This document shows positions 1 through 64,000 of a stretch of 64,000 nucleotides of DNA, piece by piece. The stretch spans positions 372,001-436,000 of the forward strand of contig NZ_CP040710.1 of assembly GCF_005943945.1 (NCBI RefSeq), read 5' to 3'. The stretch is from Aggregatimonas sangjinii (GTDB taxonomy: Bacteria; Bacteroidota; Bacteroidia; Flavobacteriales; Flavobacteriaceae). The number at the start of each line of letters is the position of its first letter. The stretch's first letter is position 1. The translations under genes and the position numbers were made by a program. The notes under the pieces were generated by a model. That model made no database searches. It had not been told where the DNA came from and saw only the letters and a program-made list of their open reading frames with translations.

Positions 1-84
1 TAGGTGGTATTGCTCGGTAAAAACCCGATAGCCTTGTTCCGACCAGTAAAAATCCCCGTCTTCTATCGGTACGATTTCTTTCAT
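1..84 (-). CDS. DUF5522 family protein, N-terminal part (partial)
   Basis: Only the first 28 codons lie in the window; the gene continues beyond position 1. The ATG is read from 84 leftwards. The start reads MKEIVPIEDGDFYWSEQG and continues with YRVFTEQYHL. An acidic-plus-aromatic opening followed by GYRVFTE is typical of the short DUF5522 proteins of Bacteroidota, which usually end in a Cys-rich segment. That segment lies outside the window, so the family call rests on the N-terminus alone. Function is unknown. Confidence 0.7.
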   Translation of the reverse strand, partial: MKEIVPIEDGDFYWSEQGYRVFTEQYHL

Positions 85-292
85 CTATTTGTATTGTAGT
101 AAGCCCGATTATTTCTTAAAATTACTTCAATTCTGTTGATAAATACCTATCAGAATTGCCAAAATCATCCGTTTTAAAGGAAAAAACGTAGATTACAACG
201 AAGGGGCACAATTGTTGGAAACAAATCAATGTTCTCAATATGTCGGCGCCTACAACAATTATCTTTGTAGGTGTTCGTTTTAAAACTGAACC
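85..292. other. intergenic region between divergent genes
   Basis: About 200 bases between the minus-strand DUF5522 start and the plus-strand HExxH protein. It should hold promoters for both, but I could not assign a convincing -33/-7 pair. Confidence 0.4.
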
Positions 293-616
293 ATGATTCT
301 AGTCTTTAAACATTTTTTCTACAAGAGTTATGTAGGACTGTCCTTTTGGCCCTTCATCATTTTAAAGCACGATGCTTTAAAGGAAGATACCGTTCTTATC
401 AATCATGAACGCATTCATTTGAAGCAGCAATTAGAATTATTGATACTTCCGTTTTACATACTGTATGTCGGTGAATGGCTGTTACGTTCCCTTTTCTACC
501 TCGATTTTTACAAAGGATACCAAAACATCAGTTTCGAAAGAGAGGCATACCATAACGAACACGATTTGGACTATCCGCGTAAACGACATTTTTTTAGCTT
601 TATAAAGTATCTTTGA
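293..616 (+). CDS. small HExxH-containing membrane-associated protein
   Basis: This 107-aa protein carries HERIH (an HExxH pattern) at residues 39-43, followed by KQQLE, a hydrophobic stretch ILPFYILYVGEWLL around residues 51-66, and a second acidic motif FEREAYHNE near residue 81. HExxH plus a distal Glu, beside a hydrophobic segment, resembles the zinc site of membrane metallopeptidases of the M56/BlaR1 kind, though this protein is far shorter. It sits 25 bp before the ACC-deaminase-like gene on the same strand and may be co-transcribed with it. I see no signal peptide. Peptidase activity is inference from the motif only. Confidence 0.7.
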   Translation: MILVFKHFFYKSYVGLSFWPFIILKHDALKEDTVLINHERIHLKQQLELLILPFYILYVGEWLLRSLFYLDFYKGYQNISFEREAYHNEHDLDYPRKRHFFSFIKYL

Positions 617-641
617 GCAACCTAAAGAATGAACGCTTGAA

Positions 642-1568
642 GTGATTAGTAGCAACCAGCAGGTTTTACTCCCCATATTGGCCCAGAAAAATGTATCCCT
701 TTATCTCAAAAGGGAAGATTTGCTGCATCCCTTCATTTCTGGAAACAAATACCGTAAACTCAAATACAATCTCCTAGCCGCCCAGGAAGGTGGTTATGAT
801 ACGTTACTGACTTTTGGTGGCGCCTACTCGAACCATATTGCAGCCACTGCATTCGCTGGACAGGAAAATAGATTGCGGACTATCGGCATCATACGTGGGG
901 AAGAACTGTACCAAAAATGGGAGACCAATCCTACCCTAAAATTCGCACATCAAAACGGGATGCAGTTCAAGTTCGTGCCCCGCGATGTTTATCGAAACAA
1001 AACCGATCGGCAATTCCTAAAGGCGCTGACCAGTGAATTTGGTTCTTTTTATCTGCTGCCTGAGGGCGGTGCAAATCTTGAGGCGGTACAAGGCTGCGAG
1101 GAAATCCTGAACCCCGAGGATGCTCGTTTTCAGGTTCTTTGTAGCTGTGTCGGTACTGGAGGCACCCTAGCGGGAATAAGCAATAGCGCCCAGGCCGAAC
1201 AAGAGGTTCTGGGCTTTCCTGCGCTCAAGGGCGATTCCCGCCTGCCGGCGAGACAGGTTTTAAACCAAGATATTCGTAAATTTGCCAAGAAGGAAAATTG
1301 GAAATTGATCTCCGGTTACGACTTTGGAGGCTATGCAAAGATTACGACGGAATTGGTAAAGTTCATAAATAGCTTTAAGGCTGAAACAGGAATTCCCCTA
1401 GATCCCGTTTATACGGGTAAAATGCTTTTTGGCATCATCGATATGGTCAGGAAGAATCGATTTCAACCGGGAACTGCGATATTGGCTATCCATTCCGGCG
1501 GGCTTCAAGGTATCACGGGTATGAATCAAAAATTGAAAAAGAAAAAATTACCATTATTGGATATATGA
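642..1568 (+). CDS. PLP-dependent ACC deaminase / D-cysteine desulfhydrase family protein
   Basis: A 308-aa fold-type II PLP enzyme. SGNKYRKLKYNL near residue 33 contains the lysine expected to bind PLP. FGGAYSNHIAATA follows, and CVGTGGTLAGI forms the phosphate-binding loop. The family breaks down 1-aminocyclopropane-1-carboxylate or D-cysteine to a 2-oxo acid and ammonia (with sulfide for D-Cys); the true substrate cannot be read from sequence. The start is a GTG at 642, because an in-frame stop lies just upstream and no ATG fits. Its TGA overlaps the ATG of the next gene (ATGA at 1565-1568), which suggests translational coupling to the glucosaminidase. The protein is probably cytoplasmic. 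Confidence 0.85.
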   Translation: MISSNQQVLLPILAQKNVSLYLKREDLLHPFISGNKYRKLKYNLLAAQEGGYDTLLTFGGAYSNHIAATAFAGQENRLRTIGIIRGEELYQKWETNPTLKFAHQNGMQFKFVPRDVYRNKTDRQFLKALTSEFGSFYLLPEGGANLEAVQGCEEILNPEDARFQVLCSCVGTGGTLAGISNSAQAEQEVLGFPALKGDSRLPARQVLNQDIRKFAKKENWKLISGYDFGGYAKITTELVKFINSFKAETGIPLDPVYTGKMLFGIIDMVRKNRFQPGTAILAIHSGGLQGITGMNQKLKKKKLPLLDI

Positions 1569-2467
1569 TAAGGAAAATAAGCCTTTTGGCACTCTTGGGT
1601 CTGTTCGTGTTCAGTTGTAAATCGAAGAAAAAAGTTACCTACGGTCAAAAAAACCGCACCTACGAGGTAACGGTGAAAAAAGAAGGTGGTGATGAAAACC
1701 CTGAAAAAGACGCACTGAACACTTTGCCCGAGGATGACGGCAAATTTGTGCGCTATGAAATCGGTTCCGTCGATGCCTATATCGACCTGTTTTCCGAAAC
1801 CGCGCAATTGGAAATGAAGGCCTACGGCATTCCTGCGAGTATTACCTTGGCACAAGGCTTGCTGGAAAGTGGGCTTGGCAAAGGGGAACTCGCATTAAAA
1901 ACCAATAATCACTTTGGAATCAAGTGCCATACCAACTGGACGGGAGACTACGAACTACACGACGATGACGAGAAAGACGAATGTTTTCGAAAATACAACC
2001 ACCCCATGTACTCCTATCGGGATCATAGTGTCTTTCTGTCCACCCGCTCCCGCTATGCCTTTTTATTTGAATTGGATGAGGATGATTATAAGGGATGGGC
2101 CAAAGGCTTGCGAAAAGCCGGTTATGCCACGGATAAAAAATACCCTCAAAAATTGATTTCCCTGATCGAACGTTACGAATTGTACCAATACGATACACAG
2201 GAGGGCTCTTCTGCGCGTCAGAAGGAGGTTGAGGTACTGACAACGACTGATGGAAGCACGGGCAATTCCCGAATCACCGCGGAAACCCCAGCTGAGGTAA
2301 CCTCCGAATCCGTCAAGCCGATTACACATGTGGTCGTCAAAGGGGATTCACTTTGGGCGCTTTCCAGAAAATATGGGGTAACCGTAGCCCAATTGCGCAA
2401 ACTGAACAATATGTCGGGCAACGGACTCTCCATCGGACAATTATTGGTGGTTAAGCAAAGTAGGTGA
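1565..2467 (+). CDS. GH73 glucosaminidase lipoprotein with C-terminal LysM
   Basis: A 300-aa lipoprotein. The signal peptide ends in the lipobox FVFSC (Cys18). A glucosaminidase domain spans roughly residues 75-215: LAQGLLESGLGKGELA gives the catalytic Glu region, followed by NNHFGIKCH and YRDHSVFL. A single LysM lies at the C-terminus (about 253-298; THVVVKGDSLWALSRKYG...). The family cleaves the glycan strand of peptidoglycan, and LysM holds the enzyme on the wall, so the likely place of action is the periplasmic side of an envelope membrane. The start overlaps the upstream stop by 4 bases. The combination is common in flavobacterial envelope genes. Confidence 0.9.
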   Translation: MIRKISLLALLGLFVFSCKSKKKVTYGQKNRTYEVTVKKEGGDENPEKDALNTLPEDDGKFVRYEIGSVDAYIDLFSETAQLEMKAYGIPASITLAQGLLESGLGKGELALKTNNHFGIKCHTNWTGDYELHDDDEKDECFRKYNHPMYSYRDHSVFLSTRSRYAFLFELDEDDYKGWAKGLRKAGYATDKKYPQKLISLIERYELYQYDTQEGSSARQKEVEVLTTTDGSTGNSRITAETPAEVTSESVKPITHVVVKGDSLWALSRKYGVTVAQLRKLNNMSGNGLSIGQLLVVKQSR

Positions 2468-2559
2468 CCAAGACGGTAAATCGAAGATGCATCAACTAGA
2501 ATAGGGAAGCATTTCTAAAATCCCTAGATTATTTTACCCATTAAAAATACGTTTCCAGA

Positions 2560-3840
2560 ATGATATACCAACGCAGTAGTGCCTTGTTCGCCGAGGCGAA
2601 AAAAGTGATTCCCGGTGGGGTAAATTCCCCGGTGCGGGCGTTTAACGCTGTGGGCGGCGACCCGATTTTCGTCAAGGAGGCCAAAGGGGCGTACCTTTAT
2701 GACGAGGACGGCAATCGCCTTATCGATTACATCGCTTCTTGGGGTCCGATGATTTTAGGGCACGCCTTTGAACCCGTAGTAAAGGCCGTTATTGAAAAAG
2801 CCAAAAAGGGCACCTCCTTCGGGATGCCGACCGAAATCGAGACCCAATTGGCCGAACTAGCGGTCAGTATGGTGCCGAATATCGATAAGATCCGTTTTGT
2901 GAATAGTGGTACCGAAGCCTGTATGAGTGCAGTACGTTTGGCGCGGGGATTTACCGGAAAGGATAAGATTATCAAATTCGCGGGATGCTATCACGGGCAT
3001 TCCGACTCGTTCCTGATTCAGGCGGGTAGCGGCGCCGTTACCTTTGGTGCACCCAATAGCCCCGGAGTTACCCAAGGCACGGCAAAAGATACCTTGCTGG
3101 CGGAGTATAACGACTTGGCAAGTATACAAACTTTGGTAAAGGCCAATAAAGGAGCAATCGCCGCTATCATCATCGAACCTGTGGCCGGGAATATGGGCTG
3201 TATTATCCCAACGGATGAATTTATTCAAGGGTTACGAACCCTTTGCACCCAAGAGGATATACTTTTGATTTTTGATGAGGTGATGACCGGTTTCCGACTG
3301 GGAAAAGGGGGTGCACAGGAAGTACTGGGCATCGATGCCGACATCCTTACCTTTGGGAAGGTCATTGGAGGTGGACTCCCCGTAGGAGCATTCGCTGCCC
3401 GTTCGGAGATTATGGGCCATCTGGCACCCGAGGGTCCCGTCTATCAAGCGGGAACGCTCAGTGGTAATCCCCTCGCCATGAGTGCAGGCCTTGCTATGCT
3501 TTCCGAATTGAATTCAAAACCTGAAATCTTCAACAGTTTGGCTCAAAAGACCGAATACTTGCATCAAGGATTCGAGAAGGTATTGAATGCCAAGGGAATT
3601 CCGTTTCAGATCAATCGATTCGGGAGTATGTTATCGGTACATTTTACGGAGGAGCCCGTTATTGACTTCGCCTCTTCTGCCAAAGGGAACAATGAAACGT
3701 TTAAAAAATACTTTCATGGTATGCTCGATAAGGGCATCTATTTGCCGCCCAGTGCCTTTGAAAGTTATTTTCTGAACGATGCCTTGAGTTATGCCGATTT
3801 AGACGAGACTATTTCCGCCTTGGAAGGACTATCGTTGTAG
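2560..3840 (+). CDS. hemL: glutamate-1-semialdehyde 2,1-aminomutase
   Basis: A 426-aa class III aminotransferase-fold enzyme that converts glutamate-1-semialdehyde to 5-aminolevulinate in the C5 route to tetrapyrroles. Diagnostic segments are [11 protein letters not shown] near residue 18, [16 protein letters not shown] (115-130), CYHGHSDSF (143-151), the cofactor segment [12 protein letters not shown] (237-248), and [16 protein letters not shown], in which Lys267 is the PLP lysine. Length is normal for HemL. It has its own ATG 92 bp after the glucosaminidase stop, so it may have its own promoter. Confidence 0.97.
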
Positions 3841-4150
3841 GTACGCCATCATCCCACTTCGCTTTCACCAAAACCGGAGCCGTGTGGCAACGCCGGTATC
3901 AGTTTATACTTCGGTATCTAAACGGTTATTTCACCATCTGTAATTTCCCAACCCGCTAGGAAATAGAATGAACAGGATTTTCTATTAGGTGTATGTATTT
4001 CAAAAGGTTTTAGAGTGAATGGGCATCTTAGGTCGCCATCTATTTTTAATTAAAAGTTTTCCAATAGACCGAACACCGCCCTAAAAAGCCCTGACATCAC
4101 ATAGGTGATTTGAGATGTTTCCATATGTCTTGGGAGCATCTTGCCAACTT
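3841..4150. other. intergenic region without a recognised gene
   Basis: About 310 bases between the convergent hemL and FG-GAP genes. I see no credible reading frame, RNA gene or strong terminator hairpin in it. Confidence 0.5.
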
Positions 4151-5272
4151 CTATTTCTTCTTCTGGTTTAAAAAATAGCGGTTCACCTCGTCCGAATTGG
4201 CTTCTATAATATCCGGAAAACCATCGTTATTGAGGTCGGCAGTAATGATGTCATAGGTGTCAAAAGCCTCATTGGTCAGGGAATAGGCTTGCCAAGTACT
4301 ACCCTTGTTTTCATTTAAGAAAACGAAATTAGGACTTTCCGAATTGCCGACGATGATGTCGAGGTCGCCATCCACATCGAGGTCTGCAGTCTGAACGGCA
4401 TAGCTTTCCATTTTTGCACTATCGAACACTACCGATTTTTTAAAAGGAGTGGTTGTATGACCAAAATACACAACATTTGGTTCTCCGATATTCGCCGTAA
4501 TGATATCCAAAAGTCCATCACCATTCACATCACCCGCACTTACCGAACGGGTATTGTCGCTCCCCGTGCCAAAGGCGATTTTCTCTGCGAAGCCCAACGC
4601 ACCATCATTGAGATAAACATAATTGGGTTGATCGTCCCGATTGGCCAAAATCAAGTCGATATCGCCATCCCCATCCACATCCGCCGTTTCAACATCAATG
4701 GTAGAATCGCTTTTATTGCCAAAGTCAAGCGTCTTTGAGAAACCGCCGGCGCCGTCGTTGAGACAAATTTCATTAGCGCGCCCTCTATTGGTAATCAAGA
4801 TATCGATATCGCCATCTTGATCAAGGTCGGCCAAGGTCAGGTTTCTCGTTGGGGCATAGGCTTCGCCAAAAGAACCTTTGCGTGTAAAATTACCTTGTCC
4901 GTCATTCAAATAAAGAGAGTTGGGAGCCATATCGTTCCCAACGGCAATATCAAGATCTCCATCATTATCGAAGTCGGCCAATTCGGTAGCATAGGTGGTT
5001 TCCCGAAGGCTGCCCAAATCTCTCTCCACGGTGAATATCCCTCTTCCATCATTGATAAAAATTCGATTCTGTCCTGGCCAATGCCGACCATTGGCGACCA
5101 GAATATCGGTATCGCCATCTCCGTCAATATCCCCACTGGCTACGGAAGCCGTTCGTTCTTTGTAGGTTCCCAAAATTAGGCGCTCGCTAGTCTGCAATGC
5201 AATGCCCTGTCCGATAACAGAAGTGCAAAAGGCAAAGAGCATGATGCTGAATAGTAGAATGGTTTTATGCAT
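4151..5272 (-). CDS. secreted FG-GAP/VCBS repeat protein
   Basis: A 373-aa protein with a Sec signal peptide (hydrophobic LFSIMLFAFCTSVIG, cleavage near residue 22). The rest is at least seven repeats of about 45-48 residues carrying calcium-loop motifs such as DIDGDGDTDILVAN, DFDNDGDLDIAVGN and DLDQDGDIDILITN, each followed by an N-x-Y/F-LND-G segment. This is the FG-GAP/VCBS beta-propeller pattern of integrin alpha chains and many secreted Bacteroidota proteins. No catalytic domain or C-terminal sorting domain is seen, so a binding or scaffold role is most likely. It is about 60 bp downstream of the Tat-exported epimerase on the same strand and could share its transcript. Confidence 0.88.
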   Translation of the reverse strand: MHKTILLFSIMLFAFCTSVIGQGIALQTSERLILGTYKERTASVASGDIDGDGDTDILVANGRHWPGQNRIFINDGRGIFTVERDLGSLRETTYATELADFDNDGDLDIAVGNDMAPNSLYLNDGQGNFTRKGSFGEAYAPTRNLTLADLDQDGDIDILITNRGRANEICLNDGAGGFSKTLDFGNKSDSTIDVETADVDGDGDIDLILANRDDQPNYVYLNDGALGFAEKIAFGTGSDNTRSVSAGDVNGDGLLDIITANIGEPNVVYFGHTTTPFKKSVVFDSAKMESYAVQTADLDVDGDLDIIVGNSESPNFVFLNENKGSTWQAYSLTNEAFDTYDIITADLNNDGFPDIIEANSDEVNRYFLNQKKK

Positions 5273-5334
5273 AATAGGATTGAATTTCTTTTTTTATATA
5301 GTGGTAGCACTAAAGTATACTGATTTTCAAAAAG

Positions 5335-6507
5335 TCAACGATTGAAGGCCGACCACTTTTCAAGTATCGCTTTTTCGCGAAGCAGTAGCGAACCTTCTTT
5401 TAACTCGAAAGAATTTCTTCGCTGATCGCTCAATGCATCCGACACCCACCAATTATAGGTGTCCCGAATGGTCGTTGTAATATCCCTAAAGGTCAATCCG
5501 TTTTGAATGGCTTTTTGATTATCGATCCGCGCCGACCCATAATTGTATCCTTCGGGCATGATCCAGGGGACGATATGATGGATTCCTTGGTCTTTTAAAA
5601 ATTGGTAATTATCGATATAGACCGGTTCTACAGTCACGTCGAAAGCACCCTTGGCGGCATTGATAAACTCGGTCATCGTTTGCGGATTTTTGGGTCCGAC
5701 GGCGTTAAAGACACCGGATAATTTTTCCTCTGCACTGCGAATGGTCCACTCTGCGACATCCCGAACATCGATGTACTGTACGGGATCATTCTTTTTGCCA
5801 GGAACCATGATTTCACCTCCTTTGGAAAGTCGTATTGGCCAATAAATAAAACGGTCTGATTTGTCCGCCGGGCCGATCATATAGGTAGGTCGAATAATAA
5901 GGGTCCGATCCGCTCCAAAAGCCTTGATCGCTTCGATTTCGGACGTCGATTTCATTACTCCGTAGCTATACTCCATTTGGAGTTCCTCGTTTCTCAAGTT
6001 CCCCGGCATGGTGGTCAATACTTCGGTAGTCTCGGTAATCCGATTTTCCAAATAGGGGTAGTAGACTCCTGTTGATGAGGTGTAGATGTACAATCCAACG
6101 CGGTCTTTTAATAATGTCGCCGACTTTTTCGTCCATTCCGTTTTATGGCCCGAATTGTCGATAACGATATCCCAAGTTCCGGTTTCCAATGCTTTCAAAT
6201 CGTTTTCCCGGTCACCAATCAGCTGCTCTACTCGGGTAAAAAGCTTTTGATGTACGGTCGGGCGGTACTTTCCCCTGGTAAAGGTGGTAATGGAGTGGCC
6301 ACGCGAAAGGGCATAGGCTATCTGATGTGGACCCAAGAAACTGGTGCCTCCCAAGATGAGTATACGTAGCTTTTTGGGCTGCTGACTTTTCAGAGCTATC
6401 GATGCCTTTACGTTCGTATTGGCAAGCACAGGCTGCAGGCCAAGAAAGGGTAGGGCCAGCCCGAACAGGGTGCTATTTTTAATAAAACTCCTTCTTGTTT
6501 TTTTCAT
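5335..6507 (-). CDS. Tat-exported NAD-dependent epimerase/dehydratase family protein
   Basis: A 390-aa atypical SDR. The N-terminus TRRSFIKNSTLFGLALP is a twin-arginine signal, so the folded, cofactor-loaded protein should cross the inner membrane. The Rossmann motif ILGGTSFLGPHQIAYAL lies near residue 50. YTSSTGVYYP and, about 40 residues on, YGVMKSTSE supply the usual Tyr-x3-Lys-like pair. The family binds NAD(P) and acts on sugar or nucleotide-sugar substrates; the exact reaction is unknown. Export of such an enzyme is found in Bacteroidota that process carbohydrates in the periplasm. A strong hairpin at 6604-6637 separates it from the gene upstream. Confidence 0.85.
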   Translation of the reverse strand: MKKTRRSFIKNSTLFGLALPFLGLQPVLANTNVKASIALKSQQPKKLRILILGGTSFLGPHQIAYALSRGHSITTFTRGKYRPTVHQKLFTRVEQLIGDRENDLKALETGTWDIVIDNSGHKTEWTKKSATLLKDRVGLYIYTSSTGVYYPYLENRITETTEVLTTMPGNLRNEELQMEYSYGVMKSTSEIEAIKAFGADRTLIIRPTYMIGPADKSDRFIYWPIRLSKGGEIMVPGKKNDPVQYIDVRDVAEWTIRSAEEKLSGVFNAVGPKNPQTMTEFINAAKGAFDVTVEPVYIDNYQFLKDQGIHHIVPWIMPEGYNYGSARIDNQKAIQNGLTFRDITTTIRDTYNWWVSDALSDQRRNSFELKEGSLLLREKAILEKWSAFNR

Positions 6508-6603
6508 GGTCGAAGAACTTTACGCGCTTGAATTACCAATGGTATGCACTGCGCGTAAATGGTATGCTATGAATTTCCAACAAAAAAAGAGAATTCCCAA
6601 AAA

Positions 6604-6637
6604 TAAAACGGAGCGGCATTGGGGCCGCTCCGTTTTA
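6604..6637 (-). terminator. rho-independent terminator of the 57-aa membrane protein gene
   Basis: A perfect 14-bp stem: TAAAACGGAGCGGC (6604-6617) pairs with 6624-6637 around a 6-nt loop. Read on the minus strand it ends in a T-rich run. It lies about 50 bp after the stop of the small gene at 6691. Confidence 0.85.
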
Positions 6638-6690
6638 TGATGTAGGTTAAAAAAATTGGGGTACTGTAGGTTAAGGTGAATTGGGTTTTG

Positions 6691-6864
6691 TTATAGGGTA
6701 TGCGTTCCATCACTATTTGGGGTAGTGGCGGTCTGGTTTTCAATGGTATTGATTTCTTTTTCCATGCTAAGTTCCTGAGCGTCCATTTGGTTTACATTGT
6801 AGTAGGTTAATGCAGCTATAAAAAAACTGGCGAAGTACAGAGAACTCTTTATTTTGTATGACAT
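6691..6864 (-). CDS. 57-aa single-span membrane protein, copy 1 of 3
   Basis: The protein begins MSYKIKSSLYFASFFIAALT and continues YYNVNQMDAQELSMEK, with a tail containing NQTATTPNSDG. One hydrophobic segment (about residues 8-22) follows a short basic N-terminus, and an acidic, Gln/Thr-rich tail comes after it, so the protein may be anchored in or secreted through the inner membrane. I chose the ATG at 6864, not an upstream one eight codons earlier, because the two paralogues (9188-9364 and 23770-23946) start at the same MSYK. Function is unknown. The upstream region is also conserved among copies (see finding). Confidence 0.75.
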   Translation of the reverse strand: MSYKIKSSLYFASFFIAALTYYNVNQMDAQELSMEKEINTIENQTATTPNSDGTHTL

Positions 6865-7086
6865 GGTGTTTGTTTTTGTTAGGACCAAAGTACTTCAAGA
6901 AGCGGTCGCGCCGTACCATTTGTTGTGAAAAGAACGCTTTTTTGATGTCAACCCTGCTTTTTTTGTGGTGTGTTCCGTAGCGTAGGCCTATATCAAAATA
7001 TCGGCCTCGGGCAAAGCGTTAGTTTTTTTCGACAAGCAACATGGCCTTCGGCAGATCAGTCGTTCTGCATCCAGTCAAAAAACAGA

Positions 7087-7138
7087 AGCGCAATCGAAAT
7101 ATCTACGGACATTTGCCCATATGGTCTTCGATTGCGCT
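7087..7138. repeat. REP-like inverted repeat
   Basis: AGCGCAATCGAA at 7087-7098 is the perfect inverse complement of 7127-7138, with 28 bases between. It lies just downstream of the DUF4890-like gene (stop at 7159) and resembles the short palindromic repeats seen between flavobacterial genes. It may act as a terminator or mRNA end. Confidence 0.6.
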
Positions 7139-7158
7139 CAGGCTGACAAGGGCCGCGA

Positions 7159-7602
7159 TTACTCCCGCGACATGTGTTTTCCTTTTTTTCCTCCTCTTTT
7201 GCCTTTCTTGTGCTTTCCTTTTCGCTTGGCCATTTTTTCCCAACGTGCATACTGCTCGTCGGAAAGTATCTTTTTCATTTCGGCCTTAAGGGCGATTTGC
7301 TGGTCTAAGCGTTCGGTCTGCATGGCATAGCGCTCATCGGCCGTTGGTTTGGCACCCTCTTCGGATGTTTTGCGGGCCTTGCGCGCTTCCATTTGGGTTT
7401 TGCGCATTTCGGCTTGACTCAGATTCAGGTTTTGTACCTGTTCCTGTTGTGCAGCGCTAAGGTCTAAGGCCAAGGTCATACGCTTGGTATGTAGGGTCGC
7501 CATTTGCTCCGGAGTGTACTCCGATCGTTCGCCTTTCTCTCTCTCCTGTGCAACGGTATGCAGGCTTATGAATGCCATTGCGATAATCAATACTTTTTTC
7601 AT
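7159..7602 (-). CDS. DUF4890-like secreted Spy/CpxP-type protein
   Basis: A 147-aa protein with a Sec signal peptide (VLIIAMAFISLHTVAQ, cleavage after residue 18). The mature part is helical and charged: EYTPEQMATLHTKRMTLALD, LSAAQQEQVQNLNLSQAE, and LSDEQYARWEKM near residue 120. The order 'TPEQ..R.T..L.L...Q...' then 'LSDEQY..WE' is that of the DUF4890/Spy-like periplasmic proteins of Bacteroidota. The last 25 residues are extremely Lys/Gly/Arg-rich (KRKGKHKKGKRGGKKGKH), which is unusual and may bind polyanions. A 14-bp palindrome lies just before the start. Confidence 0.8.
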   Translation of the reverse strand: MKKVLIIAMAFISLHTVAQEREKGERSEYTPEQMATLHTKRMTLALDLSAAQQEQVQNLNLSQAEMRKTQMEARKARKTSEEGAKPTADERYAMQTERLDQQIALKAEMKKILSDEQYARWEKMAKRKGKHKKGKRGGKKGKHMSRE

Positions 7603-7620
7603 CTGTTTAAAATTTTAATA

Positions 7621-7634
7621 CTACGGTACCGTAG
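7621..7634. promoter_or_regulatory. 14-bp perfect palindrome upstream of the DUF4890-like gene
   Basis: CTACGGTACCGTAG is perfectly self-complementary and lies 18 bp before the ATG at 7602. The position fits an operator or a 5' UTR hairpin. No regulator is identified. Confidence 0.35.
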
Positions 7635-8048
7635 GTTTGTTTGTGTATCTATGACGGGGAAGTATGTAAAAGGTTTAATCGATGATGGTCCTCCATACGT
7701 TAGGAAATTATGATTTTGGTCGTGTTTTTGGTGTCGCTTTTGGTTGGATTGTCAATTGGGAAATTTGGAAAACTCAGCAGGAGCTGAGTTCATTACTCGA
7801 CAGGTAGAAAAGTATCATGTTGGGAAATTGTAGATCGTGGAGAGGTTGAGGTTTTACGGATAAACTGCCCAAAAGGATGTTTTTCGCGGATATCTCGCAC
7901 TGTTTTTAAGGAAATTTTAAAACAATAAACACTTCCAAGTAGTAGTACTTTACATACTTTAAAAAAAGTGGTTTATTTTTTGAATGTCATGTTAAATTTC
8001 TTTGCGACACGGGACTATACTTTTTGCAGGAACCACTTTTGAGTCCAG
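7635..8048. other. intergenic region without a recognised gene
   Basis: About 410 AT-rich bases upstream of the DUF4890-like gene and downstream of the unknown 241-aa gene. No open frame with a plausible start and no clear hairpin was found apart from the palindrome at 7621-7634. Confidence 0.4.
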
Positions 8049-8774
8049 TTATCTTTTCCAGTCGTCAAGTCCATAATAAATATCCCCTCTGGTATTGTCA
8101 ACGACATGTCCTTGAGTGAATCGGAAATTATTTTTGGGTTGTATCATATCATTAAATAAGGCCATTTGAATAGAACAAATTTCTGCATCGCTGTATCTCA
8201 CTTGTAATCCATCAATTATTTGCCGCCCGAAAGAATATGGTATCATTTTATGATTTGGGTATCTATTTCTAATATTATTTTCAAGTAATAAAAAGTCTTT
8301 TTCAAATTCTTTAAATGGTGAACCCGTTACAACATTTGCAATGTGGTAACCCTTGTTACCATCTTTTTCATCCAATATCCTTGTTGAGTCCAAACCATAT
8401 ATTGTAAAAAAGTTCCCGACAAAACTCTTGGCAAAATGTAGCTCCTTTAGGTGAGTACAAGTTCCAACTACATTTTTTTCGATGATAATAGAAGAACTGA
8501 AGCATGGTGCTTGTCCATATGTGGTGCCAATAATTTCTTTTTTCATGATTTTTTTAAGCTCATCTGTATAATCGGTCCATCGATTTTGAAAGTTATTTTC
8601 GTCATGAATATTGTCTATGATAATATCTTCAAGTTTTTTCAGTCCAGAATACTCATAAAATATTCCGACGCCATCTCCTTGTGGAATTCCGATTGGATAG
8701 AAAGATTTTATTCCTTCGTAAATCTCCCAAAGGTTGTATGAGTGGGAATTAAAGTTAAATTTTTCCGGGTACAT
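8049..8774 (-). CDS. hypothetical protein, 241 aa
   Basis: I do not recognise this family. The protein begins MYPEKFNFNSHSYNLWEIYE, has no signal peptide or membrane segment, and is mixed alpha/beta with many aromatic and acidic residues (IPQGDGVGIFYEYSG near 34; a C-terminal GDIYYGLDDWKR). The gene is AT-richer than its neighbours, stands alone on the minus strand, and is followed on its upstream side by the duplicated repeat unit starting near 8831. These features fit a recently acquired accessory gene. A role as an immunity or effector-associated protein is possible but has no direct support. Confidence 0.7.
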   Translation of the reverse strand: MYPEKFNFNSHSYNLWEIYEGIKSFYPIGIPQGDGVGIFYEYSGLKKLEDIIIDNIHDENNFQNRWTDYTDELKKIMKKEIIGTTYGQAPCFSSSIIIEKNVVGTCTHLKELHFAKSFVGNFFTIYGLDSTRILDEKDGNKGYHIANVVTGSPFKEFEKDFLLLENNIRNRYPNHKMIPYSFGRQIIDGLQVRYSDAEICSIQMALFNDMIQPKNNFRFTQGHVVDNTRGDIYYGLDDWKR

Positions 8775-8973
8775 TGATTTGATTTTCAGTTACTTTTAAT
8801 ATTCGCAAATAATGATGGTTAAGGATATACCACCAAATTAACCAAAAATCAATACAATACTGTAGAGGTGCTTTCAAACATGTAGAAAGGGTCAACAAAC
8901 GAATGAAATGTTTATGGCTTTTCGTAAAAGGTTAGAACAAGGTTGACCCTAGGCAAATAGCCAAACAAAAAAA

Positions 8974-9099
8974 GGGTATCTGAAAAGTATAACCTAAACG
9001 TCATTACGAGCAAAGCGAAGTAATCTGTCTGTCAATACCAACGAGTTACAGATTGCTTCGTGCCTCGCAAAGACGGTTGAAAATACTTTTTAGACACCC
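8974..9099. repeat. 126-bp nested palindromic element, copy A
   Basis: The outer arms GGGTATCTGAAAAGTA (8974-8989) and TACTTTTTAGACACCC (9084-9099) are near-perfect inverse complements. Inside, 8999-9028 pairs imperfectly with 9048-9075 (CGTCATTACGAGC... against ...GCCTCGCAAAGACG). Copy B at 23584-23709 has the same length. On the minus strand the element is followed by a T run, so it may terminate transcription from the 58-aa gene. It could also be a REPIN/MITE-like element. Confidence 0.8.
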
Positions 9100-9187
9100 T
9101 CTTTTAAATAGCGTAGGTTGTGCTAAAATTTAGGGTAAAGTAGGTTGTTTTTGTTTTGGGGTATCGCAGGCTAATAGGAATTTGGTT

Positions 9188-9364
9188 TTAATTGAGGTTC
9201 CCTAGACCGTCGCTGTTTGGGGTAGCGGTGGTTTGGGTTTCGATTTTGTTCATTTCGTTTTCCATGGCAAGTTCCTGGGAATCGGCTTGGCCTACGTTGT
9301 AATACGTTAGTGCGGCAATAACAAAACTTGCGAAGTACAGGGAACTTTTTACTTTGTATGACAT
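9188..9364 (-). CDS. 58-aa single-span membrane protein, copy 2 of 3
   Basis: The protein begins MSYKVKSSLYFASFVIAALT, continues YYNVGQADSQELAMEN and ends SDGLGNLN. It shares the first 24 residues almost exactly with copies 1 and 3 and the late ATPN motif near residue 47. One hydrophobic span covers about residues 8-22. A longer reading frame overlaps it in another phase, but cross-copy conservation identifies this frame as the real one. The downstream side carries GTAGGTT heptamers and the palindromic element. Function is unknown. Confidence 0.72.
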   Translation of the reverse strand: MSYKVKSSLYFASFVIAALTYYNVGQADSQELAMENEMNKIETQTTATPNSDGLGNLN

Positions 9365-9625
9365 GGTGTGTGTTGTTTTTTGTTAGGACCAAAGTACTTC
9401 AAGAAACAGCTCGGCCGTACCGTTTGTTGTGAAACAAGTACTTTTTTGATGCCTATGACTGCTTTTCTGTGGTCTAAAAGTCAAGGCCGTGAGATTAGCC
9501 CGAAACCGAGGTAGATAAAGCGTTCGTTATCCTCGATTAGGAGCATAGGGTGAAGCACATAAACCTCCCGAACGGTAGGTTTTCTAATTTGAAGGTCATG
9601 CCATTAGGTGCTTCTGGTAAGACTT

Positions 9626-10222
9626 TTATGGCTGAAGCTGTTTTACCTGCCACTCTCCATTTTCACGTTCGTATAGTCTCCTATAATGAAATCGTGTCTC
9701 TTTGAACTCCATAAATTCGATACGTGTGGGATTGATTGAAAATCCACCCCAGTTTTGAGGTCTGGTAATTTTGGTTTTGTCCGAAACCATTTTCAAAACA
9801 CGCTTTTCAAGTTGTTGCGCATCGTAGGTTTCTTTTCCTTGTTCGCAGATAGTCGAAACAGCCTGGGCATTCACGTGGCGGTCGTTAAAATAGTTGTCCG
9901 CAAGTTGTTCCGATATCTTTGTAGCTAATCCCTGAATTCTGATCTGTCTTTCCGTTGCTGTCCACCAAAAGGTAAGTGCAACATGTGCGTTGTTTTCGAT
10001 TTCAATTCCTTTTCTTGAATTTAACGGACCGGTGATAATCAAACAATCCTCAACCAATTTTTTAAAGGAAACGAATCTTGCGTTCGGAAAATTATCCAAG
10101 CCTATGGTGGATAAACAAACAGCAGTCGGGATACGGACCTCGGATACTTTTTGTTCTTCCTCAAACCATTGGGAGAAAAGGGATAGTGGCTGGTGCAGGC
10201 TTTTTTTGTTGTACATCGACAT
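9626..10222 (-). CDS. pyridoxamine 5'-phosphate oxidase family protein (PdxH-like)
   Basis: A 198-aa FMN-binding split-barrel protein. Matches to PdxH include PLSLFSQWFEEE at the N-terminus, NSRKGIEIENNAHVALTFWW (FMN-binding region), ERQIRIQGLA, and the C-terminal signature RPQNWGGFSINPTRIEF, then RFHYRRLYER. PdxH oxidises pyridoxamine/pyridoxine phosphate to PLP. This copy is shorter than typical PdxH (about 215 aa), and the usual Trp-Ala-Ser-x-Gln-Ser region is replaced by AVSTICEQG, so it is a diverged member whose substrate is uncertain. It stands alone on the minus strand. Confidence 0.8.
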   Translation of the reverse strand: MSMYNKKSLHQPLSLFSQWFEEEQKVSEVRIPTAVCLSTIGLDNFPNARFVSFKKLVEDCLIITGPLNSRKGIEIENNAHVALTFWWTATERQIRIQGLATKISEQLADNYFNDRHVNAQAVSTICEQGKETYDAQQLEKRVLKMVSDKTKITRPQNWGGFSINPTRIEFMEFKETRFHYRRLYERENGEWQVKQLQP

Positions 10223-10451
10223 TTCTTTCCTCGGAAAGTTAACAAAATAAAGGGTTTAGCGCTACGGATTTTTATTCGAAGTTCAATTCAAAAGTATCGC
10301 CTTGTTGTGGGGCTTACCTAGAATCGAATGGAGCAATAATTAGTAGGGTGGTTACGCTACCAAAAAGTTTGGAAAGCGGTTTGCCAGGTTTGGAAAAATA
10401 GGCAATAGTGATACCGACTATAAAAATGATGAAAAACATAATTGGTTTTCT

Positions 10452-11018
10452 TCATTTTTTTTGGATTTTAATGCTTCCACTATCGATTTCGTGGCCGTTT
10501 AGGGTATAGGTCAAATCTTGCCCCTTTAATGCAAACCCAGCGCGCATTACCCCATCGATGCCCTGATCGGAGAGTGCGACCGTATAAAAACGGTAGATAT
10601 CGTTCGGGAGAATGGTTGCAGTCAATGCGGTCGGCTGACCAAGGTACTCATCTAAAAATGATTTCAAATCCAGGCCGTAATCGATACGATGTTCTTTTTC
10701 AGGCGTAGGTTTGTCAGTTGGCAAATACAACGTAAAATCAATACCCGGGGAAGAAGGTACGGTAAAGGAATTCTCCGGGAAACGAACTTCTAATTCCAAG
10801 TTAGATTCCGTTTCGTTGGTTATGGCAGTCCAAAAGACGACATATACGTATTCCATACCGCTTTGTGGATCGGTGTAGCTAAGGCCACCTTTTGGATAAC
10901 TGTTTTGTATGGTAATACCGTTGTTGAAGGAATCGGTATACCGATATTCGGTATGAAATTCTTGCCCCATTCCTAAGAATGCGAATAAAAGGAAAATAAA
11001 AGCAATGGGATATTTCAT
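10452..11018 (-). CDS. hypothetical secreted protein, 188 aa
   Basis: It has a Sec signal peptide (YPIAFIFLLFAFLGMGQ, cleavage near residue 19). The mature part looks like a beta-rich single domain (GLSYTDPQSGMEYVYVVFWT; LELEVRFPENSFTVPSSPG; DLTYTLNGHEIDSGSIKIQKK). I recognise no family. It lies about 90 bp downstream of the TPR-bearing esterase-like gene on the same strand and may be transcribed with it. It is probably periplasmic or exported. Confidence 0.65.
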   Translation of the reverse strand: MKYPIAFIFLLFAFLGMGQEFHTEYRYTDSFNNGITIQNSYPKGGLSYTDPQSGMEYVYVVFWTAITNETESNLELEVRFPENSFTVPSSPGIDFTLYLPTDKPTPEKEHRIDYGLDLKSFLDEYLGQPTALTATILPNDIYRFYTVALSDQGIDGVMRAGFALKGQDLTYTLNGHEIDSGSIKIQKK

Positions 11019-11109
11019 AAAGCGTTTTTGCTTTTAAACTTATAAATGGAAAGGTAAATAAATAGTGGCAATCTAGGCGGCTTGCCATCGAATACCTTTC
11101 TGGTATACT

Positions 11110-12372
11110 CTAAAGTTTTCGTAGCTCGGTCTTGTATCTTTGCAGTTCAGGTTCCTGATTTGTTTTGGCGATGTGGATGGCTTTTTCATACCACTGCCTC
11201 GCTTCGTTGATTTTACCAATTTTTTTATAATAATTTCCTTTGGCATAATGCAAGATGGAAGCCTCGGGAAACTTCTCAAAGCCTAATGCCAAAATATCAA
11301 GTGCATCTTCCGGCCTATCGTTGTCCAAATAAAAACTTGCATATCTACCGAACCATCTGGCCTGTCTGTAATAGTCCTTTATGAACATTTTCCCATCGGC
11401 TTCACGTACCAATGCCTCGAATGTTTCAAAATCATTTTCCTGATGTGCCTGCACCAAAAGGTAGTGTTTCGTATCGAGGTGAATCGCTTCTGAAATTTGA
11501 TATCTCTTGCCGCGATTTTGGTAGTGTTTTTTAAGGCTTTCTATACCTCCAAAATCCGAGAACTCCTGCATTGAATGAAATCTGATTGGACCGTAGTCCT
11601 TGAAAAATAGTTTCAAGCCTTCATTCATAGTAATTAAAGGAGTGGTATAATGGTTTTCCTTATTGGAAAGATGGTAGGTCCACTGTATTTTTTTAGTAGG
11701 ATGCTTTTGAAAAAGGGAGTCCAAGGAAAATAGTGAGGCGGTCGCCCAGTTTTCAACGGTTCCTAAAGCTGCGTAAATACTTACGTCATGGTTTAGGCCG
11801 TTTTTCAATAAACTGTCTACCTTATTCAGTCGGTCGGCAGAAATATGCGTAGGACTGGCTAAAAGCAAACCAGTAAACAGATGGGGTTTGGTGGCCAATA
11901 GTTGCACTCCGAGCCCGGCTGCCATTTCCCATCCAAAATACATCCGCTCATCCAATGTGACATAGGATGCATTGATTTCAGGAATCAGTTCGTCTTCGAG
12001 GAATCGGATAAATTTGGAAGCCTCCGAATCAAACAACTCCCTTCTTCGCACAGCATCGGTTTGAATACCGACAACGATGAATTCCGGTACGATTTCTTGC
12101 CAAGCAAGATTTTGCTGAAAGGCGATACCATTCAAAAAATAACGTTGCGCATCGATAACATAGAGCACCGGATATTTTTTAGAAAGTGTCCCATAACTTG
12201 GTGGTAAGTAAATTTGGATGTCCCGTTCCTCTCCTAAAATATCGGATTGTAGCACACTAGATTTCCCATAGCCGTTTTCATCTTTCGTATTTTGTGATAC
12301 CATCTGTTTACCTATGAAAATAATAAGCAATAGAGGAAAAAGTTTCGATAGTTTATATTTCACGGTGTTCAC
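11110..12372 (-). CDS. secreted esterase-like alpha/beta hydrolase with C-terminal TPR; nucleophile missing
   Basis: A 420-aa protein with a Sec signal peptide (LFPLLLIIFIGKQMVSQ). Residues 35-280 follow the PF00756 esterase fold: DIQIYLPPSYG, KKYPVLYVIDAQRYF, FIVVGIQTD and IRFLEDELIPEINASY. At the nucleophile elbow, where active members have G-H-S-x-G-G, this protein has GWEMAAG (residues 147-153), so Glu149 replaces the serine. The C-terminus (about 355-415) has TPR-like helices, ILHYAKGNYYKKIGKINEAR. It is probably not a functional hydrolase; a binding or regulatory role is more likely. The protein lies outside the cytoplasm. Confidence 0.8.
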   Translation of the reverse strand: MNTVKYKLSKLFPLLLIIFIGKQMVSQNTKDENGYGKSSVLQSDILGEERDIQIYLPPSYGTLSKKYPVLYVIDAQRYFLNGIAFQQNLAWQEIVPEFIVVGIQTDAVRRRELFDSEASKFIRFLEDELIPEINASYVTLDERMYFGWEMAAGLGVQLLATKPHLFTGLLLASPTHISADRLNKVDSLLKNGLNHDVSIYAALGTVENWATASLFSLDSLFQKHPTKKIQWTYHLSNKENHYTTPLITMNEGLKLFFKDYGPIRFHSMQEFSDFGGIESLKKHYQNRGKRYQISEAIHLDTKHYLLVQAHQENDFETFEALVREADGKMFIKDYYRQARWFGRYASFYLDNDRPEDALDILALGFEKFPEASILHYAKGNYYKKIGKINEARQWYEKAIHIAKTNQEPELQRYKTELRKL

Positions 12373-12691
12373 GAATATTTTATGGCAGAGCTGTTGTGAA
12401 CTAAGATAGTAAAAAGGAGGGATGCGCTCAATTTTTGCAAAAACGTCATGTACGCTCGGTCATCGTACCGGGCACAAAGGAGCCGCATTCCAGTCCTATG
12501 GATTCCTTACGAGTGTTCATTCATTTATTCCGACCAGGATTCGTTTTCGACTTTAAGTATTGATTGTACGCGGGCGGCTTCTGTATTTTTATCGTCATGG
12601 TAAGGCCGACTGTTCTATGTGCTGAAGTACTAGGAGAGTGGTAAGATGTTAATTCTTTTTTTGAAGCTGTGAATGATCGTTCAAAGGACAT
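12373..12691. other. intergenic region without a recognised gene
   Basis: About 320 bases between two minus-strand genes. I see no reliable reading frame or terminator. It should hold the promoter of the esterase-like gene. Confidence 0.4.
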
Positions 12692-14029
12692 CTACCCCTT
12701 GTCCCTAATACTTTTGTCGGTGCCGCCATTTTCATATAATCCTTGCAAAGCGGTAATTTCGCCCTCTTCGGATAAAAACCGTATTCTAAAATTGTCGAGA
12801 CCCTTAAGAATAAATTCATTGGTACTATACGGTCGTATTTCATAATTTGTTCCACCGTCGCGCTGATAGAATAATTTTCCCTTCTCGAATACAACCTTTC
12901 GCGGGCCATAAGAACCGGCATAGGATTTTAATGTTTTAGGGTCTACGTTTACCGGATCGGTCTTTAATTTTAGTTCGGCAAGCGGCCATTTGTAGAAAGC
13001 TCGTAGCCGTTCGTCCGTGTTGTTCTTTGTGAGTAAGGCCAAAGCCTCTTTATAGGCTACGTCCAAGGCGTCCGCAGCGGGAACTTGAATATGTGGACTA
13101 ACACCGGTACCCTCCCAATTGGTTTCGGTGATCGGGTTGATGGCCCTGCCAGTGGGTACCCAAACCATAAATCGGTCGGTGGCCACGAGGGAACCACCGG
13201 GATGCGCGCCACCACCCGTAGTTTCACCAACCAGGGTAGCACGTTCCAAATGTTTTAAGTTATAACTGAACTCCTCGGCTGCGGAGAAAGTCCCACTACT
13301 CGTCAACACATAAACGGGTGTGTCCGGACTGCGCGTGCCACTAACGTGCGGTAAGGTCCAGGTTTGGGAATTGCGATTAGACGGTCGCCAAAAGAAATTG
13401 TTCAAATGAACCGGGTCGCTTTCAAAGAGGTAGCTCGTTATGAGTTGAATCATTGCCGGGCTTCCGCCCCCGTTATAGCGAAGGTCGATAATGATGGCAT
13501 CCGTATTGCTCAAAAAATTCATGGCGGATACCGCCGTCTCTCCAGCGTATGCCACATTGGAGAAACTTCGTAAATCCAGATAACCGATATTTCCGGTCAT
13601 AATTTTAACCTCCTTAAAGCCAAAATTATTTCGTTTCATATTGTCTACGGAGCGCTTCAGGTAAGCAAGACTATCCTCGGGAGTAACCGCTTGTCTTTGC
13701 TCGGCTATTTGGCCTGGTGCAAAATAGACTCTCAAATGTTTGTCGTTACTGATGGCTTGAATATCGGCCGTTAATTTTTCGGCGAATTCCTGGGGATCTA
13801 AAATGGTCGTATAGTCGCCATTGCCCAATTTCGATGCGATACTGGAGACCATTTTCTCCGCAACCTCCGGAAACACATAGTTTGTATGAAGTTTGCTACT
13901 TATAGAATCGACCACGGTTTGCTGTTCCGTAGCGGTTAAGGGTGCTATTTCTTCCTGTGCGTTCAGTTGGGTGGTATGAAGCACGAAAAATGAGATGGTG
14001 GCGAAGGCGAGTTTCTTTATGGTTTTCAT
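12692..14029 (-). CDS. secreted S41 family peptidase (IRBP/tricorn-like)
   Basis: A 445-aa protein starting MKTIKKLAFATISFFVLHTT, a Sec signal peptide. A helical N-terminal domain of the retinoid-binding-protein-like S41 kind is followed by IIIDLRYNGGGSP and the active-site segment TSSGTFSAAEEFSYNL with the catalytic serine in FSAAE, then VGETTGGGAHPGG. No PDZ domain is evident. The C-terminal 100 residues form a separate beta domain. The family cleaves C-terminal or unfolded peptides in the periplasm. I chose the ATG at 14029 because it gives the signal peptide and overlaps the MarR stop by four bases (ATGA), which implies coupling. Confidence 0.9.
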   Translation of the reverse strand: MKTIKKLAFATISFFVLHTTQLNAQEEIAPLTATEQQTVVDSISSKLHTNYVFPEVAEKMVSSIASKLGNGDYTTILDPQEFAEKLTADIQAISNDKHLRVYFAPGQIAEQRQAVTPEDSLAYLKRSVDNMKRNNFGFKEVKIMTGNIGYLDLRSFSNVAYAGETAVSAMNFLSNTDAIIIDLRYNGGGSPAMIQLITSYLFESDPVHLNNFFWRPSNRNSQTWTLPHVSGTRSPDTPVYVLTSSGTFSAAEEFSYNLKHLERATLVGETTGGGAHPGGSLVATDRFMVWVPTGRAINPITETNWEGTGVSPHIQVPAADALDVAYKEALALLTKNNTDERLRAFYKWPLAELKLKTDPVNVDPKTLKSYAGSYGPRKVVFEKGKLFYQRDGGTNYEIRPYSTNEFILKGLDNFRIRFLSEEGEITALQGLYENGGTDKSIRDKG

Positions 14030-14475
14030 GGTGTCGTGTTTTTTGAACAATTGGATCTGATTTTTCCTAAAATGGTTTCCAATTGATCGATTTCCTCTTT
14101 TGTGATTCCTTTTAATGATGAATTTCTATTGCGGTGAATTATGGGAGGGAGGATTCGCAACACCTCCTTTCCTTTGTCTGTAATCTCGAGTTTGTATCGC
14201 CTTCTATCTTCGGGGTTCATAGCGCGTTTCAGGTGTTTTTTTTGAACCATATTATCGATCATACGGGTCATCGATGCATTGTCTTTGAACACGAGTTCCG
14301 CGATTTCTTTCTGATTCAAATCGGGATGCTCATTGAGAAAAAGCAGTACCAAACCCTGGTCAATGGTCACATTATCTATTGCCGCGGTAATATTTTTTTG
14401 CGCATATTTTCGGTATTCCTTAATCGTACTTTCTATGGCATGAAATATGGTTTCCGACGGGAGGGAAAGGTTCAT
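14026..14475 (-). CDS. MarR family transcriptional regulator
   Basis: A 149-aa winged-helix regulator starting MNLSLPSETIFHAIE. The DNA-binding part reads LNQKEIAELVFKDNASMTRM then IDNMVQKKHLKRAMNPEDRR, and the wing is RYKLEITDKGKEVL, the standard MarR signature. MarR proteins repress nearby genes and are released by small ligands or oxidants. It is the first gene of a two-gene operon with the S41 peptidase (ATGA overlap). A perfect 12-bp palindrome lies upstream at 14502-14513, so autoregulation is likely. An ATG 20 codons upstream would run into that palindrome, hence the start at 14475. Confidence 0.9.
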   Translation of the reverse strand: MNLSLPSETIFHAIESTIKEYRKYAQKNITAAIDNVTIDQGLVLLFLNEHPDLNQKEIAELVFKDNASMTRMIDNMVQKKHLKRAMNPEDRRRYKLEITDKGKEVLRILPPIIHRNRNSSLKGITKEEIDQLETILGKIRSNCSKNTTP

Positions 14476-14484
14476 TTTATTTGT

Positions 14485-14517
14485 ATTTGATGTAAATATA
14501 ATTGATATATCAAATAA
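14485..14517. promoter_or_regulatory. candidate MarR operator
   Basis: TTGATATATCAA (14502-14513) is a perfect palindrome, flanked by a wider imperfect repeat ATTTGAT...ATCAAAT. It lies 27-42 bp upstream of the marR start. MarR dimers typically bind AT-rich palindromes of this size overlapping their own promoter. The regulator assignment is inference from position. Confidence 0.6.
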
Positions 14518-14713
14518 ATAAAAGTAATTGAACAATTTTTCCCTGCTTCTTTTGCTTTACTTTTTTACCGCAAGGGAGATGGTCAAAAATTTATCATTTT
14601 TCTTTTAACCATAAAGTATAGAACGAGTTGATTTTCGTTCTGTACGAAAATGGGTTGGTCTTCATTTTTAAAGAAGACTACAAGAACAGTCTGTAGGAGC
14701 CGATGGTCTTATT

Positions 14714-16246
14714 TTATTCCTCCAGTTGTTGTAATCGGTTAAGGGCATTCTGGTTTCCGGGATTCAATTCCAAGGACTTTTTGAAGTATATCCTCGCATT
14801 CGTAGTGTCGTTCTTGTACAGGTAAGCTTCCGCTAAACTGTCGTACAAATTGGCCGATTTAGGATAAAGATATATCGCCAGTAAAAAGACATTGATGCCT
14901 TGTTCTGTTCTTTCGGGGTCAAAGGATAACCACAATCCCAGGGAGTTTAACATACCTTCCTCCAATTGCAGTTTTGGATGTTCGGCAACCGTTTTTTGGT
15001 AGAGCAGTACCAAATCTTGATAATCCTGATGCTGCGCCAAATCATTATAGTCTTTGTAATCGAAAACCTTTTCATTCGATTTTTTCATCGTTTTTGAAAG
15101 CAGACTTTCGGGAAAACCATTTTCCTCCGGACTATTTTCAAGGTAGGTCTTGGCCTGTTCATCATTCTTTAGGGTAGCATTTAAAAATTGTAGAACATGC
15201 TCGGAAAGCAGTTTGTAGGAGGCCATAATTTTGGCATCGCTTTTATCCTGCCTTTTATCCCGATTGGCAAAGAGAACACCAAAGGAACTAAAATACGCAT
15301 GGTTAAGATCGTGGAATCTGTAGCTATAGGCATTGCTATTCGTGATGGAATCATACATTCGGAATTCATAGTTCAGCTCCGCAGGAATTTTATCACTGGT
15401 CAGAACTTCTTCCGGAATCTCCTTTTGGGCAAAATGCACGTAGGGAATATCGAAATTATCCAGGTTAAAGTATGGTGACTTTGCCAGGACGGCGTAATTG
15501 TAGCGTTCCGTCCCATCTAAGCTCACCAGCGCATTGACTTTTTGATTTTTCATGACCGTAAGGGTATTGGCCACCCCACCAAAACTAAAACCCATAAGGG
15601 CTACCTTATCGAAATCGATAAAGTCGTATGTGTATATTTCCTGTAAGAGAAGTTCCACATCCCTTGACTGCGTCTGCATATCCTTCGCCGTTCCTCCTTC
15701 GAACCATCGGGTATCCGTTCCTCTTGAAGGTGATGAGATGACGACGAAACCATTGCTTGCCAGGTATTCGAATAAGGCAAAATTCTCTATGGAGGAGGCT
15801 TGGTAACTGGGCGCATACACCACGACCGGAAATTTTTCGTCCAAAAATGGTGAATTGGAAAAAGCGCTCGTTTTTTCGGAAAGATGGGCTTGATTTTCAG
15901 GGGTATTCCACAAGTACGGAAACCAGTCCAACAAAAACGCATTCGGTAGGTTTTCCCATTCTTCCTCTTCCTTTAACACCTCTAAATACTCTAATACCGT
16001 TAATTGCTCCGATTTCCCTTGCACAAGTTCGGTCGGATACCACAAGCTGACAGGAACCGGGCGGTGAATACGTTGATTGTTATACGCATTATGTACACGG
16101 TAGGTTCGCGTACTATCGATAAGAGTATAGTGCTTAAAGCCCACCTGGTACGCCCCGTTTTTTAAATCAATTTGCTCTAAGGAGGTCTGTCCCGTTACAA
16201 ACGAAACCTGAAAAAGTACTACGGCTAGTAGAATTGGTGTTTTCAT
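14714..16246 (-). CDS. secreted alpha/beta hydrolase with C-terminal TPR
   Basis: A 510-aa protein with a signal peptide (MKTPILLAVVLFQVSFVTGQ). The hydrolase domain shows PVPVSLWYPTE, FPVVVYAPSYQASS, FVVISSPSRGTDTRWFEGG and the nucleophile elbow ALMGFSFGGVANTL (GFSFGG, Ser intact). A candidate catalytic His is in HDLNHAYFSSFG. The last 80 residues form TPR-like helices (AIYLYPKSANLYDSLAEAYL; ARIYFKKSLELNPGNQNAL). The fold is close to dienelactone hydrolase and platelet-activating-factor acetylhydrolase relatives; the substrate is unknown. The ATG at 16246 gives a clean signal peptide. Like the protein at 11110-12372 it combines hydrolase and TPR, but the nucleophile is kept. Confidence 0.85.
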   Translation of the reverse strand: MKTPILLAVVLFQVSFVTGQTSLEQIDLKNGAYQVGFKHYTLIDSTRTYRVHNAYNNQRIHRPVPVSLWYPTELVQGKSEQLTVLEYLEVLKEEEEWENLPNAFLLDWFPYLWNTPENQAHLSEKTSAFSNSPFLDEKFPVVVYAPSYQASSIENFALFEYLASNGFVVISSPSRGTDTRWFEGGTAKDMQTQSRDVELLLQEIYTYDFIDFDKVALMGFSFGGVANTLTVMKNQKVNALVSLDGTERYNYAVLAKSPYFNLDNFDIPYVHFAQKEIPEEVLTSDKIPAELNYEFRMYDSITNSNAYSYRFHDLNHAYFSSFGVLFANRDKRQDKSDAKIMASYKLLSEHVLQFLNATLKNDEQAKTYLENSPEENGFPESLLSKTMKKSNEKVFDYKDYNDLAQHQDYQDLVLLYQKTVAEHPKLQLEEGMLNSLGLWLSFDPERTEQGINVFLLAIYLYPKSANLYDSLAEAYLYKNDTTNARIYFKKSLELNPGNQNALNRLQQLEE

Positions 16247-16303
16247 TTTCGTGCAAATTTTAAGGATGCGGTATTGCAATGCTTGCTATCTAAGGGCTGG
16301 TAC

Positions 16304-16437
16304 GGGCCTTCTAAAAGTAGGATATCAGACTCTAATATATTAATATCCCATTTGGAAATCGATGTGCAGAAGGGCTATTTCGAAATTGGGATAGCTATTT
16401 TAGGGCCTTGCGCAACGGTTAGTTTTGTTGTAACACG
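16304..16437 (-). repeat. structured cassette repeat E1 (3' of the DUF4375 gene)
   Basis: It begins right at the DUF4375 stop on the minus strand with CGTGTTACAAC, then CCGTTGCGCAAGG, then two nested stems: GGCCCTAAAATAG pairs with CTACTTTTAGAAGGCC, and TATCCCA pairs with TGGGATA. Homologous copies follow the genes at 17483 and 21515, and a shorter one follows the gene at 22465. Confidence 0.7.
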
Positions 16438-16989
16438 TTATTTTTCGAAGTCACCTTTGTTTGCTTTTATAAACTTGATTAGCAGATTCGGTAAATCATC
16501 AATTTCCCACTCTCCAGATTCCTTATTTGGTCCATAAAATTTTGTATCCAGAGTATTCCAGTATTCAGAAGACTTTTTACTTATTAAATCCAGGATTTCG
16601 CTTCTTTCGTCTCGACCTTCGGGAACAAATCCGTTTGGAAATTGGTCGTTCGCTTTTTTTACAACTCGAGCGGTTTTTATCGCTCCAATTTGTTTCAAAG
16701 CGGTTACTGTTTCCATAGCATAATCACCGCTTGAATTCCAGTAAAATTGATGGAATCCTCCGTTGTTAATTTCTCGTTCTAGGTTTTCAATAATTAGCAG
16801 AATTCTTTGAGAAGAGTTGAGTTTTTCTATTTCTTTGCCATACTTCGATTTTTTGTTCAGATAAGTGTCAATTTCCATTACAATCATATTTTCTCGTTCC
16901 AATTGCATTACTTTTTCCAAATCGAATTTGTTTTGAGAATTACAATTTGTAAAGAAAATAGTTGATAGAAATAATAGAATTTTCCGCAA
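16438..16989 (-). CDS. DUF4375 lipoprotein
   Basis: A 183-aa protein with a lipoprotein signal (LLFLSTIFFTNC, Cys16). The core matches DUF4375, the DMP19-type domain: LEREINNGGFHQFYWNSSGD followed by YAMETVTALKQIGA. The domain family includes a DNA-mimic protein in Neisseria, but a lipoprotein with this fold cannot be acting on cytoplasmic DNA-binding proteins, so its job here is open. It is the first cassette of the array. Its start is preceded by an inverted box (TTAGCGTTGCGTTATAACAC, near 17010-17030) that mirrors the motif after its stop. Confidence 0.8.
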   Translation of the reverse strand: MRKILLFLSTIFFTNCNSQNKFDLEKVMQLERENMIVMEIDTYLNKKSKYGKEIEKLNSSQRILLIIENLEREINNGGFHQFYWNSSGDYAMETVTALKQIGAIKTARVVKKANDQFPNGFVPEGRDERSEILDLISKKSSEYWNTLDTKFYGPNKESGEWEIDDLPNLLIKFIKANKGDFEK

Positions 16990-17342
16990 TTTTTATTGGT
17001 TTTCTACAATGTGTTATAACGCAACGCTAAGTACGACATCTGCGATAGCAGCTCTCGAAAAACGAGTAAATGGGCGATTCGTGGCGTTGGCACGTAATTT
17101 TATGGAAATATAGTGAAAACCTTTTTTGGATTTCGATTGTGTTCGGAATAAAATTGGGCGGTTTTTCGGAGCGCAGCGAACCCTTGAATACCTTTAGAAA
17201 ACAAAGAGCATTGTATGAATAAATTAGATACCTATCTGTAGGCAGGCAGGAGTACCTGAGACCCAAGTAACGGAGGCTGAAAACCTCCGCAGGTGCATTA
17301 AAAGTTGCCATTTTCGGCCTTATACCTTATGTAAGGGGTGAT
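16990..17342. other. non-coding spacer between cassettes 1 and 2
   Basis: It holds the 5' box of cassette 1 (near 17010-17030), a GTTGGCACG-type motif near 17085, and a CGGAGG/CCTCCG hairpin near 17270-17292. A 94-codon open frame crosses it on the minus strand, but its composition and lack of domains argue against a gene. Confidence 0.5.
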
Positions 17343-17480
17343 GGGGCCATTCTAAAAGTAGGATGAGCGCCCCCGCTATACTAATATCCCACATGGGAAA
17401 CGATGTGCAGTAGGGGCATTTCGAGATAGGAGTATTTTTTTTAAGACCTTGTGCAACGGTTTCGATTATTGTACACCGTA
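17343..17480 (-). repeat. structured cassette repeat E2 (3' of the SDR operon)
   Basis: Same order as E1 on the minus strand: GGTGTACAAT box, ACCGTTGCACAAGG, a TATCTCGAAAT arm, CTGCACATCG in the loop, GTGGGATAT arm, and CTACTTTTAGAATGGCC at the far end. It starts directly after the stop at 17483. Confidence 0.7.
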
Positions 17481-17482
17481 TT

Positions 17483-18193
17483 TTACCATTGAATTTCTCT
17501 CTTATCTCTGAAAAACTTACCGGTCACGAATTCATCTTTTTGCAGGGCAATCCAAATTATTGTTTCTGCTCCTTGTTCTGGGCTTTTGGTTGCTCCACTT
17601 CCTCCCATATCAGTTCGTACCCAACCAGGGCAAACGGCATTTACAGCTATGCCATCATTTTTAAGTTTTGAGGCCAACTGAAGTGTTAATCCATTTAAAG
17701 CTAATTTAGAAATACTGTAACCAGGTGTACTGCCTGTCTGGCTTGCCAAGCTGCCGCCACCACTACTGACGTTTACAATTGAGCTATTTTCTGCTTGTTT
17801 TAAAAGAGGTAAAAAGCTTTGGATAGTTTGCCAAGGTCCTATCACGTTGGTTTCAACTGTTTGACGTACTTCATCCAAATTTGCAGTTTCTACATTTTGC
17901 CAAGTATCATAATTGATGCCAGCGTTGTTTATTAGAATGTCAAGTTTCCCGAATTCCACTTTCGCGAAAGCATAACAAGCATTAACACTTCCATTATCCG
18001 TAACATCCAACTGATGATGAACTACATCACCGTATTCTGAAAGCTGACTGATAAAATCATTACTATTTTGCGAGTTTCTACTGGTCGCAATTACCGTGAT
18101 GCCTTCCTGAAGCAATCCTTTGGCTACGGCAAAGCCAATTCCTCTATTCGCCCCTGTCACTAAAGCTACTTTATCTCTTATCCTTAAATCCAT
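17483..18193 (-). CDS. SDR family oxidoreductase
   Basis: A 236-aa classical SDR: VTGANRGIGFAVAKG at residue 13 (cofactor loop), NNAG motif in DILINNAGINYDTWQ, SIVNVSSGGGSL with the catalytic Ser, and the YSISK Tyr-Lys pair near residue 160. The family carries out NAD(P)-dependent alcohol/ketone interconversion in the cytoplasm. It is the last gene of a three-gene unit (hydrolase, SDR, SDR) read leftwards, about 60 bp after the previous SDR. It contains CTTTCGCGAAAG at 17959-17970, a palindrome found again in the hydrolase gene. The substrate is not predictable. Confidence 0.92.
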   Translation of the reverse strand: MDLRIRDKVALVTGANRGIGFAVAKGLLQEGITVIATSRNSQNSNDFISQLSEYGDVVHHQLDVTDNGSVNACYAFAKVEFGKLDILINNAGINYDTWQNVETANLDEVRQTVETNVIGPWQTIQSFLPLLKQAENSSIVNVSSGGGSLASQTGSTPGYSISKLALNGLTLQLASKLKNDGIAVNAVCPGWVRTDMGGSGATKSPEQGAETIIWIALQKDEFVTGKFFRDKREIQW

Positions 18194-18252
18194 AGTTTCA
18201 ATTTTCCATTGAAGGAATCCTAATAAAAAAGGTCCCCTTCCCTGATTAAGTT

Positions 18253-19104
18253 TTAATCGTCAAAATTTGTGTTTACGGCAGTTTCTCTCCAAGTTTCCAA
18301 TTCAAACAGCAATTGCTCGGCGTTTGTTTTGATTGCTTCAACAGCATCTGAACCAAGTTGTAGACGTAAAGGTGTATTCTCCGACCTTAAAGCTTTATCA
18401 ATAACCCTCGCCGCTTTATAGGGGTCACCTTCCTGTGTACCATCCATACCCTTTGCAAATTCCCTGGTATCACCTACAATGTCGTCGTAAGCTTTAATTT
18501 TAGGCATATGCTTTAGAGCGCTACCAGCGAATTCCGTACGAAAGGCACCTGGCTCCACTATCATGGTTTTTATTCCGAACGGTGCTACTTCCTGAGCCAA
18601 TGCCTCTGATGCTCCTTCCAAAGCAAATTTGGAAGCTGAGTAGGCACTAAACCCACTGAAACTCATATTTCCGCCCATGCTACTCATGTTAACTATGGCA
18701 CCGCTTCCTTGTTTTCTTAGGTAAGGAAGAACCTCTTGTGTTACAGCTACGGCCCCAAAGAAATTGGTTTCCATCTGATTGCGAAACTCTTCTTCTGGTG
18801 TTTCCTCAAGGGCGCCTACAATTCCATATCCTGCATTGTTGATAAGAACATCTATTCTTCCAAATGTATCTATTGCTTCATTTACACGTTGTTTGACCTG
18901 CTCACGACTTGTCACATCCATCGAAATGGCTTTGATTTGCTCTGGTGCAGTCGCAGCTAACTCATCTAATTTTTCTTTTCTACGTGCGGTTGCTATAACC
19001 TTGTATCCCTTTGATGCCGCATATTCTGAGATGGCTTTACCGAAGCCCGAAGAGGCTCCGGTGATAAACCATACTTTGTTATTATCTGTAGTTTTCATTT
19101 TCAT
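18253..19104 (-). CDS. SDR family oxidoreductase
   Basis: A 283-aa classical SDR with FITGASSGFGKAISEYA near residue 14, DVLINNAGYGIVGALEE, IVNMSSMGGNMSF, and YSASK (the catalytic Tyr and Lys). The long C-terminal part after VEPGAFRTEF is typical of the subgroup that acts on ketones and aldehydes. It starts MKMKTTDNNK; the Met at residue 3 is an alternative. It is 17 bp downstream of the hydrolase stop and so clearly in the same operon. Two different SDRs in one AraC-controlled operon point to stepwise oxidation or reduction, or detoxification, of a small organic molecule. Confidence 0.92.
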   Translation of the reverse strand: MKMKTTDNNKVWFITGASSGFGKAISEYAASKGYKVIATARRKEKLDELAATAPEQIKAISMDVTSREQVKQRVNEAIDTFGRIDVLINNAGYGIVGALEETPEEEFRNQMETNFFGAVAVTQEVLPYLRKQGSGAIVNMSSMGGNMSFSGFSAYSASKFALEGASEALAQEVAPFGIKTMIVEPGAFRTEFAGSALKHMPKIKAYDDIVGDTREFAKGMDGTQEGDPYKAARVIDKALRSENTPLRLQLGSDAVEAIKTNAEQLLFELETWRETAVNTNFDD

Positions 19105-19121
19105 ATTTTTTAATTAATTGT

Positions 19122-20102
19122 TTAAAGGTTCGCTCTAAAGTGTCTGGCAAGTTCTGTCACAGACTTCTCGATAACTTCTTCGTTATCATAGAATTGGTCG
19201 TGTTGATATTCATCCATCCATACTGCTCTTTTTTTGTCATTACGGATATTTTCAAAAGCAGTTTTAGCACCATCCGGCAAAAATTGTTTTTCGCTACCTA
19301 TCATTATTGTAGGTACTGTAACATCATTTGAGGAAGCGATACCATCATAGGTTAACCAAGGTTCCCAGCTCATTACGGCAAAATTATTCGTCCAAGGGGC
19401 TATTGCTCCTCTTGACTCCAAAGCATAATATTCAACAGGAAAGAACATAGCTGCTTCCATATTTTCTGGTTCGTAGGCAGGAACGTATGCGATATCACCA
19501 GTGGTTGCAAAGTCTTTTTTGGCATTTTGTGCTTTTTGAATACGTGCGTTTGTACCTTCATCACCACCATAAAACAATTTTGCTGTTTCAGGTGTCATCA
19601 GCCAAGCTACAACTGTACCTAAAGCTTTAATACGCTTATCTTCTGCGGTGGCTTGCATCATATATGCTCCACTAGCACACACTCCAACACCACCGATTCT
19701 TTCATTATCTACGTACGGTATTGTTTGCAGGTAGGTGACTGCATTTTTAATGTCTTCTACCTTGTCAGCGTGGTTTTCAAATTCTCTGGGCTGTCCTTCA
19801 CTCTCTCCAAAATATCTGTGGTCAAAGGCTAAGGTAATAAAGCCATTTTTTGTTAATTGTGCCGCATATAGCCCTTGCATTTGTTCTTTTACCGTTGTCC
19901 AACTACCATCAACAATGATTGCTGGATAGGTTTTGGTGTCGTCAAAATTTGTGGGTAAGTAAAGGTTTCCTACCAAGTTTAGTCCTTCTGAATTAAAGTT
20001 TACTGTTTTCATCTCAATTGTATTTTTTATGTTTAAATTATTTTGCGCTTTCGCGAAAGCGACAACTATAAAAAGCGCGATTAATGTGATTTTTGTTTTC
20101 AT
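19122..20102 (-). CDS. secreted YcjY/dienelactone-type alpha/beta hydrolase
   Basis: A 326-aa protein whose N-terminus MKTKITLIALFIVVAFAKAQ looks like a Sec signal peptide. The hydrolase fold shows LVGNLYLPTNFDDTKTYPAI, AFDHRYFGESEGQPREFENH and the elbow GGVGVCASGAYMMQATA, where Cys sits at the nucleophile position as in dienelactone hydrolase. A late His is in DEYQHDQFYDNEE. It is the first gene of the operon, just after a putative AraC-site promoter. It contains a 16-bp palindrome CGCTTTCGCGAAAGCG (20046-20061) inside the signal-peptide codons. The exact substrate is unknown. Co-transcription with cytoplasmic SDRs is odd for an exported enzyme. Confidence 0.85.
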   Translation of the reverse strand: MKTKITLIALFIVVAFAKAQNNLNIKNTIEMKTVNFNSEGLNLVGNLYLPTNFDDTKTYPAIIVDGSWTTVKEQMQGLYAAQLTKNGFITLAFDHRYFGESEGQPREFENHADKVEDIKNAVTYLQTIPYVDNERIGGVGVCASGAYMMQATAEDKRIKALGTVVAWLMTPETAKLFYGGDEGTNARIQKAQNAKKDFATTGDIAYVPAYEPENMEAAMFFPVEYYALESRGAIAPWTNNFAVMSWEPWLTYDGIASSNDVTVPTIMIGSEKQFLPDGAKTAFENIRNDKKRAVWMDEYQHDQFYDNEEVIEKSVTELARHFRANL

Positions 20103-20128
20103 AACTATTTGTTTTAATGATTATGATA

Positions 20129-20136
20129 CAAAAGTA
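20129..20136 (-). promoter_or_regulatory. putative -7 promoter element of the hydrolase-SDR operon
   Basis: On the minus strand this reads TACTTTTG, a perfect match to the Bacteroidota -7 consensus TAnnTTTG, 27 bp before the hydrolase ATG. I saw no TTG at the usual -33 spacing, which fits a promoter that needs an activator. Confidence 0.55.
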
Positions 20137-20151
20137 CAGGTAGTGTAAGGT

Positions 20152-20193
20152 GCGGTAACTACACAATTCAAAGCGTGAAGTATACAATTCAAA
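20152..20193. promoter_or_regulatory. tandem 21-bp direct repeat, candidate AraC-family binding sites
   Basis: Two head-to-tail 21-bp units (20152-20172 and 20173-20193) share the core TTTGAATTGT on the minus strand, with similar flanks (ATACTTCACGC and GTAGTTACCGC). Two helical turns between half-sites is the spacing used by AraC/XylS proteins, and the repeats lie just upstream of the -7 element, where an activator would sit. The araC-type gene is next door. Confidence 0.65.
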
Positions 20194-20217
20194 TACAGAT
20201 GGGAAAAATGATTTTTT

Positions 20218-21126
20218 TTAGCGTTTTCTGAATGTGCTAGGCGTTAGTCCTGTTTGCTTTTTGAAGAATTTCGCAAAGTGATTAGGATAGTTGTAATACA
20301 GCTCAAAAGCGATTTCCTTTACCGATTTGTTTGTATTGGAAAGTCGTGATTTTGCCAAACTTAGAATGTGCCCGTAGATGAGTTCGGAAGCTGAATGTGA
20401 GGTAATTCTTTTAGAAATTGAATTAAGGTGGTTAGGATGAATGGATAAGTTGTCTGCATAAAAACTTACTTTATGCGGCTCGGCATTTTCAAAGCCTAGC
20501 TCTGGTCGAAAACTTGTCTCTATTAAGTTTTTAAATCGACTTATTACGGCAATGTCATTATTCCTCTGTGTAAACTTTAGATTTTTCTTTTGAGACTGAT
20601 TTTTAAACATTCTCGCTACTCTATACAACAAGGACCTCGTATAGTTAAAAACGATGTCTTTCGCAAATTCCTCATCCTTGTGATGTTCAGCCAATGATTC
20701 TTTGAAGATATTTATGAAGGTGTTGGTGTCATCTTTTGCGATTTCTAAAGGAACTGTATTATCAACCATCAAAAAAGGAAAATCTTGTCCTATTCGTTTC
20801 CTATGATTTTCTCTTCTGAAAAAATCTTCTGTGAACATAATATAGTATCCTTCCCAGTCTGGTAGAATTTCCCAATGCGCAATTTGGTAGGGTGAATTAA
20901 AGAAAACGGTAGCTCTCAAATTCTTAGTAGAATAGTTACCTGTTTTAGCATATCCCGAACCATCTAATTTTAAAGCTAATGCATAGAATTCGTGTTTATG
21001 AGCTCCCATTTTGTGATGCACCGTTTTCATATTCTCTTTAAAGCTGCGTACATCACAGTCAGTCCATTTTGGCGGACTAATATTTATGCCTTTACAATAT
21101 TCTTTTAATGTGGAGAAATGTTTCAC
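20218..21126 (-). CDS. AraC family transcriptional regulator
   Basis: A 302-aa protein. The C-terminal 100 residues form the two-helix-turn-helix AraC domain: SVKEIAFELYYNYPNHFAKF followed by FKKQTGLTPSTFRKR; the first HTH is near DNLSIHPNHLNSISKRIT. The N-terminal part (MGAHKHEFYALALKLDGSG...) looks like a cupin-type effector domain. It lies upstream of and on the same strand as the hydrolase-SDR-SDR genes, separated by a region holding a tandem direct repeat and a promoter element, so it most likely activates them. It travels with them as one cassette. Confidence 0.9.
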   Translation of the reverse strand: MKHFSTLKEYCKGINISPPKWTDCDVRSFKENMKTVHHKMGAHKHEFYALALKLDGSGYAKTGNYSTKNLRATVFFNSPYQIAHWEILPDWEGYYIMFTEDFFRRENHRKRIGQDFPFLMVDNTVPLEIAKDDTNTFINIFKESLAEHHKDEEFAKDIVFNYTRSLLYRVARMFKNQSQKKNLKFTQRNNDIAVISRFKNLIETSFRPELGFENAEPHKVSFYADNLSIHPNHLNSISKRITSHSASELIYGHILSLAKSRLSNTNKSVKEIAFELYYNYPNHFAKFFKKQTGLTPSTFRKR

Positions 21127-21383
21127 TTAGTTTGCTGTATGCTGCATAATGGTTTCGGCTATGATAAGTAGGGCAGGTTATAGGCAGGAATCTTTCCGCC
21201 TAGACGAAGGGGATACTCTTAAATACCCTATTTGCTATTGCCAATGTGCCCGTTGCACAAGTTAGCGAAAAAATCAGTTTAGAATCATTGCCGATCGGGA
21301 AACTGGTTGTAACTTAAGATATGGAACTGAGTAAAGTTTATCAGAGAAACTGTTCTCCCATTTCCAGTCAAGCGACTCGGGTA
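21127..21383. other. non-coding spacer upstream of the AraC gene
   Basis: It holds a 5' cassette-boundary box near 21241-21268, which on the minus strand reads CTAACTTGTGCAACGGGCAC. No gene is supported. Confidence 0.45.
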
Positions 21384-21507
21384 TGAGCCTTCTAAAGGCA
21401 GATTATCTGCTTCTATCCCACTTGGAAATATATGTGCAGCAGGGCTATTTCGAGATCGGGATAGGTTTTTTTTGGATCTTGTGCCACGGATAGTGTTGTT
21501 GTTAGGC
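21384..21507 (-). repeat. structured cassette repeat E3 (3' of the unknown gene pair)
   Basis: On the minus strand: GCCTAACAACAACAC, CCGTGGCACAAG, then CTATCCC pairing with GGGATAG around CTGCACATAT, and the outer arm CTTTAGAAGGC. Same plan as E1 and E2. Confidence 0.7.
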
Positions 21508-21514
21508 AGTTTTT

Positions 21515-21979
21515 TTAGAGCTTATATCTTTTAAATCTTTTTTCGAACATAGTTTTTAAAAAGTTGTTTTGAAGATAAACATCAGTTAATTCCCAAATCA
21601 AGTCCATCATATCCTCGTCTTCTTTGATAATCCCTTTTCCTTTGTTTTCGGGAATTTCGCCTTGTGAATAAATATATTTTCGGTCAAGATTACCATTGAT
21701 GTATTTTTCAAAGTAATAAGTATCAGAAATGTCTGAAATCATAAATTGTATAATCTCGCCATCAAAGTTTGAGATGTCATAAACCTGTCCCAATTCTGTG
21801 ATTATAAGAGTTCCTGTTTGGGTTTGTAAAATATCAACCGTGTTTTCGTCCCGATAACTGCTAGTAGCTTCCTCAAAGTCTATTTCTCTACAAAAAGTAA
21901 GCTTGTTGCCTAAAATGCTTTCTAGGCTTGTCTCGACTGGTTTCCTTTTAATGAGTATTCCTGCAATGTTAAATTCCAC
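21515..21979 (-). CDS. hypothetical protein, 154 aa
   Basis: No family recognised. It has no signal peptide or membrane span; the sequence is acidic and beta-rich (LIITELGQVYDISNFDGEII; MISDISDTYYFEKYINGN). The basic C-terminus is MFEKRFKRYKL. It follows the 115-aa gene by 8 bp on the same strand, so the two are expressed together. The pair is markedly AT-rich and bounded by cassette repeats, which suggests transfer as a unit. Paired small cytoplasmic proteins in such cassettes are often toxin-antitoxin or immunity pairs, but nothing in the sequence proves this. Confidence 0.7.
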   Translation of the reverse strand: MEFNIAGILIKRKPVETSLESILGNKLTFCREIDFEEATSSYRDENTVDILQTQTGTLIITELGQVYDISNFDGEIIQFMISDISDTYYFEKYINGNLDRKYIYSQGEIPENKGKGIIKEDEDMMDLIWELTDVYLQNNFLKTMFEKRFKRYKL

Positions 21980-21987
21980 TTTTTCAA

Positions 21988-22335
21988 TTATTTAAGTTCA
22001 GAAATATCTCGATAAATTTTATTTTCCTTTCCAATTAGAACAGCTAAATTGTTATTTAAGGCAATGTTTAAAACATCTTGCTTTAACTTTTCTAAATTGT
22101 TGTAATCTATGTCTATAACAGCAATATTTTCATGCTCTTCAAATATCAGGTAATTTCCCCAAACCATTTTATTAGGTATTTCAGGAAACCGTGATTGGAT
22201 TCGTTTAATTACTTTTTTTATATTTGAAGTTGATTCTACTTTATTTTGTTCCAATTTCTTGCTGATTTCAATCCACGATTTAGTGTCTGAATCTACAAGA
22301 ATATTCTTTTCCGCAATGATTATTGAACCTTTCAT
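21988..22335 (-). CDS. hypothetical protein, 115 aa
   Basis: No family recognised. It starts MKGSIIIAEKNILVDSDTKS and has no signal peptide. A basic helical middle (NIKKVIKRIQSRFPEIPNKM) is followed by a beta-alpha region with AVIDIDYNNLEKLKQDVL. It is the first gene of a two-gene AT-rich unit with the 154-aa gene. A GTTGTAGC box lies on its upstream side near 22362-22373. Function is unknown. Confidence 0.68.
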   Translation of the reverse strand: MKGSIIIAEKNILVDSDTKSWIEISKKLEQNKVESTSNIKKVIKRIQSRFPEIPNKMVWGNYLIFEEHENIAVIDIDYNNLEKLKQDVLNIALNNNLAVLIGKENKIYRDISELK

Positions 22336-22380
22336 TTTTGCGTGTATTTTCTTTTGAAATAGCTACAACGGGGTAAGTCT

Positions 22381-22464
22381 TCAATTGATATACAGAATGG
22401 CTATTTCGAAAGAGGGAAAATTGTTTTAAAGTATTTTGCAACGGTTACTTTCGTTGTGCATGGT
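22381..22464 (-). repeat. structured cassette repeat E4, short form (3' of the BatD-like gene)
   Basis: Directly after the stop on the minus strand: CATGCACAACGAAAGTAACC, CGTTGCAAAAT, then a TTTCGAAATAGCC segment. The left half matches E1-E3; the right arm is lost or replaced. Confidence 0.6.
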
Positions 22465-23379
22465 TTATTCCACAATAAATGAAAGTTCATTTGATTTGAC
22501 CTTAATTTTATTGTCAGTTGGTTGCACCGTATAACCTTTGCCATCTTTATTTGGAATATAAGTTTCAAGAAAATCTGAATCACTTTTAGATATAAAATAT
22601 ATGAATTCACTCGGGCCTATGGTATGTTTTCCTTTGCGTTTAGATACTACTTTTAAACTTAATAGTAATGTTTTTATATACCATGAACCATATAATTCTT
22701 CCATTATTCGCCCTTCACCAAAAATATCATAATCTAAATCTACTATTTCAAAATCACTATTAAGTTGGTCTTCAAGTTTTTCGTTTCCTGATAATTTGTA
22801 TAAGTTGGTTTTTACTTCAAAACGTAGGGTATTATCTCTCCCTTCCACCTTCGGCGGCGATACTATACTATCGATTTTAGTTGTCACCTTTTTAACTTTA
22901 TAATACTTGCTATACTCATATAAAGAAAAACCTATGGTATCTTTTTGTTGATACTTATTCTTATCAGAGACTAATTTTAAAATTATTTCCTTTTCGGTAG
23001 CCATGGGTATTTTGTCAACTACTTCTATATTCATAGGATTGGCAGATAGCACTTTGTCTTTTGTAAAACCTTGAATAGTTGGTAATTCAAGTGTTCCTCT
23101 TTCTTTGGGAATGATATAATTATAATACTCAAGATATTTTTGTCCATCTCTTTCTTTTTCTTGAATAGAAGGGAAATCATTGAATTCAAACCCGTTAGTA
23201 CTCGGAATAGAGATGCTATCCTGTTGACTTAAATTTCTAAACAAAATGGTAATCGAATTAGTTTTTTTTATTTCCATTTTGGGCTGAACGATAACAATAA
23301 TATCTTCAATGGCTTCTTGTCCCTCACAACTAACGGCTATTAACAATATTGATAAGGTTATTAAAATATGATTTTTCAT
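22465..23379 (-). CDS. BatD-like lipoprotein
   Basis: A 304-aa protein starting MKNHILITLSILLIAVSCEG, a lipoprotein signal with Cys18. The segment ISIPSTNGFEFNDFPSIQ, then YNYIIPKERGTLELPTIQGF and LSANPMNIEVVDK, follows the 'opinion-free' pattern of BatD N-terminal beta domains (a YxYxxxPxxxGxxxxP core), but the membrane segments and partner genes (batA-C) are absent here. The gene is AT-rich and forms the last cassette of the array, with TTGTTGTGCATAA before it and ATGCACAACGA after its stop. Its role is unknown; membrane-anchored protein binding is a guess. The ATG was preferred over a TTG four codons upstream. Confidence 0.65.
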   Translation of the reverse strand: MKNHILITLSILLIAVSCEGQEAIEDIIVIVQPKMEIKKTNSITILFRNLSQQDSISIPSTNGFEFNDFPSIQEKERDGQKYLEYYNYIIPKERGTLELPTIQGFTKDKVLSANPMNIEVVDKIPMATEKEIILKLVSDKNKYQQKDTIGFSLYEYSKYYKVKKVTTKIDSIVSPPKVEGRDNTLRFEVKTNLYKLSGNEKLEDQLNSDFEIVDLDYDIFGEGRIMEELYGSWYIKTLLLSLKVVSKRKGKHTIGPSEFIYFISKSDSDFLETYIPNKDGKGYTVQPTDNKIKVKSNELSFIVE

Positions 23380-23583
23380 TTTTATTGACAATCTTAAAAA
23401 TTATGCACAACAATTGTATATCGCAGCTAGTCACTATATCCCACCAAATTAACCAAAAATCAATAGAATATGATAGGCAGCGGCCTGTAAAGATGTAGAA
23501 AGGGTTACACGACTGGAAACGTTTACGATTTTGAATACCATTCAAATGAAACCGACCCACGGCTAGTAAGCAAACAAAAAATG

Positions 23584-23709
23584 GGGTGCCTTAAAAGTAT
23601 ACCCAACGCGTCATTACGAGCAAAGCGAAGTAATCTGTCGGTTAACACCAACGAGTTACAGATTGCTTCGTGCCTCGCAAAGACGGCTGAAAGTACTTTC
23701 TAGACACCC
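23584..23709. repeat. 126-bp nested palindromic element, copy B
   Basis: Arms GGGTGCCTTAAAAGTA and TACTTTCTAGACACCC enclose the same inner palindrome as copy A (TCATTACGAGCAAAGCGAAG against GATTGCTTCGTGCCTCGCAA). Both copies are exactly 126 bp long, and substitutions in the arms partly preserve pairing. Confidence 0.8.
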
Positions 23710-23769
23710 TCTTTTAAGTAGCGTAGGTTGTATTAAACTATAGGGTAGTGTAGGTTGTTCAAATATGCT

Positions 23770-23946
23770 TTACTGTAGGTCGGTTGCGGCGGCCTTGTTT
23801 GGGGTAGCGACCGTCTGTTGTTCCACCTGGGTAATTTCTTTGGCCATGGCAAGGTCTTGGGCGTCGGTCTGGCCTACATTATAATAGGTAAGGGCAGCGA
23901 TGACAAAACTTGCGAAGTATAGGGAACTTTTTACTTTGTAAGACAT
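23770..23946 (-). CDS. 58-aa single-span membrane protein, copy 3 of 3
   Basis: It starts MSYKVKSSLYFASFVIAALT, continues YYNVGQTDAQDLAMAK and ends NKAAATDLQ. The membrane segment (about 8-22) is identical to copy 2, while the tail has diverged but keeps ATPN near residue 47. Conservation of the N-terminal 25 residues with a variable tail suggests selection on the membrane or export part. Downstream GTAGGTT heptamers and the 126-bp element are as in copy 2. It is below the usual annotation size limit. Function is unknown. Confidence 0.72.
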   Translation of the reverse strand: MSYKVKSSLYFASFVIAALTYYNVGQTDAQDLAMAKEITQVEQQTVATPNKAAATDLQ

Positions 23947-24300
23947 GGCATTTGATTTTGGCCCTCCACACGGTGAGCAGGTTTCTTATGTCTAAGATAA
24001 CTCAAGAAGCGCTTCCCCAATTTCACTTGTTGTGAAACCGCCCTTTATTTGATGCCAAAAGCATCTTTTTTGTGGTGTGGTATTTTGTGCGCCCGTTTTA
24101 CAACTGATTTTAGCGGGCTGAACGGTTTATTTTCTTGGATGGGGCGGGCATTAATTAGGAACTCTTTTGCTTACAGGTGATCGAAGACCGAAAAACAAAG
24201 ACTGAAGCCGGAAGACTTCAAAATAAATATTAAAATATGTATTGCCTAAGAATTATGGTTCCCGTTCCAAATTCCACCGTAGGCCCCCATAAAACATCTC

Positions 24301-24399
24301 GCACCGCGCTCGGTGCACCCAACATCGAACACCGCGCACCATGCACCCAGCATCAAACATCGAACACCGGGCATCCGACACCACGCATCCAACACCCAC
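24301..24399. repeat. degenerate CA-rich tandem repeat
   Basis: Short units such as CACCCAACATCGAACACC, CACCCAGCATCAAACATC and CATCCAACACCCACT recur with a loose 9/18-base rhythm. The array runs right up to the metalloprotease stop codon at 24400. Confidence 0.6.
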
Positions 24400-26898
24400 T
24401 TACCCGTTCGGCTCCAAAATCGTCGTGATACGCGCTGCGGCATCTTCCAAATGGTATTTGCTCATACTGTCGGAAGTTCGCGCCACGGCATTATTGATTG
24501 TTCTTCGAAGTCGCTTTAGTTCTGCACGAGCAACGGAACGAATATCGGACTGACTCGTATTTACGACCGTACTTTTTTGGTAGCCTCCAAAATCAGGCGC
24601 CTTTTTCTGGTTTTCCGCGGTCATCAAATAGGCCAAGCGGTCAATATGCGCTTTTTGGAGATTACGACGGTAAGTGTCGATTTTCCTGCCATTACGCAAT
24701 TCGGACCAGATGCCGTTGCGTAGGTCGGCCATCATGTCCAATAGAGTATAGGCCTCCGCTCCGTTGGCAGTCTCGTTCTCTATCAAGCGGGCCATCTTGC
24801 CAAGGCTCAACATATTGTTCAGGGTACGTACCTGCATTCCGCGTACGCGATCTACAAAACCGGAATACTCCGTTTTACTAAAGATGTTCTGGTCCAACAA
24901 CCACTCCGGAGTATCGAACAATTCTTCCTGTAGAAACTGCATGCAGTTTTCCTGATGTGCCTTACTAACGTAAGTATAGACCGCACCGTCTTGGTCAGAA
25001 GTCTTTTGATACTCGTACACGCCCCCGATATTGTTGGAGACATGTCCCATATAGCGGTTGAACTGTGAAAGTACATTTCTGTAGAGTTCCTCCAGATCAT
25101 CATAATTTTTCCCGTCCTCGGCCGTCCATTCCTCCAATTTCGGTACGATTCGTTTTAAATTGGCGATACCGTAGCGGCTGGCCTTTATCGCATCGTCGCC
25201 CAGATCCTCTGTCTGGGAACTCGGGTCGACTACATCGCCAACTTGTTGGTGGCCAAAGCGATACATGGGGTCACCGGCATGTTCCAGAATCCAACTATCC
25301 AGAATCTTTTTCTCTTCCTTTGCGGTCTTGTCCAAAATAGGTTTGTAGCCCCATTGAATGGCATATTTGTCGTACACGCCTATATCCGGCATCAGGGCCA
25401 CGCCATCGTCACCGGGTTGTGCGATATAGTTGAAGCGCGCGTAATCCATAATCGAAGGTGCGGTTCCGTATTTTTTGGTGAAAGCTGCCGAACGCAGCGA
25501 GTCTACAGGGTAGGCAACACTGCTTCCCATGTTATGGGGTAAGCCCAAAGTATGGCCTACCTCGTGCGACGATACAAAACGAATGAGCCGACCCATCACC
25601 TCGTCCTTAAAGGCAACACCCTGAGCCTCCGGATTAATGGCCGCCGTCTGTACGAAATACCAATTGCGTAAAAGCGACATGACATTGTGGTACCAATTGA
25701 TATCCGATTCCAGGATTTCCCCACTTCTTGGGTCGCTTACGTGTGGCCCGTTGGCATTCGGAATAGGCGATGCGAGATAGCGTACCACGGAATAACGCAC
25801 ATCTTCGGGCGACCATTCTGGGTCTTCTTCTATAGAGGGCGGATCTTTGGCGATGATGGCATTTTTGAATCCGGCCTCCTCGAAAGCGACTTGCCAATCC
25901 TCGATACCGGCTTTGATAAACGGTACCCATTGTTTGGGAGTAGCCCGGTCTACATAATAAACGATCTGCTTCTTGGGCTCTACCAATTCGCCCCTCTTGT
26001 ATTTTTCGATATCCTCGTCCTTTACCTCCAAACGCCAGCGGTCTAGAAAAGTAAGCGTTTTACTCTTCTGCGCATCAAGGCCATAGTCTACCTGCCCCCG
26101 CGCGAACCATCCCACGCGTTCGTCAAAATACCTTCGTTTCATGGGGGTTTCGGGCAATAAAATCATCGAATTATTGATCTCGACCGAGATAGACCCTAAG
26201 CTGCCGTTGCTTGGCGGTTCCTTCGCGAGGTAGGTCTTTACATGGCGTGCTTCGATATTCCTCGGGTAGCTCTTTATCGATTCGATGTAGCTTCTGCTTT
26301 CATCCAAACGGCTTACTTTGTACCGCTTTCGGTAGAAATCGGGCATCCCGATGGCCAATTGATCTTTTACCAAAAAATCGTTGACCTCGATGACCGTTGC
26401 AGGGTTCAATGAGTCTTTTTTAAAGGCTTGAATATCGAAAGCGAACAATACCGGCTCGAAATTCGAATTGACCACCGCCTCATGTACAGGTAGGGAATCG
26501 GCCGCCACAATATTGTAGGATACGACCCGTAGCAATACCTTTTTGGGCTTTTTCTCCCAGCGCAGGACTTGTGTATTGATTTTTCCCCCACCGAAACCGA
26601 TGCCGTTGGCGGTCTTTGAAATACGGGTGACCATCAACATCTCTTTGTTGAATAGCGAATCGGGAATCTCGTAATAGTGTTTGTCGTCTACTTCATGAGT
26701 GGTAAAAAGGCCTTCGTCGGAAACGGCCTCTTTGGTAATAACCTTGTCGTAGGGTTTAATTTTGTCTTTTTTGGCGTCCGGTTTGTCACCCGATTTTTCC
26801 GTTTTTTTATTTTTCTTTTTGAAGATCTGCGCCTCGGCGGTAGTAGCGCCAAGTAATAAAAAGGCCAATAGCATCTTGGCCACGAGTGTTTTCGACAT
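24400..26898 (-). CDS. secreted zinc-dependent metalloprotease (DUF5117/DUF5118)
   Basis: An 832-aa protein with a signal peptide ending TTAEAQ (about residue 24), then a Lys-rich linker. The N-terminal DUF5118/DUF5117 region leads to a metzincin-like zinc site HEVGHTLGLPHN (His445, Glu446, His449, His455), followed by the Met-turn-like segment SIMDYARFNYIAQ. The family is widespread in Bacteroidota and acts outside the cytoplasm on protein substrates. No C-terminal T9SS sorting domain is visible. Length is typical. The gene stands alone, divergent from the Fur/ATPase pair. Confidence 0.93.
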   Translation of the reverse strand: MSKTLVAKMLLAFLLLGATTAEAQIFKKKNKKTEKSGDKPDAKKDKIKPYDKVITKEAVSDEGLFTTHEVDDKHYYEIPDSLFNKEMLMVTRISKTANGIGFGGGKINTQVLRWEKKPKKVLLRVVSYNIVAADSLPVHEAVVNSNFEPVLFAFDIQAFKKDSLNPATVIEVNDFLVKDQLAIGMPDFYRKRYKVSRLDESRSYIESIKSYPRNIEARHVKTYLAKEPPSNGSLGSISVEINNSMILLPETPMKRRYFDERVGWFARGQVDYGLDAQKSKTLTFLDRWRLEVKDEDIEKYKRGELVEPKKQIVYYVDRATPKQWVPFIKAGIEDWQVAFEEAGFKNAIIAKDPPSIEEDPEWSPEDVRYSVVRYLASPIPNANGPHVSDPRSGEILESDINWYHNVMSLLRNWYFVQTAAINPEAQGVAFKDEVMGRLIRFVSSHEVGHTLGLPHNMGSSVAYPVDSLRSAAFTKKYGTAPSIMDYARFNYIAQPGDDGVALMPDIGVYDKYAIQWGYKPILDKTAKEEKKILDSWILEHAGDPMYRFGHQQVGDVVDPSSQTEDLGDDAIKASRYGIANLKRIVPKLEEWTAEDGKNYDDLEELYRNVLSQFNRYMGHVSNNIGGVYEYQKTSDQDGAVYTYVSKAHQENCMQFLQEELFDTPEWLLDQNIFSKTEYSGFVDRVRGMQVRTLNNMLSLGKMARLIENETANGAEAYTLLDMMADLRNGIWSELRNGRKIDTYRRNLQKAHIDRLAYLMTAENQKKAPDFGGYQKSTVVNTSQSDIRSVARAELKRLRRTINNAVARTSDSMSKYHLEDAAARITTILEPNG

Positions 26899-26954
26899 AT
26901 CGAACGTTGTTTTGGTTTGAACTAAGCCGCTAATTTACCGAAAATAATGTGTTG

Positions 26955-26994
26955 CGCCTTGTTAATGAAATCATAAGGCGTTGCGCTATATTTG
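26955..26994 (+). promoter_or_regulatory. promoter and candidate Fur-family operator
   Basis: TATATTTG at 26987-26994 matches the -7 consensus TAnnTTTG, 25 bp before the ATG. Just upstream, CGCCTT and AAGGCG (26955-26980) form an inverted repeat around TTAATGAAATCATAA, whose ATGA/TCAT core resembles Fur-type boxes. Autoregulation of the Fur-ATPase operon would fit. Confidence 0.5.
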
Positions 26995-27018
26995 TGTAGC
27001 GGATTTCCTATTTGAGCT

Positions 27019-27438
27019 ATGAGTGACATCGAAAAATTTTTAACGGAGAAGAAAGTAAGGCCTACTGCCATGCGCATTCTTACGTTTCGCTTTATGGCAC
27101 AAAAGAAAACGGCGATTTCACTCAGCGATTTGGAATCCTTTTTTAAAAAATCGGACCGTACTACCCTCTACAGAACCCTAAAGACCTTCGAGGAAAACGG
27201 AATCGTACATCAAATCAATGACGGCAATGGAATTCCCAAATACGCGCTATGTCGGGACGGCTGCGATCATCAGGTACACAACGATTTGCACTTACATTTT
27301 CACTGTAAGCGATGTGAGGAAACGCACTGCCTTACGGAACACTTGATTCCACAGATCAACCTACCGGAAGGCTACTTGGTTCAGGATATGGATTTAGTCG
27401 TTAGTGGCCTTTGCGACAAATGCACTTCCATTGCATAA
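27019..27438 (+). CDS. Fur family transcriptional regulator
   Basis: A 139-aa metal-responsive regulator. The winged helix spans residues 5-75 (KKVRPTAMRILTFRFMAQKK; SLSDLESFFKKSDRTTLYRT). The dimerisation part holds metal ligands in NDLHLHFHCKRCEETHCL and a C-terminal CDKC, the two-CxxC structural zinc site of Fur/Zur/PerR. It lies 35 bp before the metal-exporting ATPase on the same strand, so it probably senses the metal that the pump removes. Which metal (Fe, Zn or Co) cannot be read directly. Confidence 0.92.
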   Translation: MSDIEKFLTEKKVRPTAMRILTFRFMAQKKTAISLSDLESFFKKSDRTTLYRTLKTFEENGIVHQINDGNGIPKYALCRDGCDHQVHNDLHLHFHCKRCEETHCLTEHLIPQINLPEGYLVQDMDLVVSGLCDKCTSIA

Positions 27439-27473
27439 GATACACCCGTATTTTCGTGTCCTAAGTTAATTGT

Positions 27474-29450
27474 ATGTGCGCCGAACATGAACACGACCAT
27501 GCCCATGGTATCTTGGGAAAAAATACCGAACTCTACTTTGCCCTCTTAAGTGGTGCTACACTATTGGTCGGTTTTCTATTGGAAAAATTTACCGACTTCG
27601 ACGGGAATATTTCATGGGGCTTTTATCTGGCGGCTTATTTCTTTGGAGGTTATTTTGTATCGAGGGAAGCCGTTACTGAAATTTCCAAAGGGAAGTTCGA
27701 AATCGATTTTTTGATGCTTGTGGCCGCTATGGGGGCCGGATTTTTAGGAAATTGGGCCGAAGGTGGCCTGCTCTTGTTTCTTTTTAGCCTTGGGCATGCC
27801 TTGGAACACTATGCCATGGGGAAAGCGCGAAAGTCGATAGCTGCCTTGACCGAACTTGCCCCTAAAACGGCTTTGCTCAAGAAAAAAGATGGCTTTTTGG
27901 AAGTAGGTATCGAAACCCTACGCTTGGGCGATACCATAATCGTAAAACCGGGGACAAAGATTTCGGCCGATGGTTTTGTAGTTAAAGGGCAAAGCACGGT
28001 AGACCAAGCCCCGATTACGGGCGAAAGTATCCCGGTAGATAAAGTACCGGTGGCACGGCCGGACTTAGCTTTCGAAAACCCAGACGACATACCCTCCGAA
28101 AGCAGGGTCTTCTCCGGAACGATAAATGGGAGCAGTACCTTAGAAGTGACCGTAACCAAGATTGCCGCCGACTCGACCTTGAGCCGTTTGGTGACTATGG
28201 TACAGGAGGCACAACAACAAAAATCGCCTACCCAATTGCTGACCGATACATTTCAGAAATACTATGTGCCTGCGGTCATCGCCTTGGTCATTCTATTGAA
28301 CTTTGCTTTTATGGTCATCGATGAAACGTGGAGTGAAAGTTTTTACCGCTCGATGGCGGTATTGGTCGCTGCGAGTCCCTGCGCGTTGGCGATATCCACA
28401 CCTTCGGCCGTTTTGAGTGGGATAGCCCGGGCAGCTCGTGGGGGGGTGTTGGTCAAAGGAGGTCGGCCCTTGGAAGATTTGGGAAACCTGACCGCCTTGG
28501 CTTTTGATAAGACGGGTACTTTGACCGAGGGCAAACCAAAGGTAACGGATGTCATCCCCTTGGGCGAGGGCGATAAAAACGACTTGTTGAAAATTTTGGT
28601 CTCCGTGGAGAAACTGAGCAATCACCCTATCGCAAAGGCGATTGTTCGCGACGGCCTATTGCAATTGAACGGAGCGGATTTCCCGGAAGCGGATAGCCTT
28701 GAGGAAATCCAAGGAAAAGGTATCAAAGCCAATTTGGATAGGGAAACCATCCGTATTGGCAATCTAAAAATTTTCGAGGGAGAGACCATCGATCCGGCAC
28801 TATTGCAACGGATAAGTACGCTTGAAACGGAAGGAAAGACCAGCATGCTCATTCAACGCGAGGGCGATTTTATCGGAATCGTTGGTGTAATGGACGTTCC
28901 TCGCAAGATGGCAAAACCTACCTTGTCCAAACTGCGCCGACTCGGAATCAAAAAGATGGTCATGTTGACCGGCGATAATCAAAAAGTGGCAACAGCCGTA
29001 GCCGAGCAGATCGGTATCACCGAAGCACGGGGTAGCCTATTGCCCGAAGAAAAGGTAGCCGTAGTGCAGGAGCTGATGGCAAAGGAGAACAAACTTGCCA
29101 TGATCGGGGATGGTGTAAACGACGCCCCGGCAATGGCGCACAGTACGGTGGGTATTGCCATGGGCGCTGCCGGTAGCGATGTGGCCCTTGAAACTGCCGA
29201 TATCGCGCTTATGGCCGATAAATTGGAAACCTTGCCCTTTGCCATTGGTCTTAGTCGAAAGGCGAGTGCCATCATCAAACAGAATCTCTGGATCAGTCTG
29301 GGCATGGTGGTGCTACTGATTCCGGCTACCCTTCTCAACTGGGCCAACATTGGCGTGGCCGTCGCCTTCCACGAGGGATCTACCTTGATCGTGGTTTTGA
29401 ATGCTCTGCGATTACTGGCATATAAAGAGAAGTCAAAAGGAATTTTTTAG
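27474..29450 (+). CDS. P1B-4 type heavy-metal translocating ATPase
   Basis: A 658-aa P-type ATPase with a short His-rich start (EHEHDHAHG) in place of an HMA domain. Motifs are TGES (182-185), SPCAL in the metal-pathway helix (301-305), DKTGTLTEG with phosphorylated Asp345, HPIAKA, and GDGVNDAPAM. The last helix has HEGSTLIVVLNALRLL (His633). SPC plus HEG(G/S)T is the hallmark of the P1B-4 group, which exports Co, Fe(II) or Zn, such as PfeT and CzcP. It sits in the inner membrane and is co-transcribed with the Fur-type regulator. It probably protects against metal excess. Confidence 0.93.
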   Translation: MCAEHEHDHAHGILGKNTELYFALLSGATLLVGFLLEKFTDFDGNISWGFYLAAYFFGGYFVSREAVTEISKGKFEIDFLMLVAAMGAGFLGNWAEGGLLLFLFSLGHALEHYAMGKARKSIAALTELAPKTALLKKKDGFLEVGIETLRLGDTIIVKPGTKISADGFVVKGQSTVDQAPITGESIPVDKVPVARPDLAFENPDDIPSESRVFSGTINGSSTLEVTVTKIAADSTLSRLVTMVQEAQQQKSPTQLLTDTFQKYYVPAVIALVILLNFAFMVIDETWSESFYRSMAVLVAASPCALAISTPSAVLSGIARAARGGVLVKGGRPLEDLGNLTALAFDKTGTLTEGKPKVTDVIPLGEGDKNDLLKILVSVEKLSNHPIAKAIVRDGLLQLNGADFPEADSLEEIQGKGIKANLDRETIRIGNLKIFEGETIDPALLQRISTLETEGKTSMLIQREGDFIGIVGVMDVPRKMAKPTLSKLRRLGIKKMVMLTGDNQKVATAVAEQIGITEARGSLLPEEKVAVVQELMAKENKLAMIGDGVNDAPAMAHSTVGIAMGAAGSDVALETADIALMADKLETLPFAIGLSRKASAIIKQNLWISLGMVVLLIPATLLNWANIGVAVAFHEGSTLIVVLNALRLLAYKEKSKGIF

Positions 29451-29521
29451 GCGGTTTTTGTAACATTTACGATTTTTCGCAGTCTTATAAATAAGAATCA
29501 TTTTTTTTGAATTAGTCAGGG

Positions 29522-29560
29522 ATAAGGCTGTTCGCTTCCGCGGATGGCCTTATTCTTTTT
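29522..29560 (+). terminator. terminator of the Fur-ATPase operon
   Basis: ATAAGGC (29522-29528) pairs with GCCTTAT (29547-29553) and is followed by TCTTTTT, about 70 bp after the ATPase stop. Confidence 0.6.
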
Positions 29561-29951
29561 AAAGGATGTAAGTACGTATCGAAAACCATGCTGGTCCGTC
29601 AACGGCAAAATGATTTTCTTTGAAGCGATTGGCACCACCATTTCCATTACCAAAAAACAATGATTTTGCGGTTTTGGGATGCTATCGCGATTATTCATAC
29701 CGCCGAAAACATCGACGAACGGTATTCCTACAGCTTTTCGACTCGATTTTATCGAAATTTTTAGTGATAAAATTTCACATTGTTTTTTGCCTACTAGATG
29801 CGCTTGCGGTTTGAAAGTCATCCATTTAGCTAAAAAACGCCCTCAAAAATTAGCAAATTGGTAATTGACCCTATTTCTCGTAGGGCACTTCCTATTAATC
29901 CTACACAATAAACACCGTCCTCTGCGTTATATGCTCTCAGTACAATTAACC
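29561..29951. other. intergenic region, possible gene remnant
   Basis: About 390 bases. A 101-codon minus-strand frame crosses part of it (29516-29821) but overlaps the terminator, lacks a convincing ribosome site and matches no family I know. It may be a decayed gene; I do not call it. Confidence 0.35.
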
Positions 29952-30362
29952 ATGAATATTATGAATAAAAAAAATATGACAGTAGCTTTAACGATAGGCC
30001 TTTTATGTGTAAAAGGAGTCTTTGCCGGCGTACCCACAGATGAAAAAGGGGAACTGGATCTTAGTACTATCGTATATATCGAAGAGGAAGAAGTGATCGA
30101 TCTCGGTTTCGATACTGCAGATTACCTCCCCGAAGATTTTGATCCGTACAAGGTATATTTCGATTTGAATTCGGTAACCGTAATAGCCGCTGAAATCGAA
30201 ATCGATTTTGATAGCAAGGAAAACTTGCCTGCGAATTTTGATGCTTATGCCTATCCTACCGATTGTGAAAGTTTCAATTATATCGATGCCAATGATACCC
30301 TAGTGCTAGATTTTGATAGCACGAACCATCTACCGGAAGGGTTTGATCCGTATATAAAATAG
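29952..30362 (+). CDS. small secreted protein with three LPxxFDxY repeats
   Basis: A 136-aa protein starting MNIMNKKNMTVALTIGLLCV, a signal peptide cleaved near GVFAG. The mature part is very acidic and contains three copies of a motif: GFDTADYLPEDFDPY, DFDSKENLPANFDAY and DFDSTNHLPEGFDPY (consensus FD-S/T-x3-LP-x2-FD-x-Y), spaced by about 40 residues. It is probably exported. The acidic repeats could bind calcium or a partner; this is inference. An upstream ATG 29 codons earlier would bury the signal peptide, so it was rejected. Confidence 0.75.
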   Translation: MNIMNKKNMTVALTIGLLCVKGVFAGVPTDEKGELDLSTIVYIEEEEVIDLGFDTADYLPEDFDPYKVYFDLNSVTVIAAEIEIDFDSKENLPANFDAYAYPTDCESFNYIDANDTLVLDFDSTNHLPEGFDPYIK

Positions 30363-30397
30363 TAAAAAAGGCAGTCCCCCTTTTTTGCTCCATATCT

Positions 30398-30426
30398 GAA
30401 ACCCCTGCAGCTATTGCAGGGGTTTC
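30398..30426. terminator. bidirectional terminator between the repeat protein and the transporter
   Basis: GAAACCCCTGCA and TGCAGGGGTTTC form a perfect 12-bp stem with a 5-nt loop, between two convergent genes. Confidence 0.85.
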
Positions 30427-30441
30427 TATGTTTTCAGTATT

Positions 30442-31872
30442 TCAAAATACCAAAGGAATAACGAATTGGAACATTAAAATGAGCAGGCCAACAGCGATAA
30501 GATTTAAAATAATGCCCACGCGGGCCATCTCGTGCACTTTTACATAACCGCTAGCAAAGACGATCGCATTGGGCGGAGTCGCCATGGGCAACATAAAGGC
30601 ACAGCTACTGGCAATAGTGACCGGAATGAGCAGGTACAGAATCGGAATCTCCAAACCGATGGCGATACCCGCCACAACAGGGGCCAATACGGCGACCAGG
30701 GCCACGTTGCTCATGATTTCCGTCATAAAAAGCATCAAGAATATGAGTAAGCTCGCCATGACCAATATCGAGATATCGCTGGTCGCGATAGCGTTCGCAA
30801 CCAAATCGACGATACCACTCACCGACATGCCCTTGGCAAGGGCGAGTCCACCGCCGAACAAAATCAGAATACCCCATGCCAGTTTCGAAGTGTCTCGCCA
30901 TTCGATAATGAAGTCTCCTTTTTTAAGGTTATAGGGCAGCGCGAATAGGCACACCGCCGCAAAAATACTGATGATGGTGTCGTTTAGTTGTAGTGCCGGA
31001 AGGATGTCATTGATGAGCGCCCTAAAGATCCATAGGGCGACGGTTACCCCAAAAATATACAGCACCATTTTTTCTTTCCCACTCATGGGTCCGAGTTTAT
31101 ATAGCTCTTCGTTGATGACATCTTTGGAGGCGGTAAACTTCAGCTCTCGATTGGGAAACATCCATTTGGTCAAGACCAAGTAACTAATGGTGATCATCGT
31201 CACCGAAAAAGGGATGCCGATCAACATCCACTTAAAAAAGGAAATCTCGATATTGTACTCGTTTTCCAATAGGCCCACCATGACCATATTCGGGGGTGTG
31301 CCGATTACGGTCGCAATACCGCCGGCGTTGGCCGAAAAGGCAATGCCCAGCATCACGCTCAAGGAAAAATTCTGGTCGCTTTTCGTAAAGCCGTCGGCAT
31401 CGTTTACCAGCAAGCCGATAACCGACATAGCTATGGGCAGCATCACCACTGTAGTGGCCGTATTGCTGATCCACATGCTCAAGGCGGCGGTAGCGATCAT
31501 AAAGCCCAGCACGACCTTGTTGGGGGTTGTTCCCGTGAGCCGTATGATGTTCAAGGCGATGCGACGGTGCAAGTTCACTTTTTCCAAAGCCAACGCCATA
31601 ACAAAGCCGCCAAAGAATAAAAACACGATGGGACTCCCGTAATTGGCGCCCACATCACCAATATCCATGACGTTCAACAACGGAAAGAGAATCAAAGGCA
31701 GTAATGCGGAAACCGAGATGGATACCGCCTCGGTAATCCACCAGACAATCATCCAAACCCCTACGGCAATGACTTTGTCGCCTTGCTCGGAAACCAATTC
31801 AAAAGGGAAGTAAAGGATGATGAAAAATAGTATCGGCCCAAGAAAGAGTCCTAATTTTTTGCTGAAGTGCAT
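30442..31872 (-). CDS. DASS/SLC13 family anion symporter
   Basis: A 476-aa polytopic membrane protein starting MHFSKKLGLFLGPILFFIIL. About a dozen hydrophobic spans are visible. The first family motif is WISNTATTVVMLPIA (SNT, the sodium/substrate hairpin) and the second EIMSNVALVAVLAPVVAG. YGSPIVFLFFGGFVMALALE is another family signature. Members carry di- or tricarboxylates or sulfate with sodium. The substrate is unresolved; the second motif is SNV, not SNT, as in some sulfate or dicarboxylate carriers. The ATG at 31872 fits family length, and 27 upstream codons look non-homologous. The gene stands alone with a terminator at 30398-30426. Confidence 0.9.
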   Translation of the reverse strand: MHFSKKLGLFLGPILFFIILYFPFELVSEQGDKVIAVGVWMIVWWITEAVSISVSALLPLILFPLLNVMDIGDVGANYGSPIVFLFFGGFVMALALEKVNLHRRIALNIIRLTGTTPNKVVLGFMIATAALSMWISNTATTVVMLPIAMSVIGLLVNDADGFTKSDQNFSLSVMLGIAFSANAGGIATVIGTPPNMVMVGLLENEYNIEISFFKWMLIGIPFSVTMITISYLVLTKWMFPNRELKFTASKDVINEELYKLGPMSGKEKMVLYIFGVTVALWIFRALINDILPALQLNDTIISIFAAVCLFALPYNLKKGDFIIEWRDTSKLAWGILILFGGGLALAKGMSVSGIVDLVANAIATSDISILVMASLLIFLMLFMTEIMSNVALVAVLAPVVAGIAIGLEIPILYLLIPVTIASSCAFMLPMATPPNAIVFASGYVKVHEMARVGIILNLIAVGLLILMFQFVIPLVF

Positions 31873-32155
31873 ACAGTTTGGTCTTAATAGCTTCCATTTA
31901 CCGCAACTTTGGAGCGGTCGGAACTGCAATTTTGCAGTTCTGGTTGAGGCCAATTGGTGAGCCCTAAGCTATGTTTTTTCTTTTGGTTTTGGAAATGGAT
32001 TTGGGTCGTCTTTAATATTTTCAGCACACCATGGAGTTTGCCAAGCAGCATTAAAATACAAAGCGTGTCATAAGTTTGCAGAATGTTGGTGGAGAGCCGT
32101 TGTTGGGATGGCTACTTCGCAGGTTGTTCAGGGGTATGTAACAATCCGTTTTGGC

Positions 32156-33550
32156 CTAGTAAACGATAGAGTCGCTAGCAATCGGCGGTAGGTTGTAATT
32201 ACCGTAATCAACAGTAATCAGACCATCTTTTAGGGTCTTCGCACCCTGAACATCTATTTTGGTACCATAGACATATACTTTTTGCAGCTTTTTAAATTTG
32301 GTCAATTTAGGCAGATGCTGTTCTTCAAAATCGGTATGCGTTAGATTGATGGATTTTAAATACTCCAAAGAAGCCAATTGTGCTATATTTTCGCCTGATA
32401 TCGCGGTATTGTCCAATTTTAAAAGTGTCAAATTCGGAAGGGTCGCCAATTTTTCAAATATTTTATCGGTTACCTGGGTGCCCCCCAAATCCATAACTGC
32501 AATCTGTAGGGATATGGGTAGCAATGCATCAAAATCGGCATCTGAAAAGCTCGGATGATTGATGCAAGAGACTTTTAGGAAATTGGAAACCTTATCGATG
32601 GGGTCAACATGAATGCCAATTGCTTCAATGGTTTTGATACTATCCGCAGCTGCCGCGGCGACGGGCGAATCCGGATAATCATTGTCCGTCTTTTTTGGGA
32701 AAAAAGAGCGAAACAGTTCTTTTTCCAATCCAGATTGCGCGATGGTCCGGTCAAAAGGATGTCCGGTATCGATCCAGGCACTTACAAGCTTGATTTCTTC
32801 TTTTGAAGGTTGCTTTTTTCCTTCGGGGGGCATATGGTCGTCATTTTGCATCGGTAGTTTCATCCGCATAACCATTTCACTTTTTGAGGCGTTGTTCGTG
32901 ACGAGTATCGCGCCGTTTTCGCCACCTTTTACGATTGCCTTTTCGGTATGTAGCATCAGTTCGCCCTTACTTTTCTTCGGATTATGGCAACTTACACAGG
33001 TATTGTTCAATATAGGTTTTATGACATCGTCATAAATAAGCGCTTCCTCCCAGGTCGCTTCGGTAAGTACGATTTCCTTTTCCTCGAATGTTTCAAATCC
33101 CAAAGCAGCTTTGATAGGGTTGGGCAGCGGTTCGACCAAATAGTCCTCACCATGCGTAATGTTCCCGCCTAAATGCCCCGTAAAGGAAATCAATCCGAAC
33201 ATTACGAGGGTCATCACCATTATCGGAATGGTTTTGATGCGCGCAAATCTCTTGTTCGCTCCGATCCGCCAATACGTTAAAAAAGAAAAAACCGCTGTGG
33301 CTATTCCGGACCAAAGGTGCCATTTGACCGTCTCAAAGGCATAGCCTTCTCCCACGTATTGGGCGTAACCGGTAATACATGCTAAGATGGCACTATAACC
33401 ACCCCAAAGAAAGACCAACGCGATGGCCTTGGTGAACTCGTTTTTTTTTCGATCATACCAGCGCAAGAGCAGCCCTAGGAGTATGAACCCGATGGGAAGG
33501 TGTACGATGAGCGGATGCAGGCGCCCCAAGAGTTGTTTCAGGATATCCAT
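32156..33550 (-). CDS. DUF2231 membrane protein with planctomycete-type cytochrome c and LRR domains
   Basis: A 464-aa protein in three parts. The first is an N-terminal membrane domain of four spans (LHPLIVHLPIGFILLGLLL at 11-29), DUF2231-like. The second is a cytochrome segment with one haem site TCVSCH near residue 184 and the distal MPPEGK typical of PSCyt1. The third is a C-terminal set of leucine-rich repeats (residues about 330-445; LPNLTLLKLDNTAISGENIA, LEYLKSINLTHTDFEEQHL). It is the last gene of an operon with a TIM barrel, DUF1501 and PSD1 proteins. The protein should sit in the inner membrane with haem and LRRs in the periplasm, perhaps passing electrons from the partner enzymes. 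Confidence 0.88.
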   Translation of the reverse strand: MDILKQLLGRLHPLIVHLPIGFILLGLLLRWYDRKKNEFTKAIALVFLWGGYSAILACITGYAQYVGEGYAFETVKWHLWSGIATAVFSFLTYWRIGANKRFARIKTIPIMVMTLVMFGLISFTGHLGGNITHGEDYLVEPLPNPIKAALGFETFEEKEIVLTEATWEEALIYDDVIKPILNNTCVSCHNPKKSKGELMLHTEKAIVKGGENGAILVTNNASKSEMVMRMKLPMQNDDHMPPEGKKQPSKEEIKLVSAWIDTGHPFDRTIAQSGLEKELFRSFFPKKTDNDYPDSPVAAAAADSIKTIEAIGIHVDPIDKVSNFLKVSCINHPSFSDADFDALLPISLQIAVMDLGGTQVTDKIFEKLATLPNLTLLKLDNTAISGENIAQLASLEYLKSINLTHTDFEEQHLPKLTKFKKLQKVYVYGTKIDVQGAKTLKDGLITVDYGNYNLPPIASDSIVY

Positions 33551-33629
33551 AGAAAGCTATCGCTAAGGTAAGCCAAAACCCATTATTTCTCTAATAGGTT
33601 TAAAAGCGTCATTTGGGCAGGGGAGCACA

Positions 33630-34517
33630 TTATTTACCGATTCCCATTCGTTTTTTAATGGCGTTCATAATAAAGACATTCGCTTTCCATTGGTCGGCGA
33701 CCGGCAACTTGGTATACGGTAGGGCTGGCATATAATAGGGCGGACCAAATTCGGTAGTGATGGTAAAGGTGCTATCGCTTTCTGTCCATTTTTTTTGAAT
33801 GACCGCTTCCCAAATCGCCATATGTCGTTCGAGCGCCTTTTTCCATTCGGGAGCTTCAGGGTCATTCACTTGGGGTCCCTCGGAATGACCGACCCGTGCA
33901 TGAATGTGATGCGACCGAGCGATCACTTCCTCTAGGTTGTTATCCTGCCGTTCCAATAAGGATTCATGAACGACCATCCAATGGCTTATGTCTAACGTCA
34001 GGCGCAGTTCGGGTATCGCTGCCAGATATTTTTCAGTATCAGGTAGATTATAGCTAAAACGACCGCGGTGGGTTTCATGATAAATGGATGTGCCGCTTTC
34101 TGATGCCACCTTGTTCGCCGCATCGATAAAGGCCTTGTTCTGCTCCATGGTAAAAAAATCGCTTCCGCTATGGCAATTGATGTACACCGGATTCCAGGAA
34201 AGAAGGGTGTGGAAATGATCCGTGTATTGTTTCAGGCTTTCCGCAAAAGGGATGGATTTATTCGTTCCGTTCAAGAAAGCGACTTTTAAATCGTACTTCT
34301 CCAGCGCTGCCTTCAATTGATTTTGACTTTCCTCCTCCGACGGAAACCAGATTTCGATGCCGTCATAGCCTGAGGCTTTCGTGCGTTCACAGAAGGCATC
34401 CCAAGAAACCGTTCGGCCCCAATCGGTGTTGAAGAATTCGAGATTTCCCTTTTGCTGGGAATAGGTGTTTAACGTAGCGAAAAGGAGTATGGCGAGTTGC
34501 AGTAGTTTTATGATCAT
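33630..34517 (-). CDS. secreted sugar phosphate isomerase/epimerase-like TIM barrel protein
   Basis: A 295-aa protein with a signal peptide (IIKLLQLAILLFATLNTYSQ). The AP-endonuclease-2/xylose-isomerase TIM barrel shows GYDGIEIWFPSEEE, YINCHSGSDFFT, GTSIYHETHRGRFSYN, LTLDISHWMVVHES, HIHARVGHSEGPQ and FTITTEFGPPYYM. The Glu, Asp, His and Glu residues at strand ends are those that bind the metal. The reaction is probably an isomerisation or epimerisation of a sugar-like substrate in the periplasm. It lies 22 bp after the DUF1501 gene and is clearly operonic. Confidence 0.85.
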   Translation of the reverse strand: MIIKLLQLAILLFATLNTYSQQKGNLEFFNTDWGRTVSWDAFCERTKASGYDGIEIWFPSEEESQNQLKAALEKYDLKVAFLNGTNKSIPFAESLKQYTDHFHTLLSWNPVYINCHSGSDFFTMEQNKAFIDAANKVASESGTSIYHETHRGRFSYNLPDTEKYLAAIPELRLTLDISHWMVVHESLLERQDNNLEEVIARSHHIHARVGHSEGPQVNDPEAPEWKKALERHMAIWEAVIQKKWTESDSTFTITTEFGPPYYMPALPYTKLPVADQWKANVFIMNAIKKRMGIGK

Positions 34518-34539
34518 CTAACTTTGTTATTTTTATTTT

Positions 34540-36051
34540 TTAAGCTAAAATCTCGTTGATGATTTCACCCTCCACATCGGTCAATCGAAATGGCCTCCCT
34601 TGAAATTCATAGGTAAATTCCTCGTGGTCGAAGCCAAGCAGGTGTAAAATGGTGGCATGCACATCATGTACCGATACGCGGCCTTCGATACCTGAGAAAC
34701 CGATGTCATCGGTCTTGCCGTGGGAAGCTCCTTTTTTTATTCCGCCACCGGCCATCCACATGGTAAAGGCATCACCGTGGTGGTCGCGACCGAGATAGGT
34801 CATTTTTTTATTGCCACGGTTTTCCTGCATGGGTGTCCTGCCGAATTCCCCGCCCCAAACGATAAGGGTATCATCGAGCAGCCCCCGTTGTTTCAAATCC
34901 ATGATCAGCGCGGTGATGGGACGATCGATTTCGCGACATTTGTTCCGCAAGCCCATATCGATAGAGCCTTCACGAACATTACCATGGGTATCCCATCCCC
35001 AATCGAAGAGCTGTACAAAACGAACACCATCCTCGACCAGTTTTCTGGCCAAGAGGCAATTGTTCGCAAAGGATTCCTTACCGGGCTCGACCCCGTACAT
35101 TTGTTGAATGTATTCAGGCTCGTTGTTGATATTCATCACCTCCGGTACGGCAATCTGCATACGATAGGCCATTTCGTATTGATTGATACGGGCCAGGATT
35201 TCAGGATCGGCATATTTGGCATACTCTTCCTTGTTTATTTGATTGATGGCATCTATGGTGTGCTTTTTTAAATCGCGTGAAATGCCGTCGGGATCCTCCA
35301 GATAAAGAACTGGATCACCCTTTGAACGGCACTGTACTCCCTGGTATACGGACGGTAAGAATCCGCTTCCCCAAACACTTTTTCCGGCATCGGGCGTATT
35401 GCCGCCAGAGGTAAGCACCACAAAACCGGGCAAGTTTTGGTTTTCGGAACCAAGGCCATAAGTAGCCCAGGCACCAATGCTAGGTCGACCCAAACGGGCA
35501 CTTCCGGTGTGCATGAAGAGTTGGGCGGGACCATGATTGAATTGATCCGTATGTACCGCTTTCAGGAAGGCGACGTCGTCGACCACCTTTTTAAAATGCG
35601 GCATGAAATTAGAGACCCAGTTGCCGGATTCTCCTTCCTGTTTGAATTCCGCTTGCGGTCCCAACAATTTGGGCGTTCCTTTAATGAACGCGAATTTTTT
35701 GCCTTCCAAAAGGGATTGTGGGCAATCTTGTCCGTTCAATTTTTGAAGCGCAGGTTTGTAATCGAACATCTCCAATTGGGAGGGCGCACCTGCCATATGT
35801 AGGTAAATGACCGATTTTATCTTGGGGGCAAAGGGAGGGGGCAGCGTTGCCAACGGGTTGAGATCCCGTTCCGAAAAGGTCATGGCCGTTTTGTTCTTTG
35901 GATTCCCCAACGGGTCACATCCCATAAAAATAGAACTCAAGGCCAAGCCACCGATACCTTGTGCACAATTTTTAATAAAGTGCCTACGGGTTTTGGCTTG
36001 GGTTTCCCGAGCCAGTTTCTCTTGGATCAATCGTGCTACTACGTCTTTCAT
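34540..36051 (-). CDS. DUF1501 family protein with Tat signal
   Basis: A 503-aa protein with a twin-arginine signal (KTRRHFIKNCAQGIGGLALS). The DUF1501 core, an alkaline-phosphatase/sulfatase-like fold, is recognised by IYLHMAGAPSQLEMFDYKP, LFMHTGSARLGRPSIGAW, FDWGWDTHGNVREG, VWGGEFGRTPM and GRDHHGDAFTMWMAGGGIKKG. DUF1501 genes nearly always pair with PSD1 cytochrome genes, as here. Members are thought to act on sulfated or phosphorylated compounds outside the cytoplasm, but no reaction is established. It is about 80 bp downstream of the PSD1 gene in the same operon. Confidence 0.9.
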   Translation of the reverse strand: MKDVVARLIQEKLARETQAKTRRHFIKNCAQGIGGLALSSIFMGCDPLGNPKNKTAMTFSERDLNPLATLPPPFAPKIKSVIYLHMAGAPSQLEMFDYKPALQKLNGQDCPQSLLEGKKFAFIKGTPKLLGPQAEFKQEGESGNWVSNFMPHFKKVVDDVAFLKAVHTDQFNHGPAQLFMHTGSARLGRPSIGAWATYGLGSENQNLPGFVVLTSGGNTPDAGKSVWGSGFLPSVYQGVQCRSKGDPVLYLEDPDGISRDLKKHTIDAINQINKEEYAKYADPEILARINQYEMAYRMQIAVPEVMNINNEPEYIQQMYGVEPGKESFANNCLLARKLVEDGVRFVQLFDWGWDTHGNVREGSIDMGLRNKCREIDRPITALIMDLKQRGLLDDTLIVWGGEFGRTPMQENRGNKKMTYLGRDHHGDAFTMWMAGGGIKKGASHGKTDDIGFSGIEGRVSVHDVHATILHLLGFDHEEFTYEFQGRPFRLTDVEGEIINEILA

Positions 36052-36133
36052 GTGGCTTGCATCCTAATTTTAAATAACTATCAAACTTCCAGGGAATAGT
36101 CCCGTTGCTATTTTCTAACTTCTAAATTCTAAT

Positions 36134-38869
36134 TCATGCTTTCGTTAAAAACTCATCCAGATTCATTATGGCATTGGCCACGATGGTCAAAGCGGCCAGT
36201 TCTGGACTAGGTTTATTTGGTAAATGGAAGAACGGTTCTGCCGCTGTTTCTTCATTATTAAATTCCAATAAGGAACTTTCATAGAGTTGTTTCAGGGCCG
36301 CTAATTTTGCCGGGCTTATTTTGGAGTAGGTGGCTTTCTTGTACCCAAAGGCGATGTTCTCTTCAGGGATTTTCGAAACCTGCATCCTCTTGGCTAACTC
36401 GTACGAGGCTTCTAGATAGACCGGGTCGTTCAAGGTGACTAGGGCTTGTAAAGGTGTGTTTGTAACGGTGCGCCGAATCGTACATATTTCCCTACTGCCC
36501 CCATCAAAACTTATAAAAGAGGGATAAGGACTGGTACGCTTCATATAAGTGTATACTGACCGTCGGTAACGGTCTTCCCCTTTGCTTTCTATCCATTTCG
36601 CATCGCTGTAGACCGTATTCCAAATACCCTCGGGTTGGGGCGGCATTACGCCCGGTCCGTACATCTTCAAACTCAGCAGGCCAGATACGGCCAGCGCTTG
36701 ATCTCGAATTTGTTCCGCACTCAATCGAATTCTGGGGCCATGGGCATAGAGTTCGTTATTGGGATCTTTTTGGTATAGTTCAGGACTGTTCTCAGAGTTT
36801 TGGCGGTACGTTCCCGACATCACGATTTCTTTGATCAGTGCTTTCAGACTCCACTGGTGTTCGTTCATGAATCGCAAGGCCATCCAATCCAAGAGATCAG
36901 GGTGGGAGGGCGATTCCGATTGCGATCCAATATCCTCTATGGTAGAGACCAATCCGCGACCAAAAATCTGATGCCAAACACGATTGACCACGGTTCGAGC
37001 CGTCAACGGATTTTGTTTGCTCACTAACCACCTAGACAGCCCTAATCGGTCTTTAGGCCAGTCGGTATTCCATGTGTTGAGCGTCTCCGGAGTGGTGGGT
37101 TCGACCGTATCCGTTTTCATCAACCAATTTCCGCGATCGAATACCTGAGTAGTCCGTTTCATCTGTTCCGGATTCTCGATCATAATGGGTACCGTGGGTG
37201 TTTCAGTGTTCAAAATGTTGACCAATGTGCTGTTGATTGATGCGTACCCGGTTTCGTTCTTTCCGGGAACATCCTCCAAAAGCGCGACCCAATACAGATT
37301 GAGAATATTGACTTTTTTGCCCACGCCATTGTTGTCGGTTTCGATATAGAGGTCGAATTTTTCATCGGATTTTTGAAAAGGGATTTTGCCAATGACGTTG
37401 CCCTGGGTTTTGTTGACCGTGGTTTGTGCTAAAAGTTCCCCTTCGGCATTATTTTTTCGGAAAGTAAGGGTTGTTCCATTGACAGGTCCCCGGTATTTGA
37501 AGTACAATGCAGTCGCTTCTCCCGGTGAAACGGATTCAAACTTGCAGGAACCATCATCCCAAAGTACGGTCGAGGCATGGTCATCATAAGAGCCATTTTG
37601 AATATCCTTTAAATGGTGCGAGTTGTATACGGGTTCATTGTACAATAGGAACTTTTGATATTGTGCAAGCGTTTCCTCATTTCCATATTGCGCGATCCAA
37701 GCCGTTACTCGATCTACTTGTCGTTGTTGCTCTGGGGTATAAAATTTTAATACCGGGGCTTCGCTCGGCACATCTTCATCTCGCGTATTATCAAAGAAGG
37801 CCATGAGCTTATAGTATTCTTCATGCTTGAACGGATCATATGGGTGACTATGGCATTGCACGCATCCCATGGTGGTACTTTGCCAGACCTCGAATGTTGT
37901 GTTGACGCGATCGATAACCGCTGCCACACGATACTCTTCGTCGTCGGTTCCACCTTCGTCATTGTTCATAGTATTCCTGTGAAATGCCGTGGCGATAAGT
38001 TGGTCTACCGAGGGTTCGGGTAGCAAATCCCCAGCAAGCTGTTCTATCGTAAATTGGTCATAGGGCATATCGGTATTTAGCGCTTTGATTACCCAATCGC
38101 GATACTCATATATGCTTCTGGCTTGATCTTTTTCGTAGCCTTTAGTATCGGAATAACGTGCCATATCGAGCCACCAACTTGCCCACTTTTCTCCGTAGGT
38201 TTTCTGGGACAACAAACTATCGACCAAATTTTCGTAGGATAACTCGCCCGAATCAAACGCTGCGAAGAGGGTTGAATCGGGTGGCAGGCCTGTTACATCC
38301 AAGGCGACCCGTCGTGCGATGACTTCAGTAGGCGCGGGAGTGTTTGGTACAAGCTGTTCGCTTTCCAATCGGGCGGTAATGAAGTGGTCGATTTCGTTTT
38401 GGATGAAGTCTTCAGAGGCATTCGAGGTAAAACCCGCTTCCTGTGTGGGTGTCGGGACGGTTACGCTTTCCGGTAGCGAATAGGCCCAATGCGTTCCCCA
38501 CTCCGCTCCTTGATCGATCCATCGGGTCAGCAAATCGATTTCCTCGTCGGATAGTTTTGGTTTTTCATAGGGCATGCGAAGTTCGGGGTCGTCTTCGTGC
38601 AGTCTTTTGATCAACTCACTCCCAGCGGCATTACCGGGAATAATGGCGGGTCTTCCGGATTTGGTGTCTCCCAAAGCTTCCTCTTCGAACAAAAGACTAA
38701 AACCTGCATTCTTTTTAACGCCGCCATGACAGCTGATGCATTTCGCATTCAACAGTGGTTTTATCTGGGTGCTAAAATCTACCGGGTCGGAAGATTGGCA
38801 TGATTGCAGCAAAAGAATACATAGCCCCAAAGACAGAATTTCCCTAAAGAAGAATAGGTTCTTTTTCAT
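36134..38869 (-). CDS. PSD1 and planctomycete cytochrome C domain lipoprotein (DUF1549/DUF1553)
   Basis: A 911-aa lipoprotein (LCILLLQSCQSS, Cys24). An N-terminal PSCyt1 haem site CISCHGG near residue 43 is followed by DUF1549 (YGEKWASWWLDMARYSDTKG and YRDWVIKALNTDMPYDQF), a second CxxCH in GCVQCHSHPYDPF, a carbohydrate-binding-like middle domain, and DUF1553 (NPLTARTVVNRVWHQIFGRG; TNTPLQALVTLNDP). This is the usual PSD1 architecture. Members are abundant in Planctomycetes and occur in marine Bacteroidota, probably as membrane-bound redox enzymes for complex organic substrates. First gene of the four-gene operon. Confidence 0.93.
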   Translation of the reverse strand: MKKNLFFFREILSLGLCILLLQSCQSSDPVDFSTQIKPLLNAKCISCHGGVKKNAGFSLLFEEEALGDTKSGRPAIIPGNAAGSELIKRLHEDDPELRMPYEKPKLSDEEIDLLTRWIDQGAEWGTHWAYSLPESVTVPTPTQEAGFTSNASEDFIQNEIDHFITARLESEQLVPNTPAPTEVIARRVALDVTGLPPDSTLFAAFDSGELSYENLVDSLLSQKTYGEKWASWWLDMARYSDTKGYEKDQARSIYEYRDWVIKALNTDMPYDQFTIEQLAGDLLPEPSVDQLIATAFHRNTMNNDEGGTDDEEYRVAAVIDRVNTTFEVWQSTTMGCVQCHSHPYDPFKHEEYYKLMAFFDNTRDEDVPSEAPVLKFYTPEQQRQVDRVTAWIAQYGNEETLAQYQKFLLYNEPVYNSHHLKDIQNGSYDDHASTVLWDDGSCKFESVSPGEATALYFKYRGPVNGTTLTFRKNNAEGELLAQTTVNKTQGNVIGKIPFQKSDEKFDLYIETDNNGVGKKVNILNLYWVALLEDVPGKNETGYASINSTLVNILNTETPTVPIMIENPEQMKRTTQVFDRGNWLMKTDTVEPTTPETLNTWNTDWPKDRLGLSRWLVSKQNPLTARTVVNRVWHQIFGRGLVSTIEDIGSQSESPSHPDLLDWMALRFMNEHQWSLKALIKEIVMSGTYRQNSENSPELYQKDPNNELYAHGPRIRLSAEQIRDQALAVSGLLSLKMYGPGVMPPQPEGIWNTVYSDAKWIESKGEDRYRRSVYTYMKRTSPYPSFISFDGGSREICTIRRTVTNTPLQALVTLNDPVYLEASYELAKRMQVSKIPEENIAFGYKKATYSKISPAKLAALKQLYESSLLEFNNEETAAEPFFHLPNKPSPELAALTIVANAIMNLDEFLTKA

Positions 38870-39005
38870 ATGATGACCATTTAACGCATTGCGCCGACCA
38901 TCATAAATATATGAAAATTTAGCGTTCGATTTGACCTAGGAGGCTATTGTATAGACCTAGCCCAGAGGATGTGGGACACTATTTTGTCGAAAAGTTGGAA
39001 GGAGT

Positions 39006-39233
39006 TCATTGACAACTCCGGAGGATTGCGAAAACACCTACGACAAGTAACCCGATAATAATAGGCCATTTCCCTTTTGCTTTCGATTCTTCCAGTGCCC
39101 AACGTTCACGATGTTTTTCGTAAAGTAGGCTTTCTTCCTCCGTAAGGTTTTGCCCACTGCGCTGCTTCTTGATGATTTTCTGAAGCTGGAATTTTTCCAA
39201 GGTCGAAAGTTGGTCAAAATCCTTCCCTAACAT
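39006..39233 (-). CDS. small tail-anchored protein, 75 aa
   Basis: The charged cytoplasmic part (LSTLEKFQLQKIIKKQRSGQ; EEESLLYEKHRERWALEE) is followed by a single C-terminal hydrophobic helix WPIIIGLLVVGVFAILRSC. The gene begins 3 bp after the lysS stop on the same strand, so it is very likely co-transcribed and translationally coupled. I know no function; the helical region suggests protein contacts at the inner membrane. Confidence 0.75.
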   Translation of the reverse strand: MLGKDFDQLSTLEKFQLQKIIKKQRSGQNLTEEESLLYEKHRERWALEESKAKGKWPIIIGLLVVGVFAILRSCQ

Positions 39234-39236
39234 GAC

Positions 39237-40937
39237 TTATGCAATTAATGTCACCATCAATCCCTCATCATTTTTAGCGACTTTGGCCAGTTCGTTTTTG
39301 GTAAGTTCCTTAATCGCCTTATCCCACTTCTTATTACTTAGGGCCGATTGCGTTTTCAAGTCATTCAAGGGAAGTTGTTCTGCCTTTTTGAGGATGGCCA
39401 GCACCGCTTTTGCGTCATCACCGAGCTCGACTACTTTTGTAGCGGGCGCTTCAGGTCGCATCTGCGGGAAGAACAGCACTTCCTGTATCGAAGAATTATT
39501 GGTCAACAACATCACCAAACGATCAATGCCGATACCGATTCCCGAAGTAGGAGGCATTCCATATTCCAAAGCACGTAAAAAATCCTGGTCGATGAACATC
39601 GCCTCATCATCCCCTTTTTCGGATAATTTCAATTGATCTTCAAAACGTGCGCGCTGATCTATAGGATCGTTTAATTCCGAATAGCAATTGGCAAGTTCCT
39701 TACCATTGACCATCAATTCAAAACGTTCGGTAAGCGCAGGGTTATCGCGATGCTCTTTCGTCAACGGACTCATTTCTTTCGGATAGTCGGTAATAAACGT
39801 AGGTTGCACATAGTGATGCTCACATTTCTCCCCGAAAATCTCATCGATCAGTTTACCGACACCCATGGTGTCGTCTACTTCAAGACCAAGTTCTTTAGCG
39901 GTTTCCCGTAATTCTTCTTCGTCCATTCCGGCAACATCCTTGCCAGTGTGAATTTTTATCGCTTCCAAAATCGGCACTCGGGCGTAGGGCGCTTTGAACT
40001 CTATTTCATGATTTCCAACGGTGACTTTCGAAGTGCCATTGGCATCGATGGCCACCTTTTCTAGAAGTGCTTCGGTGGTATCCATCATCCAGTTGTAATC
40101 CTTATAGGCCACATAGAGTTCCATAACGGTAAACTCGGGGTTGTGTGTACGGTCCATGCCCTCGTTGCGAAAATCCTTTGAAAACTCGTATACCCCGTCA
40201 AAGCCTCCTACAATCAGTCGTTTTAGGTACAATTCGTTGGCAATACGAAGGTAAAGCGGAATGTCCAGCGCGTTGTGGTGCGTTAAAAAAGGGCGCGCCG
40301 CCGCTCCTCCGGGAATAGGCTGTAAAATGGGGGTCTCCACCTCTAAATACCCTCGTTCATTATAAAACTGGCGAATGCTGTTCGTTATTTTTGTGCGCTT
40401 GATAAAGGTTTCCTTGACGGATGGATTCACCACAAGGTCTACATACCGCTGCCGGTAACGCAGTTCCGGATCGTTAAATTCGTCATAGGTATTGCCATCA
40501 GCATCTTTTTTGGGCAATGGCAGCGGGCGTAACGCTTTGCTCAACATGGTGAAATTTTTTACCATTACGGTTATTTCACCGACCTGCGTCGTAAAAAGTT
40601 CTCCTTCGATGCCGATGATATCCCCAATATCCAGCAATTTTTTGTATACCTCATTGTACTGGGTTTTGTCTTCCCCAGTACAGATTTCATCGCGATTGAA
40701 ATACACCTGTATTCGACCGGAGCTGTCTTGCAGCTCAGCAAAAGAGGCTTTCCCTTGAATACGGCGAGACATCAACCTTCCGGAAATCACGACCTTTTTC
40801 CCTTCCTTGTAATTGTTCTTGATGTCCGATGCCAAAGCATCTACAGGGTAAAGAGCGGCGGGGTAGGGGTCGATACCCATTTCCCTAAGCTTAGTTAGTT
40901 TTTCCCGTCGTACGAGTTCTTGTTCCGAAAGTTGCAT
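39237..40937 (-). CDS. lysS: lysyl-tRNA synthetase, class II
   Basis: A 566-aa enzyme that charges tRNA-Lys. An N-terminal OB-fold (KKVVISGRLMSRRIQGKASF; LQDSSGRIQVYF) is followed by the class II core with motif 2 FRNEGMDRTHNPEFTVMELY and motif 3 GIGIGIDRLVMLL. Flavobacterial LysS has a C-terminal extension, also present here (about 65 residues after LFFPQMRPE, Lys-rich and helical). The start fits the family: MQLSEQELVRREKLTKLREMG. Cytoplasmic housekeeping gene. Confidence 0.97.
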   Translation of the reverse strand: MQLSEQELVRREKLTKLREMGIDPYPAALYPVDALASDIKNNYKEGKKVVISGRLMSRRIQGKASFAELQDSSGRIQVYFNRDEICTGEDKTQYNEVYKKLLDIGDIIGIEGELFTTQVGEITVMVKNFTMLSKALRPLPLPKKDADGNTYDEFNDPELRYRQRYVDLVVNPSVKETFIKRTKITNSIRQFYNERGYLEVETPILQPIPGGAAARPFLTHHNALDIPLYLRIANELYLKRLIVGGFDGVYEFSKDFRNEGMDRTHNPEFTVMELYVAYKDYNWMMDTTEALLEKVAIDANGTSKVTVGNHEIEFKAPYARVPILEAIKIHTGKDVAGMDEEELRETAKELGLEVDDTMGVGKLIDEIFGEKCEHHYVQPTFITDYPKEMSPLTKEHRDNPALTERFELMVNGKELANCYSELNDPIDQRARFEDQLKLSEKGDDEAMFIDQDFLRALEYGMPPTSGIGIGIDRLVMLLTNNSSIQEVLFFPQMRPEAPATKVVELGDDAKAVLAILKKAEQLPLNDLKTQSALSNKKWDKAIKELTKNELAKVAKNDEGLMVTLIA

Positions 40938-41064
40938 AGTTGAGCTGATTAAGGCTGCAAATATAGCATATCGATAGTTTAATTTCCCATGAAGTGATTT
41001 GAAAATAGCGGTGTCGCATACTGCGGATGAGGCTCACGGCATGATGCTTTTTCTAGTCGAGATT

Positions 41065-41775
41065 TTATTCGGATAAGTGCGATCGCACGAGCGGAAAGAG
41101 GCGTTCGACAAACCTACGATAGGCTTCCCCGGAAGGATGCAAACCATCACTGGCAATCAGTTCAGGCTCTTCAAGCCCCATTCTAGTGATATCGGTAATA
41201 TTGATAAATCGAATTCCGCTGGCAATAGCCGTTTCCTCGGCATAATCGTTATAGCGGTCAATATCACTACTAATCTGTTCACGGTCGGAGTTGGCCGAAA
41301 ATGGAGTATAGGCGTAATCGGGAATAGAAATGACGAAAACGCTATTATTTTCTCCCTTGGCCAATTCGATGGCCTGCTCAAGAAGGGTGTTGAATTCGGT
41401 TTCGTATTGCGAAAACGGGCGGTTTTGAAATTGATTGTTGACACCTATGAGCAAGGTAACGATATCATAATCCGTACTGAGGGCTTGGGCCTCCATGGCA
41501 TTTAATAAATTGTCGGTGCGCCAGCCGGTCGTTGCCAATATATCAACCTTAGTCTTTTTATCGAGTTGCTCATTCAGTTTTGTTGTGAGTTTCATTGGAA
41601 AGCTGGCCGAGGCGGATACACTTTCACCGATCGTATAACTGTCGCCCAAGGCCAAGTAACGTAAAGTCGCTTCTTTATCCTCCGGCGTGTTTATATCGGA
41701 AGCGGAACACGACACAAAAAGCCATAACGGTACTAAGAGATATAATTTTCTGAAAAGTAATCCATGCCCTGTCAT
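41065..41775 (-). CDS. SGNH/GDSL hydrolase lipoprotein
   Basis: A 236-aa lipoprotein (LLVPLWLFVSCSASD). SGNH blocks are visible: block I YLALGDSYTIGE (Ser nucleophile), the block III region TLLIGVNNQFQ, and block V SDGLHPSGEAYRRF with Asp and His. The family hydrolyses esters of lipids or acetylated sugars. As an envelope lipoprotein it may act on acetylated glycans or lipids in the periplasm. It is monocistronic. Confidence 0.9.
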   Translation of the reverse strand: MTGHGLLFRKLYLLVPLWLFVSCSASDINTPEDKEATLRYLALGDSYTIGESVSASASFPMKLTTKLNEQLDKKTKVDILATTGWRTDNLLNAMEAQALSTDYDIVTLLIGVNNQFQNRPFSQYETEFNTLLEQAIELAKGENNSVFVISIPDYAYTPFSANSDREQISSDIDRYNDYAEETAIASGIRFINITDITRMGLEEPELIASDGLHPSGEAYRRFVERLFPLVRSHLSE

Positions 41776-41908
41776 GTCCTATTTACGAGAAATAAGGCTT
41801 GAAGGTTTTGTTCGTTATATACAACCGTTGACAAATATTGGCAAGACGGATGTTGCTTTATAAAAACGACTATCTCGCAATTAAACGATAGAGGCAAAGC
41901 ACGAATAG

Positions 41909-42466
41909 TCAATCCGAATGTAGCGTTTTAGTGTAATTTGGGGTGTAGCTTTCTTCGGTAATTATTTTGGCCATATCTTTTTCCAGACTTTCAATGGGGC
42001 TCTCCACGATACGGTTCCACTCTTTTCCGTTACGATAGAAAATAAAGGTAGGTACCTTAATGATGCTGAGGCCCCATTCTTCGCCGGTCGGACTTTTTTT
42101 GTAGTGTTCCTTTCGCCTATCAAGGGCAACGATTTTTAGGTTTTCCATCGGAAAATCCAACGTTTCCAAAATTTTGATAAAGCGGGGCACCTCTCGCTTG
42201 CTGTCACCGCACCAAGTGCCCATAAAAACCAGGATTTTAAACGAATCAAGGTCTTTTTGATGCGATTTTAATTCTTTCTGATCAACTTCATAGGTCGAAT
42301 GGTTCTGGCGGTACCAGTCCGCATGGGGTTCTACTTTTAGTACATCGACATCAATTTTTCCAATTAGGAAAGAGGAGCCGTTTTCAAGAGTTACCGTCTG
42401 GTAGTCGCTTTGCGCGGAGACAAAAAAAGGAATAAGTAGGATGATCAATACTTGAATGGTTCTCAT
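41909..42466 (-). CDS. secreted thioredoxin-like protein with single active-site cysteine
   Basis: A 185-aa protein starting MRTIQVLIILLIPFFVSAQ (signal peptide). The thioredoxin-fold core reads KILVFMGTWCGDSKREVPRF, and VPTFIFYRNGKEWNRI holds the cis-Pro. The usual CxxC is CGDS, so only the first cysteine remains, a common pattern in Bacteroidota thioredoxin-family exported proteins that cannot form the normal disulfide. It may bind a partner, or form mixed disulfides. The upstream ATG eight codons earlier was rejected in favour of the signal-peptide start. Confidence 0.85.
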   Translation of the reverse strand: MRTIQVLIILLIPFFVSAQSDYQTVTLENGSSFLIGKIDVDVLKVEPHADWYRQNHSTYEVDQKELKSHQKDLDSFKILVFMGTWCGDSKREVPRFIKILETLDFPMENLKIVALDRRKEHYKKSPTGEEWGLSIIKVPTFIFYRNGKEWNRIVESPIESLEKDMAKIITEESYTPNYTKTLHSD

Positions 42467-42544
42467 AATTTTCGATTTAAATGAATACATCGAAACTCAG
42501 AAAAACATCGCTTTAAAATTCATCTTACCAGTTGGAAATAGGGT

Positions 42545-43615
42545 CTAGACCCCCGGTTGATTTTTATTATGCCCCAGAAACAGGGACTTGATTTCATCCC
42601 TACTGCTTACGTTCATCTTTTTGTACAAGTTGTTAATATGTGTTTTTACGGTGCTATGACTAATAAAAAGTTCGGTTGCGATTTCTTTATTGGTCTTATC
42701 GTTCAGGATACTGTCTACGATTTTCCGCTCTTGCACCGTTAGTTTGGCCAAATTCGGTTTCGCATTTTGCCGCTGGCTCTTGACGAATAGAAACAGATTA
42801 AGTAAAATGGAGAGTGTTAGTAGAGCGGCGAAAATCCATTTCCAAGGAAAACTTCCAGTACCGTTTAGGGCCCGTAAGTTGCCGTCGACCGCTATTTCAT
42901 CGGCATACAATCTTGTGAAAACTGTATTTCCGTACTTTTTTCGGAGTCTGCTTTCCAAATCTGCATAATATTCATTTTGTGCAAGGTCCTTCAAATAGTA
43001 GGTGTAGGTCTCATTTCTACGATCCGACAGAAAATCATAGATATAGAGTTCGGCCAACGGTTCGTTTACTTGCCGTCCGAATCGCTGCAAGTGCTCAAAC
43101 CACTTTTTGGTATTCAATTTGCGATTGGCAGCACTTCGAAAATTGGAAAAATCATAAACCATTTCCTCTTTGAGCCTATCTACCTGCAGTAAAACATCCG
43201 ATTTAGGGTTGGTGGATGAAATATCGCAGAGCACCTCGTTGGCAAAAGTCTTCGGAAAGGTTATGGTATCGCGATTGTGGGCGATAAAGGTGATACTTTT
43301 TGTATCGCTACAGCCGTTAAAAACATGGTTGGCACCCAAACGGGAATCGGTGCAATTGTCAATATGAATCCTATAAATCCTATTTCCTTCCGGAAGATTA
43401 CTGCCCTGAAAACGAAAGTACCCCAACGAATCGGTAACGGTTTTTCTGAAAATCTGCTCCATGTACACGCGAGATAACTTTCTGTAGTCTTCAATTACCG
43501 AAAGGTAGACTGATTTGTCAGAGGCACCTTCGGTAAGTTGTCCCTCAAAAAGATATTGGCCATGTAAGTGATGGCCAATGACCATAAAATAAATTAATAA
43601 GAATATTTTTTTCAT
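42545..43615 (-). CDS. membrane-spanning LuxR-type transcriptional regulator
   Basis: A 356-aa protein with an unusual layout: a signal peptide (IFLLIYFMVIGHHLHGQ), a periplasmic region of about 235 residues with YFRFQGSNLPEGNRIYRIHI, then a membrane helix WIFAALLTLSILLNLFLFV near 270, and a cytoplasmic LuxR/GerE helix-turn-helix at the C-terminus (LTVQERKIVDSILNDKTNKE and IATELFISHSTVKTHINNLY). Such one-component sensors bind DNA from the membrane in response to an external signal. It has no receiver or kinase domain. Targets are unknown; the thioredoxin-like gene 54 bp downstream on the same strand is the nearest candidate. Confidence 0.88.
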   Translation of the reverse strand: MKKIFLLIYFMVIGHHLHGQYLFEGQLTEGASDKSVYLSVIEDYRKLSRVYMEQIFRKTVTDSLGYFRFQGSNLPEGNRIYRIHIDNCTDSRLGANHVFNGCSDTKSITFIAHNRDTITFPKTFANEVLCDISSTNPKSDVLLQVDRLKEEMVYDFSNFRSAANRKLNTKKWFEHLQRFGRQVNEPLAELYIYDFLSDRRNETYTYYLKDLAQNEYYADLESRLRKKYGNTVFTRLYADEIAVDGNLRALNGTGSFPWKWIFAALLTLSILLNLFLFVKSQRQNAKPNLAKLTVQERKIVDSILNDKTNKEIATELFISHSTVKTHINNLYKKMNVSSRDEIKSLFLGHNKNQPGV

Positions 43616-43696
43616 GCTGTTATAAAAGTATGGGAAATTGTAACAATATGTTCTTTTTGGCGTCCAATAGGCACATCAATCAAAAATCAAAATTAA

Positions 43697-43852
43697 ATGA
43701 GTGTTATTCGTGTTATATTAGCCATTCTATTTCCTCCGCTCGCGGTAATCGGAAAAGGGTGTGGTTCATTTCTTATTGTTTTGTTGTTAACGTTTTGCGG
43801 ATGGGTACCAGGCGTCATCGCCGCTTTGGTCATTTTAAACAATCCGAATTAG
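43697..43852 (+). CDS. YqaE/Pmp3 family membrane protein
   Basis: A 51-aa hydrophobic protein, MSVIRVILAILFPPLAVIGK followed by GCGSFLIVLLLTFCGW and VPGVIAALVILNN. Two spans with ILFPPLAV, GCG, LLTFCGWVPG and IAALV follow the YqaE/Pmp3/UPF0057 consensus closely. Members are small inner-membrane proteins induced by salt, osmotic or membrane stress in many organisms. Below common size cut-offs, so easily missed. It starts at the ATG at 43697 in an AT-rich leader and is divergent from the LuxR-type gene. Confidence 0.88.
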   Translation: MSVIRVILAILFPPLAVIGKGCGSFLIVLLLTFCGWVPGVIAALVILNNPN

Positions 43853-44021
43853 TGATTAACCGGCTATTTGATTATCTACCTAGCAAAATCAACATAAATT
43901 TGTGATATAGAGCATTTTGCAAAGAACTTGGAACAACAGTATTGTTAGTTGGGTGTAGCCTTCCTTATTTTCGGGGGAACTGAGGGTTGGTCGCGCCCGC
44001 TAACAATTTTATACCTTTGTT

Positions 44022-44741
44022 GTGATGAACAAAATGGTAAGAGTAGCGGACTTAGGCCGCAAGGATTACAAAGAAACCTGGGACTACCAGGAACAGCTTT
44101 TTCAAGACACTTTAGCGATTAAAATCAAAAACAGGAGGGAGGATGCCGGTCTGGCAACCCCGAACCATTTCTTGTTCGTAGAACATCCACATGTATATAC
44201 TTTGGGCAAGAGCGGCAATATTGAAAATCTACTGGTAGATGAGGCCAAACTTGCAGAAAAAGGGGCCAAATTTTACAAGATCAATCGCGGAGGGGACATA
44301 ACCTACCATGGTCCAGGGCAATTGGTCGGTTACCCGATTCTCGATCTGGATAATTTTTTCACCGATATTCATAAATACTTGAGGCTGCTAGAAGAAATGG
44401 TCATTTTGACACTGGCAGAATACGGGCTGAAAGCCGAGCGGTCAAAAGGCGAAACGGGTGTTTGGTTGGATGTGGGCACCCCCTTTGCCCGCAAGATATG
44501 CGCCCTGGGTGTTCGGGCAAGCCGTTGGGTAACCATGCACGGTTTTGCGCTGAATGTCAACACCGATTTGGGCTATTTCGATTTGATGATTCCGTGTGGG
44601 ATAAAAGACAAGGCGGTCACCTCCTTGAATAGAGAATTGGGTAAAACGGAAGTGGATATTCACGAAGTAAAACAAAAGTTGCTCCGACATTTTGAGACAC
44701 TATTCGAGGCCGAACTGAAACAACAAAAAACCGAGGTGTAG
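44022..44741 (+). CDS. lipB: octanoyl-[acyl carrier protein]:protein octanoyltransferase
   Basis: A 239-aa enzyme that moves octanoate from ACP to lipoyl domains as the first step of lipoate attachment. The family signature is INRGGDITYHGPGQLVGYPI, with the catalytic Cys in MIPCGIKDKAVTSLNRELG and Lys in that same segment. Also FLFVEHPHVYTLGKSG near residue 47. Length is normal. The start could be the first Met, or the one at residue 2 or 5. Its stop is embedded in the terminator at 44728-44750. Confidence 0.96.
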   Translation: MMNKMVRVADLGRKDYKETWDYQEQLFQDTLAIKIKNRREDAGLATPNHFLFVEHPHVYTLGKSGNIENLLVDEAKLAEKGAKFYKINRGGDITYHGPGQLVGYPILDLDNFFTDIHKYLRLLEEMVILTLAEYGLKAERSKGETGVWLDVGTPFARKICALGVRASRWVTMHGFALNVNTDLGYFDLMIPCGIKDKAVTSLNRELGKTEVDIHEVKQKLLRHFETLFEAELKQQKTEV

Positions 44742-44750
44742 CCTCGGTTT
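44728..44750. terminator. bidirectional terminator between lipB and the collagen-like gene
   Basis: AAACCGAGG and CCTCGGTTT form a 9-bp stem around TGTAG that includes the lipB stop codon. Similar stems occur at 45560-45585 and 47551-47570. Confidence 0.85.
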
Positions 44751-44771
44751 TCAATTCGTATAGATGCTGTC

Positions 44772-45482
44772 TTAATAGTCCAATCCTAGATAATCCATTA
44801 CCTCATAATAATTACCGGTGTCTACTCCATCGGATTTCATTTTTTCCAACGATGGCGCATTGTTTTTACCTGAAAGGCTTGAAGGTGCTATGAGTACATA
44901 GCGCACCCGATGATTGGTGGGAGGATTGGGTCGTGCTCCCAAATCGTTTCCTATGGCAAAAGCCACGTATTCACCAACCGACATAGCATCATGTATTTCA
45001 TACGTACTACCGACGCTTACGAAGGGAACAGAGGAGGCCGACGTACTGTTCGACGAAAATTGAACATAGCTCAATAGCGCATAGGAGTTGATGACCTCCT
45101 GCGTTATTCGTGCATCGGGAAGTTCAAAACGCGCTTCATTGTTTCCGTCCCAATTGCTTGGAAAGCTGAGATTGGTCCAGCTAGAGGCAATGACGTTGGC
45201 ATTGCCATCGGCACCATCAGCACCGTTAGCGCCATCGGTCCCATTGGTTCCATCCGCGCCGTCGGCACCTGGAGGTCCGGCCGGGCCTTGCGGCCCTGGA
45301 ACGCCCAAGGCTTCCCCATCTTCCCCAGCTGGCCCTTGTGGCCCTTCCGGTCCTTGAATTCCCTGTTCACCTTGCGGTCCTTGCGGTCCAATCGGGCCTT
45401 CGACTTCATCCTTATCGCAGGAAACAAGCATCATTGCGGTTGCCATAAATACCATTGTAACTAATTTCATTGTCGTTTTCAT
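44772..45482 (-). CDS. collagen-like repeat lipoprotein, probably surface exposed
   Basis: A 236-aa lipoprotein (MVFMATAMMLVSC, Cys22). The residues after Cys read CDKDEVEG, which fits the K-(D/E)-(D/E) lipoprotein export signal described for surface lipoproteins of Capnocytophaga. Residues 29-95 are Gly-x-y triplets (GPIGPQGPQGEQGIQGPEG...; GADGADGTNGTDGANGADG), a collagen-like rod. A C-terminal globular domain of about 140 residues follows, unknown to me. It is preceded by an ECF-like promoter (45517-45547) and is probably part of the local sigma regulon. Confidence 0.85.
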   Translation of the reverse strand: MKTTMKLVTMVFMATAMMLVSCDKDEVEGPIGPQGPQGEQGIQGPEGPQGPAGEDGEALGVPGPQGPAGPPGADGADGTNGTDGANGADGADGNANVIASSWTNLSFPSNWDGNNEARFELPDARITQEVINSYALLSYVQFSSNSTSASSVPFVSVGSTYEIHDAMSVGEYVAFAIGNDLGARPNPPTNHRVRYVLIAPSSLSGKNNAPSLEKMKSDGVDTGNYYEVMDYLGLDY

Positions 45483-45516
45483 AATTAAATATTTAAATGA
45501 TTATCGTTTGTTTGAT

Positions 45517-45547
45517 TCTTAATGGAACTTATTTGGAAGAGGTTAAC
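45517..45547 (-). promoter_or_regulatory. ECF-type promoter of the collagen-like gene
   Basis: Minus strand: GTTAACCTC, 15 bases, ATTAAGA, ending about 35 bp before the ATG. Same layout as upstream of the sigma gene at 48286-48316. Confidence 0.65.
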
Positions 45548-45559
45548 CTCAGGTTCAAA

Positions 45560-45585
45560 AAAACCGAGGTTTAGGCCTCGGTTTT
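45560..45585 (-). terminator. terminator after the 107-aa repeat lipoprotein gene
   Basis: AAAACCGAGG and CCTCGGTTTT form a 10-bp stem; on the minus strand it is followed by a T run, and then directly by the next promoter. Confidence 0.85.
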
Positions 45586-45617
45586 CTATTCTTGAGCATA
45601 TGACTAATCAATTCGAA

Positions 45618-47477
45618 TCAATGTTCGAAAGTAATACTGCGTATTTGCGTAAGCGCTGTAGTGTGTCCGAAAGTAATCCTGGAAATCCAAGGCGACCCTT
45701 CTTCCCATAATACCGTTGAAGGTGCCGAATAGTCGTAGGGCGTTGCGGTTCCCGTTGTGCTGCCAAGCACCAAATCACCCGCTGTATAGGCTGTAAGGGT
45801 ATAATCTACAGCAGCACCGTAAAACTCAATGATGACACGCCTTACCGGTTCAGCGAACGTGAACTCCAAGGGCACCCCGTTGCATGAGTTGAGTTGTCCA
45901 TGGCGAGAGGTACTCAAAAAGCTAATTGGAGCACCATAACTTCCGGTCGCCAACATGGCAGGTACGGCATCGGCACAGTACGTGCCGCTGATTTCCGTTC
46001 TAATACTTTCGATTCCCTCCGCGGCTAGCGCTCCTTCGGAAAGCGTCCTCGATGCCCCTACATAATTGCTGAAATCGATAGTAGTCGGGCCATCACAATC
46101 TAAATCGAAAACGGCTCTTTCGGATAGGATTTCTTGGGGAGTGATAACTCGTAACTGCTGCCAGAAATCATCATATCGACTTCCACTTCCACCTAACGTC
46201 CAAGAGGTATTAACGGTTTGGGAACCGGCTTCGGTAAACTCTAGGGTCTCTACAGGAGCGGTAGCACCATCGCTACGCAACCAGGTATACGTGACCGTTG
46301 TAGGGCCGTTCGCTGTAATAATCCCTTCGAATTCGAATCTATGGGGGCATTCGCCGCTAACATCGTCGTCACCCAACACCGTTGCGGATGTGGTAATGGC
46401 TACTTCATCTTCCCCACAATATAAATCGAAGGTAGCTCTTTCTGAAAGCACTTCCTGAGGCGTAATCACCCTTAGTTGTTCCCAATATCCCTCGTAAGAA
46501 TTACCGCTTCCGCCGAGCATCCAATAGGTAGTTACCGTTTGGGAACCGGCCTCGGCAAATTCAAGGGTTTGCTCGGGAGCAGTGGCACCATCGCTTCGTA
46601 GCCAGGTATAGGTAACCGTTGTAGGGCCATCTACGGTAATTACGCCTTCAAAATCGAATCTTTTTGGGCATTCTCCGCTAAAGGTATCATCACCTAGAAC
46701 TGTTGCCGCTGCCGTTACGGTTACTTCGTCTTCCTCACAGTATACATCGAAAGTGGCCCTTTCGGAAAGTACTACCTGAGGAGCGATTACCTTCAATTGT
46801 TTCCAATAGTTCTCATAAGAATTGCCGCTGCCACCAAGCGTCCAGGAGGAGGTTACCGTCTTTGTACCAGCTTCCTCGAATTCAATGGTGTTTTCAGGGC
46901 TTGTAGCACTATCACTCCTCAACCATGTATATACTAAGGTTACCGGTGCGTCAACAGTAATTTCAGCTTCGAAATTGAATTTCTTTGGGCATTCGCCCGT
47001 ATATTCGACTTCCCCTAAAATCGTTGCCATGGCAGAAATATTCACTACATCGTCATCACAATGGAGGTTAAACACAGATTTGTTGGATAACATTTCCTTA
47101 GGTGATATAACCTTAAGCTGTTGCCAGTAGCCCTCATAGGAGTTGCCACTTTCGCCCAATGTCCATGAGGTATTGACCGTTTTTACGCCCGCTTCGTCAA
47201 AGACCAACGTGGTTTCCGGGGCAATAGCACCGTCGCTACGCAACCATGTGTAGGTAACCGTCATGGGGCCATCTGCTTTGATTTCACCCTCGAAATCGAA
47301 CTTTTTTGAGCAAGGACCGGAAAATTCGTCAATTGCGTTTAGCTTCACCAATGTTATCGCAGAAAGGGCTTCCGACTCTTCTTCGATGATGGTGTCTATT
47401 TCTTTGGTACAGGAAGTCAGTGACATGACTAGCATTGCCACTATAAAACAGAATAGATATTTTAAGGTCGTTTTCAT
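45618..47477 (-). CDS. lipoprotein with four 107-aa tandem repeats
   Basis: A 619-aa lipoprotein (MLVMSLTSC, Cys23). Residues about 44-464 are four repeats with an exact 107-residue period, each with two cysteines 84 apart (56/140, 163/247, 270/354, 377/461). The shared core is TYTWLRSDGATAP..TLEF.EAG.QTV..SW.LGGSGNSYE.YW.QL.VI.P...LSERA.FDLYC. A unique C-terminal domain of about 150 residues follows. The cysteine pair suggests a disulfide-closed, Ig-like beta domain outside the cytoplasm. I know no named family. An ECF-like promoter (47505-47534) places it with the sigma regulon; it may be an adhesin or surface rod. Confidence 0.82.
   Translation of the reverse strand: MKTTLKYLFCFIVAMLVMSLTSCTKEIDTIIEEESEALSAITLVKLNAIDEFSGPCSKKFDFEGEIKADGPMTVTYTWLRSDGAIAPETTLVFDEAGVKTVNTSWTLGESGNSYEGYWQQLKVISPKEMLSNKSVFNLHCDDDVVNISAMATILGEVEYTGECPKKFNFEAEITVDAPVTLVYTWLRSDSATSPENTIEFEEAGTKTVTSSWTLGGSGNSYENYWKQLKVIAPQVVLSERATFDVYCEEDEVTVTAAATVLGDDTFSGECPKRFDFEGVITVDGPTTVTYTWLRSDGATAPEQTLEFAEAGSQTVTTYWMLGGSGNSYEGYWEQLRVITPQEVLSERATFDLYCGEDEVAITTSATVLGDDDVSGECPHRFEFEGIITANGPTTVTYTWLRSDGATAPVETLEFTEAGSQTVNTSWTLGGSGSRYDDFWQQLRVITPQEILSERAVFDLDCDGPTTIDFSNYVGASRTLSEGALAAEGIESIRTEISGTYCADAVPAMLATGSYGAPISFLSTSRHGQLNSCNGVPLEFTFAEPVRRVIIEFYGAAVDYTLTAYTAGDLVLGSTTGTATPYDYSAPSTVLWEEGSPWISRITFGHTTALTQIRSITFEH
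46086..47348 (-). repeat. four tandem 321-bp coding repeats
   Basis: DNA for the four 107-codon units of the lipoprotein. Repeats 3 and 4 are closest to each other; the first is most diverged. The uniform period shows whole-unit duplication without indels. Confidence 0.85.
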
Positions 47478-47504
47478 AATTATGGATTTGAATTGTTATT
47501 TGTT

Positions 47505-47534
47505 CTTTAATGCATCGGTTTGGGGAAGGTTAAC
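47505..47534 (-). promoter_or_regulatory. ECF-type promoter of the 107-aa repeat lipoprotein
   Basis: Minus strand: GTTAACCTT, 14 bases, ATTAAAG, about 28 bp before the ATG. Confidence 0.65.
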
Positions 47535-47550
47535 CTCAAGACAAAAAAAA

Positions 47551-47570
47551 ACCGAGGTTTGAGCCTCGGT
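47551..47570 (-). terminator. terminator after the 131-aa gene
   Basis: ACCGAGG and CCTCGGT pair around TTTGAG, then a long T run on the minus strand, then the promoter at 47505-47534. The arrangement copies that at 45517-45585. Confidence 0.85.
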
Positions 47571-47593
47571 TCGTTTCTATAGTTCATAAGGAT

Positions 47594-47989
47594 TCAATGG
47601 TCGTTTTTGCTCTTTTCGATGGCCCTCGTCATCATTTTATCGAACATGATTCTCAATGAGTCTTTCTTGGTCGGGTCGAGACTGAGGTCATAAATTTTAT
47701 ACTGTTCATAGAGTAGTTCTTTTTGTTCTGCAGGAAGGTCTATTTTTTCAAGTAACTCCAAATAATTTGTAGCTCCTCCCAATGGATTTTCTTCTCCGGA
47801 TCCGGCGAGTTCGAATAGCTGACCGTAAATTTTGGTTTGTTCGTCCAATAGGTTCAATTGTTCGAGCGTGTCTTCCTTTTTCGACTTCGCTATAGTTTGT
47901 TTTTTGTTTGTCTTATGCTCCGTTTGTCCTGTGCAGACCGCACAATATGTCATAAGACATAGGAGTATGAATGTTGTGGTTTTTTTCAT
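47594..47989 (-). CDS. hypothetical secreted protein, 131 aa
   Basis: The N-terminus MKKTTTFILLCLMTYCAVCT then GQ is a signal peptide, possibly with a lipobox-like Cys at 16 or 19. The mature part is a charged helical protein (DTLEQLNLLDEQTKIYGQLF; ATNYLELLEKIDLPAEQKEL). No family recognised. It follows a 31-aa membrane peptide by 21 bp on the same strand, and both lie behind an ECF-like promoter at 48133-48163, close to and divergent from the sigma gene. It may be an output or a feedback component of that sigma factor. Confidence 0.75.
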   Translation of the reverse strand: MKKTTTFILLCLMTYCAVCTGQTEHKTNKKQTIAKSKKEDTLEQLNLLDEQTKIYGQLFELAGSGEENPLGGATNYLELLEKIDLPAEQKELLYEQYKIYDLSLDPTKKDSLRIMFDKMMTRAIEKSKNDH

Positions 47990-48010
47990 TTTTATGTTTT
48001 TTAGATTGTA

Positions 48011-48106
48011 TCAACCTCTAAGGAAATGGAACAGGGTGAGCAAGGTAATCGTCAAGGCAAGTAGTAAGATCTGTTTTGCCAATTCCAGTTTTTCATCACT
48101 ATCCAT
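48011..48106 (-). CDS. 31-aa single-span membrane peptide
   Basis: MDSDEKLELAKQILLLALTI followed by TLLTLFHFLRG: an acidic N-terminus and one hydrophobic helix (about residues 11-28) ending with a basic residue. The ATG follows AGAGAAGAG, a purine-rich run at a good distance for a ribosome site, and lies about 25 bp after the ECF-like promoter. It is the first frame of a bicistronic unit with the 131-aa gene. Too short for most annotation pipelines. Function is unknown. Confidence 0.5.
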   Translation of the reverse strand: MDSDEKLELAKQILLLALTITLLTLFHFLRG

Positions 48107-48132
48107 CTCTTCTCTTTTTTAAAAGGTTCGTT

Positions 48133-48163
48133 CTTTAGTGGATGTTATCCGGGGAAGGTTAAC
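48133..48163 (-). promoter_or_regulatory. ECF-type promoter of the 31-aa/131-aa unit
   Basis: Minus strand: GTTAACCTT, 15 bases, ACTAAAG. It is divergent from the sigma promoter 120 bp away. Confidence 0.65.
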
Positions 48164-48285
48164 ACGCCAGCAGCTAAAAGCTTGAAAAAAAGTAGTCTAA
48201 TCAGTACAAACCACTGTTTTTGAGGCGTTTTGAAAAATCAAAACCTCGCATACATTAAAAAAATGCTAAATTAGTAAGCACCTAC

Positions 48286-48316
48286 GTTAACCTTATTTAT
48301 ACCCTAGCCATTAAAG
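48286..48316 (+). promoter_or_regulatory. ECF-type autoregulatory promoter of the sigma gene
   Basis: Plus strand: GTTAACCTT (48286-48294), 15 bases, ATTAAAG (48310-48316). The motif matches four others in the cluster. Its 3' end touches the GTG assigned as start of the sigma gene, so either the mRNA is nearly leaderless or the true start lies further in. Confidence 0.65.
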
Positions 48317-48885
48317 TGAAAGAAAAGAAAACGGAGTTTACGCTAGAAGAATTAAAATCGGGTGCTGATTCGGTGCTAAGGCAGGTGTATGAGGAAAATA
48401 GGGACAAGTTCTTGAATTTCGCCCGCCGTTACCATTTGTCGGAAGATGAAAATATAGATATCTATCAAGACGCCTTTATCATTTTTCATGAAAATGTGAT
48501 GAGCGGAAAGGTGAAAAGCTTTACTAGCAGTATCTCGACCTATCTTTTTAGTATTGGTAAATATTTGATTTTCGATCAGATGAAGAAGAACAAAAGAACC
48601 GTAGGAGCTAAATACGACCTTTCAAGGGTCGGCACGGACGACGATTTGGTAGAGACGCTGGAAATAGATGAGCCCAACCTTACTCCGGAACAACGATTGT
48701 TGCAAAAGCATTTTCCTAGTCTTGGAAAGCAATGTCAAGAGCTTTTGACCCTTTTTTATTACCGAGGGTACACGATTCAGGAAATTATGCAGGCCGAGAA
48801 CTACAACAGCGAAAATGTTGTAAAGGCGGCAAAATCGAGGTGTATGAGACAACTTAAAGAACGGATAAAGGAAAACCCCCAATAA
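48316..48885 (+). CDS. ECF-type RNA polymerase sigma factor
   Basis: A 189-aa sigma-70 family protein. Region 2 reads LRQVYEENRDKFLNFARRYH and NIDIYQDAFIIFHENV with YLFSIGKYLIFDQMKK. Region 4 reads LGKQCQELLTLFYYRGYTIQ then EIMQAENYNSENVVKAAKSR, the promoter-binding helix-turn-helix. No region 3 is present. The start is a GTG at 48316, directly in the putative -10 box; an internal GTG at codon 21 is possible but would shave region 2. The next gene starts 1 bp after its stop and looks like an anti-sigma protein. Its promoter motif recurs before four other units nearby. Confidence 0.92.
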   Translation: MKEKKTEFTLEELKSGADSVLRQVYEENRDKFLNFARRYHLSEDENIDIYQDAFIIFHENVMSGKVKSFTSSISTYLFSIGKYLIFDQMKKNKRTVGAKYDLSRVGTDDDLVETLEIDEPNLTPEQRLLQKHFPSLGKQCQELLTLFYYRGYTIQEIMQAENYNSENVVKAAKSRCMRQLKERIKENPQ

Positions 48886-48886
48886 A

Positions 48887-49636
48887 ATGAACAAAGAACA
48901 ACTCTTATATCATTATTTCTCAAACTCGCTTTCTAGCGAGCAGGAAAAGCAGTTGCAGGACCTTTTGGAGACCGATGCGGACTTCAGTGAACAGTTCAGG
49001 TTCGAAAAAGACCTGAAACGGGTGGTACGCGAGAGGGAAAAGGAGAAACTAAAATCAAAGCTAAGTGGTTTTGAGGCGGAAATCGCACAAGAAAAACCGG
49101 TGATACAACTGAAAACTAACCGTAAAAAAAGTGGCTTTAATTGGTCTGTTGCGGCTTCCATCGCGATTTTAGTCGGACTGGGTTGGTTAGGGTATAGCAC
49201 GCTTTCCGGAGCCGATTACCAAGATTTGTATCAGGAGAATTTTGAAGAATACCCGAATACCGTTTTTGCAGTAACACGTGGCGACACCGCCGAATCCATC
49301 GAAAGAGCGGCATTCGCTTCATATGAAACGGGCGATTATAAAACGGCAATAGCAAGTTTCAACAAGATTTCCGCTCCCGATAAAGAAAGTTATCTTGACT
49401 TTTATATCGGTCAATCGCAGTTGGCTCTCGGTGAATTGGCCAATGCCGAAAAATCGTTTCAAAAAGTGATTTCCTCAAATTCCGATTTTATTGCCGAGGC
49501 GCATTGGTATTTGGCTTTGACCGCCATTAAACAAGAAGATAGGATAAAAGCCATCGACTACCTGAATAACCTCATAGCCAATCATGAGTATAACAAGGAT
49601 AAGGCTAGGGCGCTTCTTGAAGAGCTGAAGGAGTAG
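48887..49636 (+). CDS. membrane-anchored TPR protein, putative anti-sigma factor
   Basis: A 249-aa protein. Residues 1-80 are cytoplasmic, helical and charged (LLYHYFSNSLSSEQEKQLQD; LKRVVREREKEKLKSKL), with the 'Y-F-x-x-x-L-S-x-E-E-x-x-x-x-x-x-L-L' opening seen in many Bacteroidota anti-sigma proteins. One membrane helix lies at about 86-104 (WSVAASIAILVGLGWLGY). The outer part holds TPR repeats (residues about 140-245; ASYETGDYKTAIASFNKISA; GQSQLALGELANAEKSFQKV). It sits directly behind the sigma gene, so it probably binds that sigma factor and senses something in the periplasm through the TPRs. Confidence 0.82.
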   Translation: MNKEQLLYHYFSNSLSSEQEKQLQDLLETDADFSEQFRFEKDLKRVVREREKEKLKSKLSGFEAEIAQEKPVIQLKTNRKKSGFNWSVAASIAILVGLGWLGYSTLSGADYQDLYQENFEEYPNTVFAVTRGDTAESIERAAFASYETGDYKTAIASFNKISAPDKESYLDFYIGQSQLALGELANAEKSFQKVISSNSDFIAEAHWYLALTAIKQEDRIKAIDYLNNLIANHEYNKDKARALLEELKE

Positions 49637-49704
49637 GTAACTGCAAGGCTAGGTATGCAATTTCACCATAGAGAAAGTGTTTGGAGATGTGTCATAATAA
49701 AACA

Positions 49705-52470
49705 TCAAGAATTCATTTTTCGATAAAATAAAAGTCCAGCTCCTAAAACAAGTATTGTTCCCAAAGTCATCCAAGGCCATCTCTTATTGGTCCAAGCTGA
49801 TTCGGTAATCGGGCTATTATCCCCAATAACAATGAGTCCTGCCCAGAATGATGGAGACACGGTAGTACCCTTGAATTTGTCGATGTAAGCGATTTTGGCC
49901 TTTCGAAGTGCGGCCGATTTGGTCAATCCTTTTTCGAGACCTTCGTAGAAATCGGTCATTAGATTTTTGCTACTCTTATCGGTAATGGTCCACAAAGAGG
50001 ACACTACGCTTTTTGCGCCCGAATGGAAAAAACCTCGGGCCAGGCTCATAGCACCTTCTCCTTTGCGCAGTTCGCCCACAGAGGTGTTGCAACCGCTCAA
50101 CACCACCATATCGGCTTGATTTTTGGTCGCATAAATTTCATTTAAAAACAGTTTTTGATCACTGAAGGCTATCCAGGGATTATTGCCTGCACCCGCATCG
50201 GCATGGGTCGATAGATGCAGGATTTTAAAATCGCCCATATTTTTCAATAATCGGGATTTGGTCGCATCTTCATTTAAGGCCATTTCTCCAGAATACATTT
50301 CGTGTACCTGATTGACCTCTTCTCCGCTAAAAGCAAGTTTCGGGAGCCCTAGGGTGGTGAAATTGATTGGGGCGAGGCCAAGCAGCTCTTTTTCGGGTTG
50401 GTGTATAATTTCCTTTTTTGCATCCAAATAAGACATGGAATAGGCATACCGGATTTCAACCTCTTCAATCAGATATGTGCTTTGCTCTAGATTTGCGACC
50501 AATGCCTCGAACGGTATCTGCTGCAACAGATAGTCTGCCACAATGGTGAGTTTTTTCCCTTTTATCGTGTTTTGAACCTTTTCTGGAAGTAGGCTACGGT
50601 ATACTTCGTGGGCGGTGTTTTTATAGTTCGATAGTTTCTCCGTGCTTGAACTGACATCGGTGAGCTGGGCATAGAGTTCAAGTAGTTTCTCGTTCAATTC
50701 TTTGGGGTTTTCCAATTTAAAAAAAAAGGTCTGATCGGGACTGCTCATCAGTCCATATCCCTGCTGGTCATTCAGGATGTACTGCAAAACGACCTCCTTC
50801 TCCGAAAGATGGTGTGCCTTAAATTTTTTATAAGGGAGCACATCGACCTTTCTTTTGAGTTTGGCATAATCTGGAAACGCAGTGGTCAATAGGGCGGTAA
50901 ATCGATCATACTCCCTTTTTTGGTCCGCTATGCTCTCTCGTAGTTCTTCCAGAGCTCCATCAGAAGTGGCCGTCGCTATTTGCAATTCGTTTTCCGCCAA
51001 TAAAATAGACCGCTTGAGGTCAAATTCCCGTTTGGCTATCGAGTCGGGTAGTTGGGTAATTTCCTTCGCCATTTCATTGGTGACATCTTCAAGCAGCAGC
51101 AGCGCCTTGTTTCGCTCCATAAAATAATATGCCTGCTGGGGCCGGTCAAGCAAATAGCTGGTTTCGACAGCCTTCATGTATAGCGATGACCCTTTTTCCC
51201 TCCAGAACAATTTGGACTGGTTCTCGGTACTTTCAAATCGGATAATATCAACCAACTTATCCGCTAACGCAAAGGTTTTTAGCGCATGATTTAGGTGTTC
51301 ATTGTTAGTGTCGTATTCGTAATAGCGCAGCCAACCGTTGGCTTTGGTCACCACGTGGCTTAGCAATTGAATTTTATCCGGGGCGAGCTCAAAATCTTGT
51401 TCGGTAATGAGGTCGTCATATGCGATTTTCCGATTTTTATCGGTTGCATAGATTATAGCCTTTTGGTACTGGTATAAGCCCTTTTCAAATTCATTTTGAG
51501 CAAGATAAAGATCACCAAGGTTCTCATATGGCGAACTGTAGTTTTCATCATTTATAATCGCCTTTTCAAGATGAATGAGCGCCTCCTCGTTTCTTTTTAA
51601 TTGCATATTCGAAAAACCGATGCTGTTGAGCACCCTCGCAAGTTCGTCGGGATATAGGTTGAGTGAATCGGCCAAAACGGCTTCATGATGGGCAATCGCT
51701 CGCTCGTATTCCCCGATTTTCAAGAACCTATTGCCCTTAAATTGATCAACACGCCGTTTTTTGAACTGTATTTCTTCTTGTGCAGCACGATCGATCAGGG
51801 AATCGACCTTCTTTAGATCAGCTGCGATTTTGTCATTAAAAAGTTGATTGTCGATTGTTGAATACACTTCCGCCCGTCCGATATAAGCGTCCAATAGGTT
51901 AAAGTTTTTGCTGGTTTTGGAGTTGGGCCCATTATAGAAGGTTATCATGTCGGTGAATTGGCCTATGCCTTTGTAGAAATCTCCCAGTTCAACGTACAGG
52001 GCACCCAATTCCAATTTGGCGTCCTGAATCGCTTCGCTATCCTTGCCATTATTTGCCAAAAACCTGAAGGAGTCCAAGGCTTTGTAATAATCTCCCTTGA
52101 AATAATGAAAAGTACCAAGGTTAAAGGCTGTTTTTTCCAAAGATCCCTTTTCCAAGCTTGGCAGTTCTTTTTTTAGCAAAAGGGCTTTTGTCGTGAAGTC
52201 TATGGCATTTTGAATATCCTTTTCAGCTCCTGTAGTCCACCACTGATCGTAATACCATTTGCTTGCCACATCGTGATAGCAATCGGCCAAAAGGGTGGGT
52301 GACATCGCCTCTTCGTTCGCAAGGAAAAAAGAGTCTATTTTTTGCTGTTTGATTTCGCTGGTGCCGCCCGTAGCTATGATATCTAGAAGGTCTTGATGTT
52401 GCGCCTGGCAAAGGTGCCCGACAAAAAAAAGGAGAAAGCAACTGAATTGCCTAAGCAGCAAATGCTTCAT
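49705..52470 (-). CDS. periplasmic TPR-CHAT caspase-like protease
   Basis: A 921-aa protein with signal peptide MKHLLLRQFSCFLLFFVGHL then CQAQ. TPR repeats fill residues about 60-420 (LARVLNSIGFSNMQLKRNEE; YENLGDLYLAQNEFEKGLYQ). A coiled region follows, then a C-terminal CHAT domain: FKILHLSTHADAGAG (His756) and MVVLSGCNTSVGELRKGEG (Cys794), the caspase-type dyad. A final membrane helix MTLGTILVLGAGLLFYRK anchors it. Both catalytic residues are present. TPR-CHAT proteins are proteases, as in the type III-E CRISPR partner Csx29. The neighbours are a sigma factor and a TPR anti-sigma protein, convergent with it. The ATG at 52470 was chosen over a GTG six codons upstream. Confidence 0.9.
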   Translation of the reverse strand: MKHLLLRQFSCFLLFFVGHLCQAQHQDLLDIIATGGTSEIKQQKIDSFFLANEEAMSPTLLADCYHDVASKWYYDQWWTTGAEKDIQNAIDFTTKALLLKKELPSLEKGSLEKTAFNLGTFHYFKGDYYKALDSFRFLANNGKDSEAIQDAKLELGALYVELGDFYKGIGQFTDMITFYNGPNSKTSKNFNLLDAYIGRAEVYSTIDNQLFNDKIAADLKKVDSLIDRAAQEEIQFKKRRVDQFKGNRFLKIGEYERAIAHHEAVLADSLNLYPDELARVLNSIGFSNMQLKRNEEALIHLEKAIINDENYSSPYENLGDLYLAQNEFEKGLYQYQKAIIYATDKNRKIAYDDLITEQDFELAPDKIQLLSHVVTKANGWLRYYEYDTNNEHLNHALKTFALADKLVDIIRFESTENQSKLFWREKGSSLYMKAVETSYLLDRPQQAYYFMERNKALLLLEDVTNEMAKEITQLPDSIAKREFDLKRSILLAENELQIATATSDGALEELRESIADQKREYDRFTALLTTAFPDYAKLKRKVDVLPYKKFKAHHLSEKEVVLQYILNDQQGYGLMSSPDQTFFFKLENPKELNEKLLELYAQLTDVSSSTEKLSNYKNTAHEVYRSLLPEKVQNTIKGKKLTIVADYLLQQIPFEALVANLEQSTYLIEEVEIRYAYSMSYLDAKKEIIHQPEKELLGLAPINFTTLGLPKLAFSGEEVNQVHEMYSGEMALNEDATKSRLLKNMGDFKILHLSTHADAGAGNNPWIAFSDQKLFLNEIYATKNQADMVVLSGCNTSVGELRKGEGAMSLARGFFHSGAKSVVSSLWTITDKSSKNLMTDFYEGLEKGLTKSAALRKAKIAYIDKFKGTTVSPSFWAGLIVIGDNSPITESAWTNKRWPWMTLGTILVLGAGLLFYRKMNS

Positions 52471-52968
52471 ATGGTTCTTTTGTGGCACTGTAGAACAGTT
52501 TTGATGAATTTACGATTATTTCTTTTATGACCCAATTTGATGTTACCATGCCGGTATATTCGTGATGTTCCGAAACGACCCCCTGCATGTATCCGTACAA
52601 ATTTTATCGGGTTCCCCATAAGAAAGGCCATTACTTTGAAAATTCGAGGCGAATTTGCTAACGAGGTTTCGGTTCGGAAAGTCTGCTCAGATAGTCAAAG
52701 TCTGAATTCACGATACATCCAAACAGCTGAAAATACTGGGTGTGGCATGTATGGGGCAAGGTTTTTGAATGGATTTTAGAGGTTTTCAATTCTCGTTGCT
52801 CTGTAACATAGTTCTAAATAGTTCCAAGGAGCAGCTGGGTGATTGAATAGAACTTGCTTGGAAAACCCAAAACTAGTGCTTTTCAATAATCAAAGAAACT
52901 CAAAATAGCAATCGAGGGTGGTTTGGACGGACCTGTTCAACATTCAATTTTTCGGTAATGCATACAAA
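52471..52968. other. intergenic region without a recognised gene
   Basis: About 500 bases between the CHAT gene and the subtilisin-like gene. The GTTAACCT motif is absent; only a weak GGTAACATC is seen near 52540. An 80-codon plus-strand frame has no recognisable features. Confidence 0.5.
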
Positions 52969-53002
52969 GTAGAATAGCCCATGCGAACTCGGGCTATTCT
53001 AC
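52969..53002 (-). terminator. terminator of the subtilisin-like gene
   Basis: GTAGAATAGCCC (52969-52980) pairs perfectly with 52991-53002 around a 10-nt loop, 20 bp after the protease stop. Confidence 0.85.
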
Positions 53003-53021
53003 CATAAAAACTTTTAAATTT

Positions 53022-54425
53022 TCATTCTCTTAACAGGGCTCTGCTTTCCACTATCTTACCATTAAGTTCCGATGAGGTGGATGCGGATGGAAGACTAAAA
53101 ATAATCTGTTTTAAGGTAGCGGGCGGGAGGTCTGGAGCCTCATCGATAACAACTGCGGCGATCGCAGACATCGCCGCGGCGGCATAAGAGGTGCCATCGA
53201 GCGTTACCTCATCATCCAGTGTTGAATCATCGGGCGTATCCAAGATAATCTTGTAGTCATTAAAAGCCAATGCGATATCTATGCTGGTCGCTCCAAAATT
53301 GGAATCCTCATCCAGCTCTACGGGATCGGTAACGGGCCGTACGCCATCATCAAAGTAACCACCAACGGCAAGAATGTTGGCCGCGTCAAAGAAAGATAAA
53401 AAATCGCGTTCGGAACCTATCTCATTGTCCACACCTTTATTTCCGGCCGACGTAACGACCAAGGTATTTAACTCATTCAACTCATCCAATAGCTGCGCAA
53501 AGAGACTTTTATTTCCGTTTTCGTCTAGCTCAAATAGTGCTTTGGGCATACTCCCACCAAAGCTGGCGTTGACAACACTGATATTACCCCCGTTTTCATT
53601 AATTTCCTTAATGTAGGCAAAAGCACAAAGAACGTCCCAGTAAGATCCCTTCCCTTCTGCATTAAAAACCTTTAAGGGCAGAATCTGATAATTGATGCCA
53701 TCTTCCTCAAGCACATCGGTAATGATTTTAGTGACATAGGTGCCGTGTCCGTTTTGGTCTAAAATATCCTGATTGCCTTCATTGATACGATTTTCGTCCC
53801 CATCGCCTAAATAATTCCAACCAGATTGAGTGCTTAGACAATCACTGAAAGCCCCGCTCGGGAATAAATTTCTTCTAGTGTCGGAACTTATCTCATTGCG
53901 ATTATAATCAATACCCGTATCTATCACGGCAATGTTAACACTGCTATTATCAACGGCAGCAATAAAAGAAGGCTCACCGCCCGCCTGACCCTGAGGGGTG
54001 AAAGGTGCGATTTCCGGTAAAAATATGTCGAAAGACCGATCACCTCTTACTTTTCCGGCCGGATTTCTTCGTGGCAGACCATTAACGACGCCTTCTATAT
54101 CAAGTTCTTCGATACCCGGATCGAATATCCATAAATCCATATCGCCACAATCACATTCCTCGATTTGTACGTCTGGATACTCCATTCGTATTTCCGCTCT
54201 AACATTATCCCTCTCGCTCAAGGTAGAACTGGCATCATAACGTACCACGATTTCATTCGGTGAAATTTCAATTCGTTCTGTTATACTACTGGCGCCCTCG
54301 TCAATTTTAATTTCATTGTAAATGATATTGTCGTCATCATCGTCCCCACCATGGCCATAAGGCCATTTCGAGCAGGAGGCGACGACCAAACATGTAAAAA
54401 ATAATATGGTAATTTTTGTTTTCAT
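53022..54425 (-). CDS. subtilisin-like (S8) serine protease lipoprotein
   Basis: A 467-aa lipoprotein (LFFTCLVVASCSKW, Cys18) with an acidic run GGDDDDD shortly after the lipid site. A propeptide-like region precedes the S8 domain. The catalytic triad is visible: Asp in VNIAVIDTGIDYNR, His in LDQNGHGTYVTKI, Ser in LDGTSYAAAAMSAI, and the oxyanion Asn in VVTSAGNKG. Lipidation and the acidic tether suggest an envelope or surface location. It lies next to the CHAT protease in the same orientation but has its own terminator and no GTTAACCT motif. It could process surface proteins of the cluster. Confidence 0.92.
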   Translation of the reverse strand: MKTKITILFFTCLVVASCSKWPYGHGGDDDDDNIIYNEIKIDEGASSITERIEISPNEIVVRYDASSTLSERDNVRAEIRMEYPDVQIEECDCGDMDLWIFDPGIEELDIEGVVNGLPRRNPAGKVRGDRSFDIFLPEIAPFTPQGQAGGEPSFIAAVDNSSVNIAVIDTGIDYNRNEISSDTRRNLFPSGAFSDCLSTQSGWNYLGDGDENRINEGNQDILDQNGHGTYVTKIITDVLEEDGINYQILPLKVFNAEGKGSYWDVLCAFAYIKEINENGGNISVVNASFGGSMPKALFELDENGNKSLFAQLLDELNELNTLVVTSAGNKGVDNEIGSERDFLSFFDAANILAVGGYFDDGVRPVTDPVELDEDSNFGATSIDIALAFNDYKIILDTPDDSTLDDEVTLDGTSYAAAAMSAIAAVVIDEAPDLPPATLKQIIFSLPSASTSSELNGKIVESRALLRE

Positions 54426-54593
54426 AATATGGGTTTTAATGGGTTCCTGCTGATGTCTTTGATTTAGATTCAGACAAAATAATCAGGCTTGGTTAAAAGT
54501 ATGGGCTGCTTTCGTTTTGCCATACCACTACTGTAACAACCTATACAACATATGTATCTTTGCAGGAATCTGTCTGTTTAAGGGAATGCAATG

Positions 54594-55292
54594 TTATTTG
54601 CTGAATTTCGTGAGCTCCGTACGGCTCATCAAATTGCCGTTTTTCTTATAGCTTTCCTGTTTTACGAGTCCAACACCCTCGGCCAACCACATGTTGGAAT
54701 TGACTTCGATAGTGGCGCCCATGGTTTTCGAGACACTGGTTTCTTGAACGAGGTAGCAGTCAAAAGTACCTGCGGCAACGGTAACACTTTCCTTCTTTGC
54801 TACTTTCCGGTTCATTTGGTCGATGGTCGTGTTCATCTTTATGCCGCCCATGCTCATCGCTATCGAAACATTGGCGTCCGGAAGCTCTTGGCCAACATCG
54901 AGGGCGTTGGGCAGTTCGATATCGGTCCCTGAAATATCCATCTCCACATCCATTTCGGAATACTGTTGCATCATCTGTGCGGGAAAAAGCGATTCATAAT
55001 CGATTCGTACGGTGCCATCCTCACAACTAATGGTATAGTTCGAATCAAAGAGATTTTTCCCTTTTTTATCCGTGTACCTTAAATCGAAAGTGGCAACCGT
55101 TGCCGAACCATCTTGGCTGACCGAAGAAATGCGATAATCTACAGTACCGTCGGGTTTTCCTTTTTTATCGTAGTTGGTGTATTGAAACGAGCTGCCTTCC
55201 TCCATAGGATAGAACTTGCTGCAATTATTTTGTGCGAATGAATAGTTTACTGCAAATAAAAGTGATACTAGGAATACTGTTGTCTTTTTCAT
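54594..55292 (-). CDS. TapB-like (DUF3108-type) secreted protein
   Basis: A 232-aa protein with a signal peptide (TVFLVSLLFAVNYSFAQ). The mature start CSKFYPMEEGSSFQYTNYDK and the later segments VTVAAGTFDCYLVQ and NMWLAEGVGLVKQESY are typical of DUF3108/TapB-like beta-barrel-like exported proteins of Bacteroidota. Function is unknown. It lies about 110 bp downstream of the OmpA-domain gene on the same strand and may share its transcript. Confidence 0.75.
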   Translation of the reverse strand: MKKTTVFLVSLLFAVNYSFAQNNCSKFYPMEEGSSFQYTNYDKKGKPDGTVDYRISSVSQDGSATVATFDLRYTDKKGKNLFDSNYTISCEDGTVRIDYESLFPAQMMQQYSEMDVEMDISGTDIELPNALDVGQELPDANVSIAMSMGGIKMNTTIDQMNRKVAKKESVTVAAGTFDCYLVQETSVSKTMGATIEVNSNMWLAEGVGLVKQESYKKNGNLMSRTELTKFSK

Positions 55293-55405
55293 TTTTAGGT
55301 TTTTGAATGTTCTATTTGATAATGTTCGGAATTCGTTGTTAGGTAATTTTCTAATGTTTATTTTTCAGTGTTATGTTGAGGCACTATGATTATTTCTAGT
55401 TAAGG

Positions 55406-56773
55406 TTATTGGTTTGTTTTGGCGAGTCGTATAAATTCTACCCTCCGGTTCATGGACTTGCCTTCTGCAGTACTATTGTCGCTAAGAGGTTCCGACGCGC
55501 CTTTGCCTTCGGTTTGAAGTCTATTCGATGATACATTGTACACCGTAGCCAGTGCATTTTTGACCGCCTCTGCACGTTTTTTCGAAAGTTCCATATTCAG
55601 GGCATCGTCTCCATCCGCATCGGTATGGCCTACTATTTTCAACTTGAGGTCCTCGTCTTGTTGTAAAACTTGGTATATCTGCCGAATGATGCCCATTGAT
55701 CGTGGAAGGATGTTGGCCGAACCCGAATCGAAAAGAATACCGTTGGTTGATATGTTTCCTTCCGAAAGCAGTCTTCTGCGTAGATCGACACCGCCTTTGG
55801 CTACTTTCATATTACTAATGTAAATTCCCTCTACGGTGGTGTCTATTCCCCTTAAACCAATTTTGATGGCATTCATTTGTACATTGGTGGGAAGCAGCCT
55901 GGGCACGTCCACGATTTTTTGTTCATTGCTCCACATTCGAAAACGCTGTTCGTTTACCGCGATGGCGATATGGTGTTTTTTCAAAACGATTTTTCTGATA
56001 TCCGTGGCGATCGTGTTACGAAGCGCTCGTTTCCCGTTTATGTTGTTTTCGACGATTATTCCCGCATCGATAAATTGGCAAAATGGATATTCTACCATAC
56101 CGAAATTTTTGGGTTTATCGAATGAATTGTTGTCGCCTACGACAATCGATAAATAGGATTGCGAAGAGGTTTTTTTGTTCAGTCCCGTGGTTATTACATC
56201 AAACTCCACCGTAAATTCTTTGGGTAAGCCAGTAACGTCAGGAATGTATTGGGAAGTAAAACCGGGTGATAATTTTAGCCATTTGTCCGGTTCATTATGG
56301 ATTTCTACCAATTCACCACCGGAATTTGAATTCCATTTAACTGGGAAATCTCCAATGAAATCGTTTGAAAAATCATCGAAGAACAACAGCTTGTCGCCCG
56401 GCACAAAATCGAATTTGCTGTAGACGTTTAGAGTAGGGAGTTCATTTGTGTTCGAGGGATTTGAATCTTCCATGGTGCTGGGACTCGAAGTATTTATCGG
56501 GTTCTTGGGCCGTGTGGTTTTAGAAGGGTGGGTTTTTGATCTGGGACTATTTTCTTTTCCTTCGTTTTTAGACCCTGGTTCGAATATACTATCGAGAACC
56601 ATCTCGGTTTTTTCGGTGGTTTCTTTTTCAACGCGTCGTTCTAAAGCTCTTTCGGCGGCCTTTTCGGCTTTTTTGCCAAGTGTTTTGAGGATTTGCGCGT
56701 CTGTGTTTTCCGTATAGACCATCGTAAGAATCAAACAAAGAATGAATTGCAGTGGTTTCGATAATTTTTTCAT
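55406..56773 (-). CDS. OmpA-domain outer membrane protein
   Basis: A 455-aa protein starting MKKLSKPLQFILCLILTMVY (signal peptide). A Lys/Glu-rich helix (KTLGKKAEKAAERALERRVE) leads to a Ser/Thr/Pro linker, then a concanavalin-like beta domain of about 200 residues (FFDDFSNDFIGDFPVKWNSN), and a C-terminal OmpA peptidoglycan-binding domain (ILFDSGSANILPRSMGIIRQ; LKIVGHTDADGDDALNMELS; NRRVEF). It links the outer membrane to the wall. An ECF-like promoter (56807-56837) lies upstream of the chosen ATG. The ATG 23 codons earlier would put the signal peptide internally, so it was rejected. Confidence 0.87.
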   Translation of the reverse strand: MKKLSKPLQFILCLILTMVYTENTDAQILKTLGKKAEKAAERALERRVEKETTEKTEMVLDSIFEPGSKNEGKENSPRSKTHPSKTTRPKNPINTSSPSTMEDSNPSNTNELPTLNVYSKFDFVPGDKLLFFDDFSNDFIGDFPVKWNSNSGGELVEIHNEPDKWLKLSPGFTSQYIPDVTGLPKEFTVEFDVITTGLNKKTSSQSYLSIVVGDNNSFDKPKNFGMVEYPFCQFIDAGIIVENNINGKRALRNTIATDIRKIVLKKHHIAIAVNEQRFRMWSNEQKIVDVPRLLPTNVQMNAIKIGLRGIDTTVEGIYISNMKVAKGGVDLRRRLLSEGNISTNGILFDSGSANILPRSMGIIRQIYQVLQQDEDLKLKIVGHTDADGDDALNMELSKKRAEAVKNALATVYNVSSNRLQTEGKGASEPLSDNSTAEGKSMNRRVEFIRLAKTNQ

Positions 56774-56806
56774 GGGTGAAGTATTTTTTTGTAAAAATGC
56801 TTTTCC

Positions 56807-56837
56807 CTTTTTATGTATCGTAAACCCTGAGGTTAAC
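56807..56837 (-). promoter_or_regulatory. ECF-type promoter of the OmpA-domain gene
   Basis: Minus strand: GTTAACCTC, 15 bases, TAAAAAG, about 34 bp before the ATG at 56773. Fifth occurrence of the motif. Confidence 0.55.
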
Positions 56838-57011
56838 ACCAAAGCTAAACGATATGCTTAGTTTATAAATCCTGCTTTTACCTATGGTGTCAAATTCTAT
56901 GTGGATGGTGCGGAATGGTACGTAGATGGTTTGATTACATTTTTATACGGTGTAAGAAAAATGATTTTCCGGCTCAAAAGGTGTAGTGGAACTTCCTCGC
57001 CTAGTTCTGCA

Positions 57012-57611
57012 CTATAGTTGGAGTTTCAGTTGTTCGGGTAGCTGCCGGAAACTTTTCCGATGGTATTTCGTTATACCATATTTTCGTATGGCTTCCCGAT
57101 GCTGCTTTGTAGGATACCCTTTATTCTGTTTCCAATTGTACATTGGAAATTCGTTATGGATTCTTTCCATGTACGCATCGCGATAAGTTTTAGCGAGTAC
57201 CGAGGCACCGGCGATACTGAGGTATTTTTGGTCTCCTTTGATAATGCATTCCGATGGAATTTCCTTATAGGGCTTAAAACGATTGCCATCTACTATTATA
57301 AATTCAGGTTTCTTGGCCAGTTCATCCAGTGCATAATGCATGGCCAATATAGAGGCGTTCAGGATATTGATTTCATCTATTTTTGATGGATGCACATGTG
57401 CTACCCCATAACAAATGGCCTCGCTTTCCAGAATAGGTCGTAAACGACTCCGTTGTTTTTCGGACAATAATTTAGAATCGTTCAGAATGCCATCAGTGAA
57501 TTGTGCGGGCAGAATAAGTGCCGCCGCAGTGACCGGGCCTGCAAGACAGCCACGACCGGCTTCATCGGTACCGGCTTCTAGCTTTCCTGTTTTGTAAATT
57601 TTTAATAGCAA
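57012..57611 (-). CDS. rnhB: ribonuclease HII
   Basis: A 199-aa enzyme that cuts RNA in RNA-DNA hybrids and excises misincorporated ribonucleotides. [20 protein letters not shown] holds the first Asp-Glu of the active site. [16 protein letters not shown] and IVDGNRFKP (next Asp) follow, then [20 protein letters not shown] with the last catalytic acids. Length is normal. Cytoplasmic housekeeping gene, monocistronic. Confidence 0.97.
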
Positions 57612-57837
57612 TTTTTGTTAATATGATAATTTGGAATATCGCAATCCAGCCAAGTATGAAAAAAATTTAATGAAATAGTTAAAAAAATGAATTTTTTATA
57701 ATTACAATGTACGCATAGCACATTAGTCGCAATTCTTAGATGTTTTTTAACATATCAAAGGCTCAAATGTATATTTACTTTGGTTAATTAACGAATTTTT
57801 AGGAATTTCGTGGCAGACTAATTCAAAAATTACTTAA

Positions 57838-60800
57838 ATGAGAAAGAGATTAACTTGGATGCTGACTCCATTATTGGTGTTGGCTATGAGCTTTTCCTAT
57901 GCACAGGAGAAGACGGTTTCGGGTAATGTTACAGACCAAGACGGTTTGCCATTGCCTGGTGTATCTATCGTTGTTGTAGGAACAACTAGTGGAACACAGA
58001 CAGATTTTGACGGTAACTATGCGATTAGCGTAGAAGAAGGCGGTGTGTTGCGCTTCAGCTACATCGGTCAGAAAACCGAAGAGCGCACCGTGGGCTCCGA
58101 GAGCACTATTAATGTTCAGCTAGCTCAGGACGCAGAGGCCTTGGCGGAAGTTGTGGTTGTCGGTTATGGTTCGCAAACCAAAGAAAAAATTGTTCAAAAT
58201 GTTTCGGTAGTCGGTGAAGAGGCTTTGGAGAATTTGGTGGTTACTTCGCCCGATCAGCTTCTGCAGGGACAGGCAGCAGGTGTCAACTTAACCAATACTT
58301 CAGGACTCTTGGGTGCCAATGTGAATATCCAAGTTAGAGGTATAAATACCATTAATGCGGGTAGCTCTCCTCTATTCGTTGTCGATGGTGTTGTCATTAC
58401 CGATAATGATAATACTTTTAATCGAGGAGGAAACGTAGGTAGTAACCCTTTGACCTTTTTGAACCCAAGTGATATCGAAAGCCTCACCGTTTTGAAAGAT
58501 GCTGGGGCAACTGCCATTTATGGTACGAGAGGTGCTAATGGCGTTGTTTTGATTACCACTAAAAAGGGTAGGTTAAACGCCGATGCGACCGTTACCGTAA
58601 ATAATTTTATTCAGGCATCAAGGGTGAATGATTTATTTCAAGGCTTGAGTGCCGATGAATATAGACAATTCAGAACGGATGTATTTAACATTCAAAATGA
58701 TGATTCTGTCTCGCCCCAAGACCTAGGTTTGGGCGCAATTGGTGATCCAGGAACTGACTTTGTGGATGAAATTTCTAGGGTTGGTTTTACGCAGCATGTG
58801 GATGTTTCTGTACGGGGAGGTAGTGACAAGACGACCTACTTTGTTAGCGGAACATTCGAGGATGCCGAAAGTTTTGCGATAGGCAATGACTTGACCAGGG
58901 CCGCAGTTCGTGTAAATTTGGAAACACAGGCAAATAAATGGTTAAAAGTGGGGACAAACATCGGTATTACCAATACCGTTCTCAATACCATCGGAAGGGA
59001 AAATAACACATTTGCACCTTTTACGTCGGCGTTTCTTACCAATCCTACCTTTATCCCTCGGGATGAGGACGGGAATTTTGTTCGCTCTCCCAACTTTATA
59101 CCTAACATCGCGGCGGTAGCTGCATTGAATACCGATAAAACAGAGGGTACCCGAACAATAGGAAGTATTTTTGGTGAAGCCACTCTTGCGCCAGGATTAA
59201 AATTCAGAACTGAATTTGGTGTAGATAGATTGATCAGTGAATCAAGTTTACGCAGCGTAGAAATCGTTTCAGCGGGAGGAACAGCAGACTTTTTTACGGT
59301 AACGGATAATTTATATAGGATTACGAATTCTTTGTCTTACAACAATACCTTTGGAGACAAGCACAACTTAAGTGCGTTGTTTTTGCAGGAGTACGAGGAG
59401 CGGCAGAGAAGAACGACTCAGATTGATGGAGTAGGGTTTTTATCCGATAGTCAATTGAATGTCGGAGCGGCCACGACGCAAACCGTCCTCGGAGCGGATA
59501 GGGCCGGTAGTGCCATTCGTGGTTTCTTAGGAAGGGTTTCTTATGACTACGACGGTAGATATCTTTTGGAGCTTACGGGTAGAACAGATCAGTCATCGAG
59601 ATTGGGTGCCAACAACAACACCGGGCAATTTTATTCCATAGCAGCAGGTTGGACCGTTTCTAACGAAAATTTCTTTAATGTTGATTTTGTGGACTTTTTA
59701 ACCTTTAGAGGTAGCGTCGGTACGGCGGGTAATGATAGGCTTGGTAATTTTCCTGCTTTGGCACTCTTTGAGTCGGGACAGTTTGGAGGATTGCCTGCTG
59801 CGAATGTCATATCTCCGTCGAATCCTAATTTAGGTTTCGAACAAACCCGAACTGTTGACTTAGGTTTCAGGTCAAGTTTTTTTGACAACCGATTGAACTT
59901 GAATGTTTCATATTACAAACGAAATACCACTGATTTATTATTTGAGGTTCCCTTACCTCCACAGTCAGGTGCTCTTTCTGTAAATCTCAATGCCGGAGAA
60001 TTGGAAAATTCAGGTTGGGAATTTGAACTATCAACTACAAATGTTAGAACAGAGAATTTTCAATGGAATACCAGTATCAACTTAGCGACTCTTGATAATA
60101 AGTTGGTTGAAATAATTTCGAACGAGGTGGATGCCGATGGTAGAAAATTCATTGAGACTGGAGCACAACGTGCAATCGAAGGGGAATCTTTGAGTACGTT
60201 CTTCTTGGTAAGATATAATGGTGTGAATCCTCAGACTGGTGACGCGGAATGGCTAGATATTGACGGTAATGTCACTACTACCCCAAATTTTGATACAGAT
60301 AGGGTCGCGGCAGGTAGTGCCTTACCAGAGTTGACAGGTGGTTTTACAAATACCATTAGATTTAAAAACCTTGATCTGGGTGCTGTTTTCAACTTTAGTG
60401 TAGGGAATAAAGTCTTGATCGACGGATTACGCTTTATCGATGGTATTGATGCTATCGGGGGTACAATAAACGTTAGAAGACAAAACCTTGATTTTTGGAG
60501 GAATCCTGGAGATAATTCATTTGCGCCAAGTCCTGCCAGCTCGACCGCGAATAATTTCAACCAGAGGTCGACCGCACAATTGTTGGATGGTGATTATCTA
60601 AGATTGAAAAATATTACTTTAGGTTACACCTTACCAAGTTCGTTTCTTGAAAAGAGTAATTTCTTCTCTAAAGTTAGGTTTTATGCCACCGCTACTAATT
60701 TGTGGACAATCAAGGGTGATGATCTAGATGGTATTGATCCAGAAAATAACGATACCAATAATCCATTAGGATTAGGAGAGTCTTTCTTTACTGCACCTCA

Positions 60801-60840
60801 GGCAATAACATATTTGGTAGGTTTAAATTTACAATTTTAA
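57838..60840 (+). CDS. SusC/RagA family TonB-linked outer membrane transporter
   Basis: A 1000-aa TonB-dependent receptor. A signal peptide (MLTPLLVLAMSFSYAQ) is followed by a CarboxypepD_reg-like domain (VSGNVTDQDGLPLPGVSIVV; TDFDGNYAISV), a TonB-box-like ALAEVVVVGYGSQTKEKI, the plug (residues about 118-230; VQVRG-type segment NIQVRGINTINAGSSPLFVV), and a 22-strand barrel with the family motif DAGATAIYGTRGANGVVLIT. With the SusD-like lipoprotein 13 bp downstream it forms a nutrient uptake pair for oligosaccharides or peptides. No degrading enzymes lie next to it, so the substrate cannot be inferred. Confidence 0.95.
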   Translation: MRKRLTWMLTPLLVLAMSFSYAQEKTVSGNVTDQDGLPLPGVSIVVVGTTSGTQTDFDGNYAISVEEGGVLRFSYIGQKTEERTVGSESTINVQLAQDAEALAEVVVVGYGSQTKEKIVQNVSVVGEEALENLVVTSPDQLLQGQAAGVNLTNTSGLLGANVNIQVRGINTINAGSSPLFVVDGVVITDNDNTFNRGGNVGSNPLTFLNPSDIESLTVLKDAGATAIYGTRGANGVVLITTKKGRLNADATVTVNNFIQASRVNDLFQGLSADEYRQFRTDVFNIQNDDSVSPQDLGLGAIGDPGTDFVDEISRVGFTQHVDVSVRGGSDKTTYFVSGTFEDAESFAIGNDLTRAAVRVNLETQANKWLKVGTNIGITNTVLNTIGRENNTFAPFTSAFLTNPTFIPRDEDGNFVRSPNFIPNIAAVAALNTDKTEGTRTIGSIFGEATLAPGLKFRTEFGVDRLISESSLRSVEIVSAGGTADFFTVTDNLYRITNSLSYNNTFGDKHNLSALFLQEYEERQRRTTQIDGVGFLSDSQLNVGAATTQTVLGADRAGSAIRGFLGRVSYDYDGRYLLELTGRTDQSSRLGANNNTGQFYSIAAGWTVSNENFFNVDFVDFLTFRGSVGTAGNDRLGNFPALALFESGQFGGLPAANVISPSNPNLGFEQTRTVDLGFRSSFFDNRLNLNVSYYKRNTTDLLFEVPLPPQSGALSVNLNAGELENSGWEFELSTTNVRTENFQWNTSINLATLDNKLVEIISNEVDADGRKFIETGAQRAIEGESLSTFFLVRYNGVNPQTGDAEWLDIDGNVTTTPNFDTDRVAAGSALPELTGGFTNTIRFKNLDLGAVFNFSVGNKVLIDGLRFIDGIDAIGGTINVRRQNLDFWRNPGDNSFAPSPASSTANNFNQRSTAQLLDGDYLRLKNITLGYTLPSSFLEKSNFFSKVRFYATATNLWTIKGDDLDGIDPENNDTNNPLGLGESFFTAPQAITYLVGLNLQF

Positions 60841-60853
60841 AAAAATTTGAAAA

Positions 60854-62266
60854 ATGAAATACTTGAATAAAATAATTTTATTGGCCATGGCCTTTGTCAC
60901 ATGGAATTGTGACGATAAAATTGACGAAATTTCGCCGGAGAATGATTTGTCGGCTGATGTCATCTTTTCTAATTTCTCTACAATTGAGGCTACCACAGTA
61001 GGTATTTATAGCGGTATGCAAGATGGGGATTTTATTGGTCAGCCAGAGATGATTGCCGATTTTATGGCGGATAACGTAAACTTTGTTGGTAGTTTTACAA
61101 CGCTTCAAGATATAAGGGATTTTGATGCTAATGCCACAAACAATACGATAAACGGTATGTGGTTTGACATTTTTGACGTGATTAGGGATGCGAACAACAT
61201 CATAGTAAATTTGCCCGGTGTCAACCAGGAGGATGTAAGTTTTGTATCGACCGAAAACTCTACTAATTTCGAATCGCTCCGCACGCAATTTATCGGTGAG
61301 GCGCATTTCTCAAGAGCTTTAGCTACTTTTCAAGGGGTCAACTTGTTCGCACAGCCGTTTCAGGTAGCCGGCGGAAGTAATCCTGGAATGCCATTGGTTA
61401 CAGAGTTTTTTGAGGGCGATGTTACCGCCTTTCAACAACCAAGGGCCACGGTTAATGACACGCACTCCTTTATTGAATCCGATTTGATTGTTGCGATGAA
61501 TAGCTTACCCGAGACCAACGGTATTCGTCCAAGTAGTACTTCCGCGAAAGCGTTACTTTCCAGATTGTATTTGTATAGGGAACAATGGAATGATGCTGCC
61601 AATATGGCTAACGAAGTTATTAATACTACAGGGTTTAGTTTGGCACCGGATTATAGTTTTTACAACAACTCATCAACAGAGCATATTTTTAGAGTTATCA
61701 ATCAAGCAGATGACGGAGCTTTTGGTAATAATTTTGATACGTTTTACAATCCAACTTCAAATAATGGTAGGGGAGATTTAGCGTTTTCCGAAGATCTTAT
61801 ATCTGCCTTCGAAGAAGAGCCGGACGATTTACGCTTTGAGTTGTCTTTTGTTGATGTCGACGCTGGGGATAATGAAGCTAGATTTACTACTAAATATCCG
61901 TTTGGTGCTACTAATGAATCAGATCCGAATGTTCTTAGAATGGGCGAAATGTATTTGAATAGGGCAGAAGCCAACCTAAGGGGTGGTACTAATATAGGGG
62001 ATACACCTCTAAATGACGTAAACGCCATTCGGGAAAGGGCTGGTTTAGACCCATTGACGACTGTAACCTTAGATGATATTCTAGTTGAAAGAAGAAAGGA
62101 ATTGGCTTTTGAAGGGCATAGAAGAATGGATTTGCTTAGAAATGATTTAAATCTTAAGCCTGATAATGGTGCTATTTCCGCACCAGGTTCTGATAAGGTT
62201 ATTTTGCCTCTTCCTACAGACGAATTAAACGGTAATCCTAATGCGACACAAAACCCGAGTTACTAA
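60854..62266 (+). CDS. SusD/RagB family outer membrane lipoprotein
   Basis: A 470-aa lipoprotein (LAMAFVTWNC, Cys19). The SusD fold is helical with TPR-like segments: FIGEAHFSRALATFQGVNLF; ALLSRLYLYREQWNDAANMA; and at the end RMGEMYLNRAEANLRGGTN, NAIRERAGLDPL, ERRKELAFEGHRRMDLLR, all standard SusD/RagB signatures. It caps the SusC barrel and binds the substrate at the cell surface. Co-transcribed with susC (13-bp gap). Confidence 0.95.
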   Translation: MKYLNKIILLAMAFVTWNCDDKIDEISPENDLSADVIFSNFSTIEATTVGIYSGMQDGDFIGQPEMIADFMADNVNFVGSFTTLQDIRDFDANATNNTINGMWFDIFDVIRDANNIIVNLPGVNQEDVSFVSTENSTNFESLRTQFIGEAHFSRALATFQGVNLFAQPFQVAGGSNPGMPLVTEFFEGDVTAFQQPRATVNDTHSFIESDLIVAMNSLPETNGIRPSSTSAKALLSRLYLYREQWNDAANMANEVINTTGFSLAPDYSFYNNSSTEHIFRVINQADDGAFGNNFDTFYNPTSNNGRGDLAFSEDLISAFEEEPDDLRFELSFVDVDAGDNEARFTTKYPFGATNESDPNVLRMGEMYLNRAEANLRGGTNIGDTPLNDVNAIRERAGLDPLTTVTLDDILVERRKELAFEGHRRMDLLRNDLNLKPDNGAISAPGSDKVILPLPTDELNGNPNATQNPSY

Positions 62267-62295
62267 TTAATTGTAGCTTCGTTCGATTGATATGT

Positions 62296-62326
62296 AAAAA
62301 GGGCCTGCAATTATGTGGGTCCTTTT
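62296..62326 (+). terminator. terminator after the susCD pair
   Basis: AAAAAGGGCC pairs with GGTCCTTTT (one G-T pair), 30-60 bp after the SusD stop. Confidence 0.6.
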
Positions 62327-62401
62327 GTATTTTATTATCGAATAATCGGTATTTTAACTCCTCATTTGAATAGTTAATCGTCAATTTTTAAATGATCATT
62401 T

Positions 62402-63085
62402 ATGAAATCAGTTTTTTTTCCGCTACTTCTTTTTATTTCAACATCCATTGCAGCACAGATAAACAAAGGCGCTTTTGATGATTATATTTATTTTATAAAT
62501 CAAAATAGACCAACTTACGAAGGTGTAGAGGGTACGCCGTACTTAAGCGAAAGTTTTACTCCAGCAATGATTGACAATTTTAAAGATGTGGTTTACATCA
62601 AGTTCAATGCTTTTGCCGATAATATAGAATTTAAAAAACCTGACGATGATGTTGCTATTCTATCAATGGAGAAAGATTATAGATTCAAGTTATTAGATGG
62701 CCAGAATACGCAATATGAGATTCATGACTATATAAATGCTAAAGGAGCAACGAAAAGGACTTTTTTTAAGAAGATAGGAGGCGGTGAAGATTTTACTTTG
62801 TTTTTAAAACATAATGTAAAGTATACACCAAAAAAAATGGCTACAAGTGGTTTCGAACAAAACCAGCCTGCTAAGTTTACCAAAATAAGAGATACTTATT
62901 ATATTGGTCAACCCAAAGAAGATTATACTAACCTTGTCGCTATCCCTTCAAGAAAAAAGGAAATCTCAACTTTTTTTGATAAGAAATCCAAAACAATGCT
63001 TCAATTCATAAAGAAAGAAAAATTAAAATTGGATAACGAGGACGATTTGGTTAAAATATTTAAGTTTTATTGGTCTGAGGATTAG
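62402..63085 (+). CDS. hypothetical secreted protein, 227 aa
   Basis: It has a signal peptide (SVFFPLLLFISTSIAAQ). The mature part is Lys-rich, with segments such as VYIKFNAFADNIEFKKPDDD, YRFKLLDGQNTQYEIHDYIN and KISTFFDKKSKTMLQFIKKE-like repeats of charged helix near the C-terminus. No family recognised. It lies about 135 bp after susD, beyond a terminator-like hairpin, on the same strand; it may be transcribed separately. The gene is AT-rich compared with rnhB or lipB. Confidence 0.7.
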   Translation: MKSVFFPLLLFISTSIAAQINKGAFDDYIYFINQNRPTYEGVEGTPYLSESFTPAMIDNFKDVVYIKFNAFADNIEFKKPDDDVAILSMEKDYRFKLLDGQNTQYEIHDYINAKGATKRTFFKKIGGGEDFTLFLKHNVKYTPKKMATSGFEQNQPAKFTKIRDTYYIGQPKEDYTNLVAIPSRKKEISTFFDKKSKTMLQFIKKEKLKLDNEDDLVKIFKFYWSED

Positions 63086-63444
63086 AAGGACAATAACTTT
63101 ACTTTTAAAGTTAAGAGTGCTGTCAATTAGGAAATAGAGGTTAAGTCCTACGTGTATAGGTTTTTATTCTATTGAAGTGGAGAATTTATTTTCAGTATGT
63201 TAGTTCTTACAATAAAACTAATTACAATTCACTTTTCAATAAACTTAAATTACAGAAATGACCGGCGCCCTTGTAGCTTTAATATATCTGATCCGAGCCC
63301 TGTATGTAGGGTTGGGTTACGTGTTCTTTATCTAAATATTTACTCAAGCTAGGTCTAAAATGCAATTCTCTATGATGCATATGAGAAACTTTCACATTCC
63401 GTTAAGAACAAAAAAATATAACTTTACAAGCGTAAACAGTTTGG
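63086..63444. other. intergenic region without a recognised gene
   Basis: About 360 bases. TATAACTTTA near 63417 is close to the -7 consensus and could serve the porin gene. Nothing else is supported. Confidence 0.4.
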
Positions 63445-64000
63445 ATGAAATATTTTCTTCTCGTATTTTTTTTATTTGCTTGCCATTCAGTACCTGCTCA
63501 GGAGAATAAACTTCCCCCAGCCAAGAAAGTAGATACGACTGCTCGTAAAACCAAAGATGAAAGAGGCCTGGCAAAAGGCAAGCTATTCGGAAGTACCAAA
63601 GACACCGACTCCATTACCATCAAAGATTACAAGATTATCTCCTATGAGCGGGATACCACCTTTTTAGATACCACCCTTACCATTCAAAAAGAATACAAGT
63701 ACAACTACCTAAGAAAAGACGATTTTGAGCTCATGCCATTTTCCAATGTTGGTCAGCCGTACAACACTTTGGGCCATGATTTTAGAAGAAAGGAAATATA
63801 CCCCCGGATCGGTGCCCGTGCGAAACATTTCAATTACGAAGAAGTGTGGGATATCGATTATTACAACGTGCCCACTCCACTGAGCGATCTTTTCTTTAAA
63901 ACCACCTTTGAGCAAGGCCAGTTGCTCGACGCCAGGCTTACCTTCAATACCTCAAGGCGGCTCAATTTTTCGATTTCCTACAAAGGGCATCGTTCATTGG
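63445..64000 (+). CDS. Porin_10 family putative outer membrane porin, N-terminal part (partial)
   Basis: The ATG at 63445 opens a frame that runs past the window end (185 codons visible). It starts MKYFLLVFFLFACHSVPAQ, a signal peptide, then a Lys-rich linker, and the segment YKYNYLRKDDFELMPFSNVG followed by QPYNTLGHDF, characteristic of the Bacteroidota 'putative porin' family (Porin_10), large outer membrane barrels. The beta-strand pattern begins at ARLTFNTSRRLNFSISYKGH. The rest lies outside. Confidence 0.85.
   Translation, partial: MKYFLLVFFLFACHSVPAQENKLPPAKKVDTTARKTKDERGLAKGKLFGSTKDTDSITIKDYKIISYERDTTFLDTTLTIQKEYKYNYLRKDDFELMPFSNVGQPYNTLGHDFRRKEIYPRIGARAKHFNYEEVWDIDYYNVPTPLSDLFFKTTFEQGQLLDARLTFNTSRRLNFSISYKGHRSL

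Follow-up and report, generated by a model that had tools for sequence, protein, structure and literature searches.

Regulated proteolysis of anti-sigma factors is known from the action of DegS and RseP on RseA and of PrsW on RsiW. In these systems the release of an ECF sigma factor begins with a cleavage outside the membrane, and a similar course is proposed here for a locus of the marine bacterium Aggregatimonas sangjinii, contained in a stretch of 64,000 nucleotides (the window). The first-acting proteases of the DegS and PrsW systems belong to other families, whereas the candidate protease of the window is a CHAT cysteine protease with a pair-specific match between pocket and predicted cut site.

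The fold matches of the window CHAT protein include separase, DdvA and Csx29. Separase is eukaryotic and has cohesin as its substrate, whereas the window protein is bacterial and is likened to it by fold. Judging from the entry title, PDB 8rot is presumably DdvA of Myxococcus xanthus. DdvA (8rot, 8rw5) is a transmembrane anti-sigma factor of DdvS that carries its own CHAT domain and keeps the His, Cys and Asp residues; it is a single polypeptide, whereas in the window anti-sigma factor and CHAT protein are encoded by separate genes, in trans. In the open-licence literature, preprints excluded, no paper on the DdvA structure was found, and a CHAT domain appeared together with an anti-sigma factor in PMC10028731 only.

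In the Csx29-Csx30 system a sigma inhibitor is cleaved (PMC10028731). The TPR-CHAT fold of the window protein is like that of Csx29, but the locus departs from type III-E Craspase (Csx29, Csx30, CASP-sigma) in several respects. A profile search of the window genome returned no match to RAMP (PF03787) or Cas1 (PF01867), present in 4 and 9 of 14 control genomes, respectively, and a RAMP-type effector (gRAMP/Cas7-11) was not found. The window protease is exported and membrane-anchored, the presumed sigma inhibitor is a membrane TPR protein, and at the aligned S1-type position it has Asp where the TPR-CHAT protein of 8d9f has Ser. Two further systems are described in PMC11229360: CalpL-CalpT-CalpS, in which a protease frees a sigma factor, and the SAVED-CHAT protease cascade of type III CRISPR. 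Both resemble the module in these features but, unlike it, are switched on by cyclic oligoadenylates (PMC11229360).

Genes of the module and their conservation

The locus consists of a sigma factor gene (48316-48885, forward strand), an anti-sigma gene that starts one base behind it (48887-49636, forward) and a convergent CHAT gene (49705-52470, reverse), with a stop-to-stop gap of 68 bp between the last two. The sequence-only reading had described an ECF sigma factor, a one-span TPR anti-sigma protein and a convergent exported TPR-CHAT protein with His756 and Cys794, and this description was confirmed.

The sigma factor (189 aa, GTG start) matched the sigma-70 region 2 profile PF04542 (25.7 bits, cut-off 24, E = 1e-5) and the ECF-like profile TIGR02937 (53.4 bits, cut-off 42.9), as is expected for an ECF sigma factor. 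It falls outside the Bacteroidetes TIGR02985 subfamily (49.6 bits against a threshold of 126.4). The protein encoded directly behind it (249 aa) comprises an N-terminal cytoplasmic domain (aa 1-86), one span (about 87-106), a periplasmic linker and TPR-type matches within aa 136-245, which is the arrangement of a membrane anti-sigma factor. Anti-sigma profile matches were weak: NF047528 was matched by 7 of 16 family members (best 3.6e-6) and NF052375 by 6 of 16 (best 3.2e-5), the latter being the sole match of the window protein (E = 0.015, far under the cut-off). Its position and layout suggest a membrane anti-sigma factor that would bind and inhibit the sigma factor.

The CHAT gene encodes 921 aa, read from the ATG at 52470 down to 49705. 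The product matched PF12770 with 178 bits (cut-off 24, E = 3.6e-52) and carries the catalytic dyad of a CHAT protease, His756 (50203-50205, reverse) and Cys794 (50089-50091, reverse; ATG numbering), which is invariant in all 235 aligned CHAT domains, window protein included. Its N-terminus is signal-like, and a model helix at aa 897-920 (49711-49782, reverse) corresponds to a C-terminal membrane anchor. Because of this signal-like start and C-terminal span, its membrane topology was found to be compatible with that of the anti-sigma protein, not opposite to it.

Conservation of the sigma and anti-sigma genes beside CHAT homologues, a check proposed in the sequence-only reading, was borne out. 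Within 120 genomes of the family, an anti-sigma gene bearing the predicted cut site was present at the locus of 62 of 74 C-terminally anchored CHAT proteins versus 2 of 15 others; anchoring thus tracks the presence of the anti-sigma gene. Anti-sigma matches above 60 bits numbered 38, in 26 of 30 CHAT-positive genomes, and comparison of coordinates placed 35 of them within 10 kb of a CHAT gene. The 30 CHAT-negative genomes contained none above 60 bits, 13 of them having weaker, partial matches (37.3 bits at most). Convergent, divergent and colinear operon arrangements occur among relatives, and of the 156 loci measured, 152 have sigma and anti-sigma genes no more than 60 bp apart. No partner was found for eleven anchored CHATs, six in the family (L057, L059, L070, L077, L082, L087) and five in other classes (L187, L204, L205, L206, L208); the surroundings of nine, all except L057 and L082, were inspected. 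In the phylum sample, a weak anti-sigma match lay near five free CHATs, two of these matches having R in the aligned column.

The gene reading can be extended by two observations. A second complete module lies near G000:C1:3,875 kb, and an S8 (subtilase) lipoprotein gene (53022-54425, reverse) upstream of the CHAT gene on the same strand is a fourth recurrent component. Its product matched PF00082 (76.6 bits, cut-off 21.8, E = 2.6e-21) and has the Asp/His/Ser triad of S8 subtilases, found in 79 of 79 S8 sequences.

Covariation of the protease pocket with the anti-sigma linker

The predicted scissile bond is R131-G132 of the anti-sigma protein (codons CGT GGC, 49277-49282, forward), based on site identity and on covariation with the CHAT S1-type position. 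In all 150 pairs, with one misaligned pair not counted, position 131 is R, K, M or Q; the residue after it is small, and the site lies a median of 25 residues from the membrane (10-90% range, 22-28). Over these 150 pairs it covaries perfectly with CHAT Asp831 (49978-49980, reverse), the predicted binder of the P1 Arg: R131 was paired with Asp831 in 87 of 87 cases, and K, M or Q never with Asp. We take Asp831 to align with the proposed P1 Arg-binding position of separase; the pocket was placed from secondary-structure order and caspase/separase anatomy. The 158 anchored CHATs with an anti-sigma partner divide into the types (CHAT 831/anti-sigma 131) D/R (91), E/K (30), E/M (18), E/Q (15), G/K (1) and L/K (1), plus one misaligned (L071) and one cut sequence (L114). 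A named sample of CHATs was seeded with five sequences, three of them with Glu, and its D/E proportions are therefore not representative.

When 70,924 column pairs were scanned, the top four joined anti-sigma 131 to CHAT 831, 792, 718 and 754 (z from 8.6 to 10.9; next pair, 6.7). For comparison, in 149 triples the best sigma/anti-sigma pair reached z 7.0, the best CHAT/sigma pair 5.5 and the best of 20 random re-pairings 5.9. The further coupled residues, Glu718 (50317-50319), Ser754 (His minus 2; 50209-50211) and Ser792 (Cys minus 2; 50095-50097), all on the reverse strand, adjoin the His and Cys or come after strand 1. Pocket chemistry follows the type: Glu718 with Asp831 in 87/87 of the R type, Leu, Val, Ile or Ala at 718 in 17/17 of the M type and Lys718 in 13/15 of the Q type. 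The E/M type is preserved in an unlinked pair (L093/L310), and two orphan anti-sigmas (L319, L320) have lost the site while keeping span and TPR. A possible mismatch was noted in G033: the anti-sigma L321, which has a K close to the site, is 5 kb away from L033, a CHAT of the Asp type, and it is uncertain that the two are partners.

Co-change of the S1-type residue with the site had been predicted before the CHAT alignment was read, and was found. A non-acidic residue had also been predicted for the Met type, where Glu was observed; since this Glu is acidic too, only the co-change was rightly predicted. That covarying positions favour the periplasmic half was not retained as evidence, because sigma/anti-sigma pairs behave likewise.

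Such covariation could be a mere clade marker, with CHAT and anti-sigma linked by ancestry and gene order only. Independent switches are indeed few: the CHAT-domain tree shows four, two of them on branches with strong support (sign test, p = 0.5), and a concatenated tree shows three. For the CHAT domain, the hypothesis that all non-Asp types arose only once was not rejected (p-AU = 0.074). However, |phi| of 0.99 was reached by one of 173,360 binary feature pairs, CHAT 831 with anti-sigma 131, and none other was equally tight; in addition, the coupled residues sit next to the dyad or after strand 1 and have a chemistry suited to the partner residue, and the two orphans lost the site. This explanation is therefore considered highly improbable.

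A second alternative is that the linker is an uncut pseudosubstrate that holds CHAT off, like securin on separase, with the CHAT target elsewhere. Covariation alone shows only pocket contact, and the fold matches include complexes of separase with securin. Against this, the dyad is invariant and the related Csx29-Csx30 pair works by cleaving a sigma inhibitor (PMC10028731). The small residue after the site also suits a substrate, as does the poorly ordered segment around it (pLDDT < 50 at residues 21-27 of the L103 colinear anti-sigma/CHAT read-through model; alignment A5, 28 rows), the CHAT active-site part of that model being of low confidence. An uncut linker is judged unlikely, though less so than a clade marker.

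Alternatively, the S8 protease could cut the anti-sigma protein, with CHAT acting on S8 or elsewhere. The S8 triad is invariant, and of 78 S8 sequences 74 are encoded upstream of CHAT and on the same strand, 71 of these at a distance of no more than 400 bp; yet the family occurs at just 75 of 161 module loci (window counted), and none of the S8 columns tracks the residue at the site (best, 51%), which leaves this option a very slim chance. The same lack of a tracking column led to the rejection of S8 as a CHAT substrate.

Covariation of the S1-type position with one periplasmic anti-sigma residue supports direct proteolysis, and pocket and cut site appear to have changed together across relatives in a lock-and-key fashion. 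Taken together with module conservation and site loss in the orphans, this makes it most likely that CHAT cuts at R131-G132 and so starts sigma release. The earlier proposal that CHAT may cut the outer TPR part of the anti-sigma protein to free sigma is thereby supported, except that the predicted cut falls in the juxtamembrane linker and not in the TPR part.

Promoter motif and proposed signalling route

A common motif, GTTAACCT-N14/15-CATTAA, was drawn up from repeats at three window sites. It precedes the sigma gene (48286-48314, forward; N15), pointing to autoregulation, and two lipoprotein genes, one encoding a repeat protein (45618-47477; motif at 47507-47534, reverse) and one a collagen-like protein (44772-45482; motif at 45519-45547, reverse). 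These are candidate promoters that the module sigma would read. The sequence-only reading stated that the CHAT gene lacks the sigma motif; this holds for the present motif too, and no GGTTAAC occurs within 300 bp upstream of the gene. Among 32 convergent Arg-type loci, GGTTAAC or GTTAACC was found within 300 bp upstream of sigma in 12 and of CHAT in none. Genome-wide, a pattern fitted to these window sites had 5 matches and its reversed control 0; with other spacings, the two had 4 each. A spaced-motif scan of 156 sigma upstream regions returned no clear common consensus.

The best explanation, held with high confidence, is that the module, which occurs in several families of the class, is an envelope signalling unit. 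The cytoplasmic domain of the anti-sigma protein would tether the ECF sigma factor to the inner membrane, in which the exported, separase/Csx29-like cysteine protease would be tail-anchored. An envelope signal would activate CHAT, perhaps by way of its TPR domain or of the S8 lipoprotein protease encoded nearby, and CHAT would then cut the exposed linker once, after Arg131 and before Gly132, about 25 residues from the membrane. This cut would remove the TPR domain and trigger further degradation of the anti-sigma protein, so that sigma would be freed to transcribe its own gene and the envelope lipoprotein genes.

More tentatively, and with somewhat less than an even chance of being right, widespread non-CRISPR, separase-like, membrane-tethered CHATs may make the first anti-sigma cut through a re-writable pocket-site code (Arg, Lys, Gln, Met), often forming a cascade of two proteases together with a lipoprotein subtilase, and may, with single-chain DdvA, be a plausible source of the TPR-CHAT/sigma branch of type III-E CRISPR. 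If the proposed mechanism is right, the exact scissile bond and the pocket residues would be defined, the protease-sigma branch of Craspase would belong to a wider, CRISPR-independent setting, many unexplained anchored CHAT proteins would be assigned a function, and the Bacteroidota would possess a switch, based on the caspase/separase fold, that links the envelope to transcription by proteolysis.

Module genes and conservation of the neighbourhood

Reading of the window genes and profiles bore out the positions that the sequence-only reading had given for all three genes: the ECF sigma gene (48316-48885, + strand), the TPR anti-sigma gene (48887-49636, +), which starts one base past the sigma stop, and the TPR-CHAT gene (49705-52470, -), which heads towards the anti-sigma gene from the opposite strand. 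The sigma protein matched PF04542 with 25.7 bits (cut-off 24) as well as TIGR02937. The anti-sigma protein displayed a single span at about residues 87-106, followed by TPR-type matches. In the CHAT protein the domain (PF12770, E 3.6e-52) covers residues 625-890 in GTG numbering. The claimed His756/Cys794 dyad (ATG numbering, used below) is present, and the protein begins with a signal-like segment and carries a C-terminal span.

Alignment of the anti-sigma proteins revealed a near-invariant R-G/S immediately outside the membrane, where the proteins of colinear operons have M-S/G instead. The distance from span to site has a median of 25 residues (10-90% range 22-28), and the residue after the site is Gly, Ser, Asp, Asn or Ala.

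PF12770 was found at three places in the window's genome. The second is a complete convergent sigma/anti-sigma/CHAT module (loci L001, L048); the third is a 1,790-aa open frame, next to which sigma/anti-sigma neighbours were looked for and none found. A conserved sigma/anti-sigma neighbourhood of CHAT homologues, proposed earlier as a check, was found in both the family and the phylum samples. In an even draw of 120 family genomes, PF12770 was present in 56, at 90 places. All except the window's own were taken (L033-L120), giving 89 CHAT ORFs, with L085 covering two adjacent ones. Using a hydrophobicity cut of 1.2, 74 were scored as C-terminally anchored, and 62 of these had a site-bearing (R/K/M/Q) anti-sigma gene in the locus. 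The same was true of 2 of the 15 unanchored CHATs, namely L038, which appears anchored on inspection by eye, and L073. Six of the 12 anchored CHATs lacking a counted anti-sigma could be accounted for, and six remain: L071 has its Arg three residues off the site, in L114 the anti-sigma is cut, an Arg-type anti-sigma lies just beyond the fetched stretch for L081 and L091 (L326, L327), that of L093 is unlinked (L310) and that of L033 is ambiguous.

The phylum search over 345 genomes gave a PF12770 match in at least 168. Among 60 stretches chosen for score and spread from the matches listed, an anti-sigma gene was in the locus for 24 of 30 anchored versus 5 of 36 free CHATs; these five were weak matches with different site surroundings, two having R in the aligned column. 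Clear modules came from four families of the class (f1, f4, f5, f8), and none of the anchored CHATs from other classes in this sample had the module. In a title-bearing sample of 78 loci, whose seeds were five CHATs, three of them with Glu at position 831, 71 of 77 anchored CHATs had the anti-sigma.

Module arrangements were convergent, divergent or a colinear operon. L073 is colinear, with N-terminal instead of C-terminal CHAT spans and a longer anti-sigma (375 aa). L176, L178 and L085 carry two to three consecutive CHAT genes next to a single sigma/anti-sigma pair. L187, L204, L205, L206 and L208 are anchored CHATs from other classes of the phylum, with no recognised sigma/anti-sigma in the stretch.

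An anti-sigma profile built from 16 members (A3) was run on two sets of 30 genomes each, one set having PF12770 and the other lacking it. All 38 matches above 60 bits fell in CHAT-positive genomes (26 of 30), and coordinate comparison placed 35 within 10 kb of a CHAT; the other three are on G033:C1, G024:C2 and G045:C14. The 30 CHAT-negative genomes gave no match above 60 bits, with partial weaker matches in 13 (E ≤ 1e-5, top 37.3 bits).

Pairing of anti-sigma site and putative CHAT pocket

Before the CHAT alignment was seen, it was predicted that the CHAT equivalent of the separase P1-Arg binder would change together with the site, being Asp where the site is R and a non-acidic residue where it is M. 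The co-change was observed, with Asp in the Arg type, but the residue in the Met type was Glu. Glu-type CHATs L074, L078 and L112 pair with K, K and Q, respectively. The 158 anchored CHATs with an anti-sigma comprised 91 D/R, 30 E/K, 18 E/M, 15 E/Q, 1 G/K and 1 L/K, besides one misaligned (L071, aligned residue Asp, Arg three residues earlier) and one cut (L114). With these two excluded, duplicates removed and one pair kept per anti-sigma, 150 pairs were left (87 D/R, 29 E/K, 17 E/M, 15 E/Q, 1 G/K, 1 L/K). Site R always occurred with Glu718 and Asp831 (87/87), and site M with Leu/Val/Ile/Ala718, Gly754 and Thr792 (17/17). Site Q was accompanied by Lys718 in 13 of 15 pairs, site K by Asp792 in 25 of 31.

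Covariation was scanned by weighted mutual information with average-product correction (298 x 238 columns, 151 pairs). The top four CHAT partners all coupled with anti-sigma residue 131: Asp831 (z 10.9), Ser792 (10.8), Glu718 (8.7) and Ser754 (8.6); the fifth-ranked pair had z 6.7. For 149 triples the best sigma-anti-sigma value was 7.0 and the best CHAT-sigma value 5.5, and 20 random re-pairings reached at most 5.9. Among 173,360 binary residue-feature pairs only Asp831-Arg131 attained |phi| 0.99 (1.000), the best sigma-anti-sigma and sigma-CHAT pairs giving 0.944 and 0.932. Ser792 is Cys minus 2 and Ser754 His minus 2; in the structure model Glu718 lies in the helix after strand 694-700, and Asp831 after strand 821-825. 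In caspase-1 the S1 pocket is formed by Gln283, two residues before the Cys, together with Arg179 and Arg341, which follow strands 1 and 5, respectively.

Descent of the pairs and natural controls

The pairs are related by descent. On a CHAT-domain tree from which the pocket columns were excluded, four changes were counted for each of the two traits, Asp/other and Arg/other. This tree holds four independent pairs, two on strongly supported branches; all are concordant, and a sign test on so few was not significant. A single origin of all non-Asp forms was not rejected on this tree (p-AU 0.074). On the concatenated tree each trait changes three times, jointly three times, and the Met clade and the Lys/Gln clades fall on opposite sides of the root (branch support 98-100). 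Since the pairs are related and the switches few, the argument draws most of its strength from how unique the Asp831-Arg131 pair is and from the chemistry.

In genome G024, a Met-type anti-sigma and a Glu-type CHAT are on separate contigs, yet they match. Two Met-type-related anti-sigmas, L319 (G045) and L320 (G033), keep the span and TPR part and have lost the PDPGLPTTM-S/G site; no CHAT was found in their fetched stretches and no Glu-type CHAT among the PF12770 matches of these genomes. However, L321 (G033), an anti-sigma with K close to the site, is a possible mismatch, as the CHAT 5 kb from it is of the Asp type.

Neighbouring genes and the predicted pathway

The S8 family that includes the subtilase lipoprotein gene (53022-54425, -) was found in 75 of 161 module loci, window counted. 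Outside the window, 74 of 78 S8 genes lie upstream of the CHAT on the same strand, 71 of these within 400 bp. The triad is present in 79 of 79 sequences, and a simple pattern picks out a lipobox-like start in 53 of 79. No S8 alignment column tracks the site residue.

A motif, GTTAACCT-N14/15-CATTAA, was derived from the window sites that precede sigma and two lipoprotein genes, three in all. It occurs five times in the genome versus none for the reversed control, three being the source sites. The other two (L331, L332), also exact copies, are at about 3.896-3.901 Mb of G000:C1, some 20 kb from the second module, and the second of them is directly behind an ORF with fibre-like repeats, which ends in what we take to be an S74-type part. 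One lipoprotein gene with a candidate sigma promoter (44772-45482, -) is collagen-like (GPQGPQG); its family occurs at 14 module loci, window counted, the other 13 being convergent. The other (45618-47477, -), also behind a candidate promoter, has four tandem copies of about 107 aa spaced by 321 bp. GGTTAAC and its complement stand upstream of sigma at window positions 48157 and 48292, about 130 bp apart, with similar elements in L067 and L063.

The proposal that the CHAT protease cuts the anti-sigma protein and frees sigma is upheld on sequence evidence, cleavage and sigma binding being predicted, and the predicted cut is narrowed to one bond, between R131 and G132. The motif findings fit an autoregulated sigma factor with envelope proteins as targets and a protease that would stand outside its control.
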